Counted from the stretch's first letter, positions 1 through 64,000 are shown. The stretch: DNA of 64,000 nucleotides from Halorussus ruber (GCF_004765785.1 NZ_SBIT01000006.1:124001-188000), one strand, 5' to 3'. Numbers and translations are program-made. The notes: generated from the sequence alone by a model not told the origin.

Positions 1-293
1 TCGAGGCGGGCGAGACGAACAACTGGCACCGCCAAGGCGAACAGGAGGAACTCTACTACGTCCTCTCCGGGGAGTTCCTCGTGACGGTCGAGAGCAGGGG
101 CGAAAGTGAGGGCGAGGGAGAGCGCGAGGAGAACGACGAGCGCGAGACCTTCGAACTCGGAAGCGACGAGGTGGTCGTCGTCCCGCCCGAGACGTGGCGG
201 CAGTTCGAGGCGCTGGAAGACGGTCGGATGCTGGTCGTCGGCGCGCCGAGCGTGAAAGACGACGGAATCACCGAGGACGAAGCCTCGGAGTGA
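1..293 (+). CDS. Cupin-domain protein, 3' part only
   Basis: The reading frame is open from base 3, so the N-terminus lies outside the window. The visible 96 residues hold a cupin-type first motif (HRQGEQEELYYVLSGEF: His, then Glu, then Tyr-Val-Leu-x-Gly) and a beta-strand-rich continuation ending in VVVPPETWRQFEAL, which is where the second cupin motif should be. The histidine usual in that second motif is replaced (PPETWRQF), so metal binding may be altered. Between the motifs is an acidic Glu-rich insert, as expected for a haloarchaeal surface loop. Cupins of this size are small-molecule binding or isomerase-like proteins; the substrate cannot be read from the sequence. Confidence 0.75.
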   Translation, partial: EAGETNNWHRQGEQEELYYVLSGEFLVTVESRGESEGEGEREENDERETFELGSDEVVVVPPETWRQFEALEDGRMLVVGAPSVKDDGITEDEASE

Positions 294-359
294 GTCGTCT
301 CGCTCTGCGCGAGGGTTTATGAACGAAAGCGAGCAGAACTGTTCTCGGAACGATACGAG

Positions 360-935
360 ATGGACGAGCAAACCGAGCAATCGTCGTCTTCCTTCGACCG
401 CAAATCCCCGCTGGAGGAGTCGAGCGATACGCATCCCTCGCGGCAAACCCTTCTGGAGGAGTCTCGAACGACGGCTGACCGACAGTTGGCACAGATTACG
501 AAATTAGACGACGCGGCAGTCCGCACCGTGCGGATAGCGTTCGTCCTACTCGGTGTCGTCGCTGGAAGCGCTCGACTGCCACCGTTTCAGAATCTCGGGA
601 TTCTCGGAGCAGTCGGAACGTGGGCGCTCGTCGGAACACTCGTCGCTGGCCTGTTCGTCTACGGAACCTCACGACTCTTTCTCGGTTCCGCGCCCGACGA
701 ACTGACTGTCGATTACAGCGACAACCCGACCGTCAAACAGACGCACGTCGAACTTATCGGTAGATACGAATCAGGAATACAGTTCAACCGGAGTATTCTT
801 CACGCGAATGGCTTTACACTCCTCGTAGCCCGATTGCTCCTCGCGCTCGCAGTCGTATTCCTCGTTGTCGGCGTTTTCCGCTACGTCGTTCTCTCCGAAG
901 AAGCACTCACGCTGACACGAACATTTATTAGCTAA
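360..935 (+). CDS. Four-TM membrane protein with polar N-terminus (paralogue family, copy 1)
   Basis: A 191-residue protein: about 60 polar residues, then an amphipathic segment (LLEESRTTADRQLAQITKLD), a hydrophobic hairpin at about residues 58-105, a soluble linker of about 50 residues, and a second hydrophobic pair at the C-terminus. It is clearly paralogous to the minus-strand gene at 8740-9333: both have LLEE-x-RTT, QL-x-QI-x-KLD, AVRTVRI-x-FVL, YGTSRLF and IGRYE-x-G in the same order. More distant relatives sit at 19910-20566 and 27167-27846. Immediately downstream (18 bases) is a 42-residue ORF that is also duplicated beside the 8740 copy. The layout faintly recalls SLATT or Pycsar-type TM effector domains, but no nucleotidyl cyclase is nearby. 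Function unknown. Confidence 0.85.
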   Translation: MDEQTEQSSSSFDRKSPLEESSDTHPSRQTLLEESRTTADRQLAQITKLDDAAVRTVRIAFVLLGVVAGSARLPPFQNLGILGAVGTWALVGTLVAGLFVYGTSRLFLGSAPDELTVDYSDNPTVKQTHVELIGRYESGIQFNRSILHANGFTLLVARLLLALAVVFLVVGVFRYVVLSEEALTLTRTFIS

Positions 936-953
936 ATAGTCGAAGTAGACTAT

Positions 954-1082
954 ATGCGAGAAAACGAAGACGAGGAAGACGGATCGAACATAGTGAAAGG
1001 AGTGTACGTAGACATCGGTCCCACTCCGCTGGTGGAGTTGAAAGTGAGGTTCGCCGACTGGCTCGACCGCCGGGGATGGTAG
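954..1082 (+). CDS. 42-residue conserved microprotein, partner of the upstream membrane protein
   Basis: A 42-residue ORF starting 18 bases after the stop of the membrane protein gene. It has an acidic N-terminus (MRENEDEEDG) and an amphipathic C-terminal helix LVELKVRFADWLDRR. Support for it being real is a second 42-residue ORF at 8598-8726 (minus) in the same place relative to the paralogous membrane protein, sharing IV(K/R), a Tyr-Val pair and the pattern L-x-x-LK-x-RF-x-x-WL-x-x-R. Conservation of length, C-terminal motif and gene order in two copies argues for selection on a two-gene cassette. Function unknown; the helix could dock on the membrane protein. Confidence 0.65.
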   Translation: MRENEDEEDGSNIVKGVYVDIGPTPLVELKVRFADWLDRRGW

Positions 1083-1109
1083 ACCGACCGAAACGCCGAC
1101 TCGGTCCGG

Positions 1110-2384
1110 TCAGTGTTCGATAGTCGTGATCTCCTCGACGGGCCACTGGCTCAGAATCTCGACGCCGTTCTCGCGGACGACCACCATCTCCTCGACGCGG
1201 ACGCCCTGATTATCGGCGGGTTGCATCGTCTCGACGGCCATCGTCATGCCCTCCTCGATTTCGATGGGGTGGTCGGGCGAGAGGCCGCGCCAGATGAGCG
1301 GGACCTCGTAGAGTTGGAGGCCCAGACCGTGTGCCCAGTGGTTGGTGGTCATCTCCCAGTAGTCCTCCGCGCCGTACCAGTCCATGTGTTCGCCCTCCTT
1401 GTCGGGGAAGCCCTTGCAGATTTCATCCGTGGTCGCGCCGGGTTCGATGCGTTCGAGCACGTCGTAGAGGTCGTCGCGGGCCTTCTCGTAGGCCTCCTTC
1501 TGGGCGTCGGTGGGTTCGCCCATGCTGAAGGTGCGGTAGTAGCAGGAGCGATAGCCCATGAAGCCGATGTTGTAGAAGTCGGCGTAGACCAGGTCGCCGG
1601 GCCGAATCACGCGGTCGGTCGTATTGGCCTGATGCTTGGGCCACGTATTCGGGCCGGAGGTGCAGTAGCCGCCCTGCACCATCGCGCCGAGTCGCCAGAG
1701 TTCCTTGGTGGCCTCGCCCCAGACCTCGGACTCGCGCATGCCGGGCTTTGCGGTCTCCTTGATGCGCTGGAATCCGGCCTCGCAGATGGCCGCGACCTGT
1801 CGCAGGCACTCGATTTCGTCGCGGGTCTTGACCTTCCGGGCGTCCTCCATGGCTTGAGCGCACTCGCCGGTTCGGACGTCCACGCCGCGCTCCTCGAACT
1901 TCTGGATGAGGGCCTGGTTGCCCACGTCGATGCCCATCGGTTCGTTCTTCACGCCGTACTCGTCCATCGCCTCCACGACGAGGTCGGCCATCTTGCCCTT
2001 GAGCCAGTCGCGGGCGGAGTTCCGACCCGACGCGCGCGGGACGTTACCGAGGCCCGGGGCGGCGTACCGGATGTCGTCGAGCCACGGACAGTTGAACTGC
2101 TGGTTGCTGGCGTGGTCGGCGGTGTCCCAGTGGACCACGTCGCCGTCCTCGGTCAGGAGGGTGTAGTGGTCGGCCCCGCTCCCGCCGGTCATGGCGAGTC
2201 CGGTGACGTACCGGACGTTGGGGTCGTTGATGAGGAGCATGCTGCCGAGTTCCTGCTCGGCCATTTGCTCCAGAGCGCGCTCCTTTCGCTCTTCGCGCAG
2301 GCGCTGGAAGTTGATTCGCTCCTCCCAATCGACGCCCATGGTTCCGCGGGTACCTTCCATGAAATCGCGCTGATAGAAGCCCAT
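1110..2384 (-). CDS. M24-family (pita-bread fold) hydrolase, Xaa-Pro dipeptidase/DddP-like
   Basis: A 424-residue protein with an N-terminal creatinase/prolidase-like domain (LGSMLLINDPNVRYVTGL) and a C-terminal M24 catalytic domain. Metal-site elements visible: Asp in GDLVYADF (residue 269), His in HWAHGLGL, Glu in AVETM and Glu in VRVEEM. The second M24 aspartate, normally in the S-D-x-T-R-T motif, is cysteine here (RSCYYRTF, Cys281), so this is not a standard two-metal aminopeptidase site. The family also includes the DMSP lyase DddP and creatinase; the substrate is not determinable. The reading frame continues upstream, but a TATA-like TTTTTATTATCG on the minus strand near 2405-2416 sits about 27 bases before the ATG at 2384, favouring that start. 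Divergent from the lipoprotein gene at 2469. Confidence 0.9.
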   Translation of the reverse strand: MGFYQRDFMEGTRGTMGVDWEERINFQRLREERKERALEQMAEQELGSMLLINDPNVRYVTGLAMTGGSGADHYTLLTEDGDVVHWDTADHASNQQFNCPWLDDIRYAAPGLGNVPRASGRNSARDWLKGKMADLVVEAMDEYGVKNEPMGIDVGNQALIQKFEERGVDVRTGECAQAMEDARKVKTRDEIECLRQVAAICEAGFQRIKETAKPGMRESEVWGEATKELWRLGAMVQGGYCTSGPNTWPKHQANTTDRVIRPGDLVYADFYNIGFMGYRSCYYRTFSMGEPTDAQKEAYEKARDDLYDVLERIEPGATTDEICKGFPDKEGEHMDWYGAEDYWEMTTNHWAHGLGLQLYEVPLIWRGLSPDHPIEIEEGMTMAVETMQPADNQGVRVEEMVVVRENGVEILSQWPVEEITTIEH

Positions 2385-2468
2385 GGGCGGGGATACTCCG
2401 AGGGCGATAATAAAAAGTAGTGAACTACGCTCGCTATCTTTTTCCAGCGGGAATGACAGTTTGCTCAC

Positions 2469-3080
2469 GTGAACAGGCGAGCCGTTCTGAAATCACTCGC
2501 GTTGCTGTCGGCTCCGCTGGCCGGGGTCTCTGCTGGCTGTCTCGGCGAGATCGAGCGCGCGGCCCCGAGCGCTCCGTCTGACGAGTCCCCCGCCGAGCGC
2601 GTCGAGTGGGCGTCGATGGGACTCCAACACGTCGCGTTCGAGTCGCTGGTCGAGGAGAACGTGCGCGTCACCGCCACCGTCGAAATCCGGAATCCGACCG
2701 AGTACCGCATCCCGGTCAACGCCGTGCGCTACAGCGTGCTGTCCGGCCGCGGCGAGGAGTTCGCGGCGTTCGCCCACGGCGAGGTCCGGGGATGCGACTT
2801 CGTGGACCTCCTCGGTGCGGACGAGTCCTACCACGAGTTCGTCCGGAAAGAGGGCCTCCCCTGCCCGGACGAGAAGACGCCGACGTTCGTGGTCGAACCC
2901 CACGACACGACCGAGATTACGGTCGCGTCGGAACCGCAGACGGAGGAACAGTGGGAGGTGGCGCGGGGCCTCCTCGGTGCGAGCGACCCGGTGTACGTCC
3001 GGGTGGACGGCGAGGCGGACCTCTGGAACCAGCAGGTGGACGTCGATTTCGAGACCGAGACCGGACTCGAACCGCCCTGA
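2469..3080 (+). CDS. Predicted secreted lipoprotein
   Basis: A 203-residue protein starting at GTG. The N-terminus carries an arginine pair and hydrophobic stretch ending in a lipobox (SAGC, Cys24), so it is predicted to be exported and lipid-anchored on the cell surface. The mature part is beta-rich and contains a segment resembling FxLYD-type immunoglobulin-like domains: a statement about vectors of related residues such as VTATVEIRNPTEYRIPVNAV followed by a receptor-like strand pattern. No catalytic motif. Haloarchaeal genomes carry many such orphan lipoproteins. It is divergent from the M24 gene and ends 24 bases before the convergent membrane protein gene at 3105. Confidence 0.8.
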   Translation: MNRRAVLKSLALLSAPLAGVSAGCLGEIERAAPSAPSDESPAERVEWASMGLQHVAFESLVEENVRVTATVEIRNPTEYRIPVNAVRYSVLSGRGEEFAAFAHGEVRGCDFVDLLGADESYHEFVRKEGLPCPDEKTPTFVVEPHDTTEITVASEPQTEEQWEVARGLLGASDPVYVRVDGEADLWNQQVDVDFETETGLEPP

Positions 3081-3104
3081 GGCGTCCGCGAGAGCTATCG
3101 CCGG

Positions 3105-3449
3105 TCATCGGAAGTGGTCGGCCTTGCTGGCGATGTACGCGATGACGAGCAGGTCGATGACCAGTGCGAGGAGGCTGAAGGTCACGAGGTCCAGCACCGC
3201 GCTGAGCGCGTAGAACCGGAGCGCCCACTTGTAGCCCCAGTACTGGAGCGTCCAGAGGCCGTAGAGGACCGCGGTCTTGCCGACTATCACCGCCAGACCG
3301 ACCAAGCCGACGATGGCGAACGGGCCGCCGCGGGCCATCGTGCCGAGCATCCCGAAGAACGAGAAGAACGCGCCGACGAACCCGAGGAGGCAGAGTATCG
3401 TGATTCCGAGCGGTCTGCCGCGCGAGCGGCGGTCGTAGGTGGAGGGCAT
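3105..3449 (-). CDS. Small multi-TM membrane protein
   Basis: A 114-residue protein from the ATG at 3449 with a short basic N-terminus (MPSTYDRRSRGRP) and three or four hydrophobic segments, among them ITILCLLGFVGAFFSFF and a C-terminal LALVIDLLVIAYI. The middle reads LYGLWTLQYWGYKWALRFYA, typical of small haloarchaeal DUF2127-like membrane proteins, though I do not assign it firmly. An upstream in-frame ATG exists, but a TATA-like CTTATTTCG on the minus strand around 3473-3481 lies about 27 bases before 3449, so the shorter form is preferred. It is divergent from the M50 protease gene; whether it belongs to that locus is unknown. Confidence 0.75.
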   Translation of the reverse strand: MPSTYDRRSRGRPLGITILCLLGFVGAFFSFFGMLGTMARGGPFAIVGLVGLAVIVGKTAVLYGLWTLQYWGYKWALRFYALSAVLDLVTFSLLALVIDLLVIAYIASKADHFR

Positions 3450-3588
3450 CGGCCAGACGTTTCGAGAGTGACGAAATAAGCTTTGGGCCATCGAGGTTCG
3501 GTCGTCACGACGAGTGCTCCTGGTACCTCGCTGACCGACGCAAGCTATTAATCGTTCCGCTCCTATTTTGAATTAAGAAATTAGAACA

Positions 3589-4638
3589 ATGTTCTCGCTG
3601 ACCGACCGAATCAGGCTCGAAACCGAGGTAGAGGAGACCGACACGCAGTTCGGGTTCACTTGGCTCCACGTCGACGGCGAGTACCGCATCCGTTCTCCCG
3701 ACGACGAGTTCAAACAAGTGCCGAAGGTCATCGTCGACACGCTGAGAGAGCAGGCGACGAGCGTGTCCGTCGAAGAACTCATCGCCGAAACGGAGACGCA
3801 GGACGCCGACGCGGCGGACACCCTGCGAGAGATGTACGAGGGGGGCTTCATCCGAGACGACGCGCCGGTCGAACGCGTTCGCTCCCCCGAGGACATCCGG
3901 ATTTGGCACCGGGCGCTCGGCGTCGGGGTGTTGCTGTGCGTCACCGGAGCGCTGTGGGTCGAGACGCTGTCGAGACTGGCCCGACCGTTCGTCGACAGTC
4001 CGTTCCAGTACCTTCTCGAGGCGATTCCGGTCCTGATTCCGGTGGTGCTCTGTTCGGTGGTGGTACACGAGTTGGGTCACTACTACACCGCCCGGAAACA
4101 GGGATTAGACCCGTCGTTCGGCGTCTCGGTCATCAACGGCGTCATCCCGGCAGTCGTGACGAAAACCCACGGCGGGTGGTCGCTCCCGCGAAACCGACGG
4201 ATGTGGAACACGCTCGCGGGACCGGCGTACGGACTCGTCTGGACGCTCGGCCTGTTTCTCGTCTATTACACGCTCGCGCCCCATCCCGGCGTCGCAGTCG
4301 CGGGCCTGCTCTGTTTCAACCTCCAGTTCATGGCCCTCAACCCGCTGTTCCACGGGGACGGGTACCTGCTGATGACCGACCTGTTGGGCGAACAGAACGT
4401 CCGAACGCGCGGGATACGACACCTCAAACAGCGTCGACCGACGTGGCTGGCGGCGTACGCCGCCGCTTCGTACGGATTCGTCGTCGTCGGATTCCTCGTC
4501 GACGCCGCAATCGGGTACGTGGTCGGGAAGTGGGCGGGGTCGGCGTTCGTACTGGCGCTGTCCGGCAGTCTCTACCTCGAGTCGCACTACGGTGCCGTCG
4601 GCCGACTCCGGGGACTCCTCTCGCCGTCCGGTGGGTGA
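3589..4638 (+). CDS. Membrane M50 (site-2-protease-type) metalloprotease with N-terminal PqqD-like region
   Basis: A 349-residue protein. Residues 1-100 are soluble and look like a small winged/PqqD-like domain, the fold used by RiPP enzymes to hold a leader peptide: strand-rich start, then FKQVPKVIVDTLREQ and SVEELIAET helices and a final EMYEGGFI turn. From residue 110 the chain is membrane embedded. HELGH at 160-164 is the zinc-binding HExxH, and NPLFHGDGYLLMTDLL at 251-266 supplies the third ligand (Asp257), together the M50 signature. Known M50 proteins of this architecture (YydH type) sit in peptide-modification clusters and process or export the product. The gene faces the 31-residue ORF at 4780 and lies beside two ATP-grasp genes, which supports a maturation or export protease. 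A TATA-like CTATTAATC is near 3545. Confidence 0.88.
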   Translation: MFSLTDRIRLETEVEETDTQFGFTWLHVDGEYRIRSPDDEFKQVPKVIVDTLREQATSVSVEELIAETETQDADAADTLREMYEGGFIRDDAPVERVRSPEDIRIWHRALGVGVLLCVTGALWVETLSRLARPFVDSPFQYLLEAIPVLIPVVLCSVVVHELGHYYTARKQGLDPSFGVSVINGVIPAVVTKTHGGWSLPRNRRMWNTLAGPAYGLVWTLGLFLVYYTLAPHPGVAVAGLLCFNLQFMALNPLFHGDGYLLMTDLLGEQNVRTRGIRHLKQRRPTWLAAYAAASYGFVVVGFLVDAAIGYVVGKWAGSAFVLALSGSLYLESHYGAVGRLRGLLSPSGG

Positions 4639-4743
4639 ACGGGCAGGAGGGTCGGTCACCGGTCGCTGACCGACCGTCGGTTCCGGAAGCAACGCAGTCG
4701 AGTTCACCGCCGAGGGGTAAATTGTTCTAGAAAGCTAGGAAAG

Positions 4744-4751
4744 TTTTAATA
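4744..4751 (+). promoter_or_regulatory. TATA box of the candidate precursor-peptide gene
   Basis: TTTTAATA preceded by purine-rich GGAAAG (a BRE-like context) in an otherwise GC-rich gap. The ATG of the small ORF at 4780 is about 32 bases from the box centre, giving a leader of only a few bases. It shows that the 31-residue ORF probably has its own transcript rather than depending on the protease gene. Confidence 0.6.
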
Positions 4752-4779
4752 CATTCCGCATGCTAATAACTAGCGCAGC

Positions 4780-4875
4780 ATGAAAGAAACGTTCATCGAA
4801 GCCCTCGGCGAGGAAGAGACGCTCGAAAAGCGCGAACAGACTCAGCACACCAGCGGACCGTCGGACGACAAGTAA
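4780..4875 (+). CDS. 31-residue candidate RiPP (graspetide-like) precursor peptide
   Basis: An ORF of 31 residues with its own TATA box and a hairpin-plus-T-run terminator 18 bases after its stop. The N-terminal half (MKETFIEALGEEETLEKR) should form a charged amphipathic helix and could be a leader. The C-terminal part, TQHTSGPSDDK, is short, lacks hydrophobic residues, and is dense in Thr/Ser and Asp/Lys, the side chains joined by ATP-grasp ligases as esters or amides. It lies between an M50 protease with a PqqD-like region and two ATP-grasp proteins. The precursor role is an inference from context and composition; I recognise no known leader motif. Confidence 0.6.
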   Translation: MKETFIEALGEEETLEKREQTQHTSGPSDDK

Positions 4876-4892
4876 CGAACCGGTTCCGTACT

Positions 4893-4926
4893 CGGCGAGC
4901 AGTCGCGCTCGCCGCATCGTTTTTTG
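4893..4926 (+). terminator. Hairpin followed by T run after the small peptide gene
   Basis: CGGCGAG (4893-4899) pairs perfectly with CTCGCCG (4908-4914) across an 8-base loop, followed by CATCG and six T (4921-4926). It would end the transcript of the 31-residue ORF. Confidence 0.6.
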
Positions 4927-5000
4927 GCAGGTGACGGATACTCGCCGAGGAGTTCCCGAACGATTTAGAGTCCGTTCTTCGCGGAGTCGAACGGACAGTC

Positions 5001-5939
5001 CTAACGAGAAGCGCGGTCGAGGAGGGCGTCGGCGAGGACGCCCGCGACGTCGGTTGCCCCGTGGAGGTCGTGGAACGCGAACCGCGGGCCGGGATTGACT
5101 TCGAGGAGCGCGTGTTCGTCGTCCGCGACCCGGAGGTCGATGGCCCCGAATCGAATCGGTGAGACGCGAGCGGCGCGCTCTACGTCGCGGCGAGTCTCGT
5201 CCCGGAGGTCGACCGGTTCGGCGTCGTCGACGTGGACGTCGGTTTTGTACGTCCACTCGTCCACGACGTAGCGACTGGTCCCGACGACCTCACCGTCGAG
5301 GAAGAACGCCCGCACGTCGTCGCCCGGGACGTACTCCTGAAACTGGACCGGGGCGTTCGACAGTCGGTCGAACGGCGCGTCTTCGAGGTCGTCCGCGGAC
5401 AGTCGGCCGGGAGTCGCACCCTCGGTGAGCGGCTTGAAGACGACCTCGTCGTGTTCGGCGACGAACTCGCGAGCGCTGTCCGGGTCGGTAGTGAACAGGG
5501 TGTCCGGAACCGAGATACCCGCCTCGACGAACTGTTCCAGTTGTAGCGGCTTCCAGTGGTCGTAGTACTGAGTCCCGGGCGGGTAGAACACCGTCGCCCC
5601 GTGGCGCTCGAACAGGCCGAGAAGCGAGCGGAAGACGCCCCGCCACTGGTCGGCCTTCATGAACGTGCTCACCGACCCCTCTTCCTCGAAGTCGTCCGCG
5701 AATCTGGTCAGTACGGGGTGAAAGACGTGATGGACCCACGGGAAGACGGCGGTCACGTCTTCGACGCGGAACTCCCGGTCGACGGTTATCGTCTCGCTAC
5801 CCACGTCGTACGTCACCGGGACGTCGCTCGGCCAGTCCGTCATGTCCCACGTGACGGGGTCGCCGCCCCTGTCCTCGATAGCGTCAGCGAGCAGTTCGAA
5901 TTCCTTGTAGTCGGTTTCCCCGACGAGTACGACAGTCAT
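5001..5939 (-). CDS. ATP-grasp peptide ligase, MvdD/RimK-like (A)
   Basis: A 312-residue protein. The N-terminal pre-ATP-grasp domain (MTVVLVGETDYKEFELLADA) is followed by the ATP-grasp core: YDHWKPLQLEQFVEAG with VPDTLFTTDP, which matches the region of MvdD-type ligases reading K-x-x-QL...AG...IPDTL-x-TNDP; VVFKPL with the nucleotide-binding lysine; FQEYVPGDDVRAFFLDG; and FGAIDLRVADDEHALLEVNPGPRF with the Asp, Glu and Asn that bind magnesium. MvdD-family enzymes make side-chain ester or amide rings in precursor peptides. It is convergent with the 31-residue ORF and about 100 bases downstream of the related gene at 6042-6989. Start at the ATG at 5939. Family assignment is firm; the peptide substrate is inferred. 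Confidence 0.9.
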   Translation of the reverse strand: MTVVLVGETDYKEFELLADAIEDRGGDPVTWDMTDWPSDVPVTYDVGSETITVDREFRVEDVTAVFPWVHHVFHPVLTRFADDFEEEGSVSTFMKADQWRGVFRSLLGLFERHGATVFYPPGTQYYDHWKPLQLEQFVEAGISVPDTLFTTDPDSAREFVAEHDEVVFKPLTEGATPGRLSADDLEDAPFDRLSNAPVQFQEYVPGDDVRAFFLDGEVVGTSRYVVDEWTYKTDVHVDDAEPVDLRDETRRDVERAARVSPIRFGAIDLRVADDEHALLEVNPGPRFAFHDLHGATDVAGVLADALLDRASR

Positions 5940-6006
5940 CGATTACTTCGATGTAGTTACTAGGTAAAAAACGTATGCACAGCCTCCGGATTAAAGTTCG
6001 GGCCTC

Positions 6007-6031
6007 GTCCGACCGGAGGCCCCGGTCGGAC
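6007..6031 (-). terminator. 10-bp perfect hairpin between the two ATP-grasp genes
   Basis: GTCCGACCGG (6007-6016) pairs perfectly with CCGGTCGGAC (6022-6031) over a five-base loop. On the minus strand it lies 11 bases past the stop of the 6042-6989 gene and is followed by AACTTTAATCC, so it may terminate that transcript or separate expression of the two ligases. Confidence 0.5.
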
Positions 6032-6041
6032 CCAGTTCGGC

Positions 6042-6989
6042 CTACGACCCGACCAGGTACTCGGCGATGCGGTCGGCGACGTCGGTCGTTCCCGCGAGGT
6101 CGTGGGCCGCGAACCGGCCGGGCGTGTTACTCTCCAGAACGGTGAAATCACCGTCGTCGGTGAGTCGGACGTCGACCGCCGCGTAGTCCGACGGGGCGAG
6201 TTCGCCCGCGCGGACGACTGCCTCGCGGACCTTCGGGTCCGGCGAGAGCGCGACCGACTCGATGGTGTCGTAGTCGACGGACGGTTGCTGGAACGAGAAC
6301 GCGTCCTCCGGGTAGTCGTATCGAACCATCCCCGCGAACTCCCCGTCGACGACGAACCCGCGCGTATCGTCGCCGGGGGCGTACTCCTGTAGTTTTATCG
6401 GAGCGCCAGCCAGTTTCCGAAGTCGTTCCGGAGTCAGGTCCGACGGACGAATCAGTTCCAGACCCTGTCCGCCGTTGACCGGTTGGACCACCGCCTTCGA
6501 GTGCTCCTCGACGAACGACTCGACCCGCTCGGGGTCGTTGGTGAACGTCGTCTCGGGGACGGGAATCCCCTCGTCGTCGTACAGTTCGAGCATCCACGGT
6601 CGGTGGAACGTCCAGTAGTGTTCCCTCGGCGGCGTCGGCGTCTTGGCACCGTGCGCCTCGAAGGTGGCCATGATGGACCAGAACAGCTGTTTCCACTCCC
6701 GAAGTTGCTTGTACCCGGCGCGCTCGGACTTCTCGTCGTACCACTCGTAGTGCCTGTCGAGCGGCGAAAAGACAGTCTGGACCATCGAGAACACGCCGGT
6801 CACGTCTTCGAACGGGATGGGTTCTCCGAACACGCACTCGCCGCTACCGACCGCGAGTTCGACGGGGTCTTCGCCCGGCCACTCCGTGACGTCGACCACG
6901 ATGGTCTCTTCGCCCCGGTCCTCCACCGCCCGCCGCACGAGTTGATGTTCTTTGAACGTCTCGACGTCGCCGAGAATAACGACAGCCAT
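6042..6989 (-). CDS. ATP-grasp protein, MvdD/RimK-like (B), with altered nucleotide-site lysines
   Basis: A 315-residue paralogue of the 5001-5939 protein, alignable over its full length (MAVVILGDVETFKEHQL start; VPETTFTNDP; LQEYAPGDDTRGFVVDG; YAAVDVRLTDDG; ESNTPGRFAAHDLAGTTDVADRI). The magnesium-binding Asp, Glu and Asn are kept, but two positions that are lysine in A differ: HWKP is FHRP and VVFKPL is AVVQPV. Both positions contact ATP in RimK-type folds, so B may be less active, or act as a partner subunit. The frame runs further upstream, but a TATA-like TTTGTATTTACGG on the minus strand near 7005-7018 supports the ATG at 6989. Pairs of ATP-grasp ligases in one cluster are known from microviridin pathways. 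Confidence 0.88.
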   Translation of the reverse strand: MAVVILGDVETFKEHQLVRRAVEDRGEETIVVDVTEWPGEDPVELAVGSGECVFGEPIPFEDVTGVFSMVQTVFSPLDRHYEWYDEKSERAGYKQLREWKQLFWSIMATFEAHGAKTPTPPREHYWTFHRPWMLELYDDEGIPVPETTFTNDPERVESFVEEHSKAVVQPVNGGQGLELIRPSDLTPERLRKLAGAPIKLQEYAPGDDTRGFVVDGEFAGMVRYDYPEDAFSFQQPSVDYDTIESVALSPDPKVREAVVRAGELAPSDYAAVDVRLTDDGDFTVLESNTPGRFAAHDLAGTTDVADRIAEYLVGS

Positions 6990-7191
6990 TGCACGGTGGA
7001 TGTATCCGTAAATACAAATAGGTTTGCCCGTGACGAAAATTCGGTGTATCGGCGGCCGCGACGAGGTCGCACGGGAAGTCGCCCGACCGCCACGGACTGT
7101 CCTCGACGCGCGTCCCGTGGTCGCCGCAACCCGTGGTCGTCGCCGCAACTCATCGGCGGGTTTTATTTGGCGACCAGTCGTCCGCTCTATT

Positions 7192-7914
7192 ATGTACAAG
7201 CACGTGGCCCTGCTGGTTCGGCAGGACGACATGACGCACGAGGAGTTCGTGGACTACTGGCAGAACGAACACACCCCCATCGCCCGCGAAATCGAGGGGG
7301 TCACGCGCTACCAGACCGTCCTCCCGACCGACCCCGAGAACGCCGAGTTCGACGGGTTGGCCGAACTCTACTTCGAGGACTTGGACGACCTCCACGACGC
7401 CTTGGGAAGCGAAGGGAGCCGCGACTACGACCCGGACAAGGGCAAGGCCAAGGAGGCCCGCGAGGACGTGGACAACTTCCTCGACATCGACCGCCGCCCC
7501 CGATTCATCGGCGAGGAGATTATCCAGAAGGACGAGGTGGACGGCGACACCGACGGCCTCTACAAGCACTCGGCCTTCCTCGTCCGACAGGAGGGCATGA
7601 CTCACGACGAGTTCGTGGACTACTGGCAGAACAACCACACCCCCATCGCCCGCGAAATCGAGGGCGTGGTGCGCTACGCCACGGTCCTGCCGACCGACCC
7701 CGAGAACGCCGAGTTCGACGGCATCGCGGAACTCTACTTCGAGGACCTCGACAAACTCTACGACGCCCTCGGGAGCGAGGGAAGCCGGGACTACGACCCG
7801 GACAAGGGCAAGGCCAAGGAGGCCCGCGAGGACGTGAACAACTTCCTCGCCATCGACGAGCGCCCGCGGTTCATCGGTCAGGAGCGACTGGTGAAAGACG
7901 ATACCAGCGAGTGA
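7192..7914 (+). CDS. Tandem EthD-domain protein
   Basis: A 240-residue protein made of two nearly identical EthD-like (ferredoxin-fold, dimeric alpha+beta barrel) domains of about 118 residues. The first begins MYKHVALLVRQDDMTHEEF, the second at residue 123 with LYKHSAFLVRQEGMTHDEF; both contain DYWQN-x-HTPIAREIEG, LPTDPENAEFDG, AELYFEDLD and SRDYDPDKGKAKEAREDV. EthD relatives serve in ether or aromatic degradation or are of unknown role; the His in HTPIA is conserved in the family. The fusion mimics the usual dimer inside one chain. The ATG at 7192 is preferred to upstream in-frame starts because the domain begins there and a TATA-like GGTTTTATTTGG lies about 30 bases before it. Confidence 0.9.
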   Translation: MYKHVALLVRQDDMTHEEFVDYWQNEHTPIAREIEGVTRYQTVLPTDPENAEFDGLAELYFEDLDDLHDALGSEGSRDYDPDKGKAKEAREDVDNFLDIDRRPRFIGEEIIQKDEVDGDTDGLYKHSAFLVRQEGMTHDEFVDYWQNNHTPIAREIEGVVRYATVLPTDPENAEFDGIAELYFEDLDKLYDALGSEGSRDYDPDKGKAKEAREDVNNFLAIDERPRFIGQERLVKDDTSE

Positions 7915-8073
7915 GGCGATTCGCCGCCCGCTAGTCGATTTGTAATTATTTTTAACATCAAATATCGTGTCTTTCGAGCGGTTTATTTTACGTCGGTGGC
8001 GAATCTCCCGACGTGAGTCGCAGACAGGTCGCTATTCGGACGAACGTGCCGCGAATAATTTCGAGTTTCCGAT

Positions 8074-8568
8074 ATGAGTGACGCAGACGGAAGCACGTCG
8101 GCGAAACACCGGGCGAACGCGATGCTCGACACCGACCGGTTCGCCGCGATGACCGACCACTTCATCCACGTCGTCGAGTTGGCCGCCGCGGGGGTCTTCG
8201 CGGTCCTGTTCGCCATCGGCGTCGTGGACCTCGTGATACGCATCTGGGAGGCGGCGCTCGGCGGGTCGATAACCGACCCGAAGGTGGTCATCGGATTCAT
8301 CGACACGGGACTGCTGTTGCTGGTCATCGCCGAAGTGTACCAGACCGTCATCGCCTACACGCAGGAGAACGACACGCGGAAAATCGTCCGCCTCATCATC
8401 TACACGGGCGTCATCGCCATGGTCCGGAAAGCCATCATCTTCCGGACAGGGGCGTACGGGACGACGAAGGACGCGCTGTTCGCCGCGGTGGCCTACACGA
8501 CCATCCTCCTCGGCCTCGGCGGGTTGCTCCTCATCGAACACACCTTCCGGAAGACGTCGGCAGAGTGA
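8074..8568 (+). CDS. PsiE-family membrane protein
   Basis: A 164-residue protein with a polar N-terminus and four hydrophobic segments. The second half of the membrane part, FIDTGLLLLVIAEVYQTVIAY, followed by RKIVRLIIYTGVIAMVRKAI, is the pattern of the phosphate-starvation-inducible PsiE family. Its biochemical role is unknown in any organism. A TATA-like GAATAATTTC is about 20 bases upstream of the ATG. It is convergent with the small gene at 8598. Confidence 0.85.
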   Translation: MSDADGSTSAKHRANAMLDTDRFAAMTDHFIHVVELAAAGVFAVLFAIGVVDLVIRIWEAALGGSITDPKVVIGFIDTGLLLLVIAEVYQTVIAYTQENDTRKIVRLIIYTGVIAMVRKAIIFRTGAYGTTKDALFAAVAYTTILLGLGGLLLIEHTFRKTSAE

Positions 8569-8597
8569 GCAGACGCCCTACAAGCGGTTTTCAGTCT

Positions 8598-8726
8598 TCA
8601 GTTGCGCCGTTCCTCCAGCCACTTCCCGAACCGGAGTTTCAGGTCCGCGAGGCGTTTCGAACCCCCCGTATAGACGTACTCTGCCCTCACGATGCTCGGT
8701 TCGTCGCCGTCGCCAACTTCAGTCAT
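8598..8726 (-). CDS. 42-residue conserved microprotein, partner of the 8740-9333 membrane protein
   Basis: A 42-residue ORF 13 bases downstream of the minus-strand membrane protein gene. Acidic start (MTEVGDGDEPS), then IVRAEYVYTGG and a basic amphipathic helix RLADLKLRFGKWLEERRN. It aligns with the 42-residue ORF at 954-1082, with the L-x-x-LK-x-RF-x-x-WL-x-x-R block at identical residue positions. Two copies of the same gene pair at two sites make this a credible real gene. Function unknown. Confidence 0.65.
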   Translation of the reverse strand: MTEVGDGDEPSIVRAEYVYTGGSKRLADLKLRFGKWLEERRN

Positions 8727-8739
8727 AGTTATATCACGA

Positions 8740-9333
8740 CTAGTGCGGGATTGCTGATAAAGTTTGGTACCACCGGCTTCCGATAATCAAGGGTACAGAG
8801 CGGGAGGCGACAGACGAAGCGAACAAAACCACCGCGCAGGCGAGCAGAAAGCGAGAGACGTCGAGGAAAAACGCGTTCGACCAGAGAACGCGCCGGTTCT
8901 TGAGAAGGCCACGCTCGTATCGTCCGATGATTTCGACGTAGGCGGTCTCGGCGTCCGTCTGCTCCTCGTAGTCGAGAGGTATCCGGTCCGGACTGGGTCC
9001 GATGAAGAGTCTCGACGTGCCGTATGCGATTAGCGACGTGACGAGCGACCCGACGAGCGAAAGCGTCCCGGCCGCCCCGAGGAGACCGAGGCCGAGCGAC
9101 GGGAGTACTTTTTCACCGCCGACGAGGAGACCAGACAACACGAAGGTAATCCGGACCGTCCGAACCGCTTCACCGTCGAGTTTGTTGATTTGGGTGAGTT
9201 GCTGGGCAGTCGTTGTTCGGGCCTCTTCCAGCAACATCTGCCGACCGCTACCGGGGTCGTCACGATTCGACCGGCGGTCGTTCGACCGACGCTCGCCACT
9301 CGGCTCCGACGCGGATGAATCCGACTCCGCCAT
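8740..9333 (-). CDS. Four-TM membrane protein with polar N-terminus (paralogue family, copy 2)
   Basis: A 197-residue protein with the same build as the 360-935 product: Ser/Arg-rich polar N-terminus, amphipathic LLEEARTTTAQQLTQINKLD, a hydrophobic hairpin, a linker (YVEIIGRYERGLLKNRRVL) and a second hydrophobic pair. Identity with copy 1 is high in the amphipathic and first-hairpin regions. It is followed by its 42-residue partner gene. The cassette is on the minus strand here, so the two copies are not a simple tandem duplication. Function unknown. Confidence 0.85.
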   Translation of the reverse strand: MAESDSSASEPSGERRSNDRRSNRDDPGSGRQMLLEEARTTTAQQLTQINKLDGEAVRTVRITFVLSGLLVGGEKVLPSLGLGLLGAAGTLSLVGSLVTSLIAYGTSRLFIGPSPDRIPLDYEEQTDAETAYVEIIGRYERGLLKNRRVLWSNAFFLDVSRFLLACAVVLFASSVASRSVPLIIGSRWYQTLSAIPH

Positions 9334-9418
9334 GTCTCGGGACTACTTCGCCCCGGCATGGGTCAAAAAGGCTCGTGCGAAGGTTTATCCCCCGAAATCC
9401 GCGGTACGTCGCGTCTCG

Positions 9419-9580
9419 CTACCCGAGGAGGTACAGTAGCAGGAAGAACACCACGAGCATCCCGACAAGCACCAGCGCGGGTTTCAGGACCTCGAAAATA
9501 GACTCCTCGGGGCCGTCGAGGCCGCCGTCTTCGTTCTCTGAGACGGTCGGTCTGCTCGCGCCGCCGGGTCCACCAGCCAT
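9419..9580 (-). CDS. 53-residue single-TM tail-anchored protein
   Basis: Glycine-rich start (MAGGPGGASRP), an acidic middle, and one C-terminal transmembrane segment ALVLVGMLVVFFLLLYLLG that ends the protein, so it should be tail-anchored. The ATG at 9580 is preferred to one further upstream because of the conserved-looking MAGG start. A small haloarchaeal protein of unknown role, divergent from the monooxygenase gene. Confidence 0.65.
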   Translation of the reverse strand: MAGGPGGASRPTVSENEDGGLDGPEESIFEVLKPALVLVGMLVVFFLLLYLLG

Positions 9581-9673
9581 GTTTCTGCAGTGAACGGTCA
9601 TCGGTATAAGTTTCGTGGTGGTCGAACAGCTTCCTCAATAAAGCATTAAGACGACGCCGCCACATTTGCCGGT

Positions 9674-10678
9674 ATGGAAATCGGGACGGGACTGTTCACC
9701 TGCCAGCGGCGACCCGACGACGACCGGTCGATGAGCGAAATCTACGACGAGATGCTGACCCTCGGACGGGCCATCGACGACTCGGGCCTCGACAGCGCGT
9801 GGGTCTCGGAGCATCACTTCGCCGACGACGGCTACCTCTCGGCGACGATGCCGACCCTCGGGGCGTTGGCCGCCGAGACGGAGACCATTGAACTCGGCAC
9901 CTGCATCGCCCTCGCACCGCTCTACGACGGGGTTCGCCTCGCCGAGGACGCGGCGACGGTGGACCTGCTGGCGGACGGCCGACTCACCCTCGGCCTCGCC
10001 ATCGGGTCGAATCCGACCGAGTTCGAGGAGTTCGGGGTCCCCCGCGAGGAGCGCGTCGAGCGAATGGCCGACACCACGGACCTCCTCCGGGCGGCGTGGT
10101 CCGACGGCTCGCTGGACTACGACGCGGAGTTCCACGACGTGTCCCCCGAGGCGAACGTCACGCCGAAACCCGACGGCGACATTCCCGTCATGTACGGCGG
10201 GTCGGCCAAGCCAGCGGTCCGGCGGGCCGCCCGAGTTGCGGACGCTTGGTGCGCGCCCTCCGCGCTCTCGATTGGCGGCGTCCGGAAGCGCGTCGAGGAC
10301 ATCCGGAACGTCCGCGAAGAAGAGGAGATAGACGGAGACTTCGACATCTACGTCCTCCAGCACGGGTTCGTCGGCGACTCGAAGGAGGAGGCGTGGGAGC
10401 AGATGAAAGAGGGCTACCTCTACATCCAGCGGCGCTACGCCGAGATTTTCTCGGGCGAGACGGTCGAGGAGTTGGACGACGAGCGCAAGCAGGAACTGAG
10501 AGAGCAGGCCATCTTCGGCACGCCCGAGCAGGTAATCGACCAGTTGGAGGAGTACCGCGAGGCGCTGGGCGACGACATTCACTTCGTCTTCCGGACCTAC
10601 CACCCCGGCATCGGTACCGACCGGATGGTCGAGTGCGTCGAGCGACTCGGCGACGAAGTGGTGCCCCACTTCGAGTAG
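9674..10678 (+). CDS. Luciferase-like (LLM class) flavin- or F420-dependent oxidoreductase
   Basis: A 334-residue TIM-barrel protein of the bacterial luciferase family. Characteristic segments are WVSEHHFADDGYLSATMP (the E-H-H-F motif near residues 39-42), a GTCIALAP strand, RLAEDAATVDLLADGRL, and LGLAIGSNPTEFEEFG. Proteins like this reduce or mono-oxygenate organic substrates with FMN or F420; haloarchaea have F420 so both are possible. A TATA-like AATAAAGCATTAA lies about 28 bases before the ATG. It is transcribed alone and is followed by a hairpin region and the Liv operon promoter. Confidence 0.9.
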   Translation: MEIGTGLFTCQRRPDDDRSMSEIYDEMLTLGRAIDDSGLDSAWVSEHHFADDGYLSATMPTLGALAAETETIELGTCIALAPLYDGVRLAEDAATVDLLADGRLTLGLAIGSNPTEFEEFGVPREERVERMADTTDLLRAAWSDGSLDYDAEFHDVSPEANVTPKPDGDIPVMYGGSAKPAVRRAARVADAWCAPSALSIGGVRKRVEDIRNVREEEEIDGDFDIYVLQHGFVGDSKEEAWEQMKEGYLYIQRRYAEIFSGETVEELDDERKQELREQAIFGTPEQVIDQLEEYREALGDDIHFVFRTYHPGIGTDRMVECVERLGDEVVPHFE

Positions 10679-10687
10679 AATCGGGCC

Positions 10688-10710
10688 TTCGACCGGCGGT
10701 CGAACCGCCG
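10688..10710. repeat. Two overlapping alternative hairpins after the monooxygenase gene
   Basis: TTCGACC/GGTCGAA (10688-10694 with 10698-10704) and CGGCGGT/ACCGCCG (10694-10700 with 10704-10710) share bases, so only one can form at a time. It may terminate the upstream gene. The second stem resembles the core of the long inverted repeat at 10782-10824. Confidence 0.5.
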
Positions 10711-10763
10711 TAGAGCAACTAGAATAATTCTTTTAGAAACTTTCTCAATTCCTTAGAAAATAA

Positions 10764-10771
10764 TTTTATAT
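10764..10771 (+). promoter_or_regulatory. Distal TATA box before the Liv-type operon
   Basis: TTTTATAT in an AT-rich stretch (10711-10775). The predicted transcription start, about 26 bases further, would fall inside the 19-bp inverted repeat at 10782-10824. Confidence 0.45.
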
Positions 10772-10781
10772 CCCTTCGCGG

Positions 10782-10824
10782 CCTGTCGGCTCGGCGGTTC
10801 ACCCCGAACCGCCGAGCCGACAGG
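10782..10824. repeat. Perfect 19-bp inverted repeat (operator or RNA hairpin)
   Basis: Arm 10782-10800 (CCTGTCGGCTCGGCGGTTC) is the exact reverse complement of 10806-10824, with the five-base loop ACCCC. It lies between an upstream TATA box and the proximal promoter of the Liv-type operon. Placement over a predicted start site suggests an operator; as RNA it would be a very stable hairpin. Confidence 0.75.
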
Positions 10825-10885
10825 GGAAAGTATTGACACTTCAGCGGTAATTTCGGGGCCGATTCGCCCACAATCTACACAATGG

Positions 10886-10893
10886 TTTATTAT
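10886..10893 (+). promoter_or_regulatory. Proximal TATA box of the Liv-type operon
   Basis: TTTATTAT centred about 25 bases before the ATG at 10915, predicting an essentially leaderless mRNA. This decides the start of the binding-protein gene, because an in-frame ATG at 10882 lies inside or upstream of the promoter. Confidence 0.65.
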
Positions 10894-10914
10894 GGAAGAT
10901 TCCGCATAGCCGGT

Positions 10915-12210
10915 ATGGGTCGTGAAACCAACCCACGGAACGACGGAGAAACGGAGCGAACTACCGGAGATTCTTCCGGACTCTCGGGTCTCTCTTCTCG
11001 ACGGAACGTCCTCAGACTCGCGGGCATCGCGGGAACCGGCGCGCTCGCTGGCTGTGTCGGCGGCGGTGGCGGCGGTGGCGGACAGAGCATCGACGCGGTG
11101 AACTACGGCGTGCTGAGTCCGATGACCGGACCCTACGGCGGACTCGCCGAGGGCCAGCGCAACGGCGCGAAGCTGGCGGTCGAGCACGTCAACGAGAGCG
11201 ACCAGTTCAGTTTCGAGATGAACGCGGTGTACGAGGACACCGAGGCAGACACCGCGACCGGGCGGCAGGTGGCCCAGAAGGCCGTCCAGCAGGACGACGC
11301 GCAGTATCTGATGGGCGCGATTTCGAGTTCGACCGCGCTGGCGCTCAACTCCTTCGCCGAGAGCGAGGAGGTCATCTACAACCCCGGCGCGGCCGCGATG
11401 ACGGTCACGGGCGCGGACTGCAACGAGTACGTCTTCCGGGCGGAGACCCACACCGCCCAAATCGCGGAGGCAGTCGCGCCGTGGACCGCGAAGAACGTCG
11501 GAACCAAAGCGTGGTTCCACATCGCCAACTACGCCTACGGCGAGTCGGTCCGCCGCGAGTGGAAGTCCCGGATGAAGGAGGCCAATGGGAGCTTTCAGGA
11601 GGTCGGCGTCTCGCGGTCCCAACTCGGCGCGACCAACTACGGGTCGTACATCAGCCAAATCAACAACTCCGACGCCGAGTTGGCCGTGCTCGGCATGACC
11701 GGAGGAGACCTCATCAACTTCGTCAAGCAGGCCGCGAATCAGGGCCTGAAGGACAACGTCACGCTCGTCAGTCCGACGATGACATTCCAAGTCGTCCGGG
11801 GCGCGCTCGGTCCGGCGGCCTACGGCACCTACGGCGGGGTTCGATACGTCCCGAAAATCGAGACCGGCGACAACCAGAGCTTCGCGTCGGCCTACGAGGA
11901 GGCCAACGGCGAGACGCCCGACAGTTTCGCGCGAGTCGCCTACGACTCCATCCGGATGACCGCCCACGGCATCGAGGAGGCGGGGACCAGCGACCCAGAG
12001 GAGGTCAAAGACACCCTCGCGGGCCTCGAAGTGCCCAGCACGTTCGGGCCGAACCAGTTCCGGGAGTGTGACCACCAAGCGATGAACCCGGTCTGGGTCG
12101 GCGAGAACGTCGAACCGGACTCTGGCGGTCCCGCGAACGTGGCGCTTCGCCAGAAAATCGAGGGCGAGAACGCCATCCCGCCCTGTAGCGAAACCGAGTG
12201 CGACCTCTAA
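10915..12210 (+). CDS. ABC importer substrate-binding lipoprotein (branched-chain amino acid/amide type)
   Basis: A 431-residue protein with a Tat signal (SSRRNVLRLAGIAGTG, Arg29-Arg30) and a lipobox LAGC ending at Cys47, followed by a glycine linker (GGGGGGGG). The mature part is a type I periplasmic-binding fold: YGVLSPMTGPYGGLAEGQ at the start is the standard ligand-pocket opening of LivK/UrtA-type receptors. Ligand may be branched-chain amino acids, urea, amides or aromatic acids; this cannot be told. It is the first gene of an operon with a fused permease and two ATPases, starting one base before the next gene's ATG. Anchored to the outer face of the membrane. Confidence 0.92.
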   Translation: MGRETNPRNDGETERTTGDSSGLSGLSSRRNVLRLAGIAGTGALAGCVGGGGGGGGQSIDAVNYGVLSPMTGPYGGLAEGQRNGAKLAVEHVNESDQFSFEMNAVYEDTEADTATGRQVAQKAVQQDDAQYLMGAISSSTALALNSFAESEEVIYNPGAAAMTVTGADCNEYVFRAETHTAQIAEAVAPWTAKNVGTKAWFHIANYAYGESVRREWKSRMKEANGSFQEVGVSRSQLGATNYGSYISQINNSDAELAVLGMTGGDLINFVKQAANQGLKDNVTLVSPTMTFQVVRGALGPAAYGTYGGVRYVPKIETGDNQSFASAYEEANGETPDSFARVAYDSIRMTAHGIEEAGTSDPEEVKDTLAGLEVPSTFGPNQFRECDHQAMNPVWVGENVEPDSGGPANVALRQKIEGENAIPPCSETECDL

Positions 12211-12211
12211 C

Positions 12212-14212
12212 ATGGTCGGCGTCACGGGAGTCGCGGAGCAACTGCTGAACGGACTGACCATCGGGATGGTCTACGTCCTGATAGCCGCGGGGTTGTCGGT
12301 CATCTTCGGCGTGATGGACGTCATCAACTTCGCCCACGGCGAACTGTTCGCGCTCGGGGCCTACTTCGCGTTCGCCATCGTCGCGCCCCTCGGCGGCGCG
12401 GGGTTCTGGGTCGCGCTGGTCGTGGCACCCCTGCTGGTCGGCGTGCTGGGCGCGGTCATCGAACGAGTGACCCTGCGGCCGCTGTACGACCGCAACCCCC
12501 TCTATCACATCCTGCTGACCTTCGGGTTAGTGCTGATGCTCAACGACGTCATCACGTTCTTCTGGGGCAAACAGCCCAAGGCGTTCAGCGAGCCGTCGAT
12601 TCTGTCCGGCCCGGTGACGGTGCTGGGCGTCAGCAACTCGCTGTACAGCTACTTCATCATCGCGTTCGGCGCGGTCCTGTCGTTCGGGACGTGGTGGGCG
12701 CTGAACAACACCAGATTCGGACTGGTCGTGCGCGCCGGGTCGCAGGACCGCGAGATGGTCCGGAACCTCGGCATCAACATCGACCGGTACTACACGCTCG
12801 TCTTCGGCGCTGGCGCGGCGCTGGCGGCGGTCGCCGGTATCGTCCTCGGAGCCTACCAGAACGTCAATCCCGGCATGGGGAACTCGGTCATCATCCCCGC
12901 GTTCGTCATCGTCGTGCTCGGCGGGCTGGGAAGCTTCCGGGGCGCGGTCGTCGGCGGCTTGGGCGTCGGCATCATCCAGACGCTGGCCCGGACCTACGTC
13001 CCGGTGCTGGAGGGCCTCATCGTCTTCGCGCTGATGATAGGCGTCCTGCTGGTCAAGCCCGAGGGCCTGTTCGGGACCTCGACCGGCGAGGGCCACGGCG
13101 AGTCCGAGGGCGAACTGCTGGCGGGCCGGGGCGGCGGCGTGCTGACCGACCGCCAGCGGTTCGGGTTGGGCGCGGTCGTCGTCGCCCTGCTGGCGGTCGT
13201 CCCCCTCGGGGTCGAGGTTCTGTACTCCGAGTACGTCCTGACGCTCCTGACCGACGTGCTAATCTGGGCGCTGTTCGCCCTGAGCCTCGACTTCGTGATG
13301 GGCTACGCCGGACTGGTGTCGCTGGGCCACGCGCTGTTCTACGGGACCGGAGCCTACGCCTCGGTGCTGGTCCTGCTCCACTTCACCTCCTCGGCGTTCG
13401 TCGCGCTGGCGGCCGCAGTCGTCGTCTGCGCCGCCATCGCGTGGGTCATCGGCTACCTCTCGATTCGGGTCTCGGGGGTCTACTTCTCGATGATTACCTT
13501 AGCGTTCGCCCAACTGTTCTACCGGGCCGTGTTCAAACTGGAGTGGACCGGCGGGAGCGACGGCCTGTTCGGCGCTGACGTGCTGTACGGCATCGGCGGG
13601 TTCGCCATGGAGTTGGACGAAATCGCCGAGATGGTGCCGATGGTCAGCGAGGAGGGCCTGTTCTACTACTTCCTGCTGGCGACGGTCGTCGGGTCGTACC
13701 TCGTCGCGCGCCAAATCATGAAGGCTCCCTTCGGGAGCGTCCTCCAGTCCATCCGCGAGTCCGAGCGCCGGACCGAGTTCGTCGGCTACGACGTGACCGC
13801 CTACAAGCGCCGGGCGTTCGTCGTCTCCGGCGCGATGGCGGGGCTGGCGGGCGGTCTCTTCGCCGTCGAAAGCGGATTCGTCGCCCCCTCGCTCCTGTTC
13901 TGGCTCAACTCGGGCGAGGTCGTCGTGATGACGGTCCTCGGCGGGATGGGGACCCTCTACGGCCCGATGGTCGGCGCGGGAGTCTACATCGGATTCGAGG
14001 AGGTCCTGGCGTCGTACACCGACCAGTGGCAGTTCTTCCTCGGGGCGCTGTTCGTCCTCTTCGTCATCGCGCTCCCGAGAGGTCTCGTCTCGCTTCCGGA
14101 CAAGTTGGTCGAGGCGGGCGCTGGCGGCGGGCGAGCAGGGACTAGCGGTGGTCCCGGCGAGGCTCCCAGCGAGGAGGCCGAACCCCTTGCTGACGGGGAG
14201 GTGAACGAGTGA
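12212..14212 (+). CDS. Fused Liv-type ABC permease (LivH-LivM in one chain)
   Basis: A 666-residue membrane protein. Residues 1-290 are a LivH-type permease (LNGLTIGMVYVLIAAGLSV; VINFAHGELFALGAY; GSFRGAVVGGLGVGI). After a polar linker (about residues 290-315, EGHGESEGELLAGRGGG) residues 320-640 are a LivM-type permease (DFVMGYAGLVSLGHALFYGTG; GGMGTLYGPMVGAGVYI). The family normally has two separate proteins of about 300 and 330-400 residues. Each half contains its own EAA-like contact loop region for the ATPases. It lies directly between the receptor gene and the two ATPase genes, and its stop overlaps the next ATG. Confidence 0.93.
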   Translation: MVGVTGVAEQLLNGLTIGMVYVLIAAGLSVIFGVMDVINFAHGELFALGAYFAFAIVAPLGGAGFWVALVVAPLLVGVLGAVIERVTLRPLYDRNPLYHILLTFGLVLMLNDVITFFWGKQPKAFSEPSILSGPVTVLGVSNSLYSYFIIAFGAVLSFGTWWALNNTRFGLVVRAGSQDREMVRNLGINIDRYYTLVFGAGAALAAVAGIVLGAYQNVNPGMGNSVIIPAFVIVVLGGLGSFRGAVVGGLGVGIIQTLARTYVPVLEGLIVFALMIGVLLVKPEGLFGTSTGEGHGESEGELLAGRGGGVLTDRQRFGLGAVVVALLAVVPLGVEVLYSEYVLTLLTDVLIWALFALSLDFVMGYAGLVSLGHALFYGTGAYASVLVLLHFTSSAFVALAAAVVVCAAIAWVIGYLSIRVSGVYFSMITLAFAQLFYRAVFKLEWTGGSDGLFGADVLYGIGGFAMELDEIAEMVPMVSEEGLFYYFLLATVVGSYLVARQIMKAPFGSVLQSIRESERRTEFVGYDVTAYKRRAFVVSGAMAGLAGGLFAVESGFVAPSLLFWLNSGEVVVMTVLGGMGTLYGPMVGAGVYIGFEEVLASYTDQWQFFLGALFVLFVIALPRGLVSLPDKLVEAGAGGGRAGTSGGPGEAPSEEAEPLADGEVNE

Positions 14213-15018
14213 TGGCAGTCACGGACACCGCGGACGACTTCGACCCCGAGAACGAGGCGGTCCTTCAAGCGACGGAACTGACCAAGCAGTTCGGCGACTT
14301 CGTGGCGCTCGACGACGTGGACTTGGACGTTCGGGACGGCGAGTTCCGGAGCGTCATCGGCCCCAACGGCGCGGGCAAGACCACGCTGTTCAACTGCCTG
14401 ACCGGCGCGCTCAAGCCGACTTCGGGAACGGTCCGGTTCCGCGGCGAGGACGTGACTCGGCTCCCGCCGAACGAGCGCGTCCGGCGCGGGATGGGCCGGT
14501 CCTTCCAGATTTCGACCGTCTTCGGCGGGCTGTCGGTGCGCGAGAACGTCAGGCTCGCGGCCCAGTCTGTCGCGGAAGGGAAAGGCCAGATTCCGATTCA
14601 CCGGAAGCTGTTCAGTCCGACCGACCGGTTCGAGTCGGTCGAGGCCCGGACCGACGAGGTGCTGGCCGAAATCGGGCTGGAGGAGCGCTCCGACGACTAC
14701 GCCAGAGCGCTGGCCCACGGCGACCGGCGGCGGCTCGAAATCGGGCTGGTGCTTGCGACCGACCCCGAACTCGTGCTGTTGGACGAACCGACCGCGGGGA
14801 TGGGGAGCGAGGAGACTCAGCGGACGATTTCGCTCGTCGAGGAGGTGCTGGCCGACCAGACCATGTTGCTCATCGAACACGACATCGACCTGGTGATGAA
14901 CGTCTCGGACACGATAACGGTGCTGAATCGCGGACAGGTGCTGGCGACCGGGACGCCCGAGCGCATCGCCGAGAACGACGACGTGCAGCAGGCGTACCTC
15001 GGAGGTGTTCGGGAGTGA
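14212..15018 (+). CDS. livG: Liv-type ABC importer ATPase (LivG)
   Basis: A 268-residue ATPase with Walker A (GPNGAGKTT, near residue 46), the LivG-specific long insert after a FQISTVFGGLSVRENV segment, and Walker B LVLLDEPTAGM. The signature position reads LAHGDRRRLEIGLVLA, the LivG form of the LSGGQ motif. The ATG at 14212 overlaps the permease stop (TGATG), indicating translational coupling; a GTG one codon earlier is possible. Energises uptake through the fused permease as a heterodimer with LivF. Confidence 0.95.
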   Translation: MAVTDTADDFDPENEAVLQATELTKQFGDFVALDDVDLDVRDGEFRSVIGPNGAGKTTLFNCLTGALKPTSGTVRFRGEDVTRLPPNERVRRGMGRSFQISTVFGGLSVRENVRLAAQSVAEGKGQIPIHRKLFSPTDRFESVEARTDEVLAEIGLEERSDDYARALAHGDRRRLEIGLVLATDPELVLLDEPTAGMGSEETQRTISLVEEVLADQTMLLIEHDIDLVMNVSDTITVLNRGQVLATGTPERIAENDDVQQAYLGGVRE

Positions 15019-15767
15019 GTGAATCCTCTCGACTCGACGCCGAGGCCTGCCAGAACCCCCTCCTCGACGTGTCGAACATCGTGGCTGGCTACGGCGCGAC
15101 AGAGGTCCTCCACGGCGTGTCGCTCTGCGTCGAGGCGGGCGAGGTGGTCTCGCTCGTCGGGCGCAACGGTGCTGGCAAGACCACCACGCTGCGCTCCATC
15201 GTGGGCAACGTCGTCCCCACGTCGGGGTCGGTCGCCTTCGACGGGCAGGACGTGACGGGCCTCTCGCCCGAGGAGACCGTCCGGCGGAACGTGGCGTTCG
15301 TCCCGGAAGAGCGCCGCATCTTCCCCGACTTGACGGTGGCGGAGAACCTGAAAGTCGGCCAGCTCGGCGGCGGGGACACCGCCGAGTCCCGCGACCCCGA
15401 GGAGGTCCTCGAAGAGTTCGAGAACCTGCGCGACCACCCCGACCGCCGGGGCGGCGCGCTCTCGGGCGGGGAACAGCAGATGCTCGCCATCGGTCGGGCG
15501 CTGGTCGCGGGGGCCGACCTCCTCCTGCTGGACGAACCGACCGAGGGCCTCGCGCCCTTCGTCGTCCGGCAGGTCGAGGACCTCGTGAAGAACCTGAACG
15601 AGGAGGGCATCGCGGTCCTGCTGGTCGAGCAGAACGTGGAGGTCGCGCTTGAGTTGGCCGACCGCCACTACGTGCTGGACCGCGGGGAAATCGTCTATCA
15701 CGGCACGAGCGACCAGTTGCGCGAGAACGAGGACGTGGTGGACAGGCATCTCGGCGTGTCGATTTGA
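15015..15767 (+). CDS. livF: Liv-type ABC importer ATPase (LivF)
   Basis: A 250-residue ATPase starting at a GTG that overlaps the LivG stop by four bases (GTGA). Walker A GRNGAGKTT, signature LSGGEQQMLAIGRAL, Walker B LLLLDEPTEGLAP, switch His replaced by the usual LivF VEQNVE context. Second nucleotide-binding subunit of the importer and last gene of the operon; a strong hairpin follows at 15816. Confidence 0.95.
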   Translation: MSESSRLDAEACQNPLLDVSNIVAGYGATEVLHGVSLCVEAGEVVSLVGRNGAGKTTTLRSIVGNVVPTSGSVAFDGQDVTGLSPEETVRRNVAFVPEERRIFPDLTVAENLKVGQLGGGDTAESRDPEEVLEEFENLRDHPDRRGGALSGGEQQMLAIGRALVAGADLLLLDEPTEGLAPFVVRQVEDLVKNLNEEGIAVLLVEQNVEVALELADRHYVLDRGEIVYHGTSDQLRENEDVVDRHLGVSI

Positions 15768-15815
15768 CGATTGGGCGCGTCGATATGACGCCGCTCGGAC
15801 AGCAGACGAGCGCCG

Positions 15816-15851
15816 GAGTTCGACGCGGACCTCGGCGTCCGCGTCGAACTC
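15816..15851 (+). terminator. 15-bp perfect hairpin after the Liv-type operon
   Basis: GAGTTCGACGCGGAC (15816-15830) pairs with 15837-15851 over a six-base loop. It lies about 50 bases past the livF stop. There is no T run, but the stem is strong enough to be a terminator or 3' end stabiliser. Its right arm runs into the 17-bp repeats. Confidence 0.5.
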
Positions 15852-15900
15852 TGGTCCGTATCGGACTCTGGTCCACATCGAACTCTGGTCCGCGTCGAAC
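15844..15900. repeat. 17-bp tandem repeats, three units and a partial fourth
   Basis: Units begin TCGAACTCTGGTCC at 15844, 15861 (one change, TCGGACT) and 15878, with a degenerate start at 15895. The first unit overlaps the right arm of the hairpin, so the array may have grown from that arm. Confidence 0.75.
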
Positions 15901-15947
15901 TCGGACACGGGATAGAATCATGACGAAGGAGACACAAGTAGTCGGGT

Positions 15948-16208
15948 ATGGGCAAACTACTCCGACTCGGCGGTTGGGCGCTCGTCGGCCTCATTGCGCT
16001 CTGGGCCGTCGTCAAAGTCGTCGGCATCGTCTTCGGGTTCCTCTCGTGGCTCGTGAGTACGCTCGTCTCGCTACTGGTCCTCGCGCTCGTCCTGTACCTC
16101 GCGTACCTCCTCGTCACGAAGTTCGTCGGCTCGCGCGGCGACAGTCGGTCGCGTTCGCGGTCTCGGGGCCGGGACCGGGACCGGGACCGTGAGAAGATTT
16201 TCGAGTAG
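15948..16208 (+). CDS. Small membrane protein with Arg/Ser-Arg/Asp tail
   Basis: An 86-residue protein with two long hydrophobic segments (residues 8-32 and 34-60) and a highly charged cytoplasmic tail SRGDSRSRSRSRGRDRDRDR. The low-complexity tail is encoded by repeats of GGGACC. Similar two-TM proteins with charged tails are common in haloarchaea; function unknown. Confidence 0.75.
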   Translation: MGKLLRLGGWALVGLIALWAVVKVVGIVFGFLSWLVSTLVSLLVLALVLYLAYLLVTKFVGSRGDSRSRSRSRGRDRDRDREKIFE

Positions 16209-16311
16209 AGCGGGACCGGAATCCGTCGAGCAGACGACCGCGAGAGAAGACTGGCGGACCGGACGTGCCCCCCACCACACATTTAACTCCCCGCGACCCG
16301 TCACTCTGGCT

Positions 16312-16506
16312 ATGGCATCCGCGTGGCGACAGTTACTGCCCCAGTTTCTCATCATGCTGTTGCTCTACTTCGTCGGCGTCGCCGTCCTCGCGTTCGTGGG
16401 TATCAACGGGTTCATCCCCCGCGTCATCGTCGCGGTGGTCGTCGCGTTCGGCTACCCCGCGGCCCTGCGGCGGTCGGGGCGCGCGCCGCCAGCGTGGCAA
16501 CGATAG
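16312..16506 (+). CDS. 64-residue two-TM membrane protein
   Basis: Starts MASAWRQLLPQFLIMLLLYFVG, has a second hydrophobic segment IPRVIVAVVVAFGYPAA and a short basic tail. A TATA-like CACATTTAACTC lies about 30 bases upstream, which excludes the longer upstream reading of the same frame. No function recognised. Confidence 0.65.
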   Translation: MASAWRQLLPQFLIMLLLYFVGVAVLAFVGINGFIPRVIVAVVVAFGYPAALRRSGRAPPAWQR

Positions 16507-16599
16507 ACGAAGACAGCTGTCTTCCACGCCGATTCTGCGAACCGGTATTGTGCGCCACGTGCAAAACAATTAAAGCCGTGCGGTGACAAGTTGCTGGTG

Positions 16600-17019
16600 A
16601 TGACCGAAGACGAACTCGAATCCATCCGCGAACAGAAGCGCGACGAACTCCTCGGAGACGAGGACGGGACCGACGATAGCGGTGCCGAAAGCGAGAGCGC
16701 GCCGAACGAACCCATCCACGTAGAGAGCGTCGAACACTTCTCGACGGTGACCACCGACTACGACGTGGTGCTGGTTGACTTCTACGCGGACTGGTGCGGT
16801 CCGTGCAAGATGCTCGAACCGACCGTTCAGGCCCTCGCCCAGAAGACCGACGCCGCGGTGGCGAAGGTGGACATCGACCAGCATCAGGGCCTCGCCAGCC
16901 AGTACGGCGTCCGGGGCGTCCCGACACTCCTCCTGTTCGCCGACGGCGAGCAGGTCGAGCAGGTCGTGGGCGTGCAGGACGAGGCGACCCTGACGCAACT
17001 CGTCGAGCGGTACGCCTAA
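16600..17019 (+). CDS. Thioredoxin with acidic N-terminal extension
   Basis: A 139-residue protein. Residues 1-40 are an acidic extension; the rest is a thioredoxin fold with the active site WCGPC at residues 65-69, the cis-proline loop RGVPTLLLF, and VDIDQHQGLASQYGV. Acts as a cytoplasmic dithiol-disulfide reductant. ATG at 16600; a TATA-like AACAATTAAAGC lies about 30 bases upstream. Confidence 0.93.
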   Translation: MTEDELESIREQKRDELLGDEDGTDDSGAESESAPNEPIHVESVEHFSTVTTDYDVVLVDFYADWCGPCKMLEPTVQALAQKTDAAVAKVDIDQHQGLASQYGVRGVPTLLLFADGEQVEQVVGVQDEATLTQLVERYA

Positions 17020-17101
17020 ACCGGCGCTTCTTCTCCCGCGGTATTGGGCAGTCCGTTCACATCCCGCAGTCGTTAAGGCGGTCGGCCACCCACTCACCGC
17101 C

Positions 17102-17689
17102 ATGGGATTCCACACCTTCGACCCCGAGTCGGCCGACAGACTCGAAGACGAGTCGCGGTATCGTTTCTGCTCGCGCGAGGAGTTAGTCGCCGCGCTGGAC
17201 CTCGGCGCTGGCGGCGGCGAGCGTGAGGCCGCCGTCGCGGACTTCGGGAGCGGCACCGGATTCTACACCGACGACGTGGCCCCGTTCGCGGGCGAACTCC
17301 GGGCCGTGGACGTCCAAGAGGAGATGCACGAGACCTACCGCGAGAAGGGCGTCCCCGAGAACGTCGAGTTGGTGACCGCCGACATCGATGACCTGCCGTT
17401 CGGCGACGCCGAACTGGACGCCGCGTTCTCGACCATGACCTTCCACGAGTTCGCGGGGAGCGGTACCGACGACGGCGCAGGTGCCGAAGTCGAAGTCGCC
17501 CGCGTCCTGCGAGACGGCGGCCGGTTCGTCGTGGTCGATTGGAGCGCGAACGGGAGCGGCGACGGCGGCCCGCCGGTCGAAGAGCGATACAGCCGTGACG
17601 AGGCGGTCGAACTGCTGGAAGACGCCGGGTTCGACGTCGTCCGGGCCGACGAGCGCCCGGAGACGTTCCTCGTTATCGCCGAGCGGTGA
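17102..17689 (+). CDS. Class I SAM-dependent methyltransferase
   Basis: A 195-residue protein with SAM-binding motif I AVADFGSGTGFYTDDVA, the acidic residue after strand 2 (LRAVDVQEEM), motif around VTADIDDLPFGDAELD and the methyltransferase motif AFSTMTFHEF. It resembles UbiE/Methyltransf_11 enzymes. Substrate unknown. Ends exactly where the convergent SHOCT gene ends. Confidence 0.9.
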   Translation: MGFHTFDPESADRLEDESRYRFCSREELVAALDLGAGGGEREAAVADFGSGTGFYTDDVAPFAGELRAVDVQEEMHETYREKGVPENVELVTADIDDLPFGDAELDAAFSTMTFHEFAGSGTDDGAGAEVEVARVLRDGGRFVVVDWSANGSGDGGPPVEERYSRDEAVELLEDAGFDVVRADERPETFLVIAER

Positions 17690-18043
17690 CTACTCCAATC
17701 GCTCGCGGCGCTCCTCGTACTCCTCGTCGGTGAGTTCTCCTCGGGCGTAGGCCCGCCGGAGTTCTTCGAGCGCGGGGTCGTCGGTCCCGCCGGACACCGA
17801 CCGGTAGAGGAGGTAGCCGACGCCGACGAGTAGCAGGAGGCCGACGAGCCAGAAGCCGAGCATCCACGTCGGCGCGGCCCCGCCGAACCCACCCGGACCG
17901 GCCGGTCGGCCCTCGACCGGGCCGTGCATCCACCACCCCATTCCCATCATCGGCCAGGCGAACAGCATCGTCACGACCGGGAGCAACAGCAGGAGCGCGA
18001 GCGCGACGACGAGGAGTCGAGAGAGTTGGGCGTTCGTCGCCAT
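17690..18043 (-). CDS. SHOCT-domain membrane protein
   Basis: A 117-residue protein: N-terminal TM segment (LLVVALALLLLLPVVTML), Met/Trp-rich region, second TM (FWLVGLLLLVGVGYLLY), and a C-terminal SHOCT motif ALEELRRAYARGELTDEEYEERRERLE-like helix pair (short C-terminal oligomerisation domain). Such proteins are common in haloarchaea; they probably oligomerise at the membrane. Its stop abuts the stop of the methyltransferase gene. Confidence 0.88.
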   Translation of the reverse strand: MATNAQLSRLLVVALALLLLLPVVTMLFAWPMMGMGWWMHGPVEGRPAGPGGFGGAAPTWMLGFWLVGLLLLVGVGYLLYRSVSGGTDDPALEELRRAYARGELTDEEYEERRERLE

Positions 18044-18394
18044 ATTCGGCGATACGACTTCCGAGACAAAAACCTCTGTGCGCGGTCACGAACGAGGAGA
18101 GATATTATTTTGTCCTAAAGAATCGTTTTTATGTTTTTAGCCAATATATTCCTTTGTTTCGGTGCCTCGGCGGCGAACCGACGAGGACCATCCCGACGAG
18201 GACTGTCCCGACAAGAACCATCCGAACGCTGAAGCACGTATCACCCGGAAGATACTACTGGGGTTCCGTCGAATTGAGAGGCAAACCTCCGCTGGTCGCC
18301 GGTCCGCCTCCGATAGTTCGCGGAATCTGGTGTCGAATCCGAATCCGACAGAGTCGTCCCGACGAACGCCGACGCGGTTGCCATCTCGACTATC
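18044..18394. other. Intergenic region with 15-bp repeats
   Basis: AT-rich from about 18100 to 18160, with possible promoters for the minus-strand SHOCT gene. It then contains three tandem 15-bp units and a GC-rich stretch up to the transporter ATG. I see no credible gene. Confidence 0.5.
18178..18222. repeat. 15-bp tandem repeats, three units
   Basis: Units beginning CCGACGAGGACCATC at 18178, 18193 and 18208 with two or three substitutions each. No partner structure seen. Confidence 0.6.
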
Positions 18395-19897
<1,503 letters not shown>

Positions 19898-19909
19898 ATA
19901 GTTCTGTTA

Positions 19910-20566
19910 TCAGTAGTTCCCGGCAGAAATTCGATAGGCTACCGGTAGCGTCACCAGTACTATGCTAGCAGTCAGAGCTAACTCTGCCGGACGCCCCAGA
20001 CCGAGAGCGACGAGTCCTCCCGCGAGCGAACCATACACGACTCCCAAAAAGAGGGCAGTAAGGCCGAATCGAAGCCGTCGAATATACCTCGATATCGACT
20101 GCTGGTTCTCTCGAATCGCCGCGGCGTATCCCCGGAGAAGTAGAGTTTCGTACTGCGGACTCCGAACAGCACCATCGGCGATGGCATAGCCGTACGAAGT
20201 GTGTGGACCGTACGTCCGCCTACTGGTGAGGTACGTAACAATACCGATAGAAATGGCGACGACGAGGCTACCGAATCCAATTAAAAACGTCACCCGAGGA
20301 GCCGCCCCGATTTCGTCCAGCGCCAGCACGTCCGACCGCGAGACCACCGAGAGCGCGGTGAAAATCGCGCCCACCAGAAGCGTCGTGTACCGGACGACGT
20401 TGGCCGCCTTTCGGTCGATGGCGTCGATGAGCGATAGCTGTACGTCGATGGTCCGCTCGAACCGGTCGAGCGAGTCCACCCGCTCGTCGAAACACGATTC
20501 GTCGCTGGAGCCCGTTCGGCCACGTTTCTCGTTCCCTCGCTTCTCGTCCGCCCGCTTCTCGTCCAT
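19910..20566 (-). CDS. Four-TM membrane protein, distant member of the 360/8740 family
   Basis: A 218-residue protein with a Lys/Arg/Glu-rich repeated start (DEKRADEKRGNEKRG), an amphipathic helix RFERTIDVQLSLIDAIDRKA, a hydrophobic hairpin, a linker YETLLLRGYAAAIRENQQSI and a second hairpin. The I-D-x-KA-x-x-x-x-R motif before the first TM is shared with the frameshifted gene at 27167 and, more loosely, with copies 1 and 2. No 42-residue partner follows here. A TATA-like GATATAAAC on the minus strand near 20592-20600 lies about 27 bases before the ATG. Function unknown. Confidence 0.8.
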   Translation of the reverse strand: MDEKRADEKRGNEKRGRTGSSDESCFDERVDSLDRFERTIDVQLSLIDAIDRKAANVVRYTTLLVGAIFTALSVVSRSDVLALDEIGAAPRVTFLIGFGSLVVAISIGIVTYLTSRRTYGPHTSYGYAIADGAVRSPQYETLLLRGYAAAIRENQQSISRYIRRLRFGLTALFLGVVYGSLAGGLVALGLGRPAELALTASIVLVTLPVAYRISAGNY

Positions 20567-20673
20567 CGCCAGCAGTTCGTCCCGTCCTCGGGTTTATATC
20601 TACGTACTAATTGGTACTTCTGCGCACCCTTCTCTCCGGTACTTCTTACCTTCTGGGGGTCGCACGAGGAGTC

Positions 20674-22782
20674 ATGAATGGGGGAGAGGCAGACCGGGGC
20701 GATAACGAGAATGCGGCTACCCGAGCTATCAGCGACGAGAAGAGCATCTGTCCGTTCTGCGGCGTCGGGTGCGGAGTCCAGTACAGCGAGGAGCGCGGCA
20801 ATGCGGTCGGATGGCGCGCGCCGGTGAACCGCCGTGGCGAACTCTGCCCGAAGGGCGTGGCGGCCTACGACGTGGTGGACCACGAGGACAGGCTAACCCG
20901 ACCCCTCGTTCGGGGCAAAGACGGCGAACTCGTGGAAGCCTCGTGGGGAGAGGCCCTGAACCGCATCGAATCGAGCTTTCGCCGGATTTCGGAGAACCAC
21001 GGCGCGGACGCGCTTTCCTTCTTCGCCTCGTCGGGATGCACGAACGAGGAGAACTACTCGCTCCAGAAGTTGGCCCGGGCGCTCGGGACGAACAACGTGG
21101 ACAACTGCGCGCGGCTCTGTCACTCCTCGACGGTCGCCGCGATGGGCGACCGATTCGGCACCGGCGCGATGACGAACACCATCGCCGACTTGCCCGAGGC
21201 CGACGCCTTCCTCGTGGCGGGCGCGAACCCCGCCGAACAGCACCCCATCATCTTCAGCTCCTACGTCGCGCCGGCGGTCGAGCAGGGCGCGACGCTGATT
21301 CACGTCGACCCCCGCGAGAACGCGACGACGAAGCACGCCGACCACCACCTCGCGCTCCGACCGGGCTACGACATCCCCCTGCTGAACGCGATGTGCAAGG
21401 TCCTCGCGGAGGAAGGGTTGGTGGATACGGAGTTCGTCGAGGCGCGGGTCGAAGGATTCGAGGAGTTCGAGGACTGGCTGAGCGGAATCGACGTGGCGGA
21501 AGGAGCAGCGAAGGCCGACGTGCCGGAGGAGGACCTCCGGGCCGCGGCGCGGGCCTACGGCGAGGCCGACCGAGCGGCGGCGTTCACCGGAATGGGGATG
21601 AGCCAGCACCGGTGCGGGACCGCGAACGTCCACGCCCTGCTGAATCTGGCGCTCCTCGGGGGCAACGTCGGCAAGCGCGGCGCGGGCGTCAACCCCCTCC
21701 GCGGGAAGAACAACGTGCAGGGCGCTGGCGACGTTGGCGCGCTCCCCGACGTTCTGCCGGGGTATCAGGCGGTGACAGACTCGGAAGCGCGCCAGGAGAT
21801 TGCCGACGAGTGGGGATTCGAGCCGCCCGCAGAGCCGGGGCTAACCGAGGTCGAGATGACCCACGAGTTCGGCGACGGGATTCGAGGAGCCTACGTCGTC
21901 GGCGAGAACATCGCCGCGACCGAACCGAACGCGAACCGGGTCGCCGACGAACTGGACGACCTCGACATGCTGGTCGTCCAAGAGGTCTTCCCGACCGAGA
22001 CGGTCGAACACGCCGACGTGGTGCTTCCGGCGAGTTCGTGGGCCGAGAAGGCCGGGACCGTCACGAACACCGACCGGCAGGTCCAGCGCATGCGGCCCAC
22101 CGCCGACCCGCCGGGCGAGGCCCGCAGGGATTTGGAGATTATCCGCGAAATCGGGGACCGACTGACCGACGCGGGAGATTTCGAAGAGAGTACCCCCGAA
22201 GCCGTCTTCGCCGAGATGACGCGCGTCAACCCCCTCTACGCCGGGATGAGCTACGAAGGAATCGGCGAGGAGAGCCAGCGGTGGCCCTTCCCCGAGGGCG
22301 CGGACTCCGGCGTCGAGATTCTTCATCGAGAAACCTTCGGCGACGGGTCGAAGCGCGCGACGCTGGAACCGGTCGAGGGCGTGGACCCCGCCGACGAGGT
22401 CGGCGAGGACGACCTCGTGTTGACCACCGGGCGACTCCTCTCGCACTTCAACAGCGGTGCCGTGACCCGCCGGTCGGGGATTCTGACGCGCCTCCGGAGC
22501 GAGGACGCGATTCAGCTTCACCCCGAGGACGCGGCAGAGCGCGGCGTCGGGGACGGCGAGACGGTCGTCGTGGAGAACGAGCGAGGCCGCGTCGAGGCCA
22601 CCGCCGACGTGACCCCGGCGGTTCGGGCCGGGACCGCGTTTCTGACCTTCCACTTCGCGGAGCCGCTGGTGAATCGGCTGACCGGCGACGCGCTCGACCC
22701 CGTGGCGAAGATTCCGGAGTACAAGCACTCGGCGGTCAGCGTGCGAGTGAGTGAAATCGAAAATTCAGACGGCGAACGTTGA
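20674..22782 (+). CDS. Molybdopterin oxidoreductase, formate dehydrogenase alpha-subunit type (Cys form)
   Basis: A 702-residue enzyme. N-terminal [4Fe-4S] site Cys26-x2-Cys29-x3-Cys33-x24-Cys58 (ICPFCGVGCGVQ...GELCPKG). The FDH active-site region reads NVDNCARLCHSSTVAAMG, with Cys149 where selenocysteine sits in the Sec enzymes and the following His conserved. Further Mo-bisMGD binding segments: LVAGANPAEQHPI, LRGKNNVQGAGDVG, and a C-terminal LTTGRLLSHFNSG/AFLTFHFAEPLVN. Family members oxidise formate, passing electrons to a separate subunit; none is encoded next to it. The ATG at 20674 is preceded by GAGGAG at a suitable distance, and the frame's earlier start is less likely. Confidence 0.9.
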   Translation: MNGGEADRGDNENAATRAISDEKSICPFCGVGCGVQYSEERGNAVGWRAPVNRRGELCPKGVAAYDVVDHEDRLTRPLVRGKDGELVEASWGEALNRIESSFRRISENHGADALSFFASSGCTNEENYSLQKLARALGTNNVDNCARLCHSSTVAAMGDRFGTGAMTNTIADLPEADAFLVAGANPAEQHPIIFSSYVAPAVEQGATLIHVDPRENATTKHADHHLALRPGYDIPLLNAMCKVLAEEGLVDTEFVEARVEGFEEFEDWLSGIDVAEGAAKADVPEEDLRAAARAYGEADRAAAFTGMGMSQHRCGTANVHALLNLALLGGNVGKRGAGVNPLRGKNNVQGAGDVGALPDVLPGYQAVTDSEARQEIADEWGFEPPAEPGLTEVEMTHEFGDGIRGAYVVGENIAATEPNANRVADELDDLDMLVVQEVFPTETVEHADVVLPASSWAEKAGTVTNTDRQVQRMRPTADPPGEARRDLEIIREIGDRLTDAGDFEESTPEAVFAEMTRVNPLYAGMSYEGIGEESQRWPFPEGADSGVEILHRETFGDGSKRATLEPVEGVDPADEVGEDDLVLTTGRLLSHFNSGAVTRRSGILTRLRSEDAIQLHPEDAAERGVGDGETVVVENERGRVEATADVTPAVRAGTAFLTFHFAEPLVNRLTGDALDPVAKIPEYKHSAVSVRVSEIENSDGER

Positions 22783-23082
22783 GGAGTCCGACGCCGTTCC
22801 GATTGACTCCTCACCGATTGGTTTCGGCCGGTGAAACACCACATCCTGGCGGACTGAAAGGGCGAGCGCGGTTCGCGCAGCGTTCGGTCGTCTCAGCGCG
22901 GCCCTATTTTGCGGGCGCAGTTCTGCGCCCGCGAAATATCCCGGTGAGCGACCGCGAACCGCGCGAGGGCTTTCGAGGACGCAATCGCTGCCCCGTCAGT
23001 TGCCAGTTCTGCAACGCACCCCAATCACTCCCGAATATCCCGACGCGGAGAACTAAGTTCACGGCTCCCATTACAGAGTCTG
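22783..23082. other. Intergenic region with a perfect 22-base palindrome
   Basis: GCGGGCGCAG at 22911-22920 is followed after TT by its exact complement CTGCGCCCGC (22923-22932), flanked by TTTT and GAAAT. It could be a terminator after the oxidoreductase gene on either strand. GC-rich inverted pieces (CGCGGTTCGCG near 22867, CGCGAACCGCG near 22951) lie on either side. No gene seen. Confidence 0.55.
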
Positions 23083-24369
23083 ATGGGGGACCCGAACCGA
23101 GCGAACGGCGGCGGGCGAACTGACCGGTCGGCGGACAGCGGGCCGACGCAGGAGGGTCCGGCGGGGCCGCCGAGAGAACACGAACCGAGCGACCGCAAGC
23201 CGAGAGAGCGAGAGGCGAGCGACCGAAAGCAGAGGAGGAAGCCGACCGAGGGCGAGCGCGGCAGAGAGACCGGCGTGGCCGAGCGCCTCGGCCTCGACGC
23301 GCTGAGTCCGCTCTCCGGGCGGCGGCGGTGGGTCGGCGGCAAGCGACCGTGGCGCGTCTCCGCGTCGATGTTTCCCGCCGAGGGGACGCCGACCGAGCAG
23401 GCCCAGTTTCTCGTCCGGTACGCGGTGTTGGCACCGTCGAGTCACAACACCCAGCCGTGGCTGTTCAACGTCAACGGCGAGGAGATTCGGCTGTTCGCGG
23501 ACCTAGAGCGGTGGCTGACGGTCGCCGACCCCGACAAGCGCGAGTTGTACGTCAGCCTCGGGGCCGCGCTGGAGAACCTACTGGTCGCGGCCGAGCGCTT
23601 CGGCGTCGGGTACGAGGTCGAGTACCTGCCGGGGAGCGACAGCGCCCACGCCGCGACGGTTCGGCTCTCGGTCGGGGATAGAGAGGAGAGAACCGAGAGC
23701 CAAGGCGGCGAAGCGAGCGGCGAAATGAGCGTCCAGCGCGACTCCCAACTGTTCGAGGCCATCCCACAGCGGCGGACGAATCGGAGCCGGTATCAGGAAC
23801 GGCCGATTCCCCGCGAGGACCTCCAATCGCTCCGAGAGGCCTGCGTCGAGAAAGACGTGCGCCTCCAGTTCGTCGCCGACCCGGCGAAGTTGGACGTCAT
23901 GGCGGACCTCGCCGCGCGGGCGGACCGCCGCCAGTTCGCCGACCCGGCCTACCGACGGGAACTCGGGCGATGGATAGGCCGAGGAGCGTTCGGCGACTCG
24001 TGGCTCGAAGCCAAAATCGGCAAGTTCCTGATGACGTACCTCAACATCGGCGGTCGGCAGGCGCGCAAGGACGCCGGACTCCTGCGCGCGACGCCGCTGG
24101 TCGCCGTGATTCGGACCAAGTCGGACGGCAGGCGAGGCCAGATTCGCGCCGGGCAGGTCTACCAGCGGGTGAGCCTGCTGGCGACGGTACTCGGCGTGGA
24201 GACTCACCCGATGAGCGCGATGCTGGAGGTGCCGAGTCTGCGTCGAGAGTTGACGAACGTTCTCGGAAACCCGGAGTGGACGCCCCAGCACCTCCTCCGG
24301 CTCGGATACACCAGCGGCGTATCCGAGCCGTCGCCCCGCCGTCCGGCCGAGGCGGTGCTGATAGACTAG
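23083..24369 (+). CDS. Nitroreductase-fold protein, Acg-like, with charged N-terminal extension
   Basis: A 428-residue protein if started at 23083. Residues 1-90 are low-complexity and strongly charged (EPSDRKPREREASDRKQR), so the true start may be later, for example the ATG at 23368 before PAEGTPTEQ. The core has AVLAPSSHNTQPWLF, the FMN-phosphate motif of the Acg/Rv2032 branch of nitroreductases, and a C-terminal ETHPMSAMLEVPSLRREL/HLLRLGY. Acg-like proteins bind or sequester flavin and often lack normal nitroreductase activity. Function here is uncertain. Confidence 0.82.
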   Translation: MGDPNRANGGGRTDRSADSGPTQEGPAGPPREHEPSDRKPREREASDRKQRRKPTEGERGRETGVAERLGLDALSPLSGRRRWVGGKRPWRVSASMFPAEGTPTEQAQFLVRYAVLAPSSHNTQPWLFNVNGEEIRLFADLERWLTVADPDKRELYVSLGAALENLLVAAERFGVGYEVEYLPGSDSAHAATVRLSVGDREERTESQGGEASGEMSVQRDSQLFEAIPQRRTNRSRYQERPIPREDLQSLREACVEKDVRLQFVADPAKLDVMADLAARADRRQFADPAYRRELGRWIGRGAFGDSWLEAKIGKFLMTYLNIGGRQARKDAGLLRATPLVAVIRTKSDGRRGQIRAGQVYQRVSLLATVLGVETHPMSAMLEVPSLRRELTNVLGNPEWTPQHLLRLGYTSGVSEPSPRRPAEAVLID

Positions 24370-24509
24370 ATTTGCATTTCTATTAGAAATAAGATTATTT
24401 CTTTTCTAAATAGATAGTTTGCTTAGGGTGGTGTTGCATAGGTTGCTTAGAGTGTATGAGAAACGGGGACAACCAGCGTGTTTATATCTGTGAGGTCCAA
24501 AGTAGGCCA

Positions 24510-24560
24510 GCGCGAGGAGTGGTCCGGTGCGAGGAGTGGTCCGGCGCGAGGAGTGGTCCG
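24510..24560. repeat. 17-bp tandem repeats, three units
   Basis: Units GCGCGAGGAGTGGTCCG, with one T variant in the second, at 24510, 24527 and 24544, just outside the leftmost origin box. Confidence 0.75.
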
Positions 24561-24576
24561 CTCGGTACAGAAGGTA

Positions 24577-25000
24577 ACCCCGTCGTTTCCGCTGTTTCGG
24601 GGCGAACCCGAAACCGGTGTGTAAACTGCTACTTCGGCGATTCTGACACAGGCGGGATAAAACTCGGCCGGAGGTCAGCGTAGAGTCGACTCAGCCGACC
24701 CCACCGTTTCCGCTGTTTTTCGGGATAGGGTTACGGAAATTAAATTTGTGACCGGTGTTCGTGGCACGTGAGACACGGTGGCAGAAGACGAGGCAACACC
24801 ATCGTTTCCGCTGTCCGAACGACGGTAGAACGGTCGGATACCGGTCTCGAAGTGGAGTTTTCGCCGGATCGGTCGGTCGGTCTCGACCTCGGTAGCGCGG
24901 TTGGAAGGGGGACACCCACCCCATCGTTTCCGCTGTCTTTTGGACGAGCGGGTGTGGGGTCAGAAGAAACACACTCACCCCACCGTTTCCGCTGTTTTGC
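24577..25000 (+). repeat. Five direct origin recognition boxes (left array)
   Basis: Copies of a motif close to ACCCCATCGTTTCCGCTGTY at about 24577, 24698, 24795 (weaker C run), 24915 and 24976. Reversed, it reads as purine-ACAGCGGAAACGATGGGG: the GGAAAC core plus G run of archaeal ORB elements bound by Orc1/Cdc6. The spacings are 121, 97, 120 and 61 bases. Confidence 0.85.
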
Positions 25001-25149
25001 GGCAGGTGGGAAGGGGCCGGAAATCGAGAAGAAAGATAAGAAATCCATCACGATTTGGGACGAGAGCGGTGAAAAGGGAGTAGACGTTGTCGGGCGCGGT
25101 AAGATACCGCAAAGGAATATCGGCTTTTTCGGAGGAGAGACGTACCGAA

Positions 25150-25235
25150 ACTTCCACTTTCCACAACTAACCGAAGTAACCTAATTAGGCTATTTGGACT
25201 ACGGTTACGGTTTTATCTTTACCGTAATAAAACCA
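25150..25235. other. AT-rich candidate duplex unwinding element
   Basis: The stretch contains the perfect palindrome CCTAATTAGG (25180-25189) and TTACGGT/ACCGTAA (25205-25211 with 25221-25227) around TTTATCTT. It is the most AT-rich segment between the facing ORB sets. Confidence 0.6.
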
Positions 25236-25284
25236 CCGCTTCTACAGGCGTCTTTTCTCCCCACCACACCCTTCCGTCCAATAG

Positions 25285-25348
25285 CTCCGGAAACGATGGG
25301 GTGGGTGTGTCTTTAAGTCAATCCAAACTCCGGAAACGACGCACCCCC
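25285..25348 (-). repeat. Two inverted origin recognition boxes
   Basis: CTCCGGAAACGATGGGGT near 25285-25302 and the weaker CTCCGGAAACGACGCACCCC at 25328-25347, both opposite to the left array. The CTCCGGAAAC start differs from GACAGCGGAAAC of the other boxes. Confidence 0.7.
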
Positions 25349-25453
25349 TCGTTCCACTCGACAAATAAAAACCTTCGGGACAGAGGAAACAACGGACGCA
25401 CCGCTAACCACGAGGCTTTATAACCCAGTCCGTCCAACGACCGTACATCGACA

Positions 25454-26695
25454 ATGTCATCGTTCAGTTTCGACCGGGACAACTCCCTCTACAAGAACCG
25501 GGACGCGCTGTTAGAGGAGTACACCCCGGACAATCTCGTCGGGCGCGACGAGGAGTTAGAGGAGTACCACGCCGCCCTCCAGCCGATTATCAACGGCGAG
25601 GCCCCCTCGAACATCTTCCTCTACGGAAAGAGCGGAGTCGGCAAGACCGCGGCCACCCGATTCCTGCTCAATCGCCTGCAGGACGACGCCGCCAAGTACG
25701 ACGACATCTCGCTCAACGTCATCGAAATCAACTGCGACGGCCTCAACTCCAGCTATCAGGTCGCGGTGCGCCTCGTCAACACGCTTCGTGACCCCTCCGA
25801 GCAGATCAGCAACACGGGCTATCCCCAAGCGCAGGTCTACAGTTTTCTCTGGGAGGAACTCGACAAACTCGGCGGCACCATCATCGTGGTCTTGGACGAG
25901 GTCGACCACATCAACGACAACTCCATCCTCTACCAGATTCCCCGCGCCCGGTCGAACGGCTACCTCGAAGACGCCAAAATCGGCCTCATCGGCATCTCTA
26001 ACGACCTCTCGTTCCGCGACTCCCTCTCGGCCAAGGTCCGCTCCTCGCTCTGCGAGAAGGAGGTCTCTTTCCCGCCCTACGACGCCACCGAACTCCAGAA
26101 AGTCCTCAGCCAGCGCGAGCAAGTCGCCTTCCACGACGGCGCGCTCGCCGAGGACGTGATTCCGCTCTGCGCCGCCTACGGCGCACAGGACGCCGGGGAC
26201 GCCCGGCAGGCCCTCGACCTCCTGCTCGAAGCGGGAGACCTCGCCCGGAAAGAGGCGGTCGAGCAGGTCACCGACGACCACGTCCAAGAAGCCCGCGAGA
26301 AGCTCGAACGCGACCGAATCATGGAGGGCGTCGCCGACCTGACCGAACACGCCCGGCTCGTCCTCTACGCGCTCACCTCGCTCGAAGCCGAGGGCAAAAC
26401 CCCCGCTCGCTCCCGGGACATCCGACCGCGGTACGAACAGCTCTGCAACCACGTCGGCACCGAACCCCTGACGAGCCGCCGGATGCGCGACCACCTCGCG
26501 GACCTCGCCATGCTCGGGGTCATCTCCTCGACGGAAAAGAACGAAGGAATGTCCGGCGGCAAGTACCGCGAACACGCCCTGAAGCAGGACCTCCAACTCG
26601 TCGTGACTGCCTTGGAGGAGACCATCGAGTTCGCTGGCGTCCACGAGAGTATCCGGCCCTACTACCAGACCACCTTCGAGGACGCGGAGAACTGA
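25454..26695 (+). CDS. orc1: Orc1/Cdc6 family replication initiator
   Basis: A 413-residue AAA+ ATPase: Walker A GKSGVGKT at residues 58-65, Walker B IIVVLDEVD at 143-151, sensor region IGLIGISNDLSFRDSL, arginine-rich RDAGDARQALDLL near 250, and a C-terminal winged helix that contacts the ORB (TEPLTSRRMRDHLADLAMLG). It binds the flanking boxes, melts the AT-rich element and loads MCM. The TATA box near 25415 and the boxes upstream suggest autoregulation. Haloarchaea carry several orc paralogues, often each tied to its own ORB variant. Confidence 0.95.
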   Translation: MSSFSFDRDNSLYKNRDALLEEYTPDNLVGRDEELEEYHAALQPIINGEAPSNIFLYGKSGVGKTAATRFLLNRLQDDAAKYDDISLNVIEINCDGLNSSYQVAVRLVNTLRDPSEQISNTGYPQAQVYSFLWEELDKLGGTIIVVLDEVDHINDNSILYQIPRARSNGYLEDAKIGLIGISNDLSFRDSLSAKVRSSLCEKEVSFPPYDATELQKVLSQREQVAFHDGALAEDVIPLCAAYGAQDAGDARQALDLLLEAGDLARKEAVEQVTDDHVQEAREKLERDRIMEGVADLTEHARLVLYALTSLEAEGKTPARSRDIRPRYEQLCNHVGTEPLTSRRMRDHLADLAMLGVISSTEKNEGMSGGKYREHALKQDLQLVVTALEETIEFAGVHESIRPYYQTTFEDAEN

Positions 26696-26733
26696 CGACT
26701 CCTTAGCGGTCCTCTACCCCATAGCGGTCTCCC

Positions 26734-26836
26734 TACCCCACCGTTTCCGGTGTCTATCGCTGACATTCGTCCCTGCTACTCCTCTCTCCATCACTCTCTT
26801 TGTTCACTCGAACCCCGTCATTTCCGCTGTCCCGGG
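26734..26836 (+). repeat. Two direct origin recognition boxes right of orc1
   Basis: TACCCCACCGTTTCCGGTGT at about 26734 and AACCCCGTCATTTCCGCTGT at 26811, in the same orientation as the left array. Confidence 0.75.
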
Positions 26837-26881
26837 CGGAATTTCTCCATCTCGAACTTCACCTTCGACTTCGTGAGAGAA

Positions 26882-27090
26882 GACAGCGGAAACAGCGGGG
26901 TAGCTTTCCGACTCTCCCGTGTTCCAAACAACGGAAATCTCGGTGTGGCGTGGCGGTAAAATCCTACCTTTCTAGACGACGGAAACCTTGATATTGACTT
27001 CGGGGAACTTGCTGATGGCAAATCGGAGAAACACCGGCGGTCGAACGACTTACCGTTCGTCAGGTCAGAAGACAGCGGAAACGATGGGGT
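26882..27090 (-). repeat. Two inverted origin recognition boxes right of orc1
   Basis: GACAGCGGAAACAGCGGGGT at 26882-26901 and GACAGCGGAAACGATGGGGT at 27071-27090, facing the two direct boxes at 26734 and 26811. The second is the exact reverse complement of the left-array consensus. Confidence 0.8.
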
Positions 27091-27166
27091 AGACGAGGAC
27101 CGTTTCTTATTGATAGACTAATTTGACAATATTCATCCAATATCGACGGTGATTCAGTATCAGATT

Positions 27167-27846
27167 ATGTCGGAAGACGAGTTAGACTCGGATGCTAGCC
27201 GACAGTCTTCCACGACATCCACCTACGGGCCACCAATCGGCGAAGACAACATTGCGACGCTGATGCGGCGCGAAGGCCGCCAGACCGTTGACAATCTAAA
27301 CAACGGACTCAGTGATATTGACACGAAGGCGAGTAAATTGATGCGGGCGAATATTGTTCTAGCGGGGTTACTTTTGAGTGGGTTCTCTTTCGCTTCGAAA
27401 TCGAACACTATCGAAGCGACTCCCTTCGTCAACTCCTTTTCCATCAGTGGAATCGTAGTTCTAGTCAGTTCGATTGTTGCTGCAGGTATCACCTATACTG
27501 CCACTGAGTCTCGCGTCGGTATCTCTCCCCAGACTATCCAAACGTTCGTTACTTCTGATTTGGAACAGTCGGAGGTAGACCGTGGACTCGCCAAGGCATA
27601 CGCTCGCTGATTACGATCAACCGTCGCGCAAACGTCAAGAATGCTTTTTACATTAGTGTTACAATTCTACTCGTCTTGACTGCTGTAATTTTGCTCTCTA
27701 CTGCTGTCTTCGTCGGCGCATTTTCTACTTTCTTCTCCGGGTATCTTCGTCTCGGTGTTTGGTTTTCGATTCTTGTTCTCGTCGCAATTATCGGTCGGAT
27801 ATCGAATATTCAGAGCGATTACGAAGAGTGGAAAGAACACCGATAG
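27167..27846 (+). pseudogene. Frameshifted four-TM membrane protein of the 360/8740/19910 family
   Basis: The first frame from the ATG at 27167 (MSEDELDSDASRQS) gives 147 residues with the family's amphipathic helix (GLSDIDTKASKLMR) and first TM hairpin, and stops at 27608-27610. The next frame, read from 27607 (ITINRRANVKNAFYISVTI), gives 79 more residues containing the missing second hairpin and a charged tail ending at 27844-27846. One extra base near 27600-27610 would rejoin them into a protein of about 226 residues, matching the length and TM layout of the intact relatives. So this is a recent single-base deletion, a sequencing error, or a -1 recoding site. Its GC content is visibly lower than most of the window. 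An upstream in-frame ATG at 27149 is possible. Confidence 0.8.
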
Positions 27847-27948
27847 GTGATTTCCTACGCTGAGGTCGGAACGTAGCAACAGGGCAGAGTTAGCGTGAAA
27901 TGGAGGTGGTGCCAAAGTTATAACTTCGTGGGAAAGAAATGCGGATAC

Positions 27949-28074
27949 ATGACCGACACGGACGAGGAGGAAGTTACATTAGACGACGACGGTGATCCAA
28001 TCGTCGTCGGAACGTCTGTTACGAAAGGTAACTTCGAGGACGACGAACTCGAAAGAGAACTCATCGAAAAATAG
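27949..28074 (+). CDS. 41-residue acidic small protein
   Basis: MTDTDEEEVTLDDDGDPIVV starts 27 bases after a TATA-like GTTATAACT (about 27917-27925), giving a nearly leaderless message. The rest includes GTSVTKGNFEDDELERELIEK, likely one short helix. It lies just after the frameshifted membrane protein gene, a position like that of the 42-residue partners elsewhere, but the sequence is not clearly related to them. Unknown function. Confidence 0.5.
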   Translation: MTDTDEEEVTLDDDGDPIVVGTSVTKGNFEDDELERELIEK

Positions 28075-28180
28075 CACTCCGTCGAGTGCAGTTCTACGGT
28101 TCTATCTTTTGCTTTTCGGTGCCTCGTATCTCGCTGAGCTATTCGGAGAGAGAAACGTCGAACGACCGAAAACAGCCGTC

Positions 28181-28990
28181 CTACTGGTCGTGTTCGACTT
28201 CTAGAATCCGCGAGTCGCAGTCGGCGCAACTGACCGCCACGACGTCCATCGTCCGACAGCAGGACTCGACGGTCTCCTGCTCCATCGTGATGTCGCCGCC
28301 GCACTCGGGGCAAGATTCGAGGAAGATGCGGAGGCCGCTCAGGACGCGACTCTGATTCGTGACCGTCAGGGCGTCCCAGCCGTCGTAGCGGTTCTCCAGC
28401 AGCTTCGCGGCCGCGAGGTCTGCGATGAGGGCCGCGCGGGACTCCCACTGGCCGAGGCGGCCGCCGTCGTACTGGGCGACCAGCGCCTCGTCGTGTTCGT
28501 CGAACGAGAGCTTGTCCTCGTCCACGTCGAGGACGCGGCCGAGGTCGCTCTTTTCGGTCCCCTCAGCGTTGATAGCGTCCATGTTCTCGTGCCAGACCTT
28601 CCGGAAGGAGTCGGAGAGACAGAGGTCGTCCATCTGCTCGCAGGGTTCGACCGCTCCGGCGTCGGCCAGCACCTGCTCGGGTTCGCGCTCCTCCTCGGCG
28701 ACCTCGGGGGTCTCGTCTTCGAGTTTGTCGAACTTCGCCAGCACCCAGTCGGGGAAGTACTGCTTGGTGAACGACGGCGTCCCCGGCACGAGGTAGCCCC
28801 GGAGGTAAATCGTCACGAGCGAGAGCGCGAACAGTACCGCACCGCCGAACGGCGTCACGACGAACGAGACCAGTCCGCTCCCGACCGCCGCGATGACGAC
28901 GTTGACGATGGTACACGGGGTACACCGGTTCTCACCAGTGTACTCCGGTTGTCGGAACCGTTCCACGAACCCTGTCGATTTCGTACTCAT
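28181..28990 (-). CDS. Membrane protein with C-terminal zinc ribbon
   Basis: A 269-residue protein. An N-terminal CTPCTIVNVVIAAVG leads into two TM segments; a soluble acidic middle of about 150 residues follows; the C-terminus has a zinc ribbon with CPECGG and CADCDS plus an extra CC pair between. The ATG at 28990 is preferred to one upstream because a TATA-like AAAATAAAG lies about 25 bases before it on the minus strand. A haloarchaeal conserved protein by appearance; function not recognised. Confidence 0.8.
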   Translation of the reverse strand: MSTKSTGFVERFRQPEYTGENRCTPCTIVNVVIAAVGSGLVSFVVTPFGGAVLFALSLVTIYLRGYLVPGTPSFTKQYFPDWVLAKFDKLEDETPEVAEEEREPEQVLADAGAVEPCEQMDDLCLSDSFRKVWHENMDAINAEGTEKSDLGRVLDVDEDKLSFDEHDEALVAQYDGGRLGQWESRAALIADLAAAKLLENRYDGWDALTVTNQSRVLSGLRIFLESCPECGGDITMEQETVESCCRTMDVVAVSCADCDSRILEVEHDQ

Positions 28991-29113
28991 ATTGTCTGTA
29001 TTCTTTATTTTCACCATATATATCTGTTGTTAAAGAAAATAGACACGTCCCCGACTAATTCCGCATTTGCCCCTCTCGGAGTTCGGCCTCTCGCTTAGAG
29101 TGCGCCCCGTTTC

Positions 29114-30742
29114 TCAGCGTTCGAGCGCAGAGGCGTCTCGCCACGTCGAGACCGTCTCGACCGCGCGTTGGAGTCGGAGCGTCACCGCGCCGCCGTTGGT
29201 GTGGTAGTCGTCGAAGGTGACCTCGCCGCCGAACTTCCCGACTATCCAGTTGGTGAGCCAGAGCCCGAGACCGCTTCCGTGGTGTAGCGCGGTCTCCTCG
29301 CCCTCCGTGAGGACTTCGCGCTCCTCGGCGGGGATGCCCGTCCCGTCGTCCGAGACGGTGACTTCGACCCACTCGCGGTCCTCCTCGGTGCTCGACACCG
29401 TGACGGTCACCGACGGGTCGTCGTTGTGTTCGATGGCGTTCTCGACCAGTTCGCTTATCGCGGCCTCCAAGGTCTTGTCGGCGAACACGCACAGCGACTC
29501 GGGGCTCTGAGTGGTAATCTCGGCCTCGGGGTGCGACTGGCGGAACTCCTCGCAGGTGCGCTCGACGCACTCGGTTACGTCGACCTGCGATTTGGTCGAG
29601 TCCTCGCGGTCGAGCGTCTTGCCGACTTCGCGGGCCTTCTCACTGATTTCGATGAGTTCGCTCGCCTTCTGCTCGATGACCTCGGCCTCCTTGGCGGCGG
29701 GCGGGAACTTCTCGCCGATGTTCTCGGCCCGGCCCAACACCACGTTGAGGTCGTTGCGCAGGTTGTGTCGCAGGATACGGTTGAACACCTGCAGCCGCTG
29801 TTCGCGCTGGACGAGTTGCTTGCGGGTCTGGACAGAGTCGATGGCGTACGCGAGGTTGCTGCCGAACTTCGAGAGGACGCGGCGCTCGGTCTCGCCGAAG
29901 GCGTGGCGCACGTCGGACCAGATGCTCAACACGCCGTAGGCCCGGTCCTCGTACACCAGCGGGATGGCCGCGACGGCGTACCGGTTACAGCCGCCGCTCG
30001 CGGCGTCGCCCACGTCGGTCTTCAACTCGAACTCGCCCTCCAGACTCGCGCGCTGTTCGACCTGCACCGAGCGGGTTTCGACCGCCTCTCGCACGGCCAC
30101 TCGGTCGCGGCCTTCTCGGTCGGCGTCCAGCACCACGGCGTCGAGATAGCGCTGCTCGACACCCGCGGACACCTGTGGGCGAACCGACGCGGCCTCGTCG
30201 TCTACGTTTCCGACCCACGCCAGCACGTACGGCGAGGAGTCCGCGAGGCGTTCGCAGACGATTTCCTCGATGGCCTCGCGCGAGGAGGCCCGGAGGACCG
30301 ATTGGCTCACGTCCCAGATGAGGTCGTTGACCTCGATTTGGCGGTCGGCGAGTCGCTCGGTGCGGCGTCTGGCGATGGCGTTCTCGATGCGGTTTGCCAG
30401 TACCGCGAACTGCTCTTTGTCGTCGCCTTTCTTGAGGTAGTCCGTGACGCCCGCGGAAATCGCCTTGCTCGCTATCTGCTCGCTTCCGCCGCCGGTCAGC
30501 AGAATGAACGGCATCTCGGGACGAGCGTCTCGGACCGCGTCCAGAAGCTCCAGTCCGTCCATCCCCGGCAGCTGGTAGTCGCTGACGACGCAGTCGAACT
30601 CCTCGACTTCGAGGCGGTCGAGTGCCGCCTCGGCGTTGTCCACTGTATGCACGTCCATGCCGTAGTCGTCGGCGAGAACTCCCGACGCTACTCTGGCGAA
30701 AAAGTCGTTGTCCTCGACGTGCAATACGCGGGGCGCGACCAT
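29114..30742 (-). CDS. Hybrid sensor: receiver-GAF-histidine kinase
   Basis: A 542-residue cytoplasmic protein with no TM segment. Residues 1-125 are a receiver domain (phospho-acceptor Asp55 in VVSDYQLPGMDG, Lys in DYLKKG). Residues about 140-305 form a GAF-like sensor. The kinase follows: H-box FNRILRHNLRNDLNVVLG with His326, N-box ELVENAIEHND, G-boxes DDGTGIP and GSGLGLWLTNW. Receiver-first kinases of this kind are typical of haloarchaea and probably sit mid-way in phosphorelays. A TATA-like ATTTATTAGG at 30771-30780 (minus strand) fits the ATG at 30742. No cognate output regulator adjacent. Confidence 0.93.
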   Translation of the reverse strand: MVAPRVLHVEDNDFFARVASGVLADDYGMDVHTVDNAEAALDRLEVEEFDCVVSDYQLPGMDGLELLDAVRDARPEMPFILLTGGGSEQIASKAISAGVTDYLKKGDDKEQFAVLANRIENAIARRRTERLADRQIEVNDLIWDVSQSVLRASSREAIEEIVCERLADSSPYVLAWVGNVDDEAASVRPQVSAGVEQRYLDAVVLDADREGRDRVAVREAVETRSVQVEQRASLEGEFELKTDVGDAASGGCNRYAVAAIPLVYEDRAYGVLSIWSDVRHAFGETERRVLSKFGSNLAYAIDSVQTRKQLVQREQRLQVFNRILRHNLRNDLNVVLGRAENIGEKFPPAAKEAEVIEQKASELIEISEKAREVGKTLDREDSTKSQVDVTECVERTCEEFRQSHPEAEITTQSPESLCVFADKTLEAAISELVENAIEHNDDPSVTVTVSSTEEDREWVEVTVSDDGTGIPAEEREVLTEGEETALHHGSGLGLWLTNWIVGKFGGEVTFDDYHTNGGAVTLRLQRAVETVSTWRDASALER

Positions 30743-30862
30743 CTACGTCTTGCCGGTTTCGCGGCTTCCTAATAAATTGTTTCCTTCTTTTAACTTTACA
30801 TACTCCGCTATCAAAACTGATGTCCGTTTATCAGAGATGATTACTCGCCGAAAACCCCGCGC

Positions 30863-31579
30863 TTAGATTCCCTCTGGCGGCTTCGGCGCGTTACCGAACG
30901 AAGGTGGGGTCGAACCGATGTCTTCCGCCCACTCGACCGCGTTTGCGAGGACTTTCTGGATTTCCGGCTGGTGATATATCGGGTACGTCTCGTGGCCCGG
31001 CCGGAAGTAGAAGATTCGGCCCGCGCCCCGCCGGTAGCAACATCCGCTCCGGAACACCTCGCCGCCTTCGAACCAACTCGTGAACACGAGGGCGTCGGGC
31101 GCTGGCACGTCGAATCGCTCACCGTACATCTCGGCCTCGGGGACCTCGATAGACTCGGGGATTCCTTCGGCGATGGGGTGGCCGGGTTCGACAGTCCAGA
31201 GTCGCTCCTTCTCGCCCTCTTCTCGCCACTTCAGGTCGCAGGTCGTCCCCATCAGGCGCTTGAAAATCTTCGAGAAGTGCCCCGAGTGGAGGACCAGCAG
31301 GCCCATCCCTTCGAGGACTCGCTGGCGGACGCGCTCGACTACCTCGTCTTCGACCTCCTCGTGGGCCTCGTGGCCCCACCACGTCAGCACGCCGGTCTCG
31401 TCCAGCACCTCGTCGGTCAGGCCGTGTTCGGGTTCGTCGATGGTGGCGGTCTGCGCGTCGAAGCCCTCGTCTCGGAGGAAGTCGGCGATGGCCTCGTGGA
31501 TGCCGTCGGGGTAGACCTCGCGGGCCTCCTCGTCTTCCTTCTCGACGCGGTATTCGTTCCAGACTGTGACGGTGGTCAT
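30863..31579 (-). CDS. ThuA-like domain protein
   Basis: A 238-residue protein of the ThuA (class I glutamine amidotransferase-like) fold: [28 protein letters not shown] at its start (the N-E-x-x-H-E/Y-P-x-G-I-H pattern), a [11 protein letters not shown] segment, [18 protein letters not shown], and [16 protein letters not shown]. In bacteria ThuA acts in trehalose or other disaccharide metabolism. No sugar genes are adjacent. It lies 39 bases downstream of the metallo-beta-lactamase gene on the same strand. Confidence 0.9.
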
Positions 31580-31618
31580 GCTCCCGACGTAGGGCGGGAC
31601 GACTAATCAGTGCTGAGG

Positions 31619-32656
31619 CTATCTCGGCGCGACGGATGACCCGTCGCGCTCGAACATCGCGTCCAAATCGGGACTCTCATCTCGCAGTTCGTATCCCTCT
31701 TCGACCTCTTCCGCGACGCCCTCGCGTTCGAGGTGGTCTAAGTGCGCCCACGCCTCGCCGGGACCGTGCATGATGTGAATCGCCTCCAACTCGCCGAAGA
31801 GGTCGGCGCTGACGGTCCACGCGTCGGCGGTCCCGCGCTCGCGGAGGACCTCCAGCACGCGCTCGGTTCGCTCGCGGTGATGCGCCGCGATTTCGCGGGC
31901 TCGGTCTGTCGGGTCCTCGATAGGGTCGCGGTGGCCGGGCCACGCGCGGGCGAAGTCACTATCTATAATCCGCCGGAGCGAGTCGAGGTAGGTCCCGAGG
32001 GGGTCCTCGACGCGGGGGTCCGCGCCGCCGACGTTCGGGGTGTAGCGCGGGAGGAGCGCGTCGCCCGAGAGGAGTTCCCGTCCCTCCTCGCCCTCGAACG
32101 CCAGTCCCGAGAGCCCGGCGGCGTGGCCGGGGAGGTGGACGACTTCCAACTCGACGCCGCCGAACTCGAAGCGGTCGCCGTCGCTGACCGTCTCGACGGT
32201 GGGCGAGTCGCCTTGAATCTCGTCGTGAACGCCGAGGAAATCCAGCAGTTCGGCCGCTTTCTCGTCGGGCATCCCCCAGCGCTCGAAGAGGCCGCGCTGT
32301 TCGATTTCGGCCTTGTGGTTCGCCCCGTCGCCCGCGACCATCTCGGCGTCCTCCTCGTGGACGTAGACCGTCGCGCCGCTCTCGTCTTGAATCTCGCCCG
32401 CGAGTCCGGTGTGGTCGTGGTGCCAGTGCGTGAGGAAGATGGCGTCCACGTCGGCGAACTCGACGCCGTACTCGGCGAGGCCCTCGCGGAGTTGCTCGCG
32501 GCCCTCGTCGGTGGCGACGCCGGTATCGACGATTGCGGTCGTCTCGGCGTTCTCGCCAGCACCAGTTTCCGCGTCCGCCGACGCGGCGTCCGCGCCGAAC
32601 AGGTACACGTCGTTCTCGCCCTCGAAGACGGTGTTCCCGAGTTGAATCCGTTTCAC
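31619..32656 (-). CDS. Metallo-beta-lactamase-fold hydrolase
   Basis: A 345-residue protein with the motif THWHHDH (His77, His79, His80, Asp81, His82 region), further metal ligands in LPGHAAGLSGLAF and AWPGHRDPI, and a C-terminal winged-helix-like extension (HIMHGPGEAWAHLDHLEREG). This is the glyoxalase II/LACTB2-like branch: zinc-dependent hydrolysis of thioesters, RNA or lactones; substrate unknown. It heads a probable two-gene unit with the ThuA gene. Confidence 0.92.
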   Translation of the reverse strand: MKRIQLGNTVFEGENDVYLFGADAASADAETGAGENAETTAIVDTGVATDEGREQLREGLAEYGVEFADVDAIFLTHWHHDHTGLAGEIQDESGATVYVHEEDAEMVAGDGANHKAEIEQRGLFERWGMPDEKAAELLDFLGVHDEIQGDSPTVETVSDGDRFEFGGVELEVVHLPGHAAGLSGLAFEGEEGRELLSGDALLPRYTPNVGGADPRVEDPLGTYLDSLRRIIDSDFARAWPGHRDPIEDPTDRAREIAAHHRERTERVLEVLRERGTADAWTVSADLFGELEAIHIMHGPGEAWAHLDHLEREGVAEEVEEGYELRDESPDLDAMFERDGSSVAPR

Positions 32657-32801
32657 GTTCGTACTCCGCCCGTGTCAGATAAGTCGTTTTCTCTCTCGGC
32701 ATTCTCTTCGCCCTCCCGCGATGAACAGAGTTTTACTGCACCTGTAGTAAATATTATTACGGAACTTTTATGATAGATACTGCTCGCCCTTCGACCACGC
32801 G

Positions 32802-33050
32802 ATGAGCGAACGACTGGAGCGACGGGAGCAAAACGGCGACCCGATAAACTGGAAGCGAACCGACGGCGGCGTCGAGATTTACGACGAGCGAAACTCCGAG
32901 GCGTGGGTGCGGATGGAGTTCGTCAGCGGCATCGACCCCGACAAACGCCTGTTCGGCATCTGTGACGACTGCGGGCTGGTCACGCCCCAACGCTCGCTCC
33001 CCTCCGCGAGCATGGCCTGCGGCAACTGCGGGTCGGAGTTCGAGGAGTAG
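32802..33050 (+). CDS. 82-residue zinc-ribbon protein
   Basis: An N-terminal polar beta-strand region (PINWKRTDGGVEIYDERNSEAW) followed by a ribbon with GICDDCG and MACGNCGSEFEE, four cysteines for one zinc. Probably a small nucleic-acid or protein binding module. A TATA-like AACTTTTATGAT is about 32 bases before the ATG. Confidence 0.8.
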   Translation: MSERLERREQNGDPINWKRTDGGVEIYDERNSEAWVRMEFVSGIDPDKRLFGICDDCGLVTPQRSLPSASMACGNCGSEFEE

Positions 33051-33086
33051 GAGAGCGGGAGCGAGTAGAGCGCGGCAACTGGCTTT

Positions 33087-33608
33087 TCAGAGCAGTCGGT
33101 CCACGAACGACTGGAACTGGCCGCCCTCCGAGACGGATTCGAGTTCGTCAAGTGCGTCCTCGTCTTCGTCACGGTTCCGTTCTAAGAGGTCCACAACTTC
33201 GTCGTCCACGTCGAGGACGTCCGCGAGCGCCAGCAGTCCCTCGTACTCGGTGAGTTCGAGGCGCTCGGCCTTCCGCCCGACGTGGTTGTAGAGGGCGTTC
33301 TGGACCGCCTCGTCCACGGCCTCGTCGTCGGCCGTGCGCTTCTCCTCGGTGAGCGCGTCGAACGTCGGGACGGTCCGCTCGCGGGGTTCGAGTCCGAGCG
33401 CGTCGAAGGCGCGCTCGAGGCGCGCGACGTGGTCTCGGGTCTCGTCGCGGTGGCTGGCGAACCCGTCCACGAGGTCCGAATCGGTCGCGCTGGTCTGGAG
33501 TTCGTCCAGCAAATCGGCGAGTCGGCGCTCGCCGTAGTAGACGCCGCGGAGTTCGTACTCGAACAGGTCGTCGGGCGAGTCGAGGTCGCCGGATGAGTCG
33601 AGCGTCAT
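33087..33608 (-). CDS. DUF892/YciF-like ferritin-fold protein
   Basis: A 173-residue helical protein. The motif DDLFEYELRGVYYGERRLADLL is the first helix of the YciE/YciF (DUF892) family; a second conserved element is DETRDHVARLERAFDALG, and the C-terminal half has AVQNALYNHVGRKAERLELTEYEGLLALA. The Glu/His residues spaced along the helices would form a di-iron site. Such proteins are stress-linked in bacteria. The ATG at 33608 is chosen because the domain starts soon after it. Confidence 0.85.
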   Translation of the reverse strand: MTLDSSGDLDSPDDLFEYELRGVYYGERRLADLLDELQTSATDSDLVDGFASHRDETRDHVARLERAFDALGLEPRERTVPTFDALTEEKRTADDEAVDEAVQNALYNHVGRKAERLELTEYEGLLALADVLDVDDEVVDLLERNRDEDEDALDELESVSEGGQFQSFVDRLL

Positions 33609-33722
33609 CCCGACTCGGTAAGCCACACACGTCCTTAGCAATTGTTGCCGACTGAAACTTCGGCCCGCGTCTTTCGAACGCGCCGCGCCACTATTTTCAC
33701 GACCGGGACCGTTAGCGACGCT

Positions 33723-33896
33723 ATGGCCGTTCCGAAGCCCACGACCGCGCTCGAAGCCGTCGCCGTCGTCGTCGGCGCGCTCGTCGCGTTCATCGTCGTC
33801 GTCCCGCTGGTTCCGCTACTGCTGGACCTCGTGGTGGGGATTTTTCGGGGGTTCTTCGACGCAATCGTCCCCGGCGGGCGGACCTACGAAGACTAA
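33723..33896 (+). CDS. 57-residue membrane protein
   Basis: MAVPKPTTALEAV followed by a long hydrophobic stretch that can cross the membrane once or twice, then RGFFDAIVPGGRTYED. Likely small membrane protein of unknown role. The ATG at 33723 is preferred over earlier in-frame codons, whose peptide looks non-coding. Confidence 0.6.
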   Translation: MAVPKPTTALEAVAVVVGALVAFIVVVPLVPLLLDLVVGIFRGFFDAIVPGGRTYED

Positions 33897-34389
33897 TCGG
33901 TCCTCGCGGCTTGCAAGGCTAGCGTGGTTCTCGCGCTTCGCGCCGAGAGACAGCACTCACGTCGTGAATTTCTCTTTCCGCTCCGGCGCGCGCTTGGCCA
34001 GCGCTCTCGTGCGCTGGCCAATTCGCGCGAGGGACGAGCGAACGACCGCCGGGAGTGAGCGAGGAGGTTGGGGAGGCGTGAGGCCCGCGGTCGGCGGTGC
34101 CGTGCGGTCGGGGTGCTGTCCGGTGCTGTGCGGTCGGGGTGCTGTCCGGTGCCGTGCGGTCGGGGTGCTGTCCGGTGCTGTGCAGTTCTGGTGCTGTCCG
34201 GTTGCAGTAACTCCTCTGTTCAAGCCTGAAGCTATCTCTGTCTGCTTCTCCGGTTGCGTTCCACTCTGATTGGGGGTCCTCCCGCGAGTCAGCGATAGCT
34301 AGGCTTCTCCTCGACATCCGCATCCCTCCTCACCCAGAAAAACATACAAATATATTAAATATATCAAATAAGTGCTTAAACAACGAATT
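33897..34389. other. Intergenic region with GC-rich repeats
   Basis: No credible gene. It has short inverted repeats such as TTGGCCAGCGC/GCGCTGGCCAA (about 33993-34021), a 26-bp tandem array and, at 34340-34375, an AT-rich run (AAATATATTAAATATATC) just past the end of the minus-strand GerW gene. Open frames here on the minus strand are produced by the repeat. Confidence 0.55.
34096..34199. repeat. 26-bp tandem repeats, four units
   Basis: Units start GGTGCYGTGCGGTCGG at 34096, 34122, 34148 and 34174. Units 1 and 3 are identical, unit 2 differs by one base, unit 4 is more diverged. A minisatellite-like array. Confidence 0.85.
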
Positions 34390-34746
34390 TTAATGCTCCT
34401 CCTTCGCCGACCGCTTCCCGAGCAACATCCCCGCGACCAACCCGACGACCAGCAATCCGAGCGAGCGCCGTCGCTCGTCGAACCGGACGAAGCGCGTGTC
34501 CTCGTCGGTGATTTCGAGCGCGCCGACGGGGGTCGCGGACGCGCCGCCACCGCCTCCGCCGCCTTGACCGCTCGTTTCGCTCTTCTCCTCGCCGCCGCTC
34601 CCGTACCCGCCGCCGAACCCGAAGGCCACGCGGGCGACCGGCACCACCGTCCGGTCGCCGCGCTCTATCGGGTCGCCGAAGACCGACCGGACCGTCGCGC
34701 TGTGCTGGAGTCGCTCCACGATGGATTCGATTTGATTGACGCTCAT
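34390..34746 (-). CDS. GerW/YtfJ-family protein
   Basis: A 118-residue protein: VFGDPIERGDRTVVPVARVAFGFGGG is the GerW (YtfJ) family signature, then a Gly-rich loop, then VGALEITDEDTRFVRF, and a C-terminal hydrophobic helix LLVVGLVAGMLLGKR. The family was named from spore germination in Bacillus, but is widespread in archaea with unknown function; the C-terminal helix may attach it to the membrane. Confidence 0.9.
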   Translation of the reverse strand: MSVNQIESIVERLQHSATVRSVFGDPIERGDRTVVPVARVAFGFGGGYGSGGEEKSETSGQGGGGGGGASATPVGALEITDEDTRFVRFDERRRSLGLLVVGLVAGMLLGKRSAKEEH

Positions 34747-34873
34747 GGCTGTTCCCCGACAGGGGTTCGACGCCGAGGGTGAAAGAGACTCGCCTCGACT
34801 GATTCGGTACTGCTCAGGTAAGCCACGAACACATCGACGTAGGTTTCGAAAGCCCTCGCCCTTTCAGTCCGCC

Positions 34874-34959
34874 GTCACTTCGCTTCGCTCGTGACGAGCC
34901 TGCACTCGCTTTGCTCGCGCAGACGCCAGGCTCGTGGTTGCTCCCCCGAGCGAAGTGAC
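34874..34959. repeat. Nested inverted repeats between 35016 and 34746 genes
   Basis: Outer arms GTCACTTCGCT (34874-34884) and AGCGAAGTGAC (34949-34959); inner arms ACGAGCCTG (34894-34902) and CAGGCTCGT (34927-34935). A competing stem GTCAC/GTGAC (34874-34878 with 34891-34895) also exists. It may be the 3' end of the minus-strand gene at 35016 or a structured RNA. Confidence 0.6.
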
Positions 34960-35015
34960 TGGTCGGCGACCCTTCTCGAATATAACTGACTCACTCAGAG
35001 CGAACCGCGACGCGA

Positions 35016-35297
35016 CTACTCCTCGTCCCGAAGCGCCGCCGCGACGGATTCGAGTTGCGCCTTCCGGAAGGGGCGCTCGGCCTCCTCGGGGTCGTCGTCG
35101 TCCAACTCGCCGATTTTCCAGAGAACGCCCGCCCGCATCTGTGGTTTGGAGGGCAGGCGATTCGCGTCGATGTCGTAGCCCACGGCGTCGCAGATTGCCG
35201 CGAGGGCTTCCTTGGTGAACGCGGTCGATTCGACGCGCTCGTATCGCCCGACCGCCTGCCGGATTTCGTTCCGGAGGTCGTCCACGGTTTTGCTCAT
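35016..35297 (-). CDS. 93-residue hypothetical protein
   Basis: MSKTVDDLRNEIRQAVGRYE begins a helical protein with KEALAAICDAVGYDID and LPSKPQMRAGVLWKIGELDD. It looks like a small all-helical haloarchaeal protein, perhaps helix-turn-helix-like in its centre. I do not recognise a family. It stands alone on the minus strand. Confidence 0.75.
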   Translation of the reverse strand: MSKTVDDLRNEIRQAVGRYERVESTAFTKEALAAICDAVGYDIDANRLPSKPQMRAGVLWKIGELDDDDPEEAERPFRKAQLESVAAALRDEE

Positions 35298-35416
35298 ACC
35301 TGCGATAGCGGGCGGGGTCGCTCGAAAGTTCCGGTCGCGCGCCGGGCGGCCACGGGGGTGCGCTTCGCACGACTCAGACCGATACTGTTTCCACGGAGTG
35401 CTTGCTTCGTCGGGAC

Positions 35417-35746
35417 ATGGACACGAGACGCTGGCGACGCCGCATCGGCGGGTGGGGTCTGCTACTGGTCGGCGGGGCGGCGGCCGCCTACACGGTCACG
35501 ATGTGGGGGCTGGGCGCACCGCTCCTGACCGCGTTCTTCGGCGTGCTGGCCGTCGGCGGCGCGTTCGTACTCCGCGGACGAGAGAACGTCTACTACTATC
35601 TGCTCCCCGTCGTGGGCCTGCTGGCACTCCTGAAGGCGACGAGCTACTACCTCCACTACGGGACGACACTTCTGACGCTGATGTTCGCACTCGTCGGAGT
35701 CGTGAGTCTGGCGAAAGCGGTGCAAGGGTATCGCGCGCTGTCGTGA
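35417..35746 (+). CDS. Four-TM membrane protein
   Basis: A 109-residue protein starting MDTRRWRRRIGGWG with a basic N-terminus and four hydrophobic segments (for example LLLVGGAAAAYTVTMWG and YYLLPVVGLLALL). An in-frame ATG five codons earlier is possible. Function unknown. Confidence 0.7.
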   Translation: MDTRRWRRRIGGWGLLLVGGAAAAYTVTMWGLGAPLLTAFFGVLAVGGAFVLRGRENVYYYLLPVVGLLALLKATSYYLHYGTTLLTLMFALVGVVSLAKAVQGYRALS

Positions 35747-35766
35747 AAACGAATCTCGACCGCTCG

Positions 35767-36453
35767 CTACCGCACTTCGTAGGTGTCGTGCTCCGCCAAG
35801 AACCGCCCTAAGTCGGCGGTCTGGCGGTAGTCCGTCGCCAGCAGGTCCGCCAGCGAGGAGGCCAGTCGTTCGCCGTCGCCCTCCTCCCAGTCGCTCGGGT
35901 CCCGAACCGGCACGACCAGAAAACCTCGACCCGGCAGGTGGTCGGCGTGGAGGTCCGCCATCGGGTCCTCGCCGTCCGCGGCGTCGAGCATCGCCTCGCG
36001 GGCGGCGTAGGTCCCGAGGACGTAGCGAGTCGCGCGCTCGCCGACCGGCACGAGGACGTGGGCCGCGATGGCCCGGAGTTCCGCGTCGAAAAACGGCTCC
36101 AAGTCGGCGTACTCGCGGTCTGTCGGCGCGCGGTTCTCCGGCAGACAGCACACGTGGAGATAGCTGAAAAAGACGTTCGCCGCCGCCGGTTCGTCGCTGT
36201 AGGCGTCGCCGAGGAGGCCGACGTCGTTCAAAATCGGCTGGAGGCGCTCGCCCGCCGTGCCCCCGGTGAAGGGCACGCCCGTCGCTGCGCCGCCGTGGAC
36301 GCCCGGGTGGTCGCCGACCACGTGAACGTCGGCGTTGGCGTCGCCGTAGCCGAAGACGGCCCGCACTCCGGACTCACCGCTCTCGTCGCATTCGTGCTGG
36401 CAGGGCGGGGACATTCCGAAGGGATTGCTGGTTCTGTCCGTGACGTTCTTCAC
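35767..36453 (-). CDS. Uracil-DNA glycosylase superfamily protein
   Basis: A 228-residue protein. HVVGDHPGVHGG followed by TGVPFTGGTAGERLQPIL corresponds to motif A and the following loop of family 4/5-type uracil-DNA glycosylases (G-E-x-P-G...G-x-P-F-x-G-x-x-G). Downstream: VFFSYLHVCCLPENRAPT and a motif near VLVPVGERATRYVL. It lacks the four-Cys iron-sulfur set of family 4, although a few Cys are near the N-terminus (PPCQHEC). Likely removes uracil or another damaged base. NPFGMSPPC near the N-terminus looks conserved, favouring the start at 36453. Confidence 0.85.
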   Translation of the reverse strand: MKNVTDRTSNPFGMSPPCQHECDESGESGVRAVFGYGDANADVHVVGDHPGVHGGAATGVPFTGGTAGERLQPILNDVGLLGDAYSDEPAAANVFFSYLHVCCLPENRAPTDREYADLEPFFDAELRAIAAHVLVPVGERATRYVLGTYAAREAMLDAADGEDPMADLHADHLPGRGFLVVPVRDPSDWEEGDGERLASSLADLLATDYRQTADLGRFLAEHDTYEVR

Positions 36454-36576
36454 GCTATCACGTAGCGCGCTGAGCGTTAAATTCGCCCCGGTTCGAGGTT
36501 ACCGCGAACCCCCATCAGAAATCTTCATTCCGGCGTCCTATAACAGAATACGCAAAAAGTTCTTAACCGAATTTGA

Positions 36577-36588
36577 TGATAGTTATCA
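36577..36588. promoter_or_regulatory. Short inverted repeat over the tctC start region
   Basis: TGATA-GT-TATCA, six bases before the ATG of the receptor gene and about 15-20 bases after AT-rich AAAAAGTTCTTAACC. It would overlap the transcription start, so it may be an operator. Confidence 0.35.
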
Positions 36589-36594
36589 GTTGTC

Positions 36595-37614
36595 ATGGTG
36601 GGGGACGACAACGACACGAGAACGACCGAGCGCAGAACCTTTCTGAAGGCAGTTGGCACGGGGTCGGCGGTGGGTCTCGCCGGGATGCCCGGCTACCTCG
36701 ACGCGAGACAAGACGGATTCCCGAGCAGTGACATCGAGATGATTGTTCCGTGGGCCGCGGGCGGGGGGACCGACCGGACCGCCCGGCAACTCGCATCGCT
36801 GGCCGAGAACCAGATGGACACCTCGTTCTTCGTCTCCAACGTAACGGGCGGGAGCGGGAGTGCGGGCTTCAGGCGGGCGGCGAACGCCGAGGCCGACGGC
36901 CACACGGTCGGGGTGCTGACGGTCGAAATCTGTACCATCTCGCACCTCGGCATCGCAAACATCACGCCCGACGCCTTCGCACCGGTCATGCAGTACAATT
37001 TCGACCCGGCGTCGCTGACTGTCCATCAGGACGCGCCGTACAGCACCATCGAGGAGTTCATCTCCTACGCCGAGGAGAACCCGGGCGAGATTCGCATCTC
37101 CAACTCGGGCATCGGTGCCATCTGGCACCTCTCGGCGGCCCAGTTCGCACAGAACGTCGGTATCGAGGTCGAACACATCGGTTACGACGGCGGTGCGCCC
37201 GCGACCCAAGCGGTCGTCAACGGCGAGGTCGAGGCGACGACCGCCAGTCCGGCGGAGGTCGCCCCGCAGGTGCAGGACGGCCCGCTCAACATGCTGGCAG
37301 TCTTCGGCGAAGAGCGAAGCGACCTCTTCCCCGAGGTGCCGACGCTTCGGGAGCGGGACATCGACGTGACCATCGGCGCGTGGCGCGGTCTGGGCGTCCC
37401 CGCGGGAACGCCGAACCAACGAGTGCAGGAGCTACACGACGCCTACCGGTCGGTCTACGAGTCCGACGAGTTCCAGAACTTCATGAACCAGAACGGGTTC
37501 GGACTAGTCTACCGCGGCCCGCAGGAGTACGGCCAGTTCATGCAGAGCGAACTCGACCGGTTCGAGGGCATCGTCGACCAACTCGGCCTCGGCCGCGGCG
37601 GGAACGACGGATGA
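36595..37614 (+). CDS. tctC: Tripartite tricarboxylate transporter receptor (TctC/Bug type)
   Basis: A 339-residue exported protein with a Tat motif (ERRTFLKAVG, Arg13-Arg14) but no lipobox cysteine, so it may remain soluble or be held by the uncleaved signal. The mature protein has IEMIVPWAAGGGTDRTARQLA, NVTGGSGSAGFRRA and VNGEVEATTASPAEV, the Bug-family ligand-pocket loops. Binds carboxylates and delivers them to TctAB. First gene of a three-gene operon. Confidence 0.92.
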   Translation: MVGDDNDTRTTERRTFLKAVGTGSAVGLAGMPGYLDARQDGFPSSDIEMIVPWAAGGGTDRTARQLASLAENQMDTSFFVSNVTGGSGSAGFRRAANAEADGHTVGVLTVEICTISHLGIANITPDAFAPVMQYNFDPASLTVHQDAPYSTIEEFISYAEENPGEIRISNSGIGAIWHLSAAQFAQNVGIEVEHIGYDGGAPATQAVVNGEVEATTASPAEVAPQVQDGPLNMLAVFGEERSDLFPEVPTLRERDIDVTIGAWRGLGVPAGTPNQRVQELHDAYRSVYESDEFQNFMNQNGFGLVYRGPQEYGQFMQSELDRFEGIVDQLGLGRGGNDG

Positions 37615-37644
37615 CCACGTCGTAGCTTGCGACCGCGCCGCAAC

Positions 37645-37669
37645 TCGCCCGCCTTCGCTGGCGGGGCGA
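37645..37669 (+). promoter_or_regulatory. Stem-loop between tctC and tctB
   Basis: TCGCCCGCC (37645-37653) pairs with GGCGGGGCGA (37660-37669) with one bulged G. Hairpins after a receptor gene often raise its expression above that of the membrane subunits. Confidence 0.45.
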
Positions 37670-37679
37670 ATCACTCACA

Positions 37680-38183
37680 ATGTCTCTCCAGATACGACAC
37701 ACGGACAAGGTGGCGGCAGTACTGCTAGTCGGTCTCGCGGTCGGGGTCTTCGTCGCCAGTCGGGACTTCCCGAGCGGCTTCGGCGACTCGCCCGGTGCGG
37801 CGTTCTTCCCGCGTCTCATCGCGTCGGTAATCGCGCTCCTCGCGGGCGTCCTCTTCGTCCGGAGCGCGGCGTCGAGCGACGCCCGCTCGTACGACGTTTC
37901 CGCGACCGACGCGGGTCGGTTCGCGGTCCCGGTCGGACTCCTGGTAGCGTACGTCGCCCTGATGCCGATTGTCGGGTTCGTCCTCGACACGGTGGCGTTT
38001 CTGGTGGTGACGATGCGTTACTCGGGGGTCGAGAGCTACTCGCGGTCGGGGACGCTCGCCGTCGCCCTCAGTCTCGCGCTCTACTACGTGTTCGGCGAGT
38101 TCCTGCACGTCCCCTTTCCGGAAGGAAGCGTCGTGTCGGTCGCCAGATGGCTTCCGTCGCTCCCGCTGGCGGGGGTCGTGTAG
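37680..38183 (+). CDS. tctB: Tripartite tricarboxylate transporter small subunit (TctB)
   Basis: A 167-residue protein with four hydrophobic segments, opening with KVAAVLLVGLAVGVFVASRDFP and continuing GAAFFPRLIASVIALLAGV, the TctB pattern. Small membrane component of the sodium-driven carboxylate importer. Its TAG is directly followed by the tctA ATG. Confidence 0.9.
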   Translation: MSLQIRHTDKVAAVLLVGLAVGVFVASRDFPSGFGDSPGAAFFPRLIASVIALLAGVLFVRSAASSDARSYDVSATDAGRFAVPVGLLVAYVALMPIVGFVLDTVAFLVVTMRYSGVESYSRSGTLAVALSLALYYVFGEFLHVPFPEGSVVSVARWLPSLPLAGVV

Positions 38184-39680
38184 ATGAGCCTCGTCGGCAA
38201 CCTGCTTCAGGGCGCGGCGCTCGTCTTCCAACCGTTCGCGCTGACGCTCATCGTGACGGGCGTCCTCATCGGCATGACGATGGGGTCGCTTCCGGGGATG
38301 ACCGCGACCATGACCGTCGCTGTGCTGGTCTCGTTCACGTTCGGCATGGAACCGGCCGAGGGGATGATGCTCCTGCTTGGAATCTACGGCGGCGCGCTCT
38401 ACGCGGGGTCGATACCAGCCATCCTCATCCGGACGCCGGGAACGCCGAGCGCGGCCGCCACCGTCTTCGACGGTTTCCCGCTGGCCGAACGCGGGTTCGC
38501 GGGGCGGGCGATAGCTGTCGCCACGGTCGCGTCGTTCGTCGGGGGTGCGGTCAGCGTCGTCTTGCTCACGCTGCTCGCACCACAAATCGCGTCGGTCGCG
38601 GTCCAGTTCGGGTCGGCCGAGTTCTTCGCGCTGGCGGTCTTCGGGCTGACAATCATCGCCAGCGTCAGCGGCGACTCGCTCGTCAAGGGACTTCTCTCGG
38701 GCCTGCTCGGGATGCTGTTGGCGACGGTCGGACTCGACCCGGTCCTCGCCTACCCCCGGTTCTCGTTCGGTTTCGAGGCGCTGACCTCGGGAATCCAGTT
38801 CATCGCGGTGATGATCGGACTGTTCGGCATCGGCGAGGGGCTGCTCAGGTACCAGCGCGGCATCGGTAGTGAAGAGGTTTCACAGGAACTGACCGGCGTG
38901 ATTCCCGACTGGGAAGACCTCAGCGAGATTCGGAACGTCACGCTCGGGTCTAGCGTCGCGGGTGCTTTCATCGGTGCGATTCCGGGCGCGGGCGGCGACA
39001 TCGCTTCGTTCGTGACGTACAACGAGGCCAAGCGGTGGCTGAAGGGGGCCAAATCGTCGTTCGGCGACGGCGACATCCGGGGCGTGGCCGCGGCCGAATC
39101 GGGAAACAACGCCAGCACGGGCGGGGCGCTAATTCCCACCCTGACGCTGGGGATTCCCGGCGATTCGGTGACTGCCATCCTCATCGGCGCGCTGATGGTC
39201 CACGGCATCCGTCCCGGTCCGGGCCTGTTCCAAGACGAACCCGCGCTAGTCTACGCAATCTTCGTCGGGTTCTTCACGGTTTACGTCGTCATCCTCGTCC
39301 TCGGTCTCGTCGGGGCGCGCTACTGGGCGCGGCTCATCGACTTCCCGGCGCGATACCTCTGGCCCGCGATACTCGTCCTCTCGCTGGTCGGGTCGCTCGC
39401 GCTCCGCGGGAACATGCTGGACGTGTGGGTGGCGCTCGGTGCTGGCGTCCTCGGCTACGTGATGCGAGTCGAAGACTATCCGCTCGCTCCGATGGTTCTT
39501 GGCCTCATCCTCGGCCCCATAGCCGAGGTGAACCTCCGTCGCTCTCTCCAACTCTCGGGCGGGTCGCTCGATATCTTCTACTCCGAACCGCTCACGCTCG
39601 GGATACTGATTCTCGCAGTCGCGTCGCTGGTGTTTCCGTTCGTGCAGGCGTGGCGCGAGAGAAAATCAGAACCGGCCTGA
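38184..39680 (+). CDS. tctA: Tripartite tricarboxylate transporter large subunit (TctA)
   Basis: A 498-residue membrane protein of about 12 TM segments with the two family motifs GMTMGSLPGMTATM near residue 33 and GAFIGAIPGAGGDIASF near 255, plus AAESGNNASTGGALIPTLTLGIPG. It forms the transport path. Starts with no gap after tctB. Confidence 0.95.
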   Translation: MSLVGNLLQGAALVFQPFALTLIVTGVLIGMTMGSLPGMTATMTVAVLVSFTFGMEPAEGMMLLLGIYGGALYAGSIPAILIRTPGTPSAAATVFDGFPLAERGFAGRAIAVATVASFVGGAVSVVLLTLLAPQIASVAVQFGSAEFFALAVFGLTIIASVSGDSLVKGLLSGLLGMLLATVGLDPVLAYPRFSFGFEALTSGIQFIAVMIGLFGIGEGLLRYQRGIGSEEVSQELTGVIPDWEDLSEIRNVTLGSSVAGAFIGAIPGAGGDIASFVTYNEAKRWLKGAKSSFGDGDIRGVAAAESGNNASTGGALIPTLTLGIPGDSVTAILIGALMVHGIRPGPGLFQDEPALVYAIFVGFFTVYVVILVLGLVGARYWARLIDFPARYLWPAILVLSLVGSLALRGNMLDVWVALGAGVLGYVMRVEDYPLAPMVLGLILGPIAEVNLRRSLQLSGGSLDIFYSEPLTLGILILAVASLVFPFVQAWRERKSEPA

Positions 39681-39706
39681 CGACCCGCTCCGCGTCCGCG
39701 ACCGCT

Positions 39707-39889
39707 CTACTCTTCGTCGCCGCTGTTTTTGATTTCGTCCAGTTGGTCGAGGAGTTCGTCCTGCGAGGCCTCCGAGTCGAACGAAATCTCTCCCTCGTGG
39801 GAGTTCTCGTGAACGTTGACGGCGTCGTCCTCGTCGAAATCACTGTCTTGGTCCTTCTGCTCGGACTCGTCGTAGCTACCAAAACCCAT
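39707..39889 (-). CDS. 60-residue DUF5786-like protein
   Basis: MGFGSYDESEQKDQD followed by very acidic sequence and an amphipathic QDELLDQLDEIKN. Strongly resembles the short MGFGSYDE proteins found throughout haloarchaea, of unknown function. Confidence 0.8.
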   Translation of the reverse strand: MGFGSYDESEQKDQDSDFDEDDAVNVHENSHEGEISFDSEASQDELLDQLDEIKNSGDEE

Positions 39890-40004
39890 GTTACAACGAC
39901 TTTCGCACGAGTAGTAAAATCAAACGATGTGTAGCTCGCCCGGCGATTCCCCCGAATCGCCGGGCTGTCGCTCTGTCCCCGGCGTCCGTCGCCGTTTGGT
40001 GCGC

Positions 40005-41270
40005 TTACCGCTCGTTGACCTCTAGCACGCGACCCGCCGCGATGGTCTGGCCCATGTCCCGAATGGCGAAGCTACCCAGCTCGGGAATCTCGCTCGACGG
40101 TTCGATGCTGAGTGGCTTCTGGGGTCGGACCGTAATCACGGCCGCGTCGCCCGACTGGATGAAGTCGGGGTTCTCCTCCTCGACCTCTCCCGAGGAGGCG
40201 TCTATCTTCTGGTCGATGGACTCCAGCGTGCAGGCGACCTGTGCGGTGTGAGCGTGGAAGACCGGCGTGTACCCCGCGGTGATGACCGAGGGGTGTTGCA
40301 TCACGACGATTTGGGCTTTGAACGTCTCGGCCACGCTCGGCGGGTCGTCGGCCGGGCCGCAGACGTCGCCGCGGTGGATGTCGTCCTTGCCGACGCCCCG
40401 GACGTTGAACCCGACGTTGTCGCCGGGTTCGGCCCGCGGGACCTCCTCGTGGTGCATCTCGATGGTCTTGACCTCGCCGCCCACGTCCGAGGGCTGGAAC
40501 GAGACCGAATCCCCGGTGTTCAGCACGCCCGTCTCGACGCGCCCGACCGGCACGGTCCCGATGCCCGAAATCGTGTACACGTCCTGAATCGGCAGTCGGA
40601 GCGGCGCGTCTGTCGGCGGCTCTGGCTCCTCCAAATCGTTGAGCGCCTCCAGCACGAGTCGGCCGTCGTACCAGTCCATGTTGTCGCTCCGTTCCACGAC
40701 GTTGTCGCCTTCGAGCGCCGAAATCGGGATGAACTCTGCGTCTTCGGTGTTGAACTGGACCTGGTCGAGGAGGTCCCTGACCTCCGCGACGACCTCCTTG
40801 TAGCGCGTCTCCCCGTACTCGACCGTGTCCATCTTGTTGACCGCGACGATGAGTTCGTTGATTCCGAGGGTGCGCGCGAGGAAGACGTGTTCCTGCGTTT
40901 GGGGCGCGACGCCGTCGTCTGCCCCCACCACGAGGACTGCGTTGTCGGCCTGACTGGCCCCCGTAATCATGTTCTTCACGAAGTCGCGGTGACCGGGGGT
41001 GTCCACGATGGTGAAGTAGTAGGTGTCGGTCTCGAACTCCTGATGGGCGATGTCGATGGTGACGCCGCGCTCGCGCTCCTCGGCGAGGTTGTCCATGACG
41101 TAGGCGAACTCGAAGCCGCCCTTGCCCTTCTCCTCGGCTTCTTCTTTGTGCTGTTCGATGACGTGTTCCGGAACGCTCCCCGTCTCGAAGAGGAGTCGTC
41201 CGACGAGCGTCGATTTCCCGTGGTCTACGTGGCCGATGATGGCCAAGTTCTGGTGTGGCTTGTCTGGCAT
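40005..41270 (-). CDS. tuf: Translation elongation factor 1A
   Basis: A 421-residue GTPase with all G motifs: GHVDHGKST (G1), ERGVTID (G2 region), DTPGHRDF (G3), NKMD (G4), SALEG (G5). Domains 2 and 3 follow ([28 protein letters not shown]). Delivers aminoacyl-tRNA to the ribosome. The usual haloarchaeal neighbours, rps10 downstream and fusA upstream, are absent; it is flanked by a DUF5786 gene and a peptide transporter. Starts at the ATG at 41270 before [12 protein letters not shown]. Confidence 0.95.
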
Positions 41271-41451
41271 TGTCTCTCGCCCTCTGACTCTAGGAATCGT
41301 CACCCAGAGGCAAAATAATTACCGACGCCCGGATTTATAGGGCGTTCACGCCCTCAGCGACGCAACTAACCGATTCGTGTCGTTGAATTCACAGACGGGT
41401 GCGGGGTGTAAACCCAAGTGTATATCTAATCATAGTCCATTATATACTTCT

Positions 41452-43332
41452 ATGGCACTCGGTAACGAGGAACAAAGTGACGCTCCGAGCGCACTTCTGT
41501 TCCCGAATCGCCGTGGCCTGCTGAAAGTGTTGGGAGTGGGGGCGGCGGGGGCCGCCGGACTCGGAACCGCCGGGAGCGTGGGGGGACAGGAAACGACGAC
41601 GACCGGACAGGGCAATCAGGGCGACCGGTCGGTACAGGGCGACTACGTCGTCGGCGACTCGACCGACGCCGAGACGCTGAACTTCGTCCAAATCGCGGAC
41701 GTGCCGTCGGCGAACCGCGTCGGACTGACACTCGACGGGGCCTACGCGCTGACGCCGCCGCCGAACTCGGAGGTGTTTCCGCTCTGGTGTGACATCTCTA
41801 CCGAGGACAGCCGGACCTACACGGTCGAAATCCGCGAAGGTCTCCAGTGGGGCGGCGACTACGGCCGGATGACCGCCGACGACTGGGTGTACATGATAAC
41901 CGAGGTCTTTCAGGCCGAGGACAACTGGGCGGGCTTCGCCAACCAGAGCGACTGGCAGCGAAACGGCGAGTTCGTACCGGTCGAACAGACCGGCGAGTTG
42001 ACCTTCGAGATTCGCCTGCCGGAGGTAGACCCGGCCTTCCCGCTCAAACCCATCATGTGGGGCGAGTTCTGCATGCCGAGAGGCCTCCTCGAAAAGTACG
42101 TCCCGGACAAGGACTTGGAGGGCCTCCAGCAGGACGAGGAGGTCCAGACGCTGGCCTACTCGGGCAATCTGGGACCGTACAGCTTCGAGCGGTGGAACCG
42201 CGAGGCCGAGTTCGTCGCCAGTCGCAACGACGACTACTACATGCAGAACGTCGAGAACATCCCCGAGGAGTACAACCAGTCGGCGTGGCAGGGCGCGCCC
42301 TACTTCGAGAGCTGGACCTATCAGGTCATTCCCGAGGAGAGCACGCGACTCTCGGCGCTTCAGACGGGCGAGATTACCCAGACCTCGATTCCCGAGAACA
42401 AGGTCTCGCAGTTCGAGGACGATCAGGACGTGAACGTCAACGTCGCGCCACAACCGTTCAACTCGCTGCTCATCTACAACCAGCGGGCCAACGGCTGGGA
42501 ACCCTTCCGGAAGACGGCGGTCCGGAAGGCGCTCTCCTACGCGGTGGACAAGCGCGCCGTCGTGGAGAACATCCTGCGCGGGTTCGGGTCGGTCGCCCAC
42601 ACCTTCCAACCCGAGTTCTCGCGGTGGTACGACGACTCGCAGGTCGTCGAGACCGGCGTGGGAGACGCCTACAGCTCCGAGGAGGCCCGGAGCCGCCTCG
42701 GGGAGGCTCTCGGCGGAACGCAGTACACCTACGACGGCGATACCGTGGTCGGTCCCAACGGGAACCAACTCACGCTGAAACTCGTCTGGCCGGTCGGCAC
42801 CGAGACGACCCGGACGACGGTGGAGTTCATCAAGCAGGAGTACGCCAAAATCGGCATCAACGTCGAACTCGAAGGGGTGCAGTTCAACACCCTGCTGAGC
42901 AAGTACGCCCAGAACTCCTACCGGGGCGATGGCGAACCCGAGTACAACGCCGGGCCGTTCAACGCCGGGCCGCGCGACGAGGCCTTCAGCGAGGAGTCCT
43001 GGGACATGCAGTACGGCATCATCTTCAACACGTATCCGCGGACGCCGAGTTCCACCCGGTCGTTCTGGACCCGGACCTCCTCGACCAACTACTACGGGTA
43101 CGTGCCCGAGGCCGACATGGCGAGCCTCTACGACCGAGCGTCGAGCGCGACCGACGAGGCCCAGCGCCAGCAACTCTACGCCCGCGTCTTCGGTATCCTG
43201 AGCGAGGAGCAGCCGTGTAACTTCATGAACATGGGCGTGGACATCGACGGCTTCCAAGACGAGGTGCAGGGTCCCCAGGAGGTCTTCGACTTCGGTTGGA
43301 ACGCCAACACGTGGTACTTCCAGCAGGAGTGA
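41452..43332 (+). CDS. dppA: Peptide ABC importer substrate-binding protein (DppA/OppA type)
   Basis: A 626-residue exported protein: Tat signal FPNRRGLLKVLGVGAAG (Arg20-Arg21), no lipobox Cys, then an SBP_bac_5 fold with NGWEPFRKTAVRKALSYAVDK, the family's signature around residue 350. The ATG at 41452 sits about 30 bases after GTATATCTAAT, so the longer upstream reading is rejected. Captures peptides or similar solutes outside the cell. First gene of the importer operon. Confidence 0.93.
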   Translation: MALGNEEQSDAPSALLFPNRRGLLKVLGVGAAGAAGLGTAGSVGGQETTTTGQGNQGDRSVQGDYVVGDSTDAETLNFVQIADVPSANRVGLTLDGAYALTPPPNSEVFPLWCDISTEDSRTYTVEIREGLQWGGDYGRMTADDWVYMITEVFQAEDNWAGFANQSDWQRNGEFVPVEQTGELTFEIRLPEVDPAFPLKPIMWGEFCMPRGLLEKYVPDKDLEGLQQDEEVQTLAYSGNLGPYSFERWNREAEFVASRNDDYYMQNVENIPEEYNQSAWQGAPYFESWTYQVIPEESTRLSALQTGEITQTSIPENKVSQFEDDQDVNVNVAPQPFNSLLIYNQRANGWEPFRKTAVRKALSYAVDKRAVVENILRGFGSVAHTFQPEFSRWYDDSQVVETGVGDAYSSEEARSRLGEALGGTQYTYDGDTVVGPNGNQLTLKLVWPVGTETTRTTVEFIKQEYAKIGINVELEGVQFNTLLSKYAQNSYRGDGEPEYNAGPFNAGPRDEAFSEESWDMQYGIIFNTYPRTPSSTRSFWTRTSSTNYYGYVPEADMASLYDRASSATDEAQRQQLYARVFGILSEEQPCNFMNMGVDIDGFQDEVQGPQEVFDFGWNANTWYFQQE

Positions 43333-43339
43333 TTCCCGA

Positions 43340-44314
43340 GTGAGCATGTACTGGTACGTCGCCCGACGGCTCGCGTGGGCCTTCGTGGCGACGTTCATCA
43401 TCCTTACCATCACCTTCCTGCTGTTGGAGGTCACGCCCGACGCGCAGGCCGCCCAGTTGCAGTTTCAGGCCGCGCAGGGCGGCGGGAGCGCCGAGGCCGC
43501 GAGAGAGGCCTACGAGACGCGGCGAGGACTCGACGCGCCGCTCTGGGAGCGGTACTCGAACTACATGATAAACGTCTTCACCCTCGAATGGGGCTGGTCG
43601 GACACGCGCTCCCAACCGGTCGTCGAGGCCATCCTTGACGCCTACCCCTACTCGCTGATGTACGGGATTCCGGCGGTCCTCATCTCGACGGTGGTGGGCA
43701 TCGCCATCGGCCTCTACTCGGCGACCCATCAATACACGCTGGCCGACTACGCGGGCACCTTCGTCGCCTTCTTCGGCATCTCCATCCCGAACTTCTGGTT
43801 CGGCATCATCCTCCTGCTGGTGTTCGCGGTCGAGTTGGGGTGGGTGCCGGTCCTGTTCGACCCGAACGTGCCGGTCTTCTCGGTGGCGAACGCCAAGCAA
43901 CTCGTTTTGCCCGTGTTCGTGCTGACGACGGCCGCCATCGCCAGCGAGATGCGCTACGCGCGGGCCGAGGCGCTGGAGTACGTCAACGCCGAGTTCGTCA
44001 AGACCGCGAAGGCCAAGGGCGCGGACGGGCGGCGCATCCTGACGCGCCACATCCTCCGGCCCGCGCTCGTGCCGCTCTCGACCATTCTGGTCGGGGACTT
44101 GCTGGGCCTCATCTTGACGACTTCATATCTCGTGGAGGTCGTCTTCGGGATTCCGGGCCTCGGGCGACTCAGCCTCGACGCGATTCTGAACCAGGACACC
44201 GCGCTGGTGCTGGGGACCACCTTCATCCCGGTCCTCATCGCGGTCATCGGCAATCTCCTGCAAGACCTCGCGTACACGATTCTGGACCCGCGAATCGACT
44301 ACGGTGATAGATGA
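43340..44314 (+). CDS. dppB: Peptide ABC importer permease (DppB)
   Basis: A 324-residue permease starting at GTG (an ATG two codons later is equally possible). MYWYVARRLAWAFVATFII is the DppB start; the EAA loop is EFVKTAKAKGADGRRILTRHILRPAL; the end LQDLAYTILDPRIDYG is typical. Forms the translocation path with DppC. The start is 7 bases after the dppA stop; its own stop overlaps the start of a 33-codon ORF. Confidence 0.94.
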   Translation: MSMYWYVARRLAWAFVATFIILTITFLLLEVTPDAQAAQLQFQAAQGGGSAEAAREAYETRRGLDAPLWERYSNYMINVFTLEWGWSDTRSQPVVEAILDAYPYSLMYGIPAVLISTVVGIAIGLYSATHQYTLADYAGTFVAFFGISIPNFWFGIILLLVFAVELGWVPVLFDPNVPVFSVANAKQLVLPVFVLTTAAIASEMRYARAEALEYVNAEFVKTAKAKGADGRRILTRHILRPALVPLSTILVGDLLGLILTTSYLVEVVFGIPGLGRLSLDAILNQDTALVLGTTFIPVLIAVIGNLLQDLAYTILDPRIDYGDR

Positions 44315-44415
44315 TGCGTGGGAGAAATCAGCAGTCACTCTTTGAAAACAAAATTATTGCTAAAAGAAATAGTAAGTTTGGTAAAGACAATTCCCGAACG
44401 GAGGCCAACCGCTAA
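44314..44415 (+). CDS. 33-residue micro-ORF exactly bridging dppB and dppC
   Basis: The ATG at 44314 overlaps the dppB stop (TGATG) and the TAA at 44413-44415 overlaps the dppC ATG (TAATG). The product is very basic and Asn/Ser-rich (SLFENKIIAKRNSKFGKDN) and the DNA is far more AT-rich than its neighbours. Permease genes of this type usually overlap directly. It could be a coupling peptide or an insertion that happens to keep coupling; it may also hide an internal promoter. Confidence 0.4.
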   Translation: MRGRNQQSLFENKIIAKRNSKFGKDNSRTEANR

Positions 44416-45587
44416 TGGCGACCGAGTCCGGCGACCCCGAGCGATTCGAGGACGTGGACTGGGACGAACTCGGCGGCCTCGCGGTCCCGCGACGAACGCT
44501 GGCGTTCGTCGCGTCGCTGGTGGCCTACGCCCTCCTACTCGGCTACGACTACCTCCTCGTGGCGGAGGATCAACCCACGATTCCGGTCGCGGGGTGGAAC
44601 GTCACGGCCGTCGATTGGCTCTTCCTGCTGACACTGCTGGCTATCGTCTTCTACGGCGTGGTCCCGCTCGTCGTCAATCGCCGGTTGACGGTCCACTACT
44701 GGCACCAGTTCCGGAAGAACCGCGCGGCGGTCGTGAGTCTGGTCTACCTGCTGGTCATCTTCGTCGTCGGCACCGTCGGAACCGCGTTCATCGAACCGCC
44801 GCAACTCGACACGCTCGCGGCCTACCAGCCGCCGGTGTACTCCAGCGTCCCGGCCGACGTGCCGGTGAGTTGCGCTGGCGAGGTCGTAGACGGTCGGTGT
44901 CAGGGGACGTGGGCGCATCCGTTCGGCACGACCGGGCAGGGCAAGGACATCCTGAAGATGGTCGTCTTCGGCATGGAGGTCAGCATGCAGGTCGGCCTCA
45001 TCGCCACGTTCATCACCATCGTCCTCGCCACCGCGGTCGGCACCACCGCGGCCTACCTCGGGGGCTACGTGGACGAGGTGCTGATGCGCTACGTGGACAT
45101 CCAGTTGACCTTCCCGACCTTCTTCCTCTACCTCCTGCTGGTCTACCTCTTCGGCGGGAGCCTCTTTCTGCTCATCCTCATCTTCGGCCTGACCGGGTGG
45201 GGAGCCATTGCGCGCCTCGTCCGGAGCGAGGCCCTCCAGCGAAGCGAAGAGGAGTTCGTCCGGGCCGCGAAGGGCGCGGGGGCCTCGACGCCCTACGTCA
45301 TCTGGCGGCACCTCGTGCCCAACGTCTCGAACACGGTCATCACCGCCGCGACCCTCCTCATTCCGAGTCTCATCCTCGCGGAGGCGGCCCTCTCCTTCCT
45401 CGGACTGGGCGACCCGACGGTCCCCTCGTGGGGTCGGGTCATCGCCGACGGCCGGGGCGACCTCTCGTCGGCGTGGTGGATTTCCACGATTCCGGGCTTC
45501 TTCCTGTTCTTCACGATTCTGGCGTTCAACTTCCTCGGCGACGCGCTCCGGGACGCGCTCGACCCGAGACAGGAGGGAGGAGAGTGA
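44415..45587 (+). CDS. dppC: Peptide ABC importer permease (DppC)
   Basis: A 390-residue permease, long for the family because of an N-terminal stretch with two extra hydrophobic segments before the usual HQFRKNRAAVVSLVYLL start. Core elements: HPFGTTGQGKDILKMVVFGMEVSM, EAA loop EFVRAAKGAGASTPYVIWRHLVPN, and DALRDALDPR end. Works with DppB. Confidence 0.94.
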   Translation: MATESGDPERFEDVDWDELGGLAVPRRTLAFVASLVAYALLLGYDYLLVAEDQPTIPVAGWNVTAVDWLFLLTLLAIVFYGVVPLVVNRRLTVHYWHQFRKNRAAVVSLVYLLVIFVVGTVGTAFIEPPQLDTLAAYQPPVYSSVPADVPVSCAGEVVDGRCQGTWAHPFGTTGQGKDILKMVVFGMEVSMQVGLIATFITIVLATAVGTTAAYLGGYVDEVLMRYVDIQLTFPTFFLYLLLVYLFGGSLFLLILIFGLTGWGAIARLVRSEALQRSEEEFVRAAKGAGASTPYVIWRHLVPNVSNTVITAATLLIPSLILAEAALSFLGLGDPTVPSWGRVIADGRGDLSSAWWISTIPGFFLFFTILAFNFLGDALRDALDPRQEGGE

Positions 45588-46759
45588 GCGGAAACGATTC
45601 CGCTACCCCTGACGCCGCCCGCGACGCCACCTCCGATGCCACCCTCGACGCCACCGACCGCGAGGGGCGCAATCCCCTGCTCTCGGTTCGGGACCTCCGC
45701 GTCCGGTTCCGGACCGAGGAGGGCGTGGTCCGCGCAGTCGATGGCGTCTCGTTCGACGTGTATCCCGGCGAGACGGTCTGTCTGGTCGGCGAGTCGGGGT
45801 CGGGCAAGACCGTCACCGGCGAGGCCATCACTCGACTCGTCAAGTCGCCGCCCGGCGAAATCGAGGGCGAGGTCGTCTTCGACGGCCAGAACCTCTCGGA
45901 CCTCTCGGAGAAGCAACTCCGGAAGATTCGCGGCGGTCGAATCGGCCACATCTTCCAGAACCCACAGAACGCGCTCAACCCGGTCTACACCGTGGGCTGG
46001 CAGGTCGCGGAGGCGGTCCGACTCCACACCGACGCTTCGCGTAAGGAGGCCCGCGAGCGAGCCATCGACCTGCTCGACCAGGTCGGCATTCCGGAGGCCG
46101 CGGCCCGGTACGGCGACTACCCCCACGAGTTCTCGGGCGGCCAGAAACAGCGCGTCGTGGTCGCTCAGGCCCTCGCCGCGAACCCGGACCTCCTCATCGC
46201 CGACGAACCGACCACCGCGCTCGACGTGACGATTCAGGCCCAAATCCTGCGCCTGCTGGCCGACCTGCGCGAGGAGTTCGGCATGGCGGTCCTGCTGGTC
46301 ACCCACGACCTGAGCGTCGTCGCCGAGGTCGCCGACCGCGTGGTGGTCGTCTACGCCGGGAAGGTGATGGAGTCGGGCGACGTATACAACATCTTCGAGG
46401 ACCCGGCCCACCCCTACACTCGCGCCCTGCTGGACTGCCTGCCCGGCCGCGGCGGCGAGACGCGGGGCATCCCCGGTCGCCTGCCGGACCCGACGAACCC
46501 GCCCGACGGCTGTCGGTTCCACCCGAGATGCCCGCACGCCCTGCCCGAGTGCCGGGAAGGCGCGCAACCGCCGCTCTACGAGGTCGCCGACGACCACGAG
46601 GTCTCGTGCGTCTACTACGACGGGAGCCACGACCCCACCGCCATCACGGGCGAGGCGAGCAGTCGGCCGAGTTTCCCGGACGGCGGAGGCGGGGGAGGAG
46701 TTAGCGACAGAGCGAATGTCAGACCCGACGACTCGCGGGAGGACGAGGACGATGAGTGA
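45584..46759 (+). CDS. dppD: Peptide ABC importer ATPase (DppD)
   Basis: A 391-residue ATPase from a GTG overlapping the dppC stop by four bases. An Ala/Asp/Thr repeat linker ([16 protein letters not shown]) precedes the domain. Walker [11 protein letters not shown]-loop region, signature [16 protein letters not shown], Walker [14 protein letters not shown], and the C-terminal oligopeptide-transport motif [18 protein letters not shown] with cysteines for an iron-sulfur cluster. Confidence 0.94.
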
Positions 46760-48089
46760 CGACGGGGCCGTCGGCGAGGAGCGACCGGTTCTCTCGGTCA
46801 GAAACCTCGTCAAGCACTTCCCCATCACGGAGGGCGTCCTCCGCCGCGAAGTCGGCCGGGTCCGAGCGGTAGACGGCATCTCGTTCGACGTGTACCCCGG
46901 CGAGACGCTCGGGTTGGTCGGCGAGTCGGGGTGCGGCAAGTCCACCGCGGCGCTCTCGCTCCTCCGACTGGAAGAACCGACCGACGGCGAGGTCTCCTAC
47001 CGCGGCGAGTCGGTCACGGACTACGACTCGGGCGAACTCAAGGCCTTCCGGCGCGAGGCCCAGATGATATTTCAGGACCCCACGTCGAGCTTCGACCCGC
47101 GGATGCCGGTCGGCCAGTCTGTCGCCGAACCCCTGCTGGTCCACGGGATGGCCGACCGCCGCCGCAGGCGGGGAATCGTGGAGAACCTGCTGGAGCGCGT
47201 CGGCCTCTCGGCGTCGGACTACGACCGCTACCCCCACGAGTTCTCGGGCGGCCAGAAACAGCGCATCGCCATCGCTCGGGCGCTGGTGGTCAACCCGGAC
47301 CTCGTGGTCGCCGACGAACCCGTCTCGGCGCTCGACGTGTCGGTGCAGGCCGAGATTCTGGGCCTGCTCGAAGACGTCCAAGACGAGTTCGGCCTCTCGA
47401 TTCTGTTCATCAGCCACGACATGGCGGTCGTCCGCGAGGTCTGCGACCGCGTGGCGGTGATGTACCTCGGCGAAATCGTCGAGACAGGTCCCACGGTGGA
47501 TATCTTCGAGGAGCCACAGCACCCCTACACCCGCGCTCTGCTGGCGTCGGTCCCCTCCATCGACCCACGCCGACGCGGCGAGGGCGTCGAACTCTCGGGC
47601 GACGTGCCCTCGCCGTCGAACCCGCCCGCTGGCTGTCGGTTCCACACCCGATGCCCGGAAATCATCCAACCCGAGGGCTACGACTTCGACCAACAGAACT
47701 GGCGGGCCGTGATGGACCTCCGGGTCCGACTCGAACAGGGCACCCTCGACTTGGACGCCGCACGGGAGTTCGCCGTCGCGGAGGGCGAGGCCACCGACCC
47801 CGAGGCGGTCACCCGCGAGGAACTCGCGCGGGCGGTCCGCGACGAGTTCTCGATTCCGCCCGAACTGACCGACCACCGGGCCGAGCGCGTTCTTCAGGAC
47901 GCGCTCTCCTCGCTGGTCGACGGCGAGGCCGACGCGGCCCGCGACCTGCTGGCCGACGAGTTCGAGACGATTTGCGAGCGCGAGCATCCCGACCTCCGGG
48001 ACACCGAGGCTGGACATCCGGCGGCGTGTCACCTCCACCGCGAGGCAGTCGAGGCCGACGCCGTCCGGTCGCAGACGCCGGAGGACTGA
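46752..48089 (+). CDS. dppF: Peptide ABC importer ATPase (DppF) with C-terminal insertion
   Basis: A 445-residue ATPase; the family is usually about 320-350. Walker [10 protein letters not shown], signature [15 protein letters not shown], Walker [14 protein letters not shown]. The C-terminal Cys motif is split: [10 protein letters not shown] at about residues 294-303 and [10 protein letters not shown]...ACHLH after residue 405, with an acidic, helical insert of about 95 residues between. The ATG at 46752 overlaps dppD by 8 bases; an earlier ATG at 46716 is possible. Last gene of the importer operon. Confidence 0.92.
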
Positions 48090-48124
48090 CCGCTCGATTT
48101 CGAACCGGCACAGAGTATCGGGTC

Positions 48125-49345
48125 TTACGACTCGGTTCCGTCTCTTCGCACCGCGTCCGGCGCGTACCACGCCAGCGCGACCCCGGCCACCGCGACCGCG
48201 CCAGCGAGGAGGAACGCGGGCCGATACCCGGCTCGACCGATAATCTCCCCGCCGACGATGGGCGCGAGGAAGGCCCCGAGCAGGCCCACGCTGGTCAGCA
48301 TCGAGACCGCGGTCGTCCGGACTGCGGGCGCGACCACCTCCACGATGTAGGTGTACAGCAGGCCGATGGCGAGTTGGACCGAGAACCCGGCGACCAGCAG
48401 GAGCGCCACCACGACCGGCACCTGCGTGACGAAGACGAACCCCACCACGGCGGGCACGGCGAGGACGAACGACAGGAGCGCGACCGGCCTGCGCTCGCCG
48501 CCGAACAGGCGGTCCGAGAGGACCCCGCCGCTGGTCCGCGAGACGACCCCGACCGCCGGAAAGAGCGCGGTCAGCAGGCCGCTCAGCGCCAGCGAGACGC
48601 CCAACTGCTCGGTCAGATAGCTCGGGAGCCAACTGTTGAGGAACAGGTAGAGCGAGAACGCCAGAAAGCACAGACCGTAGAGCGTCCACGCCGCCCGGTT
48701 GGCGAACAGCTCGCGGACGTCCGAGCGGTCGGGCGCGTCGGTCTCGACGTTGAGGCCGCCGCGGCCCCGCGTCGCCAGCAGGAACACGACCACGCCGACC
48801 GCCGCGATGGCCGCGAACGTCGGGAGCGTGGCGGGCCAGCCGAACGGGTCGGCGACCAGCGGACTGCCGAACTGCCCGAGCGCGAATCCGACCGGCGCGC
48901 TCGCGGTGAACACGCCGACGGCGGTGGCTCGAACGTCGGGTTCGACCGCCTGCCCGACGAGATTCGCGCCAGCGTTCCAGACCACGACGTAGGAGAGGCC
49001 GCCCAAGATTCGGGAGGCGAACAGCCACCAGTAGGCCCCCGCGGTCGCCGCGAACCAGCCCCAGCCTCCGGCGACGAGGAGCGCGACGCCCGCCGCGGCG
49101 ACCGCCCACCGGACTCGAACGCGGTCGAGGACGACGCCGACCGGGACGCTGGCGACGACCGAGGTCAGGTACATCACGCTCACGAGCCACGACGCCGCGG
49201 TCGGCCCCACGCCGAGGGAGTCCCTGACGAGGGGCAGGACGCTGGCGGGCGCGATTTCGTAGGCCGCCGCGGCGGTCGAGAGCAGGAAGACTCCGGCGAC
49301 GAGACCGACAGTTCGGCGACGAGCGGAACTCCTCGAATCGGACAC
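48125..49345 (-). CDS. MFS transporter
   Basis: A 406-residue, 12-TM protein of the CynX/NarK-like MFS group: GPTAASWLVSVMYLTSVVASVPVGVVLDRVRVRW carries the inter-TM2-3 motif, SYLTEQLGVSLALSGLL opens the second half, and GGVLSDRLFGGERRP is the second-half equivalent. Substrate unknown. The start is a GTG at 49345 because AATTTTATACC (49368-49378, minus strand) places a TATA box about 28 bases upstream. Confidence 0.9.
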   Translation of the reverse strand: MSDSRSSARRRTVGLVAGVFLLSTAAAAYEIAPASVLPLVRDSLGVGPTAASWLVSVMYLTSVVASVPVGVVLDRVRVRWAVAAAGVALLVAGGWGWFAATAGAYWWLFASRILGGLSYVVVWNAGANLVGQAVEPDVRATAVGVFTASAPVGFALGQFGSPLVADPFGWPATLPTFAAIAAVGVVVFLLATRGRGGLNVETDAPDRSDVRELFANRAAWTLYGLCFLAFSLYLFLNSWLPSYLTEQLGVSLALSGLLTALFPAVGVVSRTSGGVLSDRLFGGERRPVALLSFVLAVPAVVGFVFVTQVPVVVALLLVAGFSVQLAIGLLYTYIVEVVAPAVRTTAVSMLTSVGLLGAFLAPIVGGEIIGRAGYRPAFLLAGAVAVAGVALAWYAPDAVRRDGTES

Positions 49346-49514
49346 GGCGCTACCTTTTCGGGGCTGGTATAAAATTCCGGCTTTGTCGGAAATCGGCCCA
49401 GAGACCCGGATTCGCCTACCGGCAGCGCGCTGGCTCAAAAACATTTGAGTAGCTTTGTTGTCAAAGTTTAAGATTGATGACAACACTTACGTCGCTGGTC
49501 GGATTATCCGGCGT

Positions 49515-50438
49515 ATGTCGAACAGTCGAGTCCCGCTCGTGGACGACCATCCCGTCTCGGCGTTCTTCCTCGGAGCGTACGCTTACACGTGGATACTCTC
49601 GTCCCCGGCGGTGTTCATGGACCCGAGCTGGACCGCGGCGATTCTCGTCTACGTCGGGAGCTTCGGCCCGCCCGTCAGCGCGGCGGCGGTGACGTGGCTC
49701 CGGGGCGACGACGTTCGCGCGTGGGCGAGTCAAATTACGAAGTGGCGCGTCGGTTGGCTCTGGTGGGTCGTCGCGCTCGGACTCCCGCTGGTCGCGGCGG
49801 GCCTGATTACCGGCGGCATCTTCGCGCTTCGCGGACCGGTGGATTTCGGACAGTCGCTCCCGTCCCCCGCGATATTCGTGGGCATCTTCCTGTTCACGCT
49901 GGTCCTGAGCGGCGGCCTCAACGAGGAGCCGGGCTGGCGCGGGTTCGCCCAACCGCGGCTCAACGAACGCTACGGCGCGCTCCGGGCGAGCCTCCTCATC
50001 GGCGTCGTCTGGGCTGGCTGGCACCTCCCGTACTTCTTCGCGCCCGTCACGCCCCATTCGAGTTTCCCGCTCGTCAACCAAGTCGGCTGGTTCGGCGGGA
50101 TTCTGACGCTCTCGGTCCTCCTCGGGTGGGTGTACAACAGCACGGGGAGCGTCCTCGTTGCGATGGTGTTCCACACGATGGCGAACACCGCGGACGTGCT
50201 GATTCCGCTCTCGGCCGACCGGATTCTGATAGACGGCGTCGTGGACCAGCGAGCGGTCGGCACCGTCGTCGCGGTCCACCTGCTGGTCTACGTCGTCCTC
50301 TCGCTCGCTGTCGTGGCCTACTACGGGCCGAAGACGCTGGCCCGCGGCCGAATACCCCTCGCCGGGGATGTGGGCGGCGATGGGCGAGACGCCGGAGACG
50401 TCGGTGGCGACGGTCGGGAGGAGGTTGGCGGGGATTAG
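49515..50438 (+). CDS. CPBP-family intramembrane metalloprotease
   Basis: A 307-residue membrane protein with the Abi/CPBP motifs EEPGWRGFAQPRL (Glu-Glu-x-x-x-Arg), WHLPYFF and VFHTMANTAD. Related to Rce1/CAAX proteases; may process small membrane peptides or protect against bacteriocins. The C-terminus is a Gly/Asp repeat (GDVGGDGRDAGDVGGDG). Its stop overlaps the convergent aldo/keto reductase stop by three bases. Confidence 0.9.
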   Translation: MSNSRVPLVDDHPVSAFFLGAYAYTWILSSPAVFMDPSWTAAILVYVGSFGPPVSAAAVTWLRGDDVRAWASQITKWRVGWLWWVVALGLPLVAAGLITGGIFALRGPVDFGQSLPSPAIFVGIFLFTLVLSGGLNEEPGWRGFAQPRLNERYGALRASLLIGVVWAGWHLPYFFAPVTPHSSFPLVNQVGWFGGILTLSVLLGWVYNSTGSVLVAMVFHTMANTADVLIPLSADRILIDGVVDQRAVGTVVAVHLLVYVVLSLAVVAYYGPKTLARGRIPLAGDVGGDGRDAGDVGGDGREEVGGD

Positions 50439-51415
50439 GAACTCCTACTCGTCCCCTCCTCGTACGCTTCCTCAATCCGCTCGAACTGCTCGTCCGACAG
50501 CGACACGTCTGCGGCACCGAGATTCTCCTCCAGTTGGTCGGTCGTCCGCGCGCCGACGATGGGGACGCACTGGAACTCGCGCTGGTCGGCCAGCCACCGG
50601 AGCGAGACCTGCGAGGGGGTCGCGCCCTCCTCGTCGGCGACCTCTCGAATCGCGTCCAGCACGTCCCACTGGCGCTCGTCGAACCGGTTCTTCCAGTCGT
50701 AGAGGTCCCCACGCGACCCCTCCGGTCCATCGCCCTCGCGCTCGTACTTGCCGGTCAGGAATCCGCCTTCGAGGGGTGAGTAGGGACAGACCGCGAGGTC
50801 CTGGTCGGCGCAGACGTCGAGGTAGTCCTCGACGGGGTCGCGGTAGGCCGCGTTGAACCGGGGTTGGGTGACCTCGAAGCGTTCTATCCCCTCCACGTCG
50901 CTGGTCCAGAGCGCCTTGGTGAGTTGCCACGCGGCCATCGAACTCGCGGCGAGGTAGTTGACCTTCCCCTCGCGGACGAGTTCGTTCAGGGTCCGCAGGG
51001 TCTCCTCGATGGGCGTCTCGTCGTCCCAGCGGTGGATGTAGTACACGTCGAGGTAGGAGGTCCCGAGGCGTTCGAGCGTCCCGTTAATCTGTTCCCGGAT
51101 GTGCTTGCGCGAGAGTCCTCGGTCGTTCGGCCCGTCGGCGAACCCGAAGTAGACCTTCGACGCGAGGACGAAGTCGCTGCGGTCGTAGTCGGCCAACCAG
51201 TCGCCGATCCACTCCTCGGCGGTGCCGTTGGGGTCGCCGTAGACGTTCGCGGTGTCGATGAAGTTGACCCCGCGGTCCCACGCCGTGTCGAGGAGTTCGT
51301 GGGCGGTCTTGCGGTCGGTCTCGACGGTGCCGTCTGACTCCTTGGCGAAGCGCCACGTCCCGAAGCAGATTTCCGAGACCTTGGTGCCGGTCGAACCGAG
51401 TCGGACGTAGTCCAT
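50435..51415 (-). CDS. Aldo/keto reductase
   Basis: A 326-residue TIM-barrel oxidoreductase: LGSTGTKVSEICFGTWRF start, FIDTANVYGDPNGTAEEWIG with catalytic Asp and Tyr, KVYFG with Lys, YYIHRWDDETP with His, and PIVGARTTDQLEENLGA for the NADPH phosphate. Reduces aldehydes or ketones; substrate unknown. The very long frame that continues past the ATG at 51415 is antisense to the peptidase gene and not coding. Confidence 0.93.
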   Translation of the reverse strand: MDYVRLGSTGTKVSEICFGTWRFAKESDGTVETDRKTAHELLDTAWDRGVNFIDTANVYGDPNGTAEEWIGDWLADYDRSDFVLASKVYFGFADGPNDRGLSRKHIREQINGTLERLGTSYLDVYYIHRWDDETPIEETLRTLNELVREGKVNYLAASSMAAWQLTKALWTSDVEGIERFEVTQPRFNAAYRDPVEDYLDVCADQDLAVCPYSPLEGGFLTGKYEREGDGPEGSRGDLYDWKNRFDERQWDVLDAIREVADEEGATPSQVSLRWLADQREFQCVPIVGARTTDQLEENLGAADVSLSDEQFERIEEAYEEGTSRSS

Positions 51416-51511
51416 GTTCCGTATGTCGGTGTTTTCGGTCTTAGTTCTGTGTGCCCGTTCTCCCTTGCCCGTGCCCACATGCTCAAGACGCCCGCCCGCC
51501 ACATTGCCGAC

Positions 51512-53641
51512 ATGACCGACGCGCTCGACCGACAGGATTTCTACGACCTGACGCTCGTGACCGACCTCGCGGTCTCGCCCGGCGGGGACCGAGTCGCCTT
51601 CGTCGCCGAGGAGTTCGACCGCGAGGAGGACGAGCGAAAGCAATCCCTCTTCGTCGCGCCGACCGACGGGGGCCGGGACCCCCACCGACTCTCGCGGGCC
51701 TCCGACGCCAGCGCGCCCGTCTGGTCGCCCGACGGGTCGAAGCTCGCGTTCACCGCGGCGCGGGACACGGACACCGAAATCGAGGTGGCGCGCGGAGCGG
51801 ACGAGGCCGACGAGGAGGCCGGGGACGAGCGCGACGAGGACGACGAAGAGAACGCGGACGACCAGAACAGCGAGGACGACGAACCGAAACCCCAAGTCTG
51901 GGCGTTCGACCTCGACCTCGGCGGGGACGCCCGCCAACTCACCGACTTCGAGGAGGGCGCGCGGGGCTTCGACTGGGGACCACAGAGCGAGCGCCTCGTC
52001 GTCGCGGCCCGCGACCCGACCGACGACGAGCGCGAGTACCTCGAACAGCGCCGCGAAGACGGCCCAATCGAGACCGAGCGCCTCCAGCACAAGTTCGACG
52101 GACAGGGGTGGCTGGACTCGGTCACGACGTACCTCTTCGTCGTGGACTACGAGACCCGCGAGACAGAGCGGCTCGACGACGCCTACGGCGGCGGCGCGCG
52201 AGAGCCAGCGACCGGCTTGAGTCCCGCGTGGTCCTCGGCCGGGGACTCCTCGGCCGGAGATTCGTCGCCCGGCGGGCGCATCGCCTTCCTCTCGAACCGG
52301 ACCGAGCGCCCCGACGACAACTACGTGATGGACGTCTACACCATCGCGCCAGACGGCTCGGACCTCCGGAAGGTGACCGACTCGGAACTCACCGCGAGTC
52401 GGCTTCGCTGGCACCCCGAGGGCGGCCGACTCGCGTTCGTCGGCGGGAACCCCGAGAACTGGTACATCCCTTCGGAGGTCTACGTCGCCGACCTCGCGGG
52501 CGATGAAGCTACATTCGAGTCGTGGTCCGGCGACTTGGACCGCACCGTCGCCAGGTACGGCGACCTCGGGTGGGACGGCGACGACCTCCTCGCGCCGGTC
52601 GGCGACGAGGGGCTGACCCGCCTCGTGCGACTCAGCGAGGAGGGAAATCCCGAGCGCACCTTCGACGCGCAGGGCCGGGACCGGACCATCGAGGGGTTCG
52701 ACCTGCGCGGGGGCACCGGGGTCGTCGCGCTCGCCGACCCCGAGGAGGGTAAGGACCTCCACGCCGTGCAGGCAGCCGACCTCGACGCCGATTCCGACCG
52801 CGGGAACGCCGACCTGACCCGACTCACCGCGCTCAACGACGACTTGCTGGCCGAGCGCCACACGCCCGAGTGTCGCCGCCTCACCTTCGAGTCCGACGGG
52901 CAGGAAATCGAGGCCATCGCGTACCTCCCCTCCGATTTCGACCCGGACAACCCCGACCCGAAACCCCTCGTGGCCTCGATTCACGGCGGTCCCGTCTCCT
53001 ACGACGCGCCGACGTTCTCCTTCGAACACGCCTACCTGACCGGACAGGGCTACGTCGTCCTCCGGGTCAACTACCGGGGTAGTTCGTCCTACGGCCGGGA
53101 GTTCAGCGAGCAGATTCGCGGCGAGTGGGGGCCGCGAGAGCGCGACGACGTGCTGGCGGGCGTCGAGGAGGCCGTCTCCCGCGGGTGGGCCGACGACGAC
53201 CGATGTTTCGCCACCGGGTTCTCCTACGGCGGCATCACGACGGGCTACCTCGTGACCGAGTCCGACCGGTTCGCCGCGGCCGCGGCCGAACACGGCGTCT
53301 ACGACTTCCGGTCGGCGTTCGGCACCGACGACAGCCACGTCTGGTGGGAGAACGACTTCGGCCTGCCGTGGGAGAACGACGAGAGATACGACGAGTCCTC
53401 CAGCATCGTGGACGCGGGCGAAGTCGAGACGCCCCTGCTCGTCACGGCGGGCGGCGAGGACTGGCGGTGCCCGCCCTCCCAGAGCGAGCAACTCTACGTC
53501 AGCGTCAAGAAGCAGGGCGTGCCCGCCAGACTCGTCGTCTACCCCGACGAGCATCACAACATCGGCGACCCCGACCGGGCGATTCACCGCCTGCGGGAGT
53601 TGACCGACTGGTTCGAGCGTTTCGACCCGGAGAATAGATAG
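51512..53641 (+). CDS. S9-family prolyl oligopeptidase-type peptidase
   Basis: A 709-residue serine peptidase. Residues 1-430 are a beta-propeller with TolB/PD40-like repeats (LAVSPGGDRVAFVAEE; APVWSPDGSKLAF), including a very acidic insert near residue 95-125. The alpha/beta-hydrolase domain has GFSYGGITTG (nucleophile Ser about 570), AGGEDWRCPPSQ (Asp) and DEHHNIGDP (His). Acylaminoacyl-peptidase/DPP-like; cytoplasmic since no signal is seen. ATG at 51512, where the domain starts. Confidence 0.93.
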   Translation: MTDALDRQDFYDLTLVTDLAVSPGGDRVAFVAEEFDREEDERKQSLFVAPTDGGRDPHRLSRASDASAPVWSPDGSKLAFTAARDTDTEIEVARGADEADEEAGDERDEDDEENADDQNSEDDEPKPQVWAFDLDLGGDARQLTDFEEGARGFDWGPQSERLVVAARDPTDDEREYLEQRREDGPIETERLQHKFDGQGWLDSVTTYLFVVDYETRETERLDDAYGGGAREPATGLSPAWSSAGDSSAGDSSPGGRIAFLSNRTERPDDNYVMDVYTIAPDGSDLRKVTDSELTASRLRWHPEGGRLAFVGGNPENWYIPSEVYVADLAGDEATFESWSGDLDRTVARYGDLGWDGDDLLAPVGDEGLTRLVRLSEEGNPERTFDAQGRDRTIEGFDLRGGTGVVALADPEEGKDLHAVQAADLDADSDRGNADLTRLTALNDDLLAERHTPECRRLTFESDGQEIEAIAYLPSDFDPDNPDPKPLVASIHGGPVSYDAPTFSFEHAYLTGQGYVVLRVNYRGSSSYGREFSEQIRGEWGPRERDDVLAGVEEAVSRGWADDDRCFATGFSYGGITTGYLVTESDRFAAAAAEHGVYDFRSAFGTDDSHVWWENDFGLPWENDERYDESSSIVDAGEVETPLLVTAGGEDWRCPPSQSEQLYVSVKKQGVPARLVVYPDEHHNIGDPDRAIHRLRELTDWFERFDPENR

Positions 53642-53656
53642 CCTAAAACGGGGTGG

Positions 53657-53908
53657 CTACTCCTCGGCGTAGAGTTCCCGCTGGAGTCGCCGCCGGTAGA
53701 ACTCCACGAGGTGATAGCGCGTCACCAGCACCGCCGCGAAGGTCATCACGACCGCGAAGACGCCGGTTCGCGTGATAGATACCCCGTGGACGTACCCGTT
53801 CCACAGCTGCGCGAAACCCAGCAGCACGGGGACGACGCTGGCGAGGGTCGTCCTGACGGGCAGCTCGCGGTACATCTCCCAAAACGAGACCTCGTCCGTG
53901 ACGGCCAT
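53657..53908 (-). CDS. 83-residue two-TM membrane protein
   Basis: MAVTDEVSFWEMYRELP, then two hydrophobic segments (TLASVVPVLLGFAQLW; GVFAVVMTFAAVLVT) and a basic/acidic tail FYRRRLQRELYAEE. Unknown function; convergent with the peptidase gene. Confidence 0.75.
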   Translation of the reverse strand: MAVTDEVSFWEMYRELPVRTTLASVVPVLLGFAQLWNGYVHGVSITRTGVFAVVMTFAAVLVTRYHLVEFYRRRLQRELYAEE

Positions 53909-54116
53909 TCGGTAATCGCTCCTTGACTCATCCTGCGGCTATCGCCTGATTACCTTTTCGTGTTCGCATTCGGACCGTTTCGTACTCGCGTTCGGACCGC
54001 TCCGGCACCCCTACGCTTTTCGGACAACAAATTACTGCTTTAGGAAATATAATTAATCTCTTAACCTGTATTCCTCATTCCCCGGACGACCGGCGGGTCG
54101 CGTTCGCCGAGCGAAC

Positions 54117-54476
54117 TCACGCGGATTTGACGGCGGACGTGGCGGACTGGCCGTCGCTCCGGGGTTCGTAGACGACGTGGTCGCCGTCGGCCCTGACCTC
54201 GACGCGGCAACCCTGTAGTTCGAAGACGACGCGACCCGTCCGGGTCGGTCCGCCGTCGTCCTCGCGGTCGGCGAACAGGCGATTCAAGGCGTCTGGGTCC
54301 ACGACGTCGTACAGCACGCAGTCGTCGGTCAGCAGTTCGCAGTCGGCGACTTCGGTGACTGCCCTGACGACGGTGGTACTCGTGTCCCAATCGTTCGGTA
54401 CGACCCGGTATGCTGCGCGCCCGTCCCGGTCGAGTGACGGCGCACGCTCCGTGAGGCGCTCGATGTCCCGGTTCAT
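54117..54476 (-). CDS. HalOD1-domain protein
   Basis: A 119-residue protein. TSTTVVRAVTEVADCELL...LYDVVDPDALNRLFADRE...GRVVFELQGCRVEVRADGDHVVY is the haloarchaeal HalOD1 output domain almost end to end, here without an attached receiver. Probably a signalling output module acting in trans. A TATA-like TTTTTATAC at 54531-54539 (minus strand) gives a leader of about 30 bases to the ATG at 54476. Confidence 0.85.
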   Translation of the reverse strand: MNRDIERLTERAPSLDRDGRAAYRVVPNDWDTSTTVVRAVTEVADCELLTDDCVLYDVVDPDALNRLFADREDDGGPTRTGRVVFELQGCRVEVRADGDHVVYEPRSDGQSATSAVKSA

Positions 54477-54639
54477 GATTTGTAGATTCTTCCGACTCCC
54501 GCTTCGTCGTATCACTTCGAGAACATGCACGTATAAAAAATTCACGGTGGTTTTGGGGTAAACTGGGTGGTATCACCGGATAATCTACGGCTGAGTCGGA
54601 TTCCGGTTTCCGAACAGACAGCGAAAGATAGACGGCGGC

Positions 54640-55413
54640 TCACTCCCGGCGGTAGTCGGGTAGCGTGTCGTCCTGCATGACCGCGGTCCGGCCGCCGTCC
54701 ACCAGCAGACTCTCGCCGGTCACGAATCCGGCGTCGTCGCTGGCGAGGAAGGCCACCGCGCCCGCCACGTCCTCGGGGTCGCCGATGCGCCCGACCGGGT
54801 GGATGGAATCGAGGTGACTGCGCTCGTCCTCGGAGAGGTCCTCCTCGGTGCGCTCGACCGCGACCCACCCCGGATTCACGGTGTTGACCCGAATCTCCGG
54901 TCCCAAGTCGAGCGCCATCGCGCGGGTCATCCCGTCTATTCCGGCCTTGACGGCGTTGTACGGGAACATCTCGGGCATCGTGAGTTTCGCGTGGTTCGAG
55001 GAGACGTTGACGATGGCTCCCTCGTCCATGTGTTCGACGGCGTGCTTGGCGGTCAGCCAGTAGGCCCGGAAGTCGGTTTCGAGGACGAGGTCCCAGTCGT
55101 CCATCGTCGCCTCGGTGACCGAGGTGTTCGTCTCGACCCCCGCGTTGTTGACCAGCACGTCGATGCCGCCGAACTCCTCGGCGGTGGCCTCGACCAGCGC
55201 CGCGATGTCCTCGGGTTCGCGCATGTCAGCCTGCACGAAGACGGCCTCTCCGCCCGCCTCGCGGATGCTCTCGACGGTCTCCTCGCCGTCCGCCTTGGTC
55301 CGGCCGGTCACGACGACTGCGGCCCCCTCGCGGGCGAATCGCTCGGCGACGCCCTCGCCGATGCCTCTGGTCGAACCAGTGACCAGAACTGTCTGCCAAT
55401 CGAATCTGTCCAT
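54640..55413 (-). CDS. SDR-family oxidoreductase
   Basis: A 257-residue Rossmann-fold dehydrogenase: TGSTRGIGEGVA (12-20) binds NAD(P), NNAG at 89-92, catalytic Ser138/139 in NVSSN, Tyr152 and Lys156 in YNAVK. R37 and T38 after strand 2 suggest NADP. FabG/glucose-dehydrogenase-like; substrate unknown. Confidence 0.94.
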   Translation of the reverse strand: MDRFDWQTVLVTGSTRGIGEGVAERFAREGAAVVVTGRTKADGEETVESIREAGGEAVFVQADMREPEDIAALVEATAEEFGGIDVLVNNAGVETNTSVTEATMDDWDLVLETDFRAYWLTAKHAVEHMDEGAIVNVSSNHAKLTMPEMFPYNAVKAGIDGMTRAMALDLGPEIRVNTVNPGWVAVERTEEDLSEDERSHLDSIHPVGRIGDPEDVAGAVAFLASDDAGFVTGESLLVDGGRTAVMQDDTLPDYRRE

Positions 55414-55535
55414 AGTTCGACGCTCGTGCGCTCGGGGCTTGAGTTCTGCGCTCGGGGACGGGCTTGCTCGCTTCTCCCTCGATTCACCCCTGATTTCACA
55501 TTCTTGCCGCTTTCGGCCTCGCTTCCTCTCCGGTC

Positions 55536-56474
55536 TCAGTCGCCCGCGGACCGTCGCTCGACCCGCCCGACCGTCGCGTCTGGTTCGACTTCCGCGACGA
55601 CCGCCTCGCCCTCGTGGCCGAATCGGACCTCCGCCCGGTGCGGGTCCTCGGACAGAACCACTGTCTCGAAGGTGTCCAACTCGCCCCACATCTGCGTGGG
55701 GTGGCGGGCCGACACGTCGAAGCCGTGTTCGGCGAAGAAGCCCTGCGCGACCGGGTGGAAAGTCGCCAGCGTCTCGGCCGCCGCGGTCGCCACCGTCTCG
55801 CATCGCCGACACCTGAACTCCACGAGCGAGGTCTGGGGATTCTCTTCGGTCCCGCCGGGAAGTCGAACGAACTCCCCGTCCATCCGGCCCGAGCAGACCC
55901 CGCAGAACCCGTGAAAGAGGCGCGTCATCAGGTGGTGGTACCAGCGAGCGAACGCCTCGGGCAACTCCTCGCGCTCGAACTGGTCGAGCGCGCCCGGCGG
56001 AAAGGAGAACTTCGCGCCCTCGTCGCAGGTCGAACACCAGAAGTTCGCCCGCTCGTCGGCGTACTCGACGACCATCTCGCCGCCGCAGAGGAGGCAGTTC
56101 CACCCGACCGAGACGGGTTCGACGTTCGCCTTCGCGGTGTAGGTGCCAGCGTACATCGCCCCGACGACCTGCTGTCCGGCGTGGGTCAACTCGTATCCGC
56201 CGGTAGTGCTGTCGGCGTCGTCACGACCGCCATCGCCGCCGACCCTGCGGACGAACGACCCCACCAACCTGTCGAGGTGGTAGTTGAAGTTCCCGCTGTC
56301 GGCGACGTCCACCCGGTCGTGGAGTTCGGAGAAGCCGAGCGCCTCGTCGGGCGTCTCGCCGAGTCCTCTGAGAATCTCGACCCGCACCTCGTTGGCGAGC
56401 AACTCGAAGGCCTCCTCGGGCGACTGCTGTTCGACGCTCAGCCCCGATTTCTCGCTCGATGCACCGCCAGTCAT
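55536..56474 (-). CDS. HTH regulator with zinc-binding C-terminal region
   Basis: A 312-residue protein. Residues 20-95 form an ArsR-like winged helix (AFELLANEVRVEILRGLGE; FSELHDRVDVADSGNFNYHLDRLV). The rest has CLLCGG/FWCSTCDEG and FCGVCSGRM/CRRCE cysteine pairs, two probable zinc ribbons, and a beta-rich end. This is a common haloarchaeal regulator type (DUF7351-like). An in-frame upstream ATG at 56525 is possible. Divergent from the ABC exporter pair, which it may control. Confidence 0.85.
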   Translation of the reverse strand: MTGGASSEKSGLSVEQQSPEEAFELLANEVRVEILRGLGETPDEALGFSELHDRVDVADSGNFNYHLDRLVGSFVRRVGGDGGRDDADSTTGGYELTHAGQQVVGAMYAGTYTAKANVEPVSVGWNCLLCGGEMVVEYADERANFWCSTCDEGAKFSFPPGALDQFEREELPEAFARWYHHLMTRLFHGFCGVCSGRMDGEFVRLPGGTEENPQTSLVEFRCRRCETVATAAAETLATFHPVAQGFFAEHGFDVSARHPTQMWGELDTFETVVLSEDPHRAEVRFGHEGEAVVAEVEPDATVGRVERRSAGD

Positions 56475-56606
56475 GTGTCCGTCGTCGGCGCGGGGTGTGA
56501 TGGGTGTTGTGGTGTGGGCTGACACGACGCCGCACAGAATGTAAGGAAGCTCACAGTAATGCGTTGCAGATTACACTTATGCCGGTCTCGTCTGAATCCG
56601 AACACG

Positions 56607-58661
56607 ATGACCGACGCGGACGCGACTCGAATCGACTCGGATGGCTCTCCCGAATCGCGCACTCCTCAGTCGCCCATTCCCCAGTCGCCGGTACGCTATC
56701 TCCTCCGCCGATTCGCTGGCAGACGCTGGCCGACGTTTGCTGGCGCGCTCGGCCTGCTTCTGTTCGGCCTCGCTCTCCAGCGCATCCCCGCCCTCTTCAT
56801 CGGCGTCGCGCTCGACGCCCTTCTGCTCGACAGTCAGACCTACGCGCTCCCCGGAATCCCCGCCGACTGGATTCCGGCGACTCGGACCGGACAGGCCGCG
56901 CTGACGATTTGCGTCCTCGGGGTCGCCATCGCCGCCGAGAGCGCCGCGAAGTGGTACGGCCGACTCGTCTACGAGGAGGCCAGCCTCCGAACCCTCCACG
57001 AAATCCGGACCACGGCCTACGAGACCGCAACCGCGCTCTCGATGCGCTTCTACGACGCCGAGGAGACCGGCGACGTGCTTTCCATCCTGAACGACGACGT
57101 GGACAACCTCGGAGACCTCTTCGACGGGGTTCGGGACGGGGTCCTCTACGGCGGGGAAATCCTCACCGCGTTCGCGTTCATGCTCCTGCTGAACTGGAAC
57201 CTCGCGGTCGTCCTGATGCTCCTCCCGGTCCTCATCGCTGCGACCGGCCGGGTGTACGCCGGACTGCTGGAACCCCGCCACGACGAGGTCCGGGCGAGCG
57301 TCGGCACCGTCAACGGTCGCCTGCGGGACGCCGTCGAGGGTCTGAGTACCGTCAAGGCGTTCACCCGAGAGGAGCGAGAGCGAGAGCGCGTGGCCGACGC
57401 TTCCGCCGAGTACAAGTCCGCGATGTGGTCCACGCTCCGCCTCCGGGCCGTCTACAACCGAGTTTCGTGGCTTCTGGCGGCGGTGGGCATCTGGGGGCTG
57501 TTCTCGCTCGGCGCGTACTGGATTCTGGAGGGGCCGCCCCTCTTCTTCACGCAGGAACTGTCCGCGGGGACGCTCCTGACGTTCATCCTCTACACGTTCT
57601 CGTTCCTCGACCCGACGCGCCGCCTCGCGGTGGACGTCATCAACAAGTTCGAGAGCGCCCGAGCGTCGAGCAAGCGAGTGGTCTCGCTGTTCCGGAGCGA
57701 CCAGCGACTCGCGGAGGCCGAGGACGCCCCCGAGTTGGACGTGACCGAGGGCCGGGTCGAGTACGACGCGGTCTCGTTCTCGTATCCCTCGGCGGACGAA
57801 TCGACTGTCGAAAATGTATCCTTCGCCGCCGAGTCCGGCGAGTTCGTCGGCCTCGTCGGTTCGACCGGCGCGGGGAAATCGACTCTCACCAGACTCCTCT
57901 TCCGGTTCTACGACCCCGACTCGGGGGCCATCCGAATCGACGGCCGAGACGTGGCCGAGGTGAGCGTCGAGAGCCTGCGGAACCGAATCGGCTACGTGAG
58001 CCAAGACCCCTTCCTCTTCCACGGGACGGTCCGCGAGAACGTCGCCTACGCGAACCCGGAGGTCTCCCGCGAGGCGGTCGTCACCGCCGCGAAACAGGCC
58101 GGTGCCCACGAGTTCGTCACGGAACTGGAGGAGGGGTACGACACCCAGATAGGCGAACGCGGCGCGACCCTCTCGGGCGGCCAGCGCCAGCGCCTCGCCA
58201 TCGCTCGGGCGCTGGTCGGCGACCCGCCGATACTGGTGCTGGACGAGGCGACCAGCCACGTGGACAACGAGACCGAGGCCGAAATCCAGCGGAGCCTGCT
58301 GGAGATGGCGGGCGACCGGACCGTCTTCGCCATCGCCCACCGCCTCTCGACTGTCCGGGACGCCGACCGGATTCTGGTGCTGGACGACGGCCGACTGGTC
58401 GAGGAGGGAACCCACGACGAACTCCTCGCCGAGGACGGGACCTACGCGAGACTCTGGCGCATCCAGACCGGGGAGGTCGCCGCCGGGGACGGGTCGGTTG
58501 CAGCCGATTCGTCCGCGGACGAATCGGCCGCCGATAAGTCGGCCGCCGATAAGTCGGCCGCCGATAAGTCGGCCGCCGATAAGTCGGCCGCCGATAAGTC
58601 GGCCGCCGATAAGTCGGCCGCCGACGAGTCGCCTGCCGGTGAATCGGAGGTGACGCGATGA
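56607..58661 (+). CDS. ABC exporter half-transporter with SAADK repeat tail
   Basis: A 684-residue type IV exporter: six-TM domain (to about residue 380), then the ATPase with Walker A GSTGAGKST (about 418), signature LSGGQRQRLAIARAL and Walker B ILVLDEATSHVD (catalytic Glu present). A low-complexity tail holds SAADK repeats (residues 640-674). It overlaps the next gene by four bases (ATGA), so the two probably form a heterodimer. Substrate unknown: lipid, peptide or drug. Confidence 0.93.
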   Translation: MTDADATRIDSDGSPESRTPQSPIPQSPVRYLLRRFAGRRWPTFAGALGLLLFGLALQRIPALFIGVALDALLLDSQTYALPGIPADWIPATRTGQAALTICVLGVAIAAESAAKWYGRLVYEEASLRTLHEIRTTAYETATALSMRFYDAEETGDVLSILNDDVDNLGDLFDGVRDGVLYGGEILTAFAFMLLLNWNLAVVLMLLPVLIAATGRVYAGLLEPRHDEVRASVGTVNGRLRDAVEGLSTVKAFTREERERERVADASAEYKSAMWSTLRLRAVYNRVSWLLAAVGIWGLFSLGAYWILEGPPLFFTQELSAGTLLTFILYTFSFLDPTRRLAVDVINKFESARASSKRVVSLFRSDQRLAEAEDAPELDVTEGRVEYDAVSFSYPSADESTVENVSFAAESGEFVGLVGSTGAGKSTLTRLLFRFYDPDSGAIRIDGRDVAEVSVESLRNRIGYVSQDPFLFHGTVRENVAYANPEVSREAVVTAAKQAGAHEFVTELEEGYDTQIGERGATLSGGQRQRLAIARALVGDPPILVLDEATSHVDNETEAEIQRSLLEMAGDRTVFAIAHRLSTVRDADRILVLDDGRLVEEGTHDELLAEDGTYARLWRIQTGEVAAGDGSVAADSSADESAADKSAADKSAADKSAADKSAADKSAADKSAADESPAGESEVTR
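58524..58628 (+). repeat. 15-bp in-frame tandem repeats, seven units
   Basis: Six identical TCGGCCGCCGATAAG units and a final variant ending GACGAG, encoding six SAADK and one SAADE at the tail of the first exporter protein. Confidence 0.95.
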
Positions 58662-60532
58662 CCGACGAAACGCTCGGCGAACTGTCGGACCGAGAGTATC
58701 CTCTCCTCGCGCTGGTCCGGCGGCACGGCCGGTCGGGCGCTCACTACCTGTCGATTGCGGTGGCTTGCGAGGTCATCTCGACCTTCCTCAGCTTCGCGGA
58801 CGTGTTCCTCATCGGCCTCGGCATCGACGCGCTGTTCAACGACGAACCGTTCGCGGTGCCCCTCCTCCCGCAGGCGTGGATTCCGACCGAACCGCTCGAT
58901 TTGCTGGTGTTCGTCACCGGCCTGCTGGTCGGGCTGAACCTGCTGACGAACCTGCTGGCGTTCGTCTCGGAGTACGGCTTCGCGGTCTTCACACAGCGAT
59001 TCCTCCACGAGGTCCGGGTCGGCGAGTTCGACGCGGTCCAACGACTCGATTTGGGCTTCTTCGACGGGAGTCGGACGGGCAACGTCATCAGCGTGCTGAA
59101 CGACGACGTGAACACGCTCGACACGTTCTTCAACGTCATCGTCGGCGCGGCGCTCTGGATTAGCGTCACGCTGGGCAGCGCGCTGGTCTACATGACCGCG
59201 CTGAACTGGCAACTCGCGCTGGTGGTCCTGCTCTCGGCCCCCATCATCGCCGGACTCAACCGCTGGTTCTCGGGCGTACTCGAACCGCTCAAGGACGCGG
59301 TCCGCGAGGAGCGCGGCGCGCTGAACGCCCGCCTCGAAACCAACATCAGCGGCATCGACGTAGTCAAGTCGTTCACCGCCGAGGAGTACGAGCGAAATCG
59401 GGTCGCCGACTCGTCGCTCGACGTCTTCGAGTCGCGGCTGGCGAGCCGCCGGACCTCGGTCCGCCAGTCGCCGCTGAACCGGCTGGTCGTCGGCGCGTGG
59501 CTCCTCCTGACGCTCGCGGTCGGCATCTACTGGATTACGGTCGAACCGCCGCTGTTTTTCGCCGGGACGCTAACCGCCGGGCAACTCGTGCCCTTCCTGT
59601 TCTACTTGGAACGGCTCACGCTCCCGCTGAAGCACCTGAGCGGCGTCATCGACCACTACAAGTCCTCGAAGGCCGCCGCCAAGCGAATCGACGGGCTGAC
59701 CAACGCCGGAAAGTCGCTCGGAGCCAGCGACGGGACCGATGGAGACGCCGACCCGGACGCCGCCCCGGACCTCGAACTCGACGGCGGTCGCGTCGAGTTC
59801 GAGCGCGTCGAGTTCAGCTACCCCGACAGCGAGCGCCGGGTCTTCGACGGCCTCGACTTCGCTGTCGAACCGGGCGAGACGATTGGCCTCGTGGGTTCGA
59901 CCGGCGCGGGGAAATCGACCCTCGTGAAGCTCCTCTTGCGGTTCTACGACGTAGACTCGGGCGCGGTCCGGGTGGACGGGCAGGACGTGCGCGAGGTCTC
60001 GACCGAGAGTCTGCGCGACGCCATCGGGTACGTGAATCAGGAGGCCTTCCTCTTCGACGGGACGGTCCGCGAGAACATCGCCTACGGAGCGCCCGAGGCC
60101 ACCGACGAGCGCGTCGAGGAGGCCGCCAGAATCGCTGGCGTGCACCGGTTCGTCACCGACTTGCCGGAGGGCTACGACACACGAGTCGGCGAGCGCGGCA
60201 CCAGTCTCTCGGGCGGTCAGCGCCAGCGCCTCGCCATCGCTCGGGCCGTCGTCGGCGACCCGCCGATGCTGATACTGGACGAGGCGACCAGCCACGTGGA
60301 CAACGAGACGGAACTGGTCCTGCAGGAGAATCTGGACGAACTGACCGCCGACCGGACGACGTTCGTCGTCGCCCACCGCCTCTCGACGGTCCGGGACGCC
60401 GACCAGATTCTGGTGCTGGACGACGGCGAGGTGGTCGAGCGCGGGACTCACGAAGAGCTTCTGAATCGAGATGGGCGGTACGCCAAGTTGTGGCGGATTC
60501 AGGTCGGGGAGGTGGAGGGACTTCGGGTATAA
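58658..60532 (+). CDS. ABC exporter half-transporter, second of a pair
   Basis: A 624-residue exporter homologous to its neighbour along the whole length: six TM segments, Walker A GSTGAGKST (about 412), signature LSGGQRQRLAIARAV, Walker B MLILDEATSHVD. Both partners have complete catalytic motifs, unlike asymmetric heterodimers with one degenerate site. Start ATG overlaps the preceding stop. Confidence 0.94.
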   Translation: MTDETLGELSDREYPLLALVRRHGRSGAHYLSIAVACEVISTFLSFADVFLIGLGIDALFNDEPFAVPLLPQAWIPTEPLDLLVFVTGLLVGLNLLTNLLAFVSEYGFAVFTQRFLHEVRVGEFDAVQRLDLGFFDGSRTGNVISVLNDDVNTLDTFFNVIVGAALWISVTLGSALVYMTALNWQLALVVLLSAPIIAGLNRWFSGVLEPLKDAVREERGALNARLETNISGIDVVKSFTAEEYERNRVADSSLDVFESRLASRRTSVRQSPLNRLVVGAWLLLTLAVGIYWITVEPPLFFAGTLTAGQLVPFLFYLERLTLPLKHLSGVIDHYKSSKAAAKRIDGLTNAGKSLGASDGTDGDADPDAAPDLELDGGRVEFERVEFSYPDSERRVFDGLDFAVEPGETIGLVGSTGAGKSTLVKLLLRFYDVDSGAVRVDGQDVREVSTESLRDAIGYVNQEAFLFDGTVRENIAYGAPEATDERVEEAARIAGVHRFVTDLPEGYDTRVGERGTSLSGGQRQRLAIARAVVGDPPMLILDEATSHVDNETELVLQENLDELTADRTTFVVAHRLSTVRDADQILVLDDGEVVERGTHEELLNRDGRYAKLWRIQVGEVEGLRV

Positions 60533-60598
60533 AAGGAAATCGTACCCTCTTAGAACGAACCGCTTGTTGATTCGTCTCTATGTTTGGTTTAACAAGCT

Positions 60599-61498
60599 TT
60601 AGACAGCTCGGGGAACATCTGCTTCCTTAATTTCATCTGAAGAAATACCGTATTCTTCACGTAGAGCTATTTTCCTCGATAAAAGTCTCTGTTTCAACTC
60701 TCTCGTCATTTCCTGAATTTCTGCCTCTTTTTCTCTCAACTGTTCATAATCGGCTCCTGCTTCTTCGTGAAGTATCTTGATGAAGTCATCACGATGATTT
60801 TCCCAAACTTCGTAATCTGCGTGGGACTCACCGTAAGAGTCGGTTTCTTTCAAAATCGCATTCAAAAGAGGGTCAATGTCGGGAGTTTCCTCTTCTCGAT
60901 TCCTAATTCCGTTTTTCTGGATGTACTCCGTAATTGGAGTTCGGATTTTATCTTCAATTTCATTAGATATTCCTATGGCTTCCTCAATCGTCTCTTCTCG
61001 TCTTTGAATTAATTCCCAAATATCAGGTGCTTCCTCTCGGAACCGTTTTATTGCGGTGATATCCTGTTCTTCGTCTCTCCAATATCGATGGTATACCGAT
61101 CTGGGAAGTCTATCTGAAAGCGGAGCGGAAGATTTCTTCAGATAATGCCAATCAATGTCTCGATCTTTTTGTTCGAGACCCTCTATGTCTGACTCTATAG
61201 TTTCAATCGCAGGTTGAACGAAGTTTTGTAACTCATCAACGACAATTGGTTTTTCACGTTCTTTCCGTAAGTCATCTACCTCCCGCTCATTCTGCCAGAG
61301 ACTAAGAAATGTGCCAGCCGCCAAGAAGAGTGTACCTAAACCACTAAGAGCCCCAAGAGTCACTCGGGCCTCAGCAGAGTCTAAAATTCCTGATAAATAC
61401 AGGTAGAGTAAAATCACGACTGCTAGTACTAAGAGCAGGGTCAGTCCAAGACCTCCGGCGTAAATTGGGTCTCTAATCCGTTGCCATTTCAAATCCAT
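60599..61498 (-). CDS. Two-TM coiled-coil protein from AT-rich DNA
   Basis: A 299-residue protein with two TM segments near the N-terminus (LTLLLVLAVVILLYLYL and LSGLGTLFLAAGTFLSLW) and a long charged helical region, Glu/Lys/Arg-rich, to the C-terminus. Codon use is AT-rich (many AAA, GAA, AAT, TTT), quite unlike the neighbours, and the flanking 190 bases upstream are even richer in A+T. It suggests acquisition from another replicon or host. Function unknown; similar layout occurs in defence-linked and phage-linked membrane proteins, but nothing here proves that. Confidence 0.82.
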   Translation of the reverse strand: MDLKWQRIRDPIYAGGLGLTLLLVLAVVILLYLYLSGILDSAEARVTLGALSGLGTLFLAAGTFLSLWQNEREVDDLRKEREKPIVVDELQNFVQPAIETIESDIEGLEQKDRDIDWHYLKKSSAPLSDRLPRSVYHRYWRDEEQDITAIKRFREEAPDIWELIQRREETIEEAIGISNEIEDKIRTPITEYIQKNGIRNREEETPDIDPLLNAILKETDSYGESHADYEVWENHRDDFIKILHEEAGADYEQLREKEAEIQEMTRELKQRLLSRKIALREEYGISSDEIKEADVPRAV

Positions 61499-61691
61499 TG
61501 TGATTAGCAGGTTTAGCTTTCCCTGCTTAACTAATGTGCTATTTTGTGAGCCTCTTCCCGCTAATAAATATCAATATTCAATAAAATATATATTTATATT
61601 TATATACTTCTATTTCCAATGAAAACACAAAAATACCTCTTGTGTTCCCGAACCCGCCACCTACAAATACCGATAACCAATCTCTCGAACC
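61499..61691. other. Very AT-rich intergenic stretch
   Basis: Contains a run of ATATATTTATATTTATATAC (61587-61606) between the divergent AT-rich gene and the oxidoreductase gene. It holds the promoters of both; ACAAATACCG near 61664 fits the plus-strand gene. Confidence 0.5.
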
Positions 61692-62651
61692 ATGTACGAC
61701 GCGGGCATCGTCGGCTGTGGGGTCATCGGAAACCGACTCGCCGAATCGTTCGCCGACCACGAGGAGACCGCCGTCAGCGCGGCGTGCGACGTAGACGAAG
61801 CGAAACTGAGCGACTTCGCCGAGGAGTACGACTGCGAGGCGTACACCGACTACCGGAATCTCGTGCAGGACGAGACTATCGACATCGTCTACGTCGGCGT
61901 CCCGCCCACGCACCACCCGGAAATCGTCACCGCGGCGCTCGATGCTGGCAAGCACGTCCTCTGCGAGAAACCCATCGCCGAGACGGCCGAGCGCGGCCGG
62001 GAGATGGTCGAGGCCGCCCAATCGAGCGACCGAGTGACCGCTATCAACCTGCCCTTCCGCTACACGCCGGGGTTCGTGGAGATGCGCGAGCGCATCGCCG
62101 AGGGCGACATCGGCGACCCCAAGCGCGTCACGCTCGACTTCCGATTCCCGCGCTGGCCCCGCGAGTGGCAGGACGTCGAGTGGCTGACCTCCCGCGAGCA
62201 GGGCGGGCCGCTCCGCGAGGTCGGCACCCACTTCCTGTTCGGCGTGCAGGAGATTTTCGGCCCGATAGAGACTGTGAGCGCCCGCGTCTCCTACCGCGGC
62301 CCCGACCTGTACGAGGAGTCCGTCGCGGGTCACTTCTCGGTCGGTGGACTATCCGGCACTATCGACCTCGTGACCGACCACGAGCAGGAAGAAGAGAACT
62401 CGATTACCGTCCTCGGGTCGGAATCGAAACTGTCGCTGCTGGAGTGGTACCGACTGGTCGAGAACCGCGGCGAGGACGACGAGGCGGTGCTGAACGAGAC
62501 CAGAGAGCAGACCACGCTCACACTCATCGACGAGTTCGTCGGCGAACTCGACGGTGAGGGCGGGGATTTGGTCTCTTTCGAAGAGGCGAATCGGGTCCAG
62601 CGCGTGCTGGACGCGATTTTCGCGTCGGAGGGCGAGACGCTGAGGATTTGA
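61692..62651 (+). CDS. Gfo/Idh/MocA-family oxidoreductase
   Basis: A 319-residue NAD(P)-dependent dehydrogenase: Rossmann motif GIVGCGVIGNRLAESF, the family's CEKPIAE motif (catalytic Lys) near residue 98, and a C-terminal alpha/beta domain with GGPLREVGTHFLFGVQ. Acts on sugars or polyols. It is close to the galactonate dehydratase gene on the other strand, so a role in sugar oxidation is likely. Confidence 0.93.
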   Translation: MYDAGIVGCGVIGNRLAESFADHEETAVSAACDVDEAKLSDFAEEYDCEAYTDYRNLVQDETIDIVYVGVPPTHHPEIVTAALDAGKHVLCEKPIAETAERGREMVEAAQSSDRVTAINLPFRYTPGFVEMRERIAEGDIGDPKRVTLDFRFPRWPREWQDVEWLTSREQGGPLREVGTHFLFGVQEIFGPIETVSARVSYRGPDLYEESVAGHFSVGGLSGTIDLVTDHEQEEENSITVLGSESKLSLLEWYRLVENRGEDDEAVLNETREQTTLTLIDEFVGELDGEGGDLVSFEEANRVQRVLDAIFASEGETLRI

Positions 62652-62658
62652 CGGCAGT

Positions 62659-62997
62659 TCACTCCTTCGCCAGAATCATCGCCTCGTCCTCGCCTGCTTC
62701 GTCCCCGACGCTCGCCGCGAACTGCGATTCGTGAATCTCCTTCAGCCTCTTCAACTCGTCCTCGCTCAAGCCCATTCGCTCGCCGAACTCGTCCCAGACG
62801 TGCCCCCGGACCGAGAGGTAGTACGCCGTCTCGTCTTGGGTCACGAGGGGGTCCCGATGGAACTGCGTCCGGTACTCGTAGACCAGCCCATCGACTCCCG
62901 TGCCTTCCCAGTCTCGGGCCGCCTCCTGATGGCGCTCCACGAGGGCGCGGTCGTCCTCGCCTTCCACGTCCGGAAACGCCGCGAGGAGGGCCGCCAT
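62659..62997 (-). CDS. 112-residue protein in the galactonate dehydratase operon
   Basis: MAALLAAFPDVEGEDDRALV starts one base after the stop of the dehydratase gene region, so it is the next gene of that operon. Helical, acidic, with YEYRTQFHRDPLVTQDETAYYL and HVWDEFGERMGLSEDELKRL. Family not recognised; perhaps an accessory protein of sugar-acid breakdown. Confidence 0.75.
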   Translation of the reverse strand: MAALLAAFPDVEGEDDRALVERHQEAARDWEGTGVDGLVYEYRTQFHRDPLVTQDETAYYLSVRGHVWDEFGERMGLSEDELKRLKEIHESQFAASVGDEAGEDEAMILAKE

Positions 62998-62998
62998 C

Positions 62999-64000
62999 TC
63001 ACCACTCCGCGACGCTCCCGTCGTCGTGTCGCCAGACGGGGTTGTGCCAGTTGACCTCGCCCGACCGGTCGCGGACCACCTCCTCGTCGATTTCCACGCC
63101 GAGGCCCGGCGAATCGGGAAGTTCGACGTAGCCGTCGTGGTACTCGAAGACCGAGGGGTCGGCGAGGTAGTCCAGCACGTCGCTGGTCTGGTTGTAGTGG
63201 ATGTCGAGGCTCTGCTCCTGAATCAGGGTGTTGGGGGTGCAGGCGTCGATTTGGACGCAGGAAGCCAGCGCGATGGGACCGAGGGGGCAGTGGGGCGCGA
63301 GCGCCACGTCGTAGGCCTCGGCCATCGAGGCGATTTTCTTGACCTCCGTGATGCCTCCGGCGTGGCTCAGGTCTGGCTGGATCACGTCCACCGCGCCGGA
63401 TTCGAACACCTGCTTGAAGTCCCACCGGGAGAACATCCGCTCGCCCGTGGCGATTGGAGTGGCGGTGTGGGCCGCGATTTCCGGGAGCGCGTCGTTGTGT
63501 TCGGGCAGGACCGGCTCCTCGATGAACATCGGCTCGTAGGGTTCGAGCGCCTCGGCGAGTCGCTTCGCCATCGGCTTAGCGACCCGACCGTGGAAGTCCA
63601 CGCCGACGTCCACGTCTTCGCCGACCGCCTCGCGGACCTCGGCGAGTCGCTGTTCGGCCTCTTGAACCTTGGCGGGCGACTCGACGCGCTCCATCTCGGG
63701 GGTGGCGTTCATCTTGAGCGCGGTGAATCCGGCCTCGACTTTCTCTCGGGCGGCCTCGCCGACCTCGGCGGGTCGGTCGCCGCCTATCCACTGGTAGACC
63801 CTGACGCGGTCGCGGGCCCTGCCGCCGAGCAGTTCGTAGACCGGCGCGCCGAAGTGCTTGCCCTTGATGTCCCAGAGGGCTTGGTCGATGCCCGCGATGG
63901 CCGACATCAGGACCGGGCCGCCCCGGTAGAACCCGCCGCGGTAGAGCGTCTGCCAGTGGTCCTCGATTCGGAGCGGGTCCTCGCCCAGCAGGTAGCCCTC
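62999..64000 (-). CDS. dgoD: D-galactonate dehydratase-type enolase-superfamily enzyme, N-terminus missing
   Basis: The frame is open to the window edge, giving 333 residues with the N-terminal cap incomplete. The barrel has ALWDIKGKHFGAPVYELLGG, KMNATPEM, metal ligands in VDFHGR, FIEEPVLPEH, ATGERMFSRWDF, catalytic His in APHCPLGPIALA, and QEQSLDIHYNQ, all characteristic of DgoD. It removes water from D-galactonate to 2-keto-3-deoxygalactonate, part of oxidative galactose breakdown. Related acid-sugar dehydratases cannot be fully excluded. Confidence 0.92.
   Translation of the reverse strand, partial: EGYLLGEDPLRIEDHWQTLYRGGFYRGGPVLMSAIAGIDQALWDIKGKHFGAPVYELLGGRARDRVRVYQWIGGDRPAEVGEAAREKVEAGFTALKMNATPEMERVESPAKVQEAEQRLAEVREAVGEDVDVGVDFHGRVAKPMAKRLAEALEPYEPMFIEEPVLPEHNDALPEIAAHTATPIATGERMFSRWDFKQVFESGAVDVIQPDLSHAGGITEVKKIASMAEAYDVALAPHCPLGPIALASCVQIDACTPNTLIQEQSLDIHYNQTSDVLDYLADPSVFEYHDGYVELPDSPGLGVEIDEEVVRDRSGEVNWHNPVWRHDDGSVAEW

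Follow-up and report, generated by a model that had tools for sequence, protein, structure and literature searches.

A probable graspetide-type peptide locus in Halorussus ruber and its haloarchaeal relatives: PsnB-related ligases, very short precursors and site-2 proteases with a putative RRE-like domain

Genes and features of the Halorussus ruber locus

The window, by which we mean the whole stretch of DNA analysed (64,000 nucleotides from Halorussus ruber, NZ_SBIT01000006.1:124001-188000; the Halorussus genome bearing it is labelled G000), carries between positions 3589 and 6989 an M50 protease gene, a 31-residue ORF and, on the other strand, two ATP-grasp genes. This arrangement had been proposed in a sequence-only reading, and it held: all four ORFs were confirmed at the following positions, together with the associated features.

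3589..4638, + strand: M50/site-2 intramembrane metalloprotease P0001, 349 aa, with HELGH, LNPLFHGDG and an N-terminal RRE-like domain
3646..3861, + strand: RRE/PqqD-like domain of the protease (residues ~20-91) by predicted fold, the predicted leader-binding part
4066..4080, + strand: HExxH zinc-binding motif HELGH (residues 160-164 of the protease); H160, E161 and H164 are invariant in 19 homologues
4744..4751, + strand: TATA-like element TTTTAATA of the precursor gene, 29-36 bp upstream of the 31-residue ORF
4780..4875, + strand: 31-residue precursor peptide MKETFIEALGEEETLEKREQTQHTSGPSDDK, with a conserved leader (1-20) and a fast-changing core (21-31)
4840..4872, + strand: predicted core TQHTSGPSDDK; T21, T24, S25, P27 and D30 are kept in three species
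4893..4925, + strand: terminator-like 8-pair hairpin and T run, 3' of the precursor
5001..5939, - strand: ATP-grasp A, PsnB-like peptide ligase P0003, 312 aa, with all catalytic residues
6042..6989, - strand: ATP-grasp B paralogue P0004, 315 aa, with both ATP-binding lysines replaced

Nearest to the locus of the window are L029/L030 of Halorussus halobius and the plasmid-borne L031/L086 of Halorussus salilacus, and comparison of the three species shows that the ORF is retained while its flanks diverge. The TATA box and terminator previously assigned to the small ORF held as a TATA-like box and as a hairpin with a T run. One such hairpin was found 3' of the precursor against 0.5 expected by chance, and it is retained in H. 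salilacus, though the flanks differ. Most of the 22 precursor ORFs described below are likewise preceded by AT-rich elements comparable to the TATA-like box, and the precursor is encoded on the strand opposite to the ligase in 20 of these loci. The precursor is probably made from its own transcription unit; its expression is inferred.

A precursor family beside the ligases

The 31-residue ORF is not a chance ORF, because it is conserved (84% and 71% identity to the orthologues in the two other Halorussus species) and ranks at the top of a leave-clade-out profile search. In this search, the window ORF and its two orthologues outrank all others of 7545 six-frame segments outside the training set, with an E value of 0.0028 versus 1.1 for the best chance segment. 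Nonsynonymous changes among the three species are concentrated in the last ten codons, so that the leader evolves slowly and the core fast.

Short ORFs with the same leader pattern were found beside a ligase in 19 loci beyond the three species, giving 22 haloarchaeal loci in total and answering in the affirmative whether the small ORF is conserved beside the ligases. These precursors are 28-47 aa long, each with one core, and lie 43-256 bp away from a ligase or protease gene, whichever is nearer. They share the leader (H)(F/Y)(I/V)E-x-L...(E)ER-x-N, followed by a hypervariable C-terminal core. When a profile of 12 precursors was run against all six frames of 391 Halobacteria genomes, it gave 12 matches at E <= 8e-5, all adjoining a ligase. 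Five loci outside the training set were recovered, four of them (L032, L036, L077 and L078) at E <= 8e-5 and L080 (in genome G391) at 0.0064. The window ORF itself was missed by this search of the 391 genomes when the profile was trained without its clade (A6). The precursors of L037, L041 and L076 scored no better than chance with their own group left out, and are the three least certain of the 22.

Among the 391 sampled genomes, the ligase family (counted above 240 bits) is present in 14, and the protease family in exactly the same 14. All 15 protease copies in these 391 genomes lie within 500 bp of a ligase. Three loci (L034, L035 and L039) have a ligase and a precursor without an adjacent protease; the genomes of L039 and L034 carry the protease at another locus, and that of L035 has none. 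In an all-against-all comparison of the locus genes, only the ligase and protease families recur widely, and no dedicated exporter is conserved across the loci. Precursor, ligase and protease are three conserved parts that co-occur exclusively. As a separate observation, four related loci share an HFX_2341-type regulator.

The ATP-grasp ligases and the protease

Compared with solved structures, the ligase profile matches PsnB (7DRM, PMC10452190) with 209 bits, followed by CdnC, MdnB, PruB, MdnC and AMdnB with 70-81 bits; RimK and ArgX score only 48-50 bits, and RimK and LysX are distant relatives. The haloarchaeal ligases are 28-36% identical to PsnB, and most of the closest ones (32-36%) belong to the clade with TTxxxGE cores. 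A Foldseek search with the model of ATP-grasp A returned PsnB in all top 15 places; the model is weak (pLDDT 54), so the PsnB assignment rests mainly on sequence. All 17 aligned ligases match TIGR04187, a family of ATP-grasp ribosomal peptide maturases, with scores far short of its cut-off, and the TIGR04187, MvdC and MvdD models all match the ligases. Altogether, the ligases are homologues of graspetide macrocyclases, of PsnB type, and are nearer to these than to RimK, LysX or ArgX. These matches do not place them with non-peptide ligases, and the earlier label of MvdD-type is corrected in that the nearest characterised relative is PsnB, the plesiocin enzyme. Whether the haloarchaeal ligases form a single clade was not resolved by the ligase tree (77/54 support), and a scan of viral contigs with the ligase alignment found no relative.

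The two ATP-grasp genes, both of which had been read as MvdD/RimK-like, are not alike. In ATP-grasp A the ATP lysines are present, as are the D/E/N metal ligands, and its catalytic residues are thus intact. In ATP-grasp B, the ATP lysines are changed (K to R and K to Q) in all three species having it, H. halobius and H. salilacus included. With these lysines lost, B is unlikely to work as an ordinary ligase and may be a pseudo-ligase; that it assists A or holds the substrate for it is likelier than that it acts as a second ligase. This is an inference from sequence alone.

The best NCBIfam match of the window protease is daptide_HExxH, at 36 bits. All 19 family proteases match NF041824 (daptide intramembrane protease; best 2.3e-20), although the window protease, at 36 bits, falls below the equivalog cut-off of 300, and 18 of the 19 also match the LiaK epipeptide protease. 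The nearest relative is hence the daptide RRE-site-2 peptidase and not a YydH-type M50 protein, as had been suggested, and homology to RRE-site-2 leader peptidases was found, with the RRE part supported by fold only. HELGH and NPxxHGDG are conserved in the family, with HExxH and the distal D invariant in 19 homologues; the zinc and catalytic residues are intact, while proteolysis itself is inferred.

The PqqD-like nature of the protease N-terminus, also proposed earlier, held only in part. No Pfam or NCBIfam profile for RRE/PqqD matches this region, so the assignment rests on fold evidence only. In an AlphaFold model, the N-terminal 70 residues form three strands and three helices (bbb-aaa; pLDDT 60-77), and the best PDB matches of this fold, above all others, are RREs and PqqD, namely TbiB1, lasso B1, McbB, PbtF, PqqD and radical-SAM RiPP enzymes. 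The Foldseek E value for these matches is 0.7 with a low-confidence model, which was built from only two sequences; its membrane part is poor (pLDDT 45) and only the N-terminal domain was used. The protease N-terminus is thus predicted to be RRE-like with modest confidence. In daptide peptidases, an RRE is fused N-terminally to a site-2 protease, and the enzyme removes the leader (PMC10036551).

Predicted product, alternative readings and known systems

Of the acidic residues downstream of T21 in the window clade, only D30 is shared by all three orthologues. In published graspetides the nucleophile precedes the acid (PMC7823629). For these two reasons a single lactone between a Thr/Ser and D30 is predicted in the window peptide; it is inferred from sequence alone, with no product or mass data. 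An Asp or Glu follows a Thr or Ser in 17 of the 22 precursors, that of the window included. The remaining five (L032, L033, L034, L038 and L040) have no Asp/Glu after the core Thr/Ser, and therefore no standard side-chain link could form there in the usual order. They would have to use their C-terminal carboxylate or an acid farther upstream, or undergo some other reaction, and new chemistry is a possibility. The clade L077-L083 has cores of the form TTxxxGEE or TTxxxGEC, with the acids well inside the chain; plesiocin has TTxxxxEE repeats as its consensus, which these cores resemble. Halorussus-type peptides have shorter cores than this clade, and in them a Thr commonly follows within a few residues of the N/Q that ends the leader, with a short C-terminal stretch (6-11 residues in most) behind it.

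We consider the biosynthesis of a very small graspetide-type RiPP to be the likely function of the locus, in the absence of product, mass-shift or expression data. In the proposed sequence of events, the 31-aa precursor would be transcribed from its own unit, and ATP-grasp A would recognise the conserved N-terminal leader TFIEALGEEETLEKRE and activate a carboxylate, most likely that of D30, as an acyl phosphate. A lactone would then be closed with an upstream Thr or Ser (T24, T21 or S25), with loss of water. Next, the membrane site-2 protease may bind the leader through its RRE domain and would cut it off near the E-R-x-N/Q site, and a cyclic peptide of about ten residues would be released at or across the membrane, with ATP-grasp B perhaps assisting A or holding the substrate for it. 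The chemistry and position of the ring, the site of cleavage, the sequence of the steps, the release of the peptide and its biological role are all inferred. More broadly, the loci probably represent a haloarchaeal family combining a PsnB-related ligase, precursors of ~30-40 residues (28-47 aa) and a probable dedicated leader peptidase. The sequence-only reading of a peptide-maturation (RiPP) system is supported: three outcomes had been named as counting against it (a small ORF not conserved beside the ligases, a protease N-terminus without a match to RRE profiles, ATP-grasp proteins grouping with non-peptide ligases), and none of the three tests refuted it, the protease N-terminus lacking a profile match but having an RRE-like predicted fold at modest confidence. 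Its further suggestion that the product is exported through, or cut by, the M50 protein remains, as to chemistry, cleavage and export alike, an inference.

A more unusual possibility is that the ring is closed, or a residue added, at the C-terminal carboxylate instead of an Asp/Glu side chain. The Thr just past the leader end would then be linked to the C-terminus in a small cyclodepsipeptide that resembles the cyclic pheromones of Gram-positive bacteria; or amino acids would be added in a RimK-like manner. In favour of it are the five of 22 precursors that have a Thr but no later acid, the Halorussus-type Thr close behind the N/Q of the leader end with only a short C-terminal stretch after it, and the fact that the RimK fold activates carboxylates in general. 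Against it, the ligases clearly resemble side-chain macrocyclases more than they do RimK, 17 of the 22 precursors (again including that of the window) have an acid after a Thr/Ser, and the acids of the TTxxxGE clade sit well inside the chain. We thus regard this reading as unlikely, and equally its bolder form, in which, for the acid-free Halorussus precursors at least, a PsnB-related ligase and an RRE-site-2 protease act together and the ligase joins Thr/Ser to the C-terminal carboxylate. If true, the latter would mean an archaeal peptide signal, a pheromone-like cyclodepsipeptide, made by a chemistry new to graspetides.

It is even less probable that the short ORF encodes a small regulator or inhibitor of the membrane protease while the ATP-grasp enzymes modify something else. 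The product is indeed tiny and acidic, its ORF adjoins the protease in the window, and it has its own transcription unit, in 20 of 22 cases opposite in strand to the ligase. However, the precursor accompanies the ligase without an adjacent protease at L034, L035 and L039, the combination of a conserved N-terminus and a hypervariable C-terminus, often rich in Thr, Cys or Gly, is the pattern of a leader and core, and the TTxxxGE clade bears a recognisable graspetide core. A chance meeting of an ordinary metabolic ATP-grasp enzyme, a housekeeping M50 protease and a spurious ORF could be argued from the abundance of both enzyme families in haloarchaea, but is made very improbable by their exclusive co-occurrence in 14 of 391 genomes, the 22 conserved precursors and the ligases being nearest to PsnB.

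Returning to the graspetide-type reading, the locus works like a graspetide system; whether it belongs to the class depends on the mass of the product, whose ring is inferred. The closest characterised relative of the ligases is PsnB, from the plesiocin system (PsnA2/PsnB, group 2 graspetides). Whereas plesiocin contains four repeats in tandem, the haloarchaeal precursors have a single core, and TTxxxxEE is absent from the core of the window; a search of PDB sequences with the haloarchaeal precursors for the plesiocin precursor chain gave nothing meaningful. An NHLM-type transporter is common in group 2 (PMC13097080), while the haloarchaeal loci lack it and have the RRE-site-2 protease instead. 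Daptides (MpaP) appear to share this peptidase architecture, an RRE N-terminal to a site-2 protease (the RRE in haloarchaea by fold only), and their precursors are likewise short and bear a conserved acidic motif at the N-terminus. In contrast, the daptide oxidative decarboxylase, aminotransferase and methyltransferase (for the C-terminal Dmp) are not among the widely conserved families of the haloarchaeal loci; daptide precursors end in Thr, and the haloarchaeal modifying enzyme is an ATP-grasp ligase instead. The microviridin (MdnB/MdnC) and TgmB/PruB graspetides are also made by ATP-grasp peptide ligases, but with much lower match scores. The microviridin PFFARFL leader and TxKxPSD core are absent from the window peptide, and, unlike systems of these types, the haloarchaeal loci have neither a methyltransferase nor a C39 exporter. 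Archalans, the archaeal lanthipeptides (PMC10105419), occur in the same genus, Halorussus, but their chemistry, the thioether rings of class II lanthipeptides, is unrelated. The predicted graspetides of group 36 (PMC13097080) are archaeal, but restricted to Thermoprotea and with another partner protein.

No haloarchaeal graspetide is described in the main text of the 2022 survey or of the 2026 survey of 43 groups (PMC13097080). Their supplements were not covered, and the survey data may therefore include haloarchaeal members that the texts do not mention. The archaeal RiPP papers PMC12144867 and PMC10105419 contain no graspetide or ATP-grasp term. What appears to be new here, within the already known graspetide-type RiPPs, is the combination of a ligase related to PsnB with unusually short precursors and an RRE-site-2 protease of daptide type. 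According to PMC8939145, and to PMC12291112 for graspimiditides, the protease that removes graspetide leaders is not known. With an RRE-site-2 protease strictly linked to the ligase, this question becomes directly testable. Chemically, the acid-free cores are a clear puzzle, and the ligase pair with one degenerate copy raises the question of partner proteins. The precursors are short enough for chemical synthesis; neither the public record of Halorussus salilacus nor that of Halocatena salina annotates the precursor.

ATP-grasp B and its neighbour

Both ATP-binding lysines have been lost from ATP-grasp B (window 6042-6989), the paralogue of the PsnB-like ligase, and from its orthologues; the D, E and N metal ligands are retained. 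Judged from sequence alone, ATP-grasp B is a possible pseudo-ligase partner. In the same region, the protein encoded at window 7192-7914 is a tandem of two EthD-domain halves that closely resemble each other.

A second ligase locus in Halorussus

The ligase of locus L043, from another Halorussus genome (G002), differs from the window-type ligases and matches the profiles TIGR04187 (246 bits) and MvdC (187 bits). We infer, again only from sequence, that L043 represents a second, distinct graspetide-type locus in archaea. At L043:3354-6451, its ligase gene is directly overlapped by a subtilase gene (S8, mycosin-like). The ligase beside this serine protease belongs to a family in which the known products are serine protease inhibitors.

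Weaker relatives, possible decay and a regulator

Ligase relatives of lower score were found at L084 (G410, 150 bits) and L085 (G311, 125 bits); both lack the RRE-protease, and no precursor was detectable there. At L042 (G035), the reading frames of ligase and protease appear truncated or broken, and this locus may be a decaying copy. At L036 (3596-4084, forward strand), a second MSEKYIES start lies 5' of the precursor and in frame with it; perhaps the precursor's leader was duplicated here and one copy has decayed.

A transcriptional regulator of the HFX_2341 family adjoins only four loci, all TTxxxGE-type (L077, L078, L079 and L081), for example:

L081:7381-8325, reverse strand, HFX_2341-family transcriptional regulator
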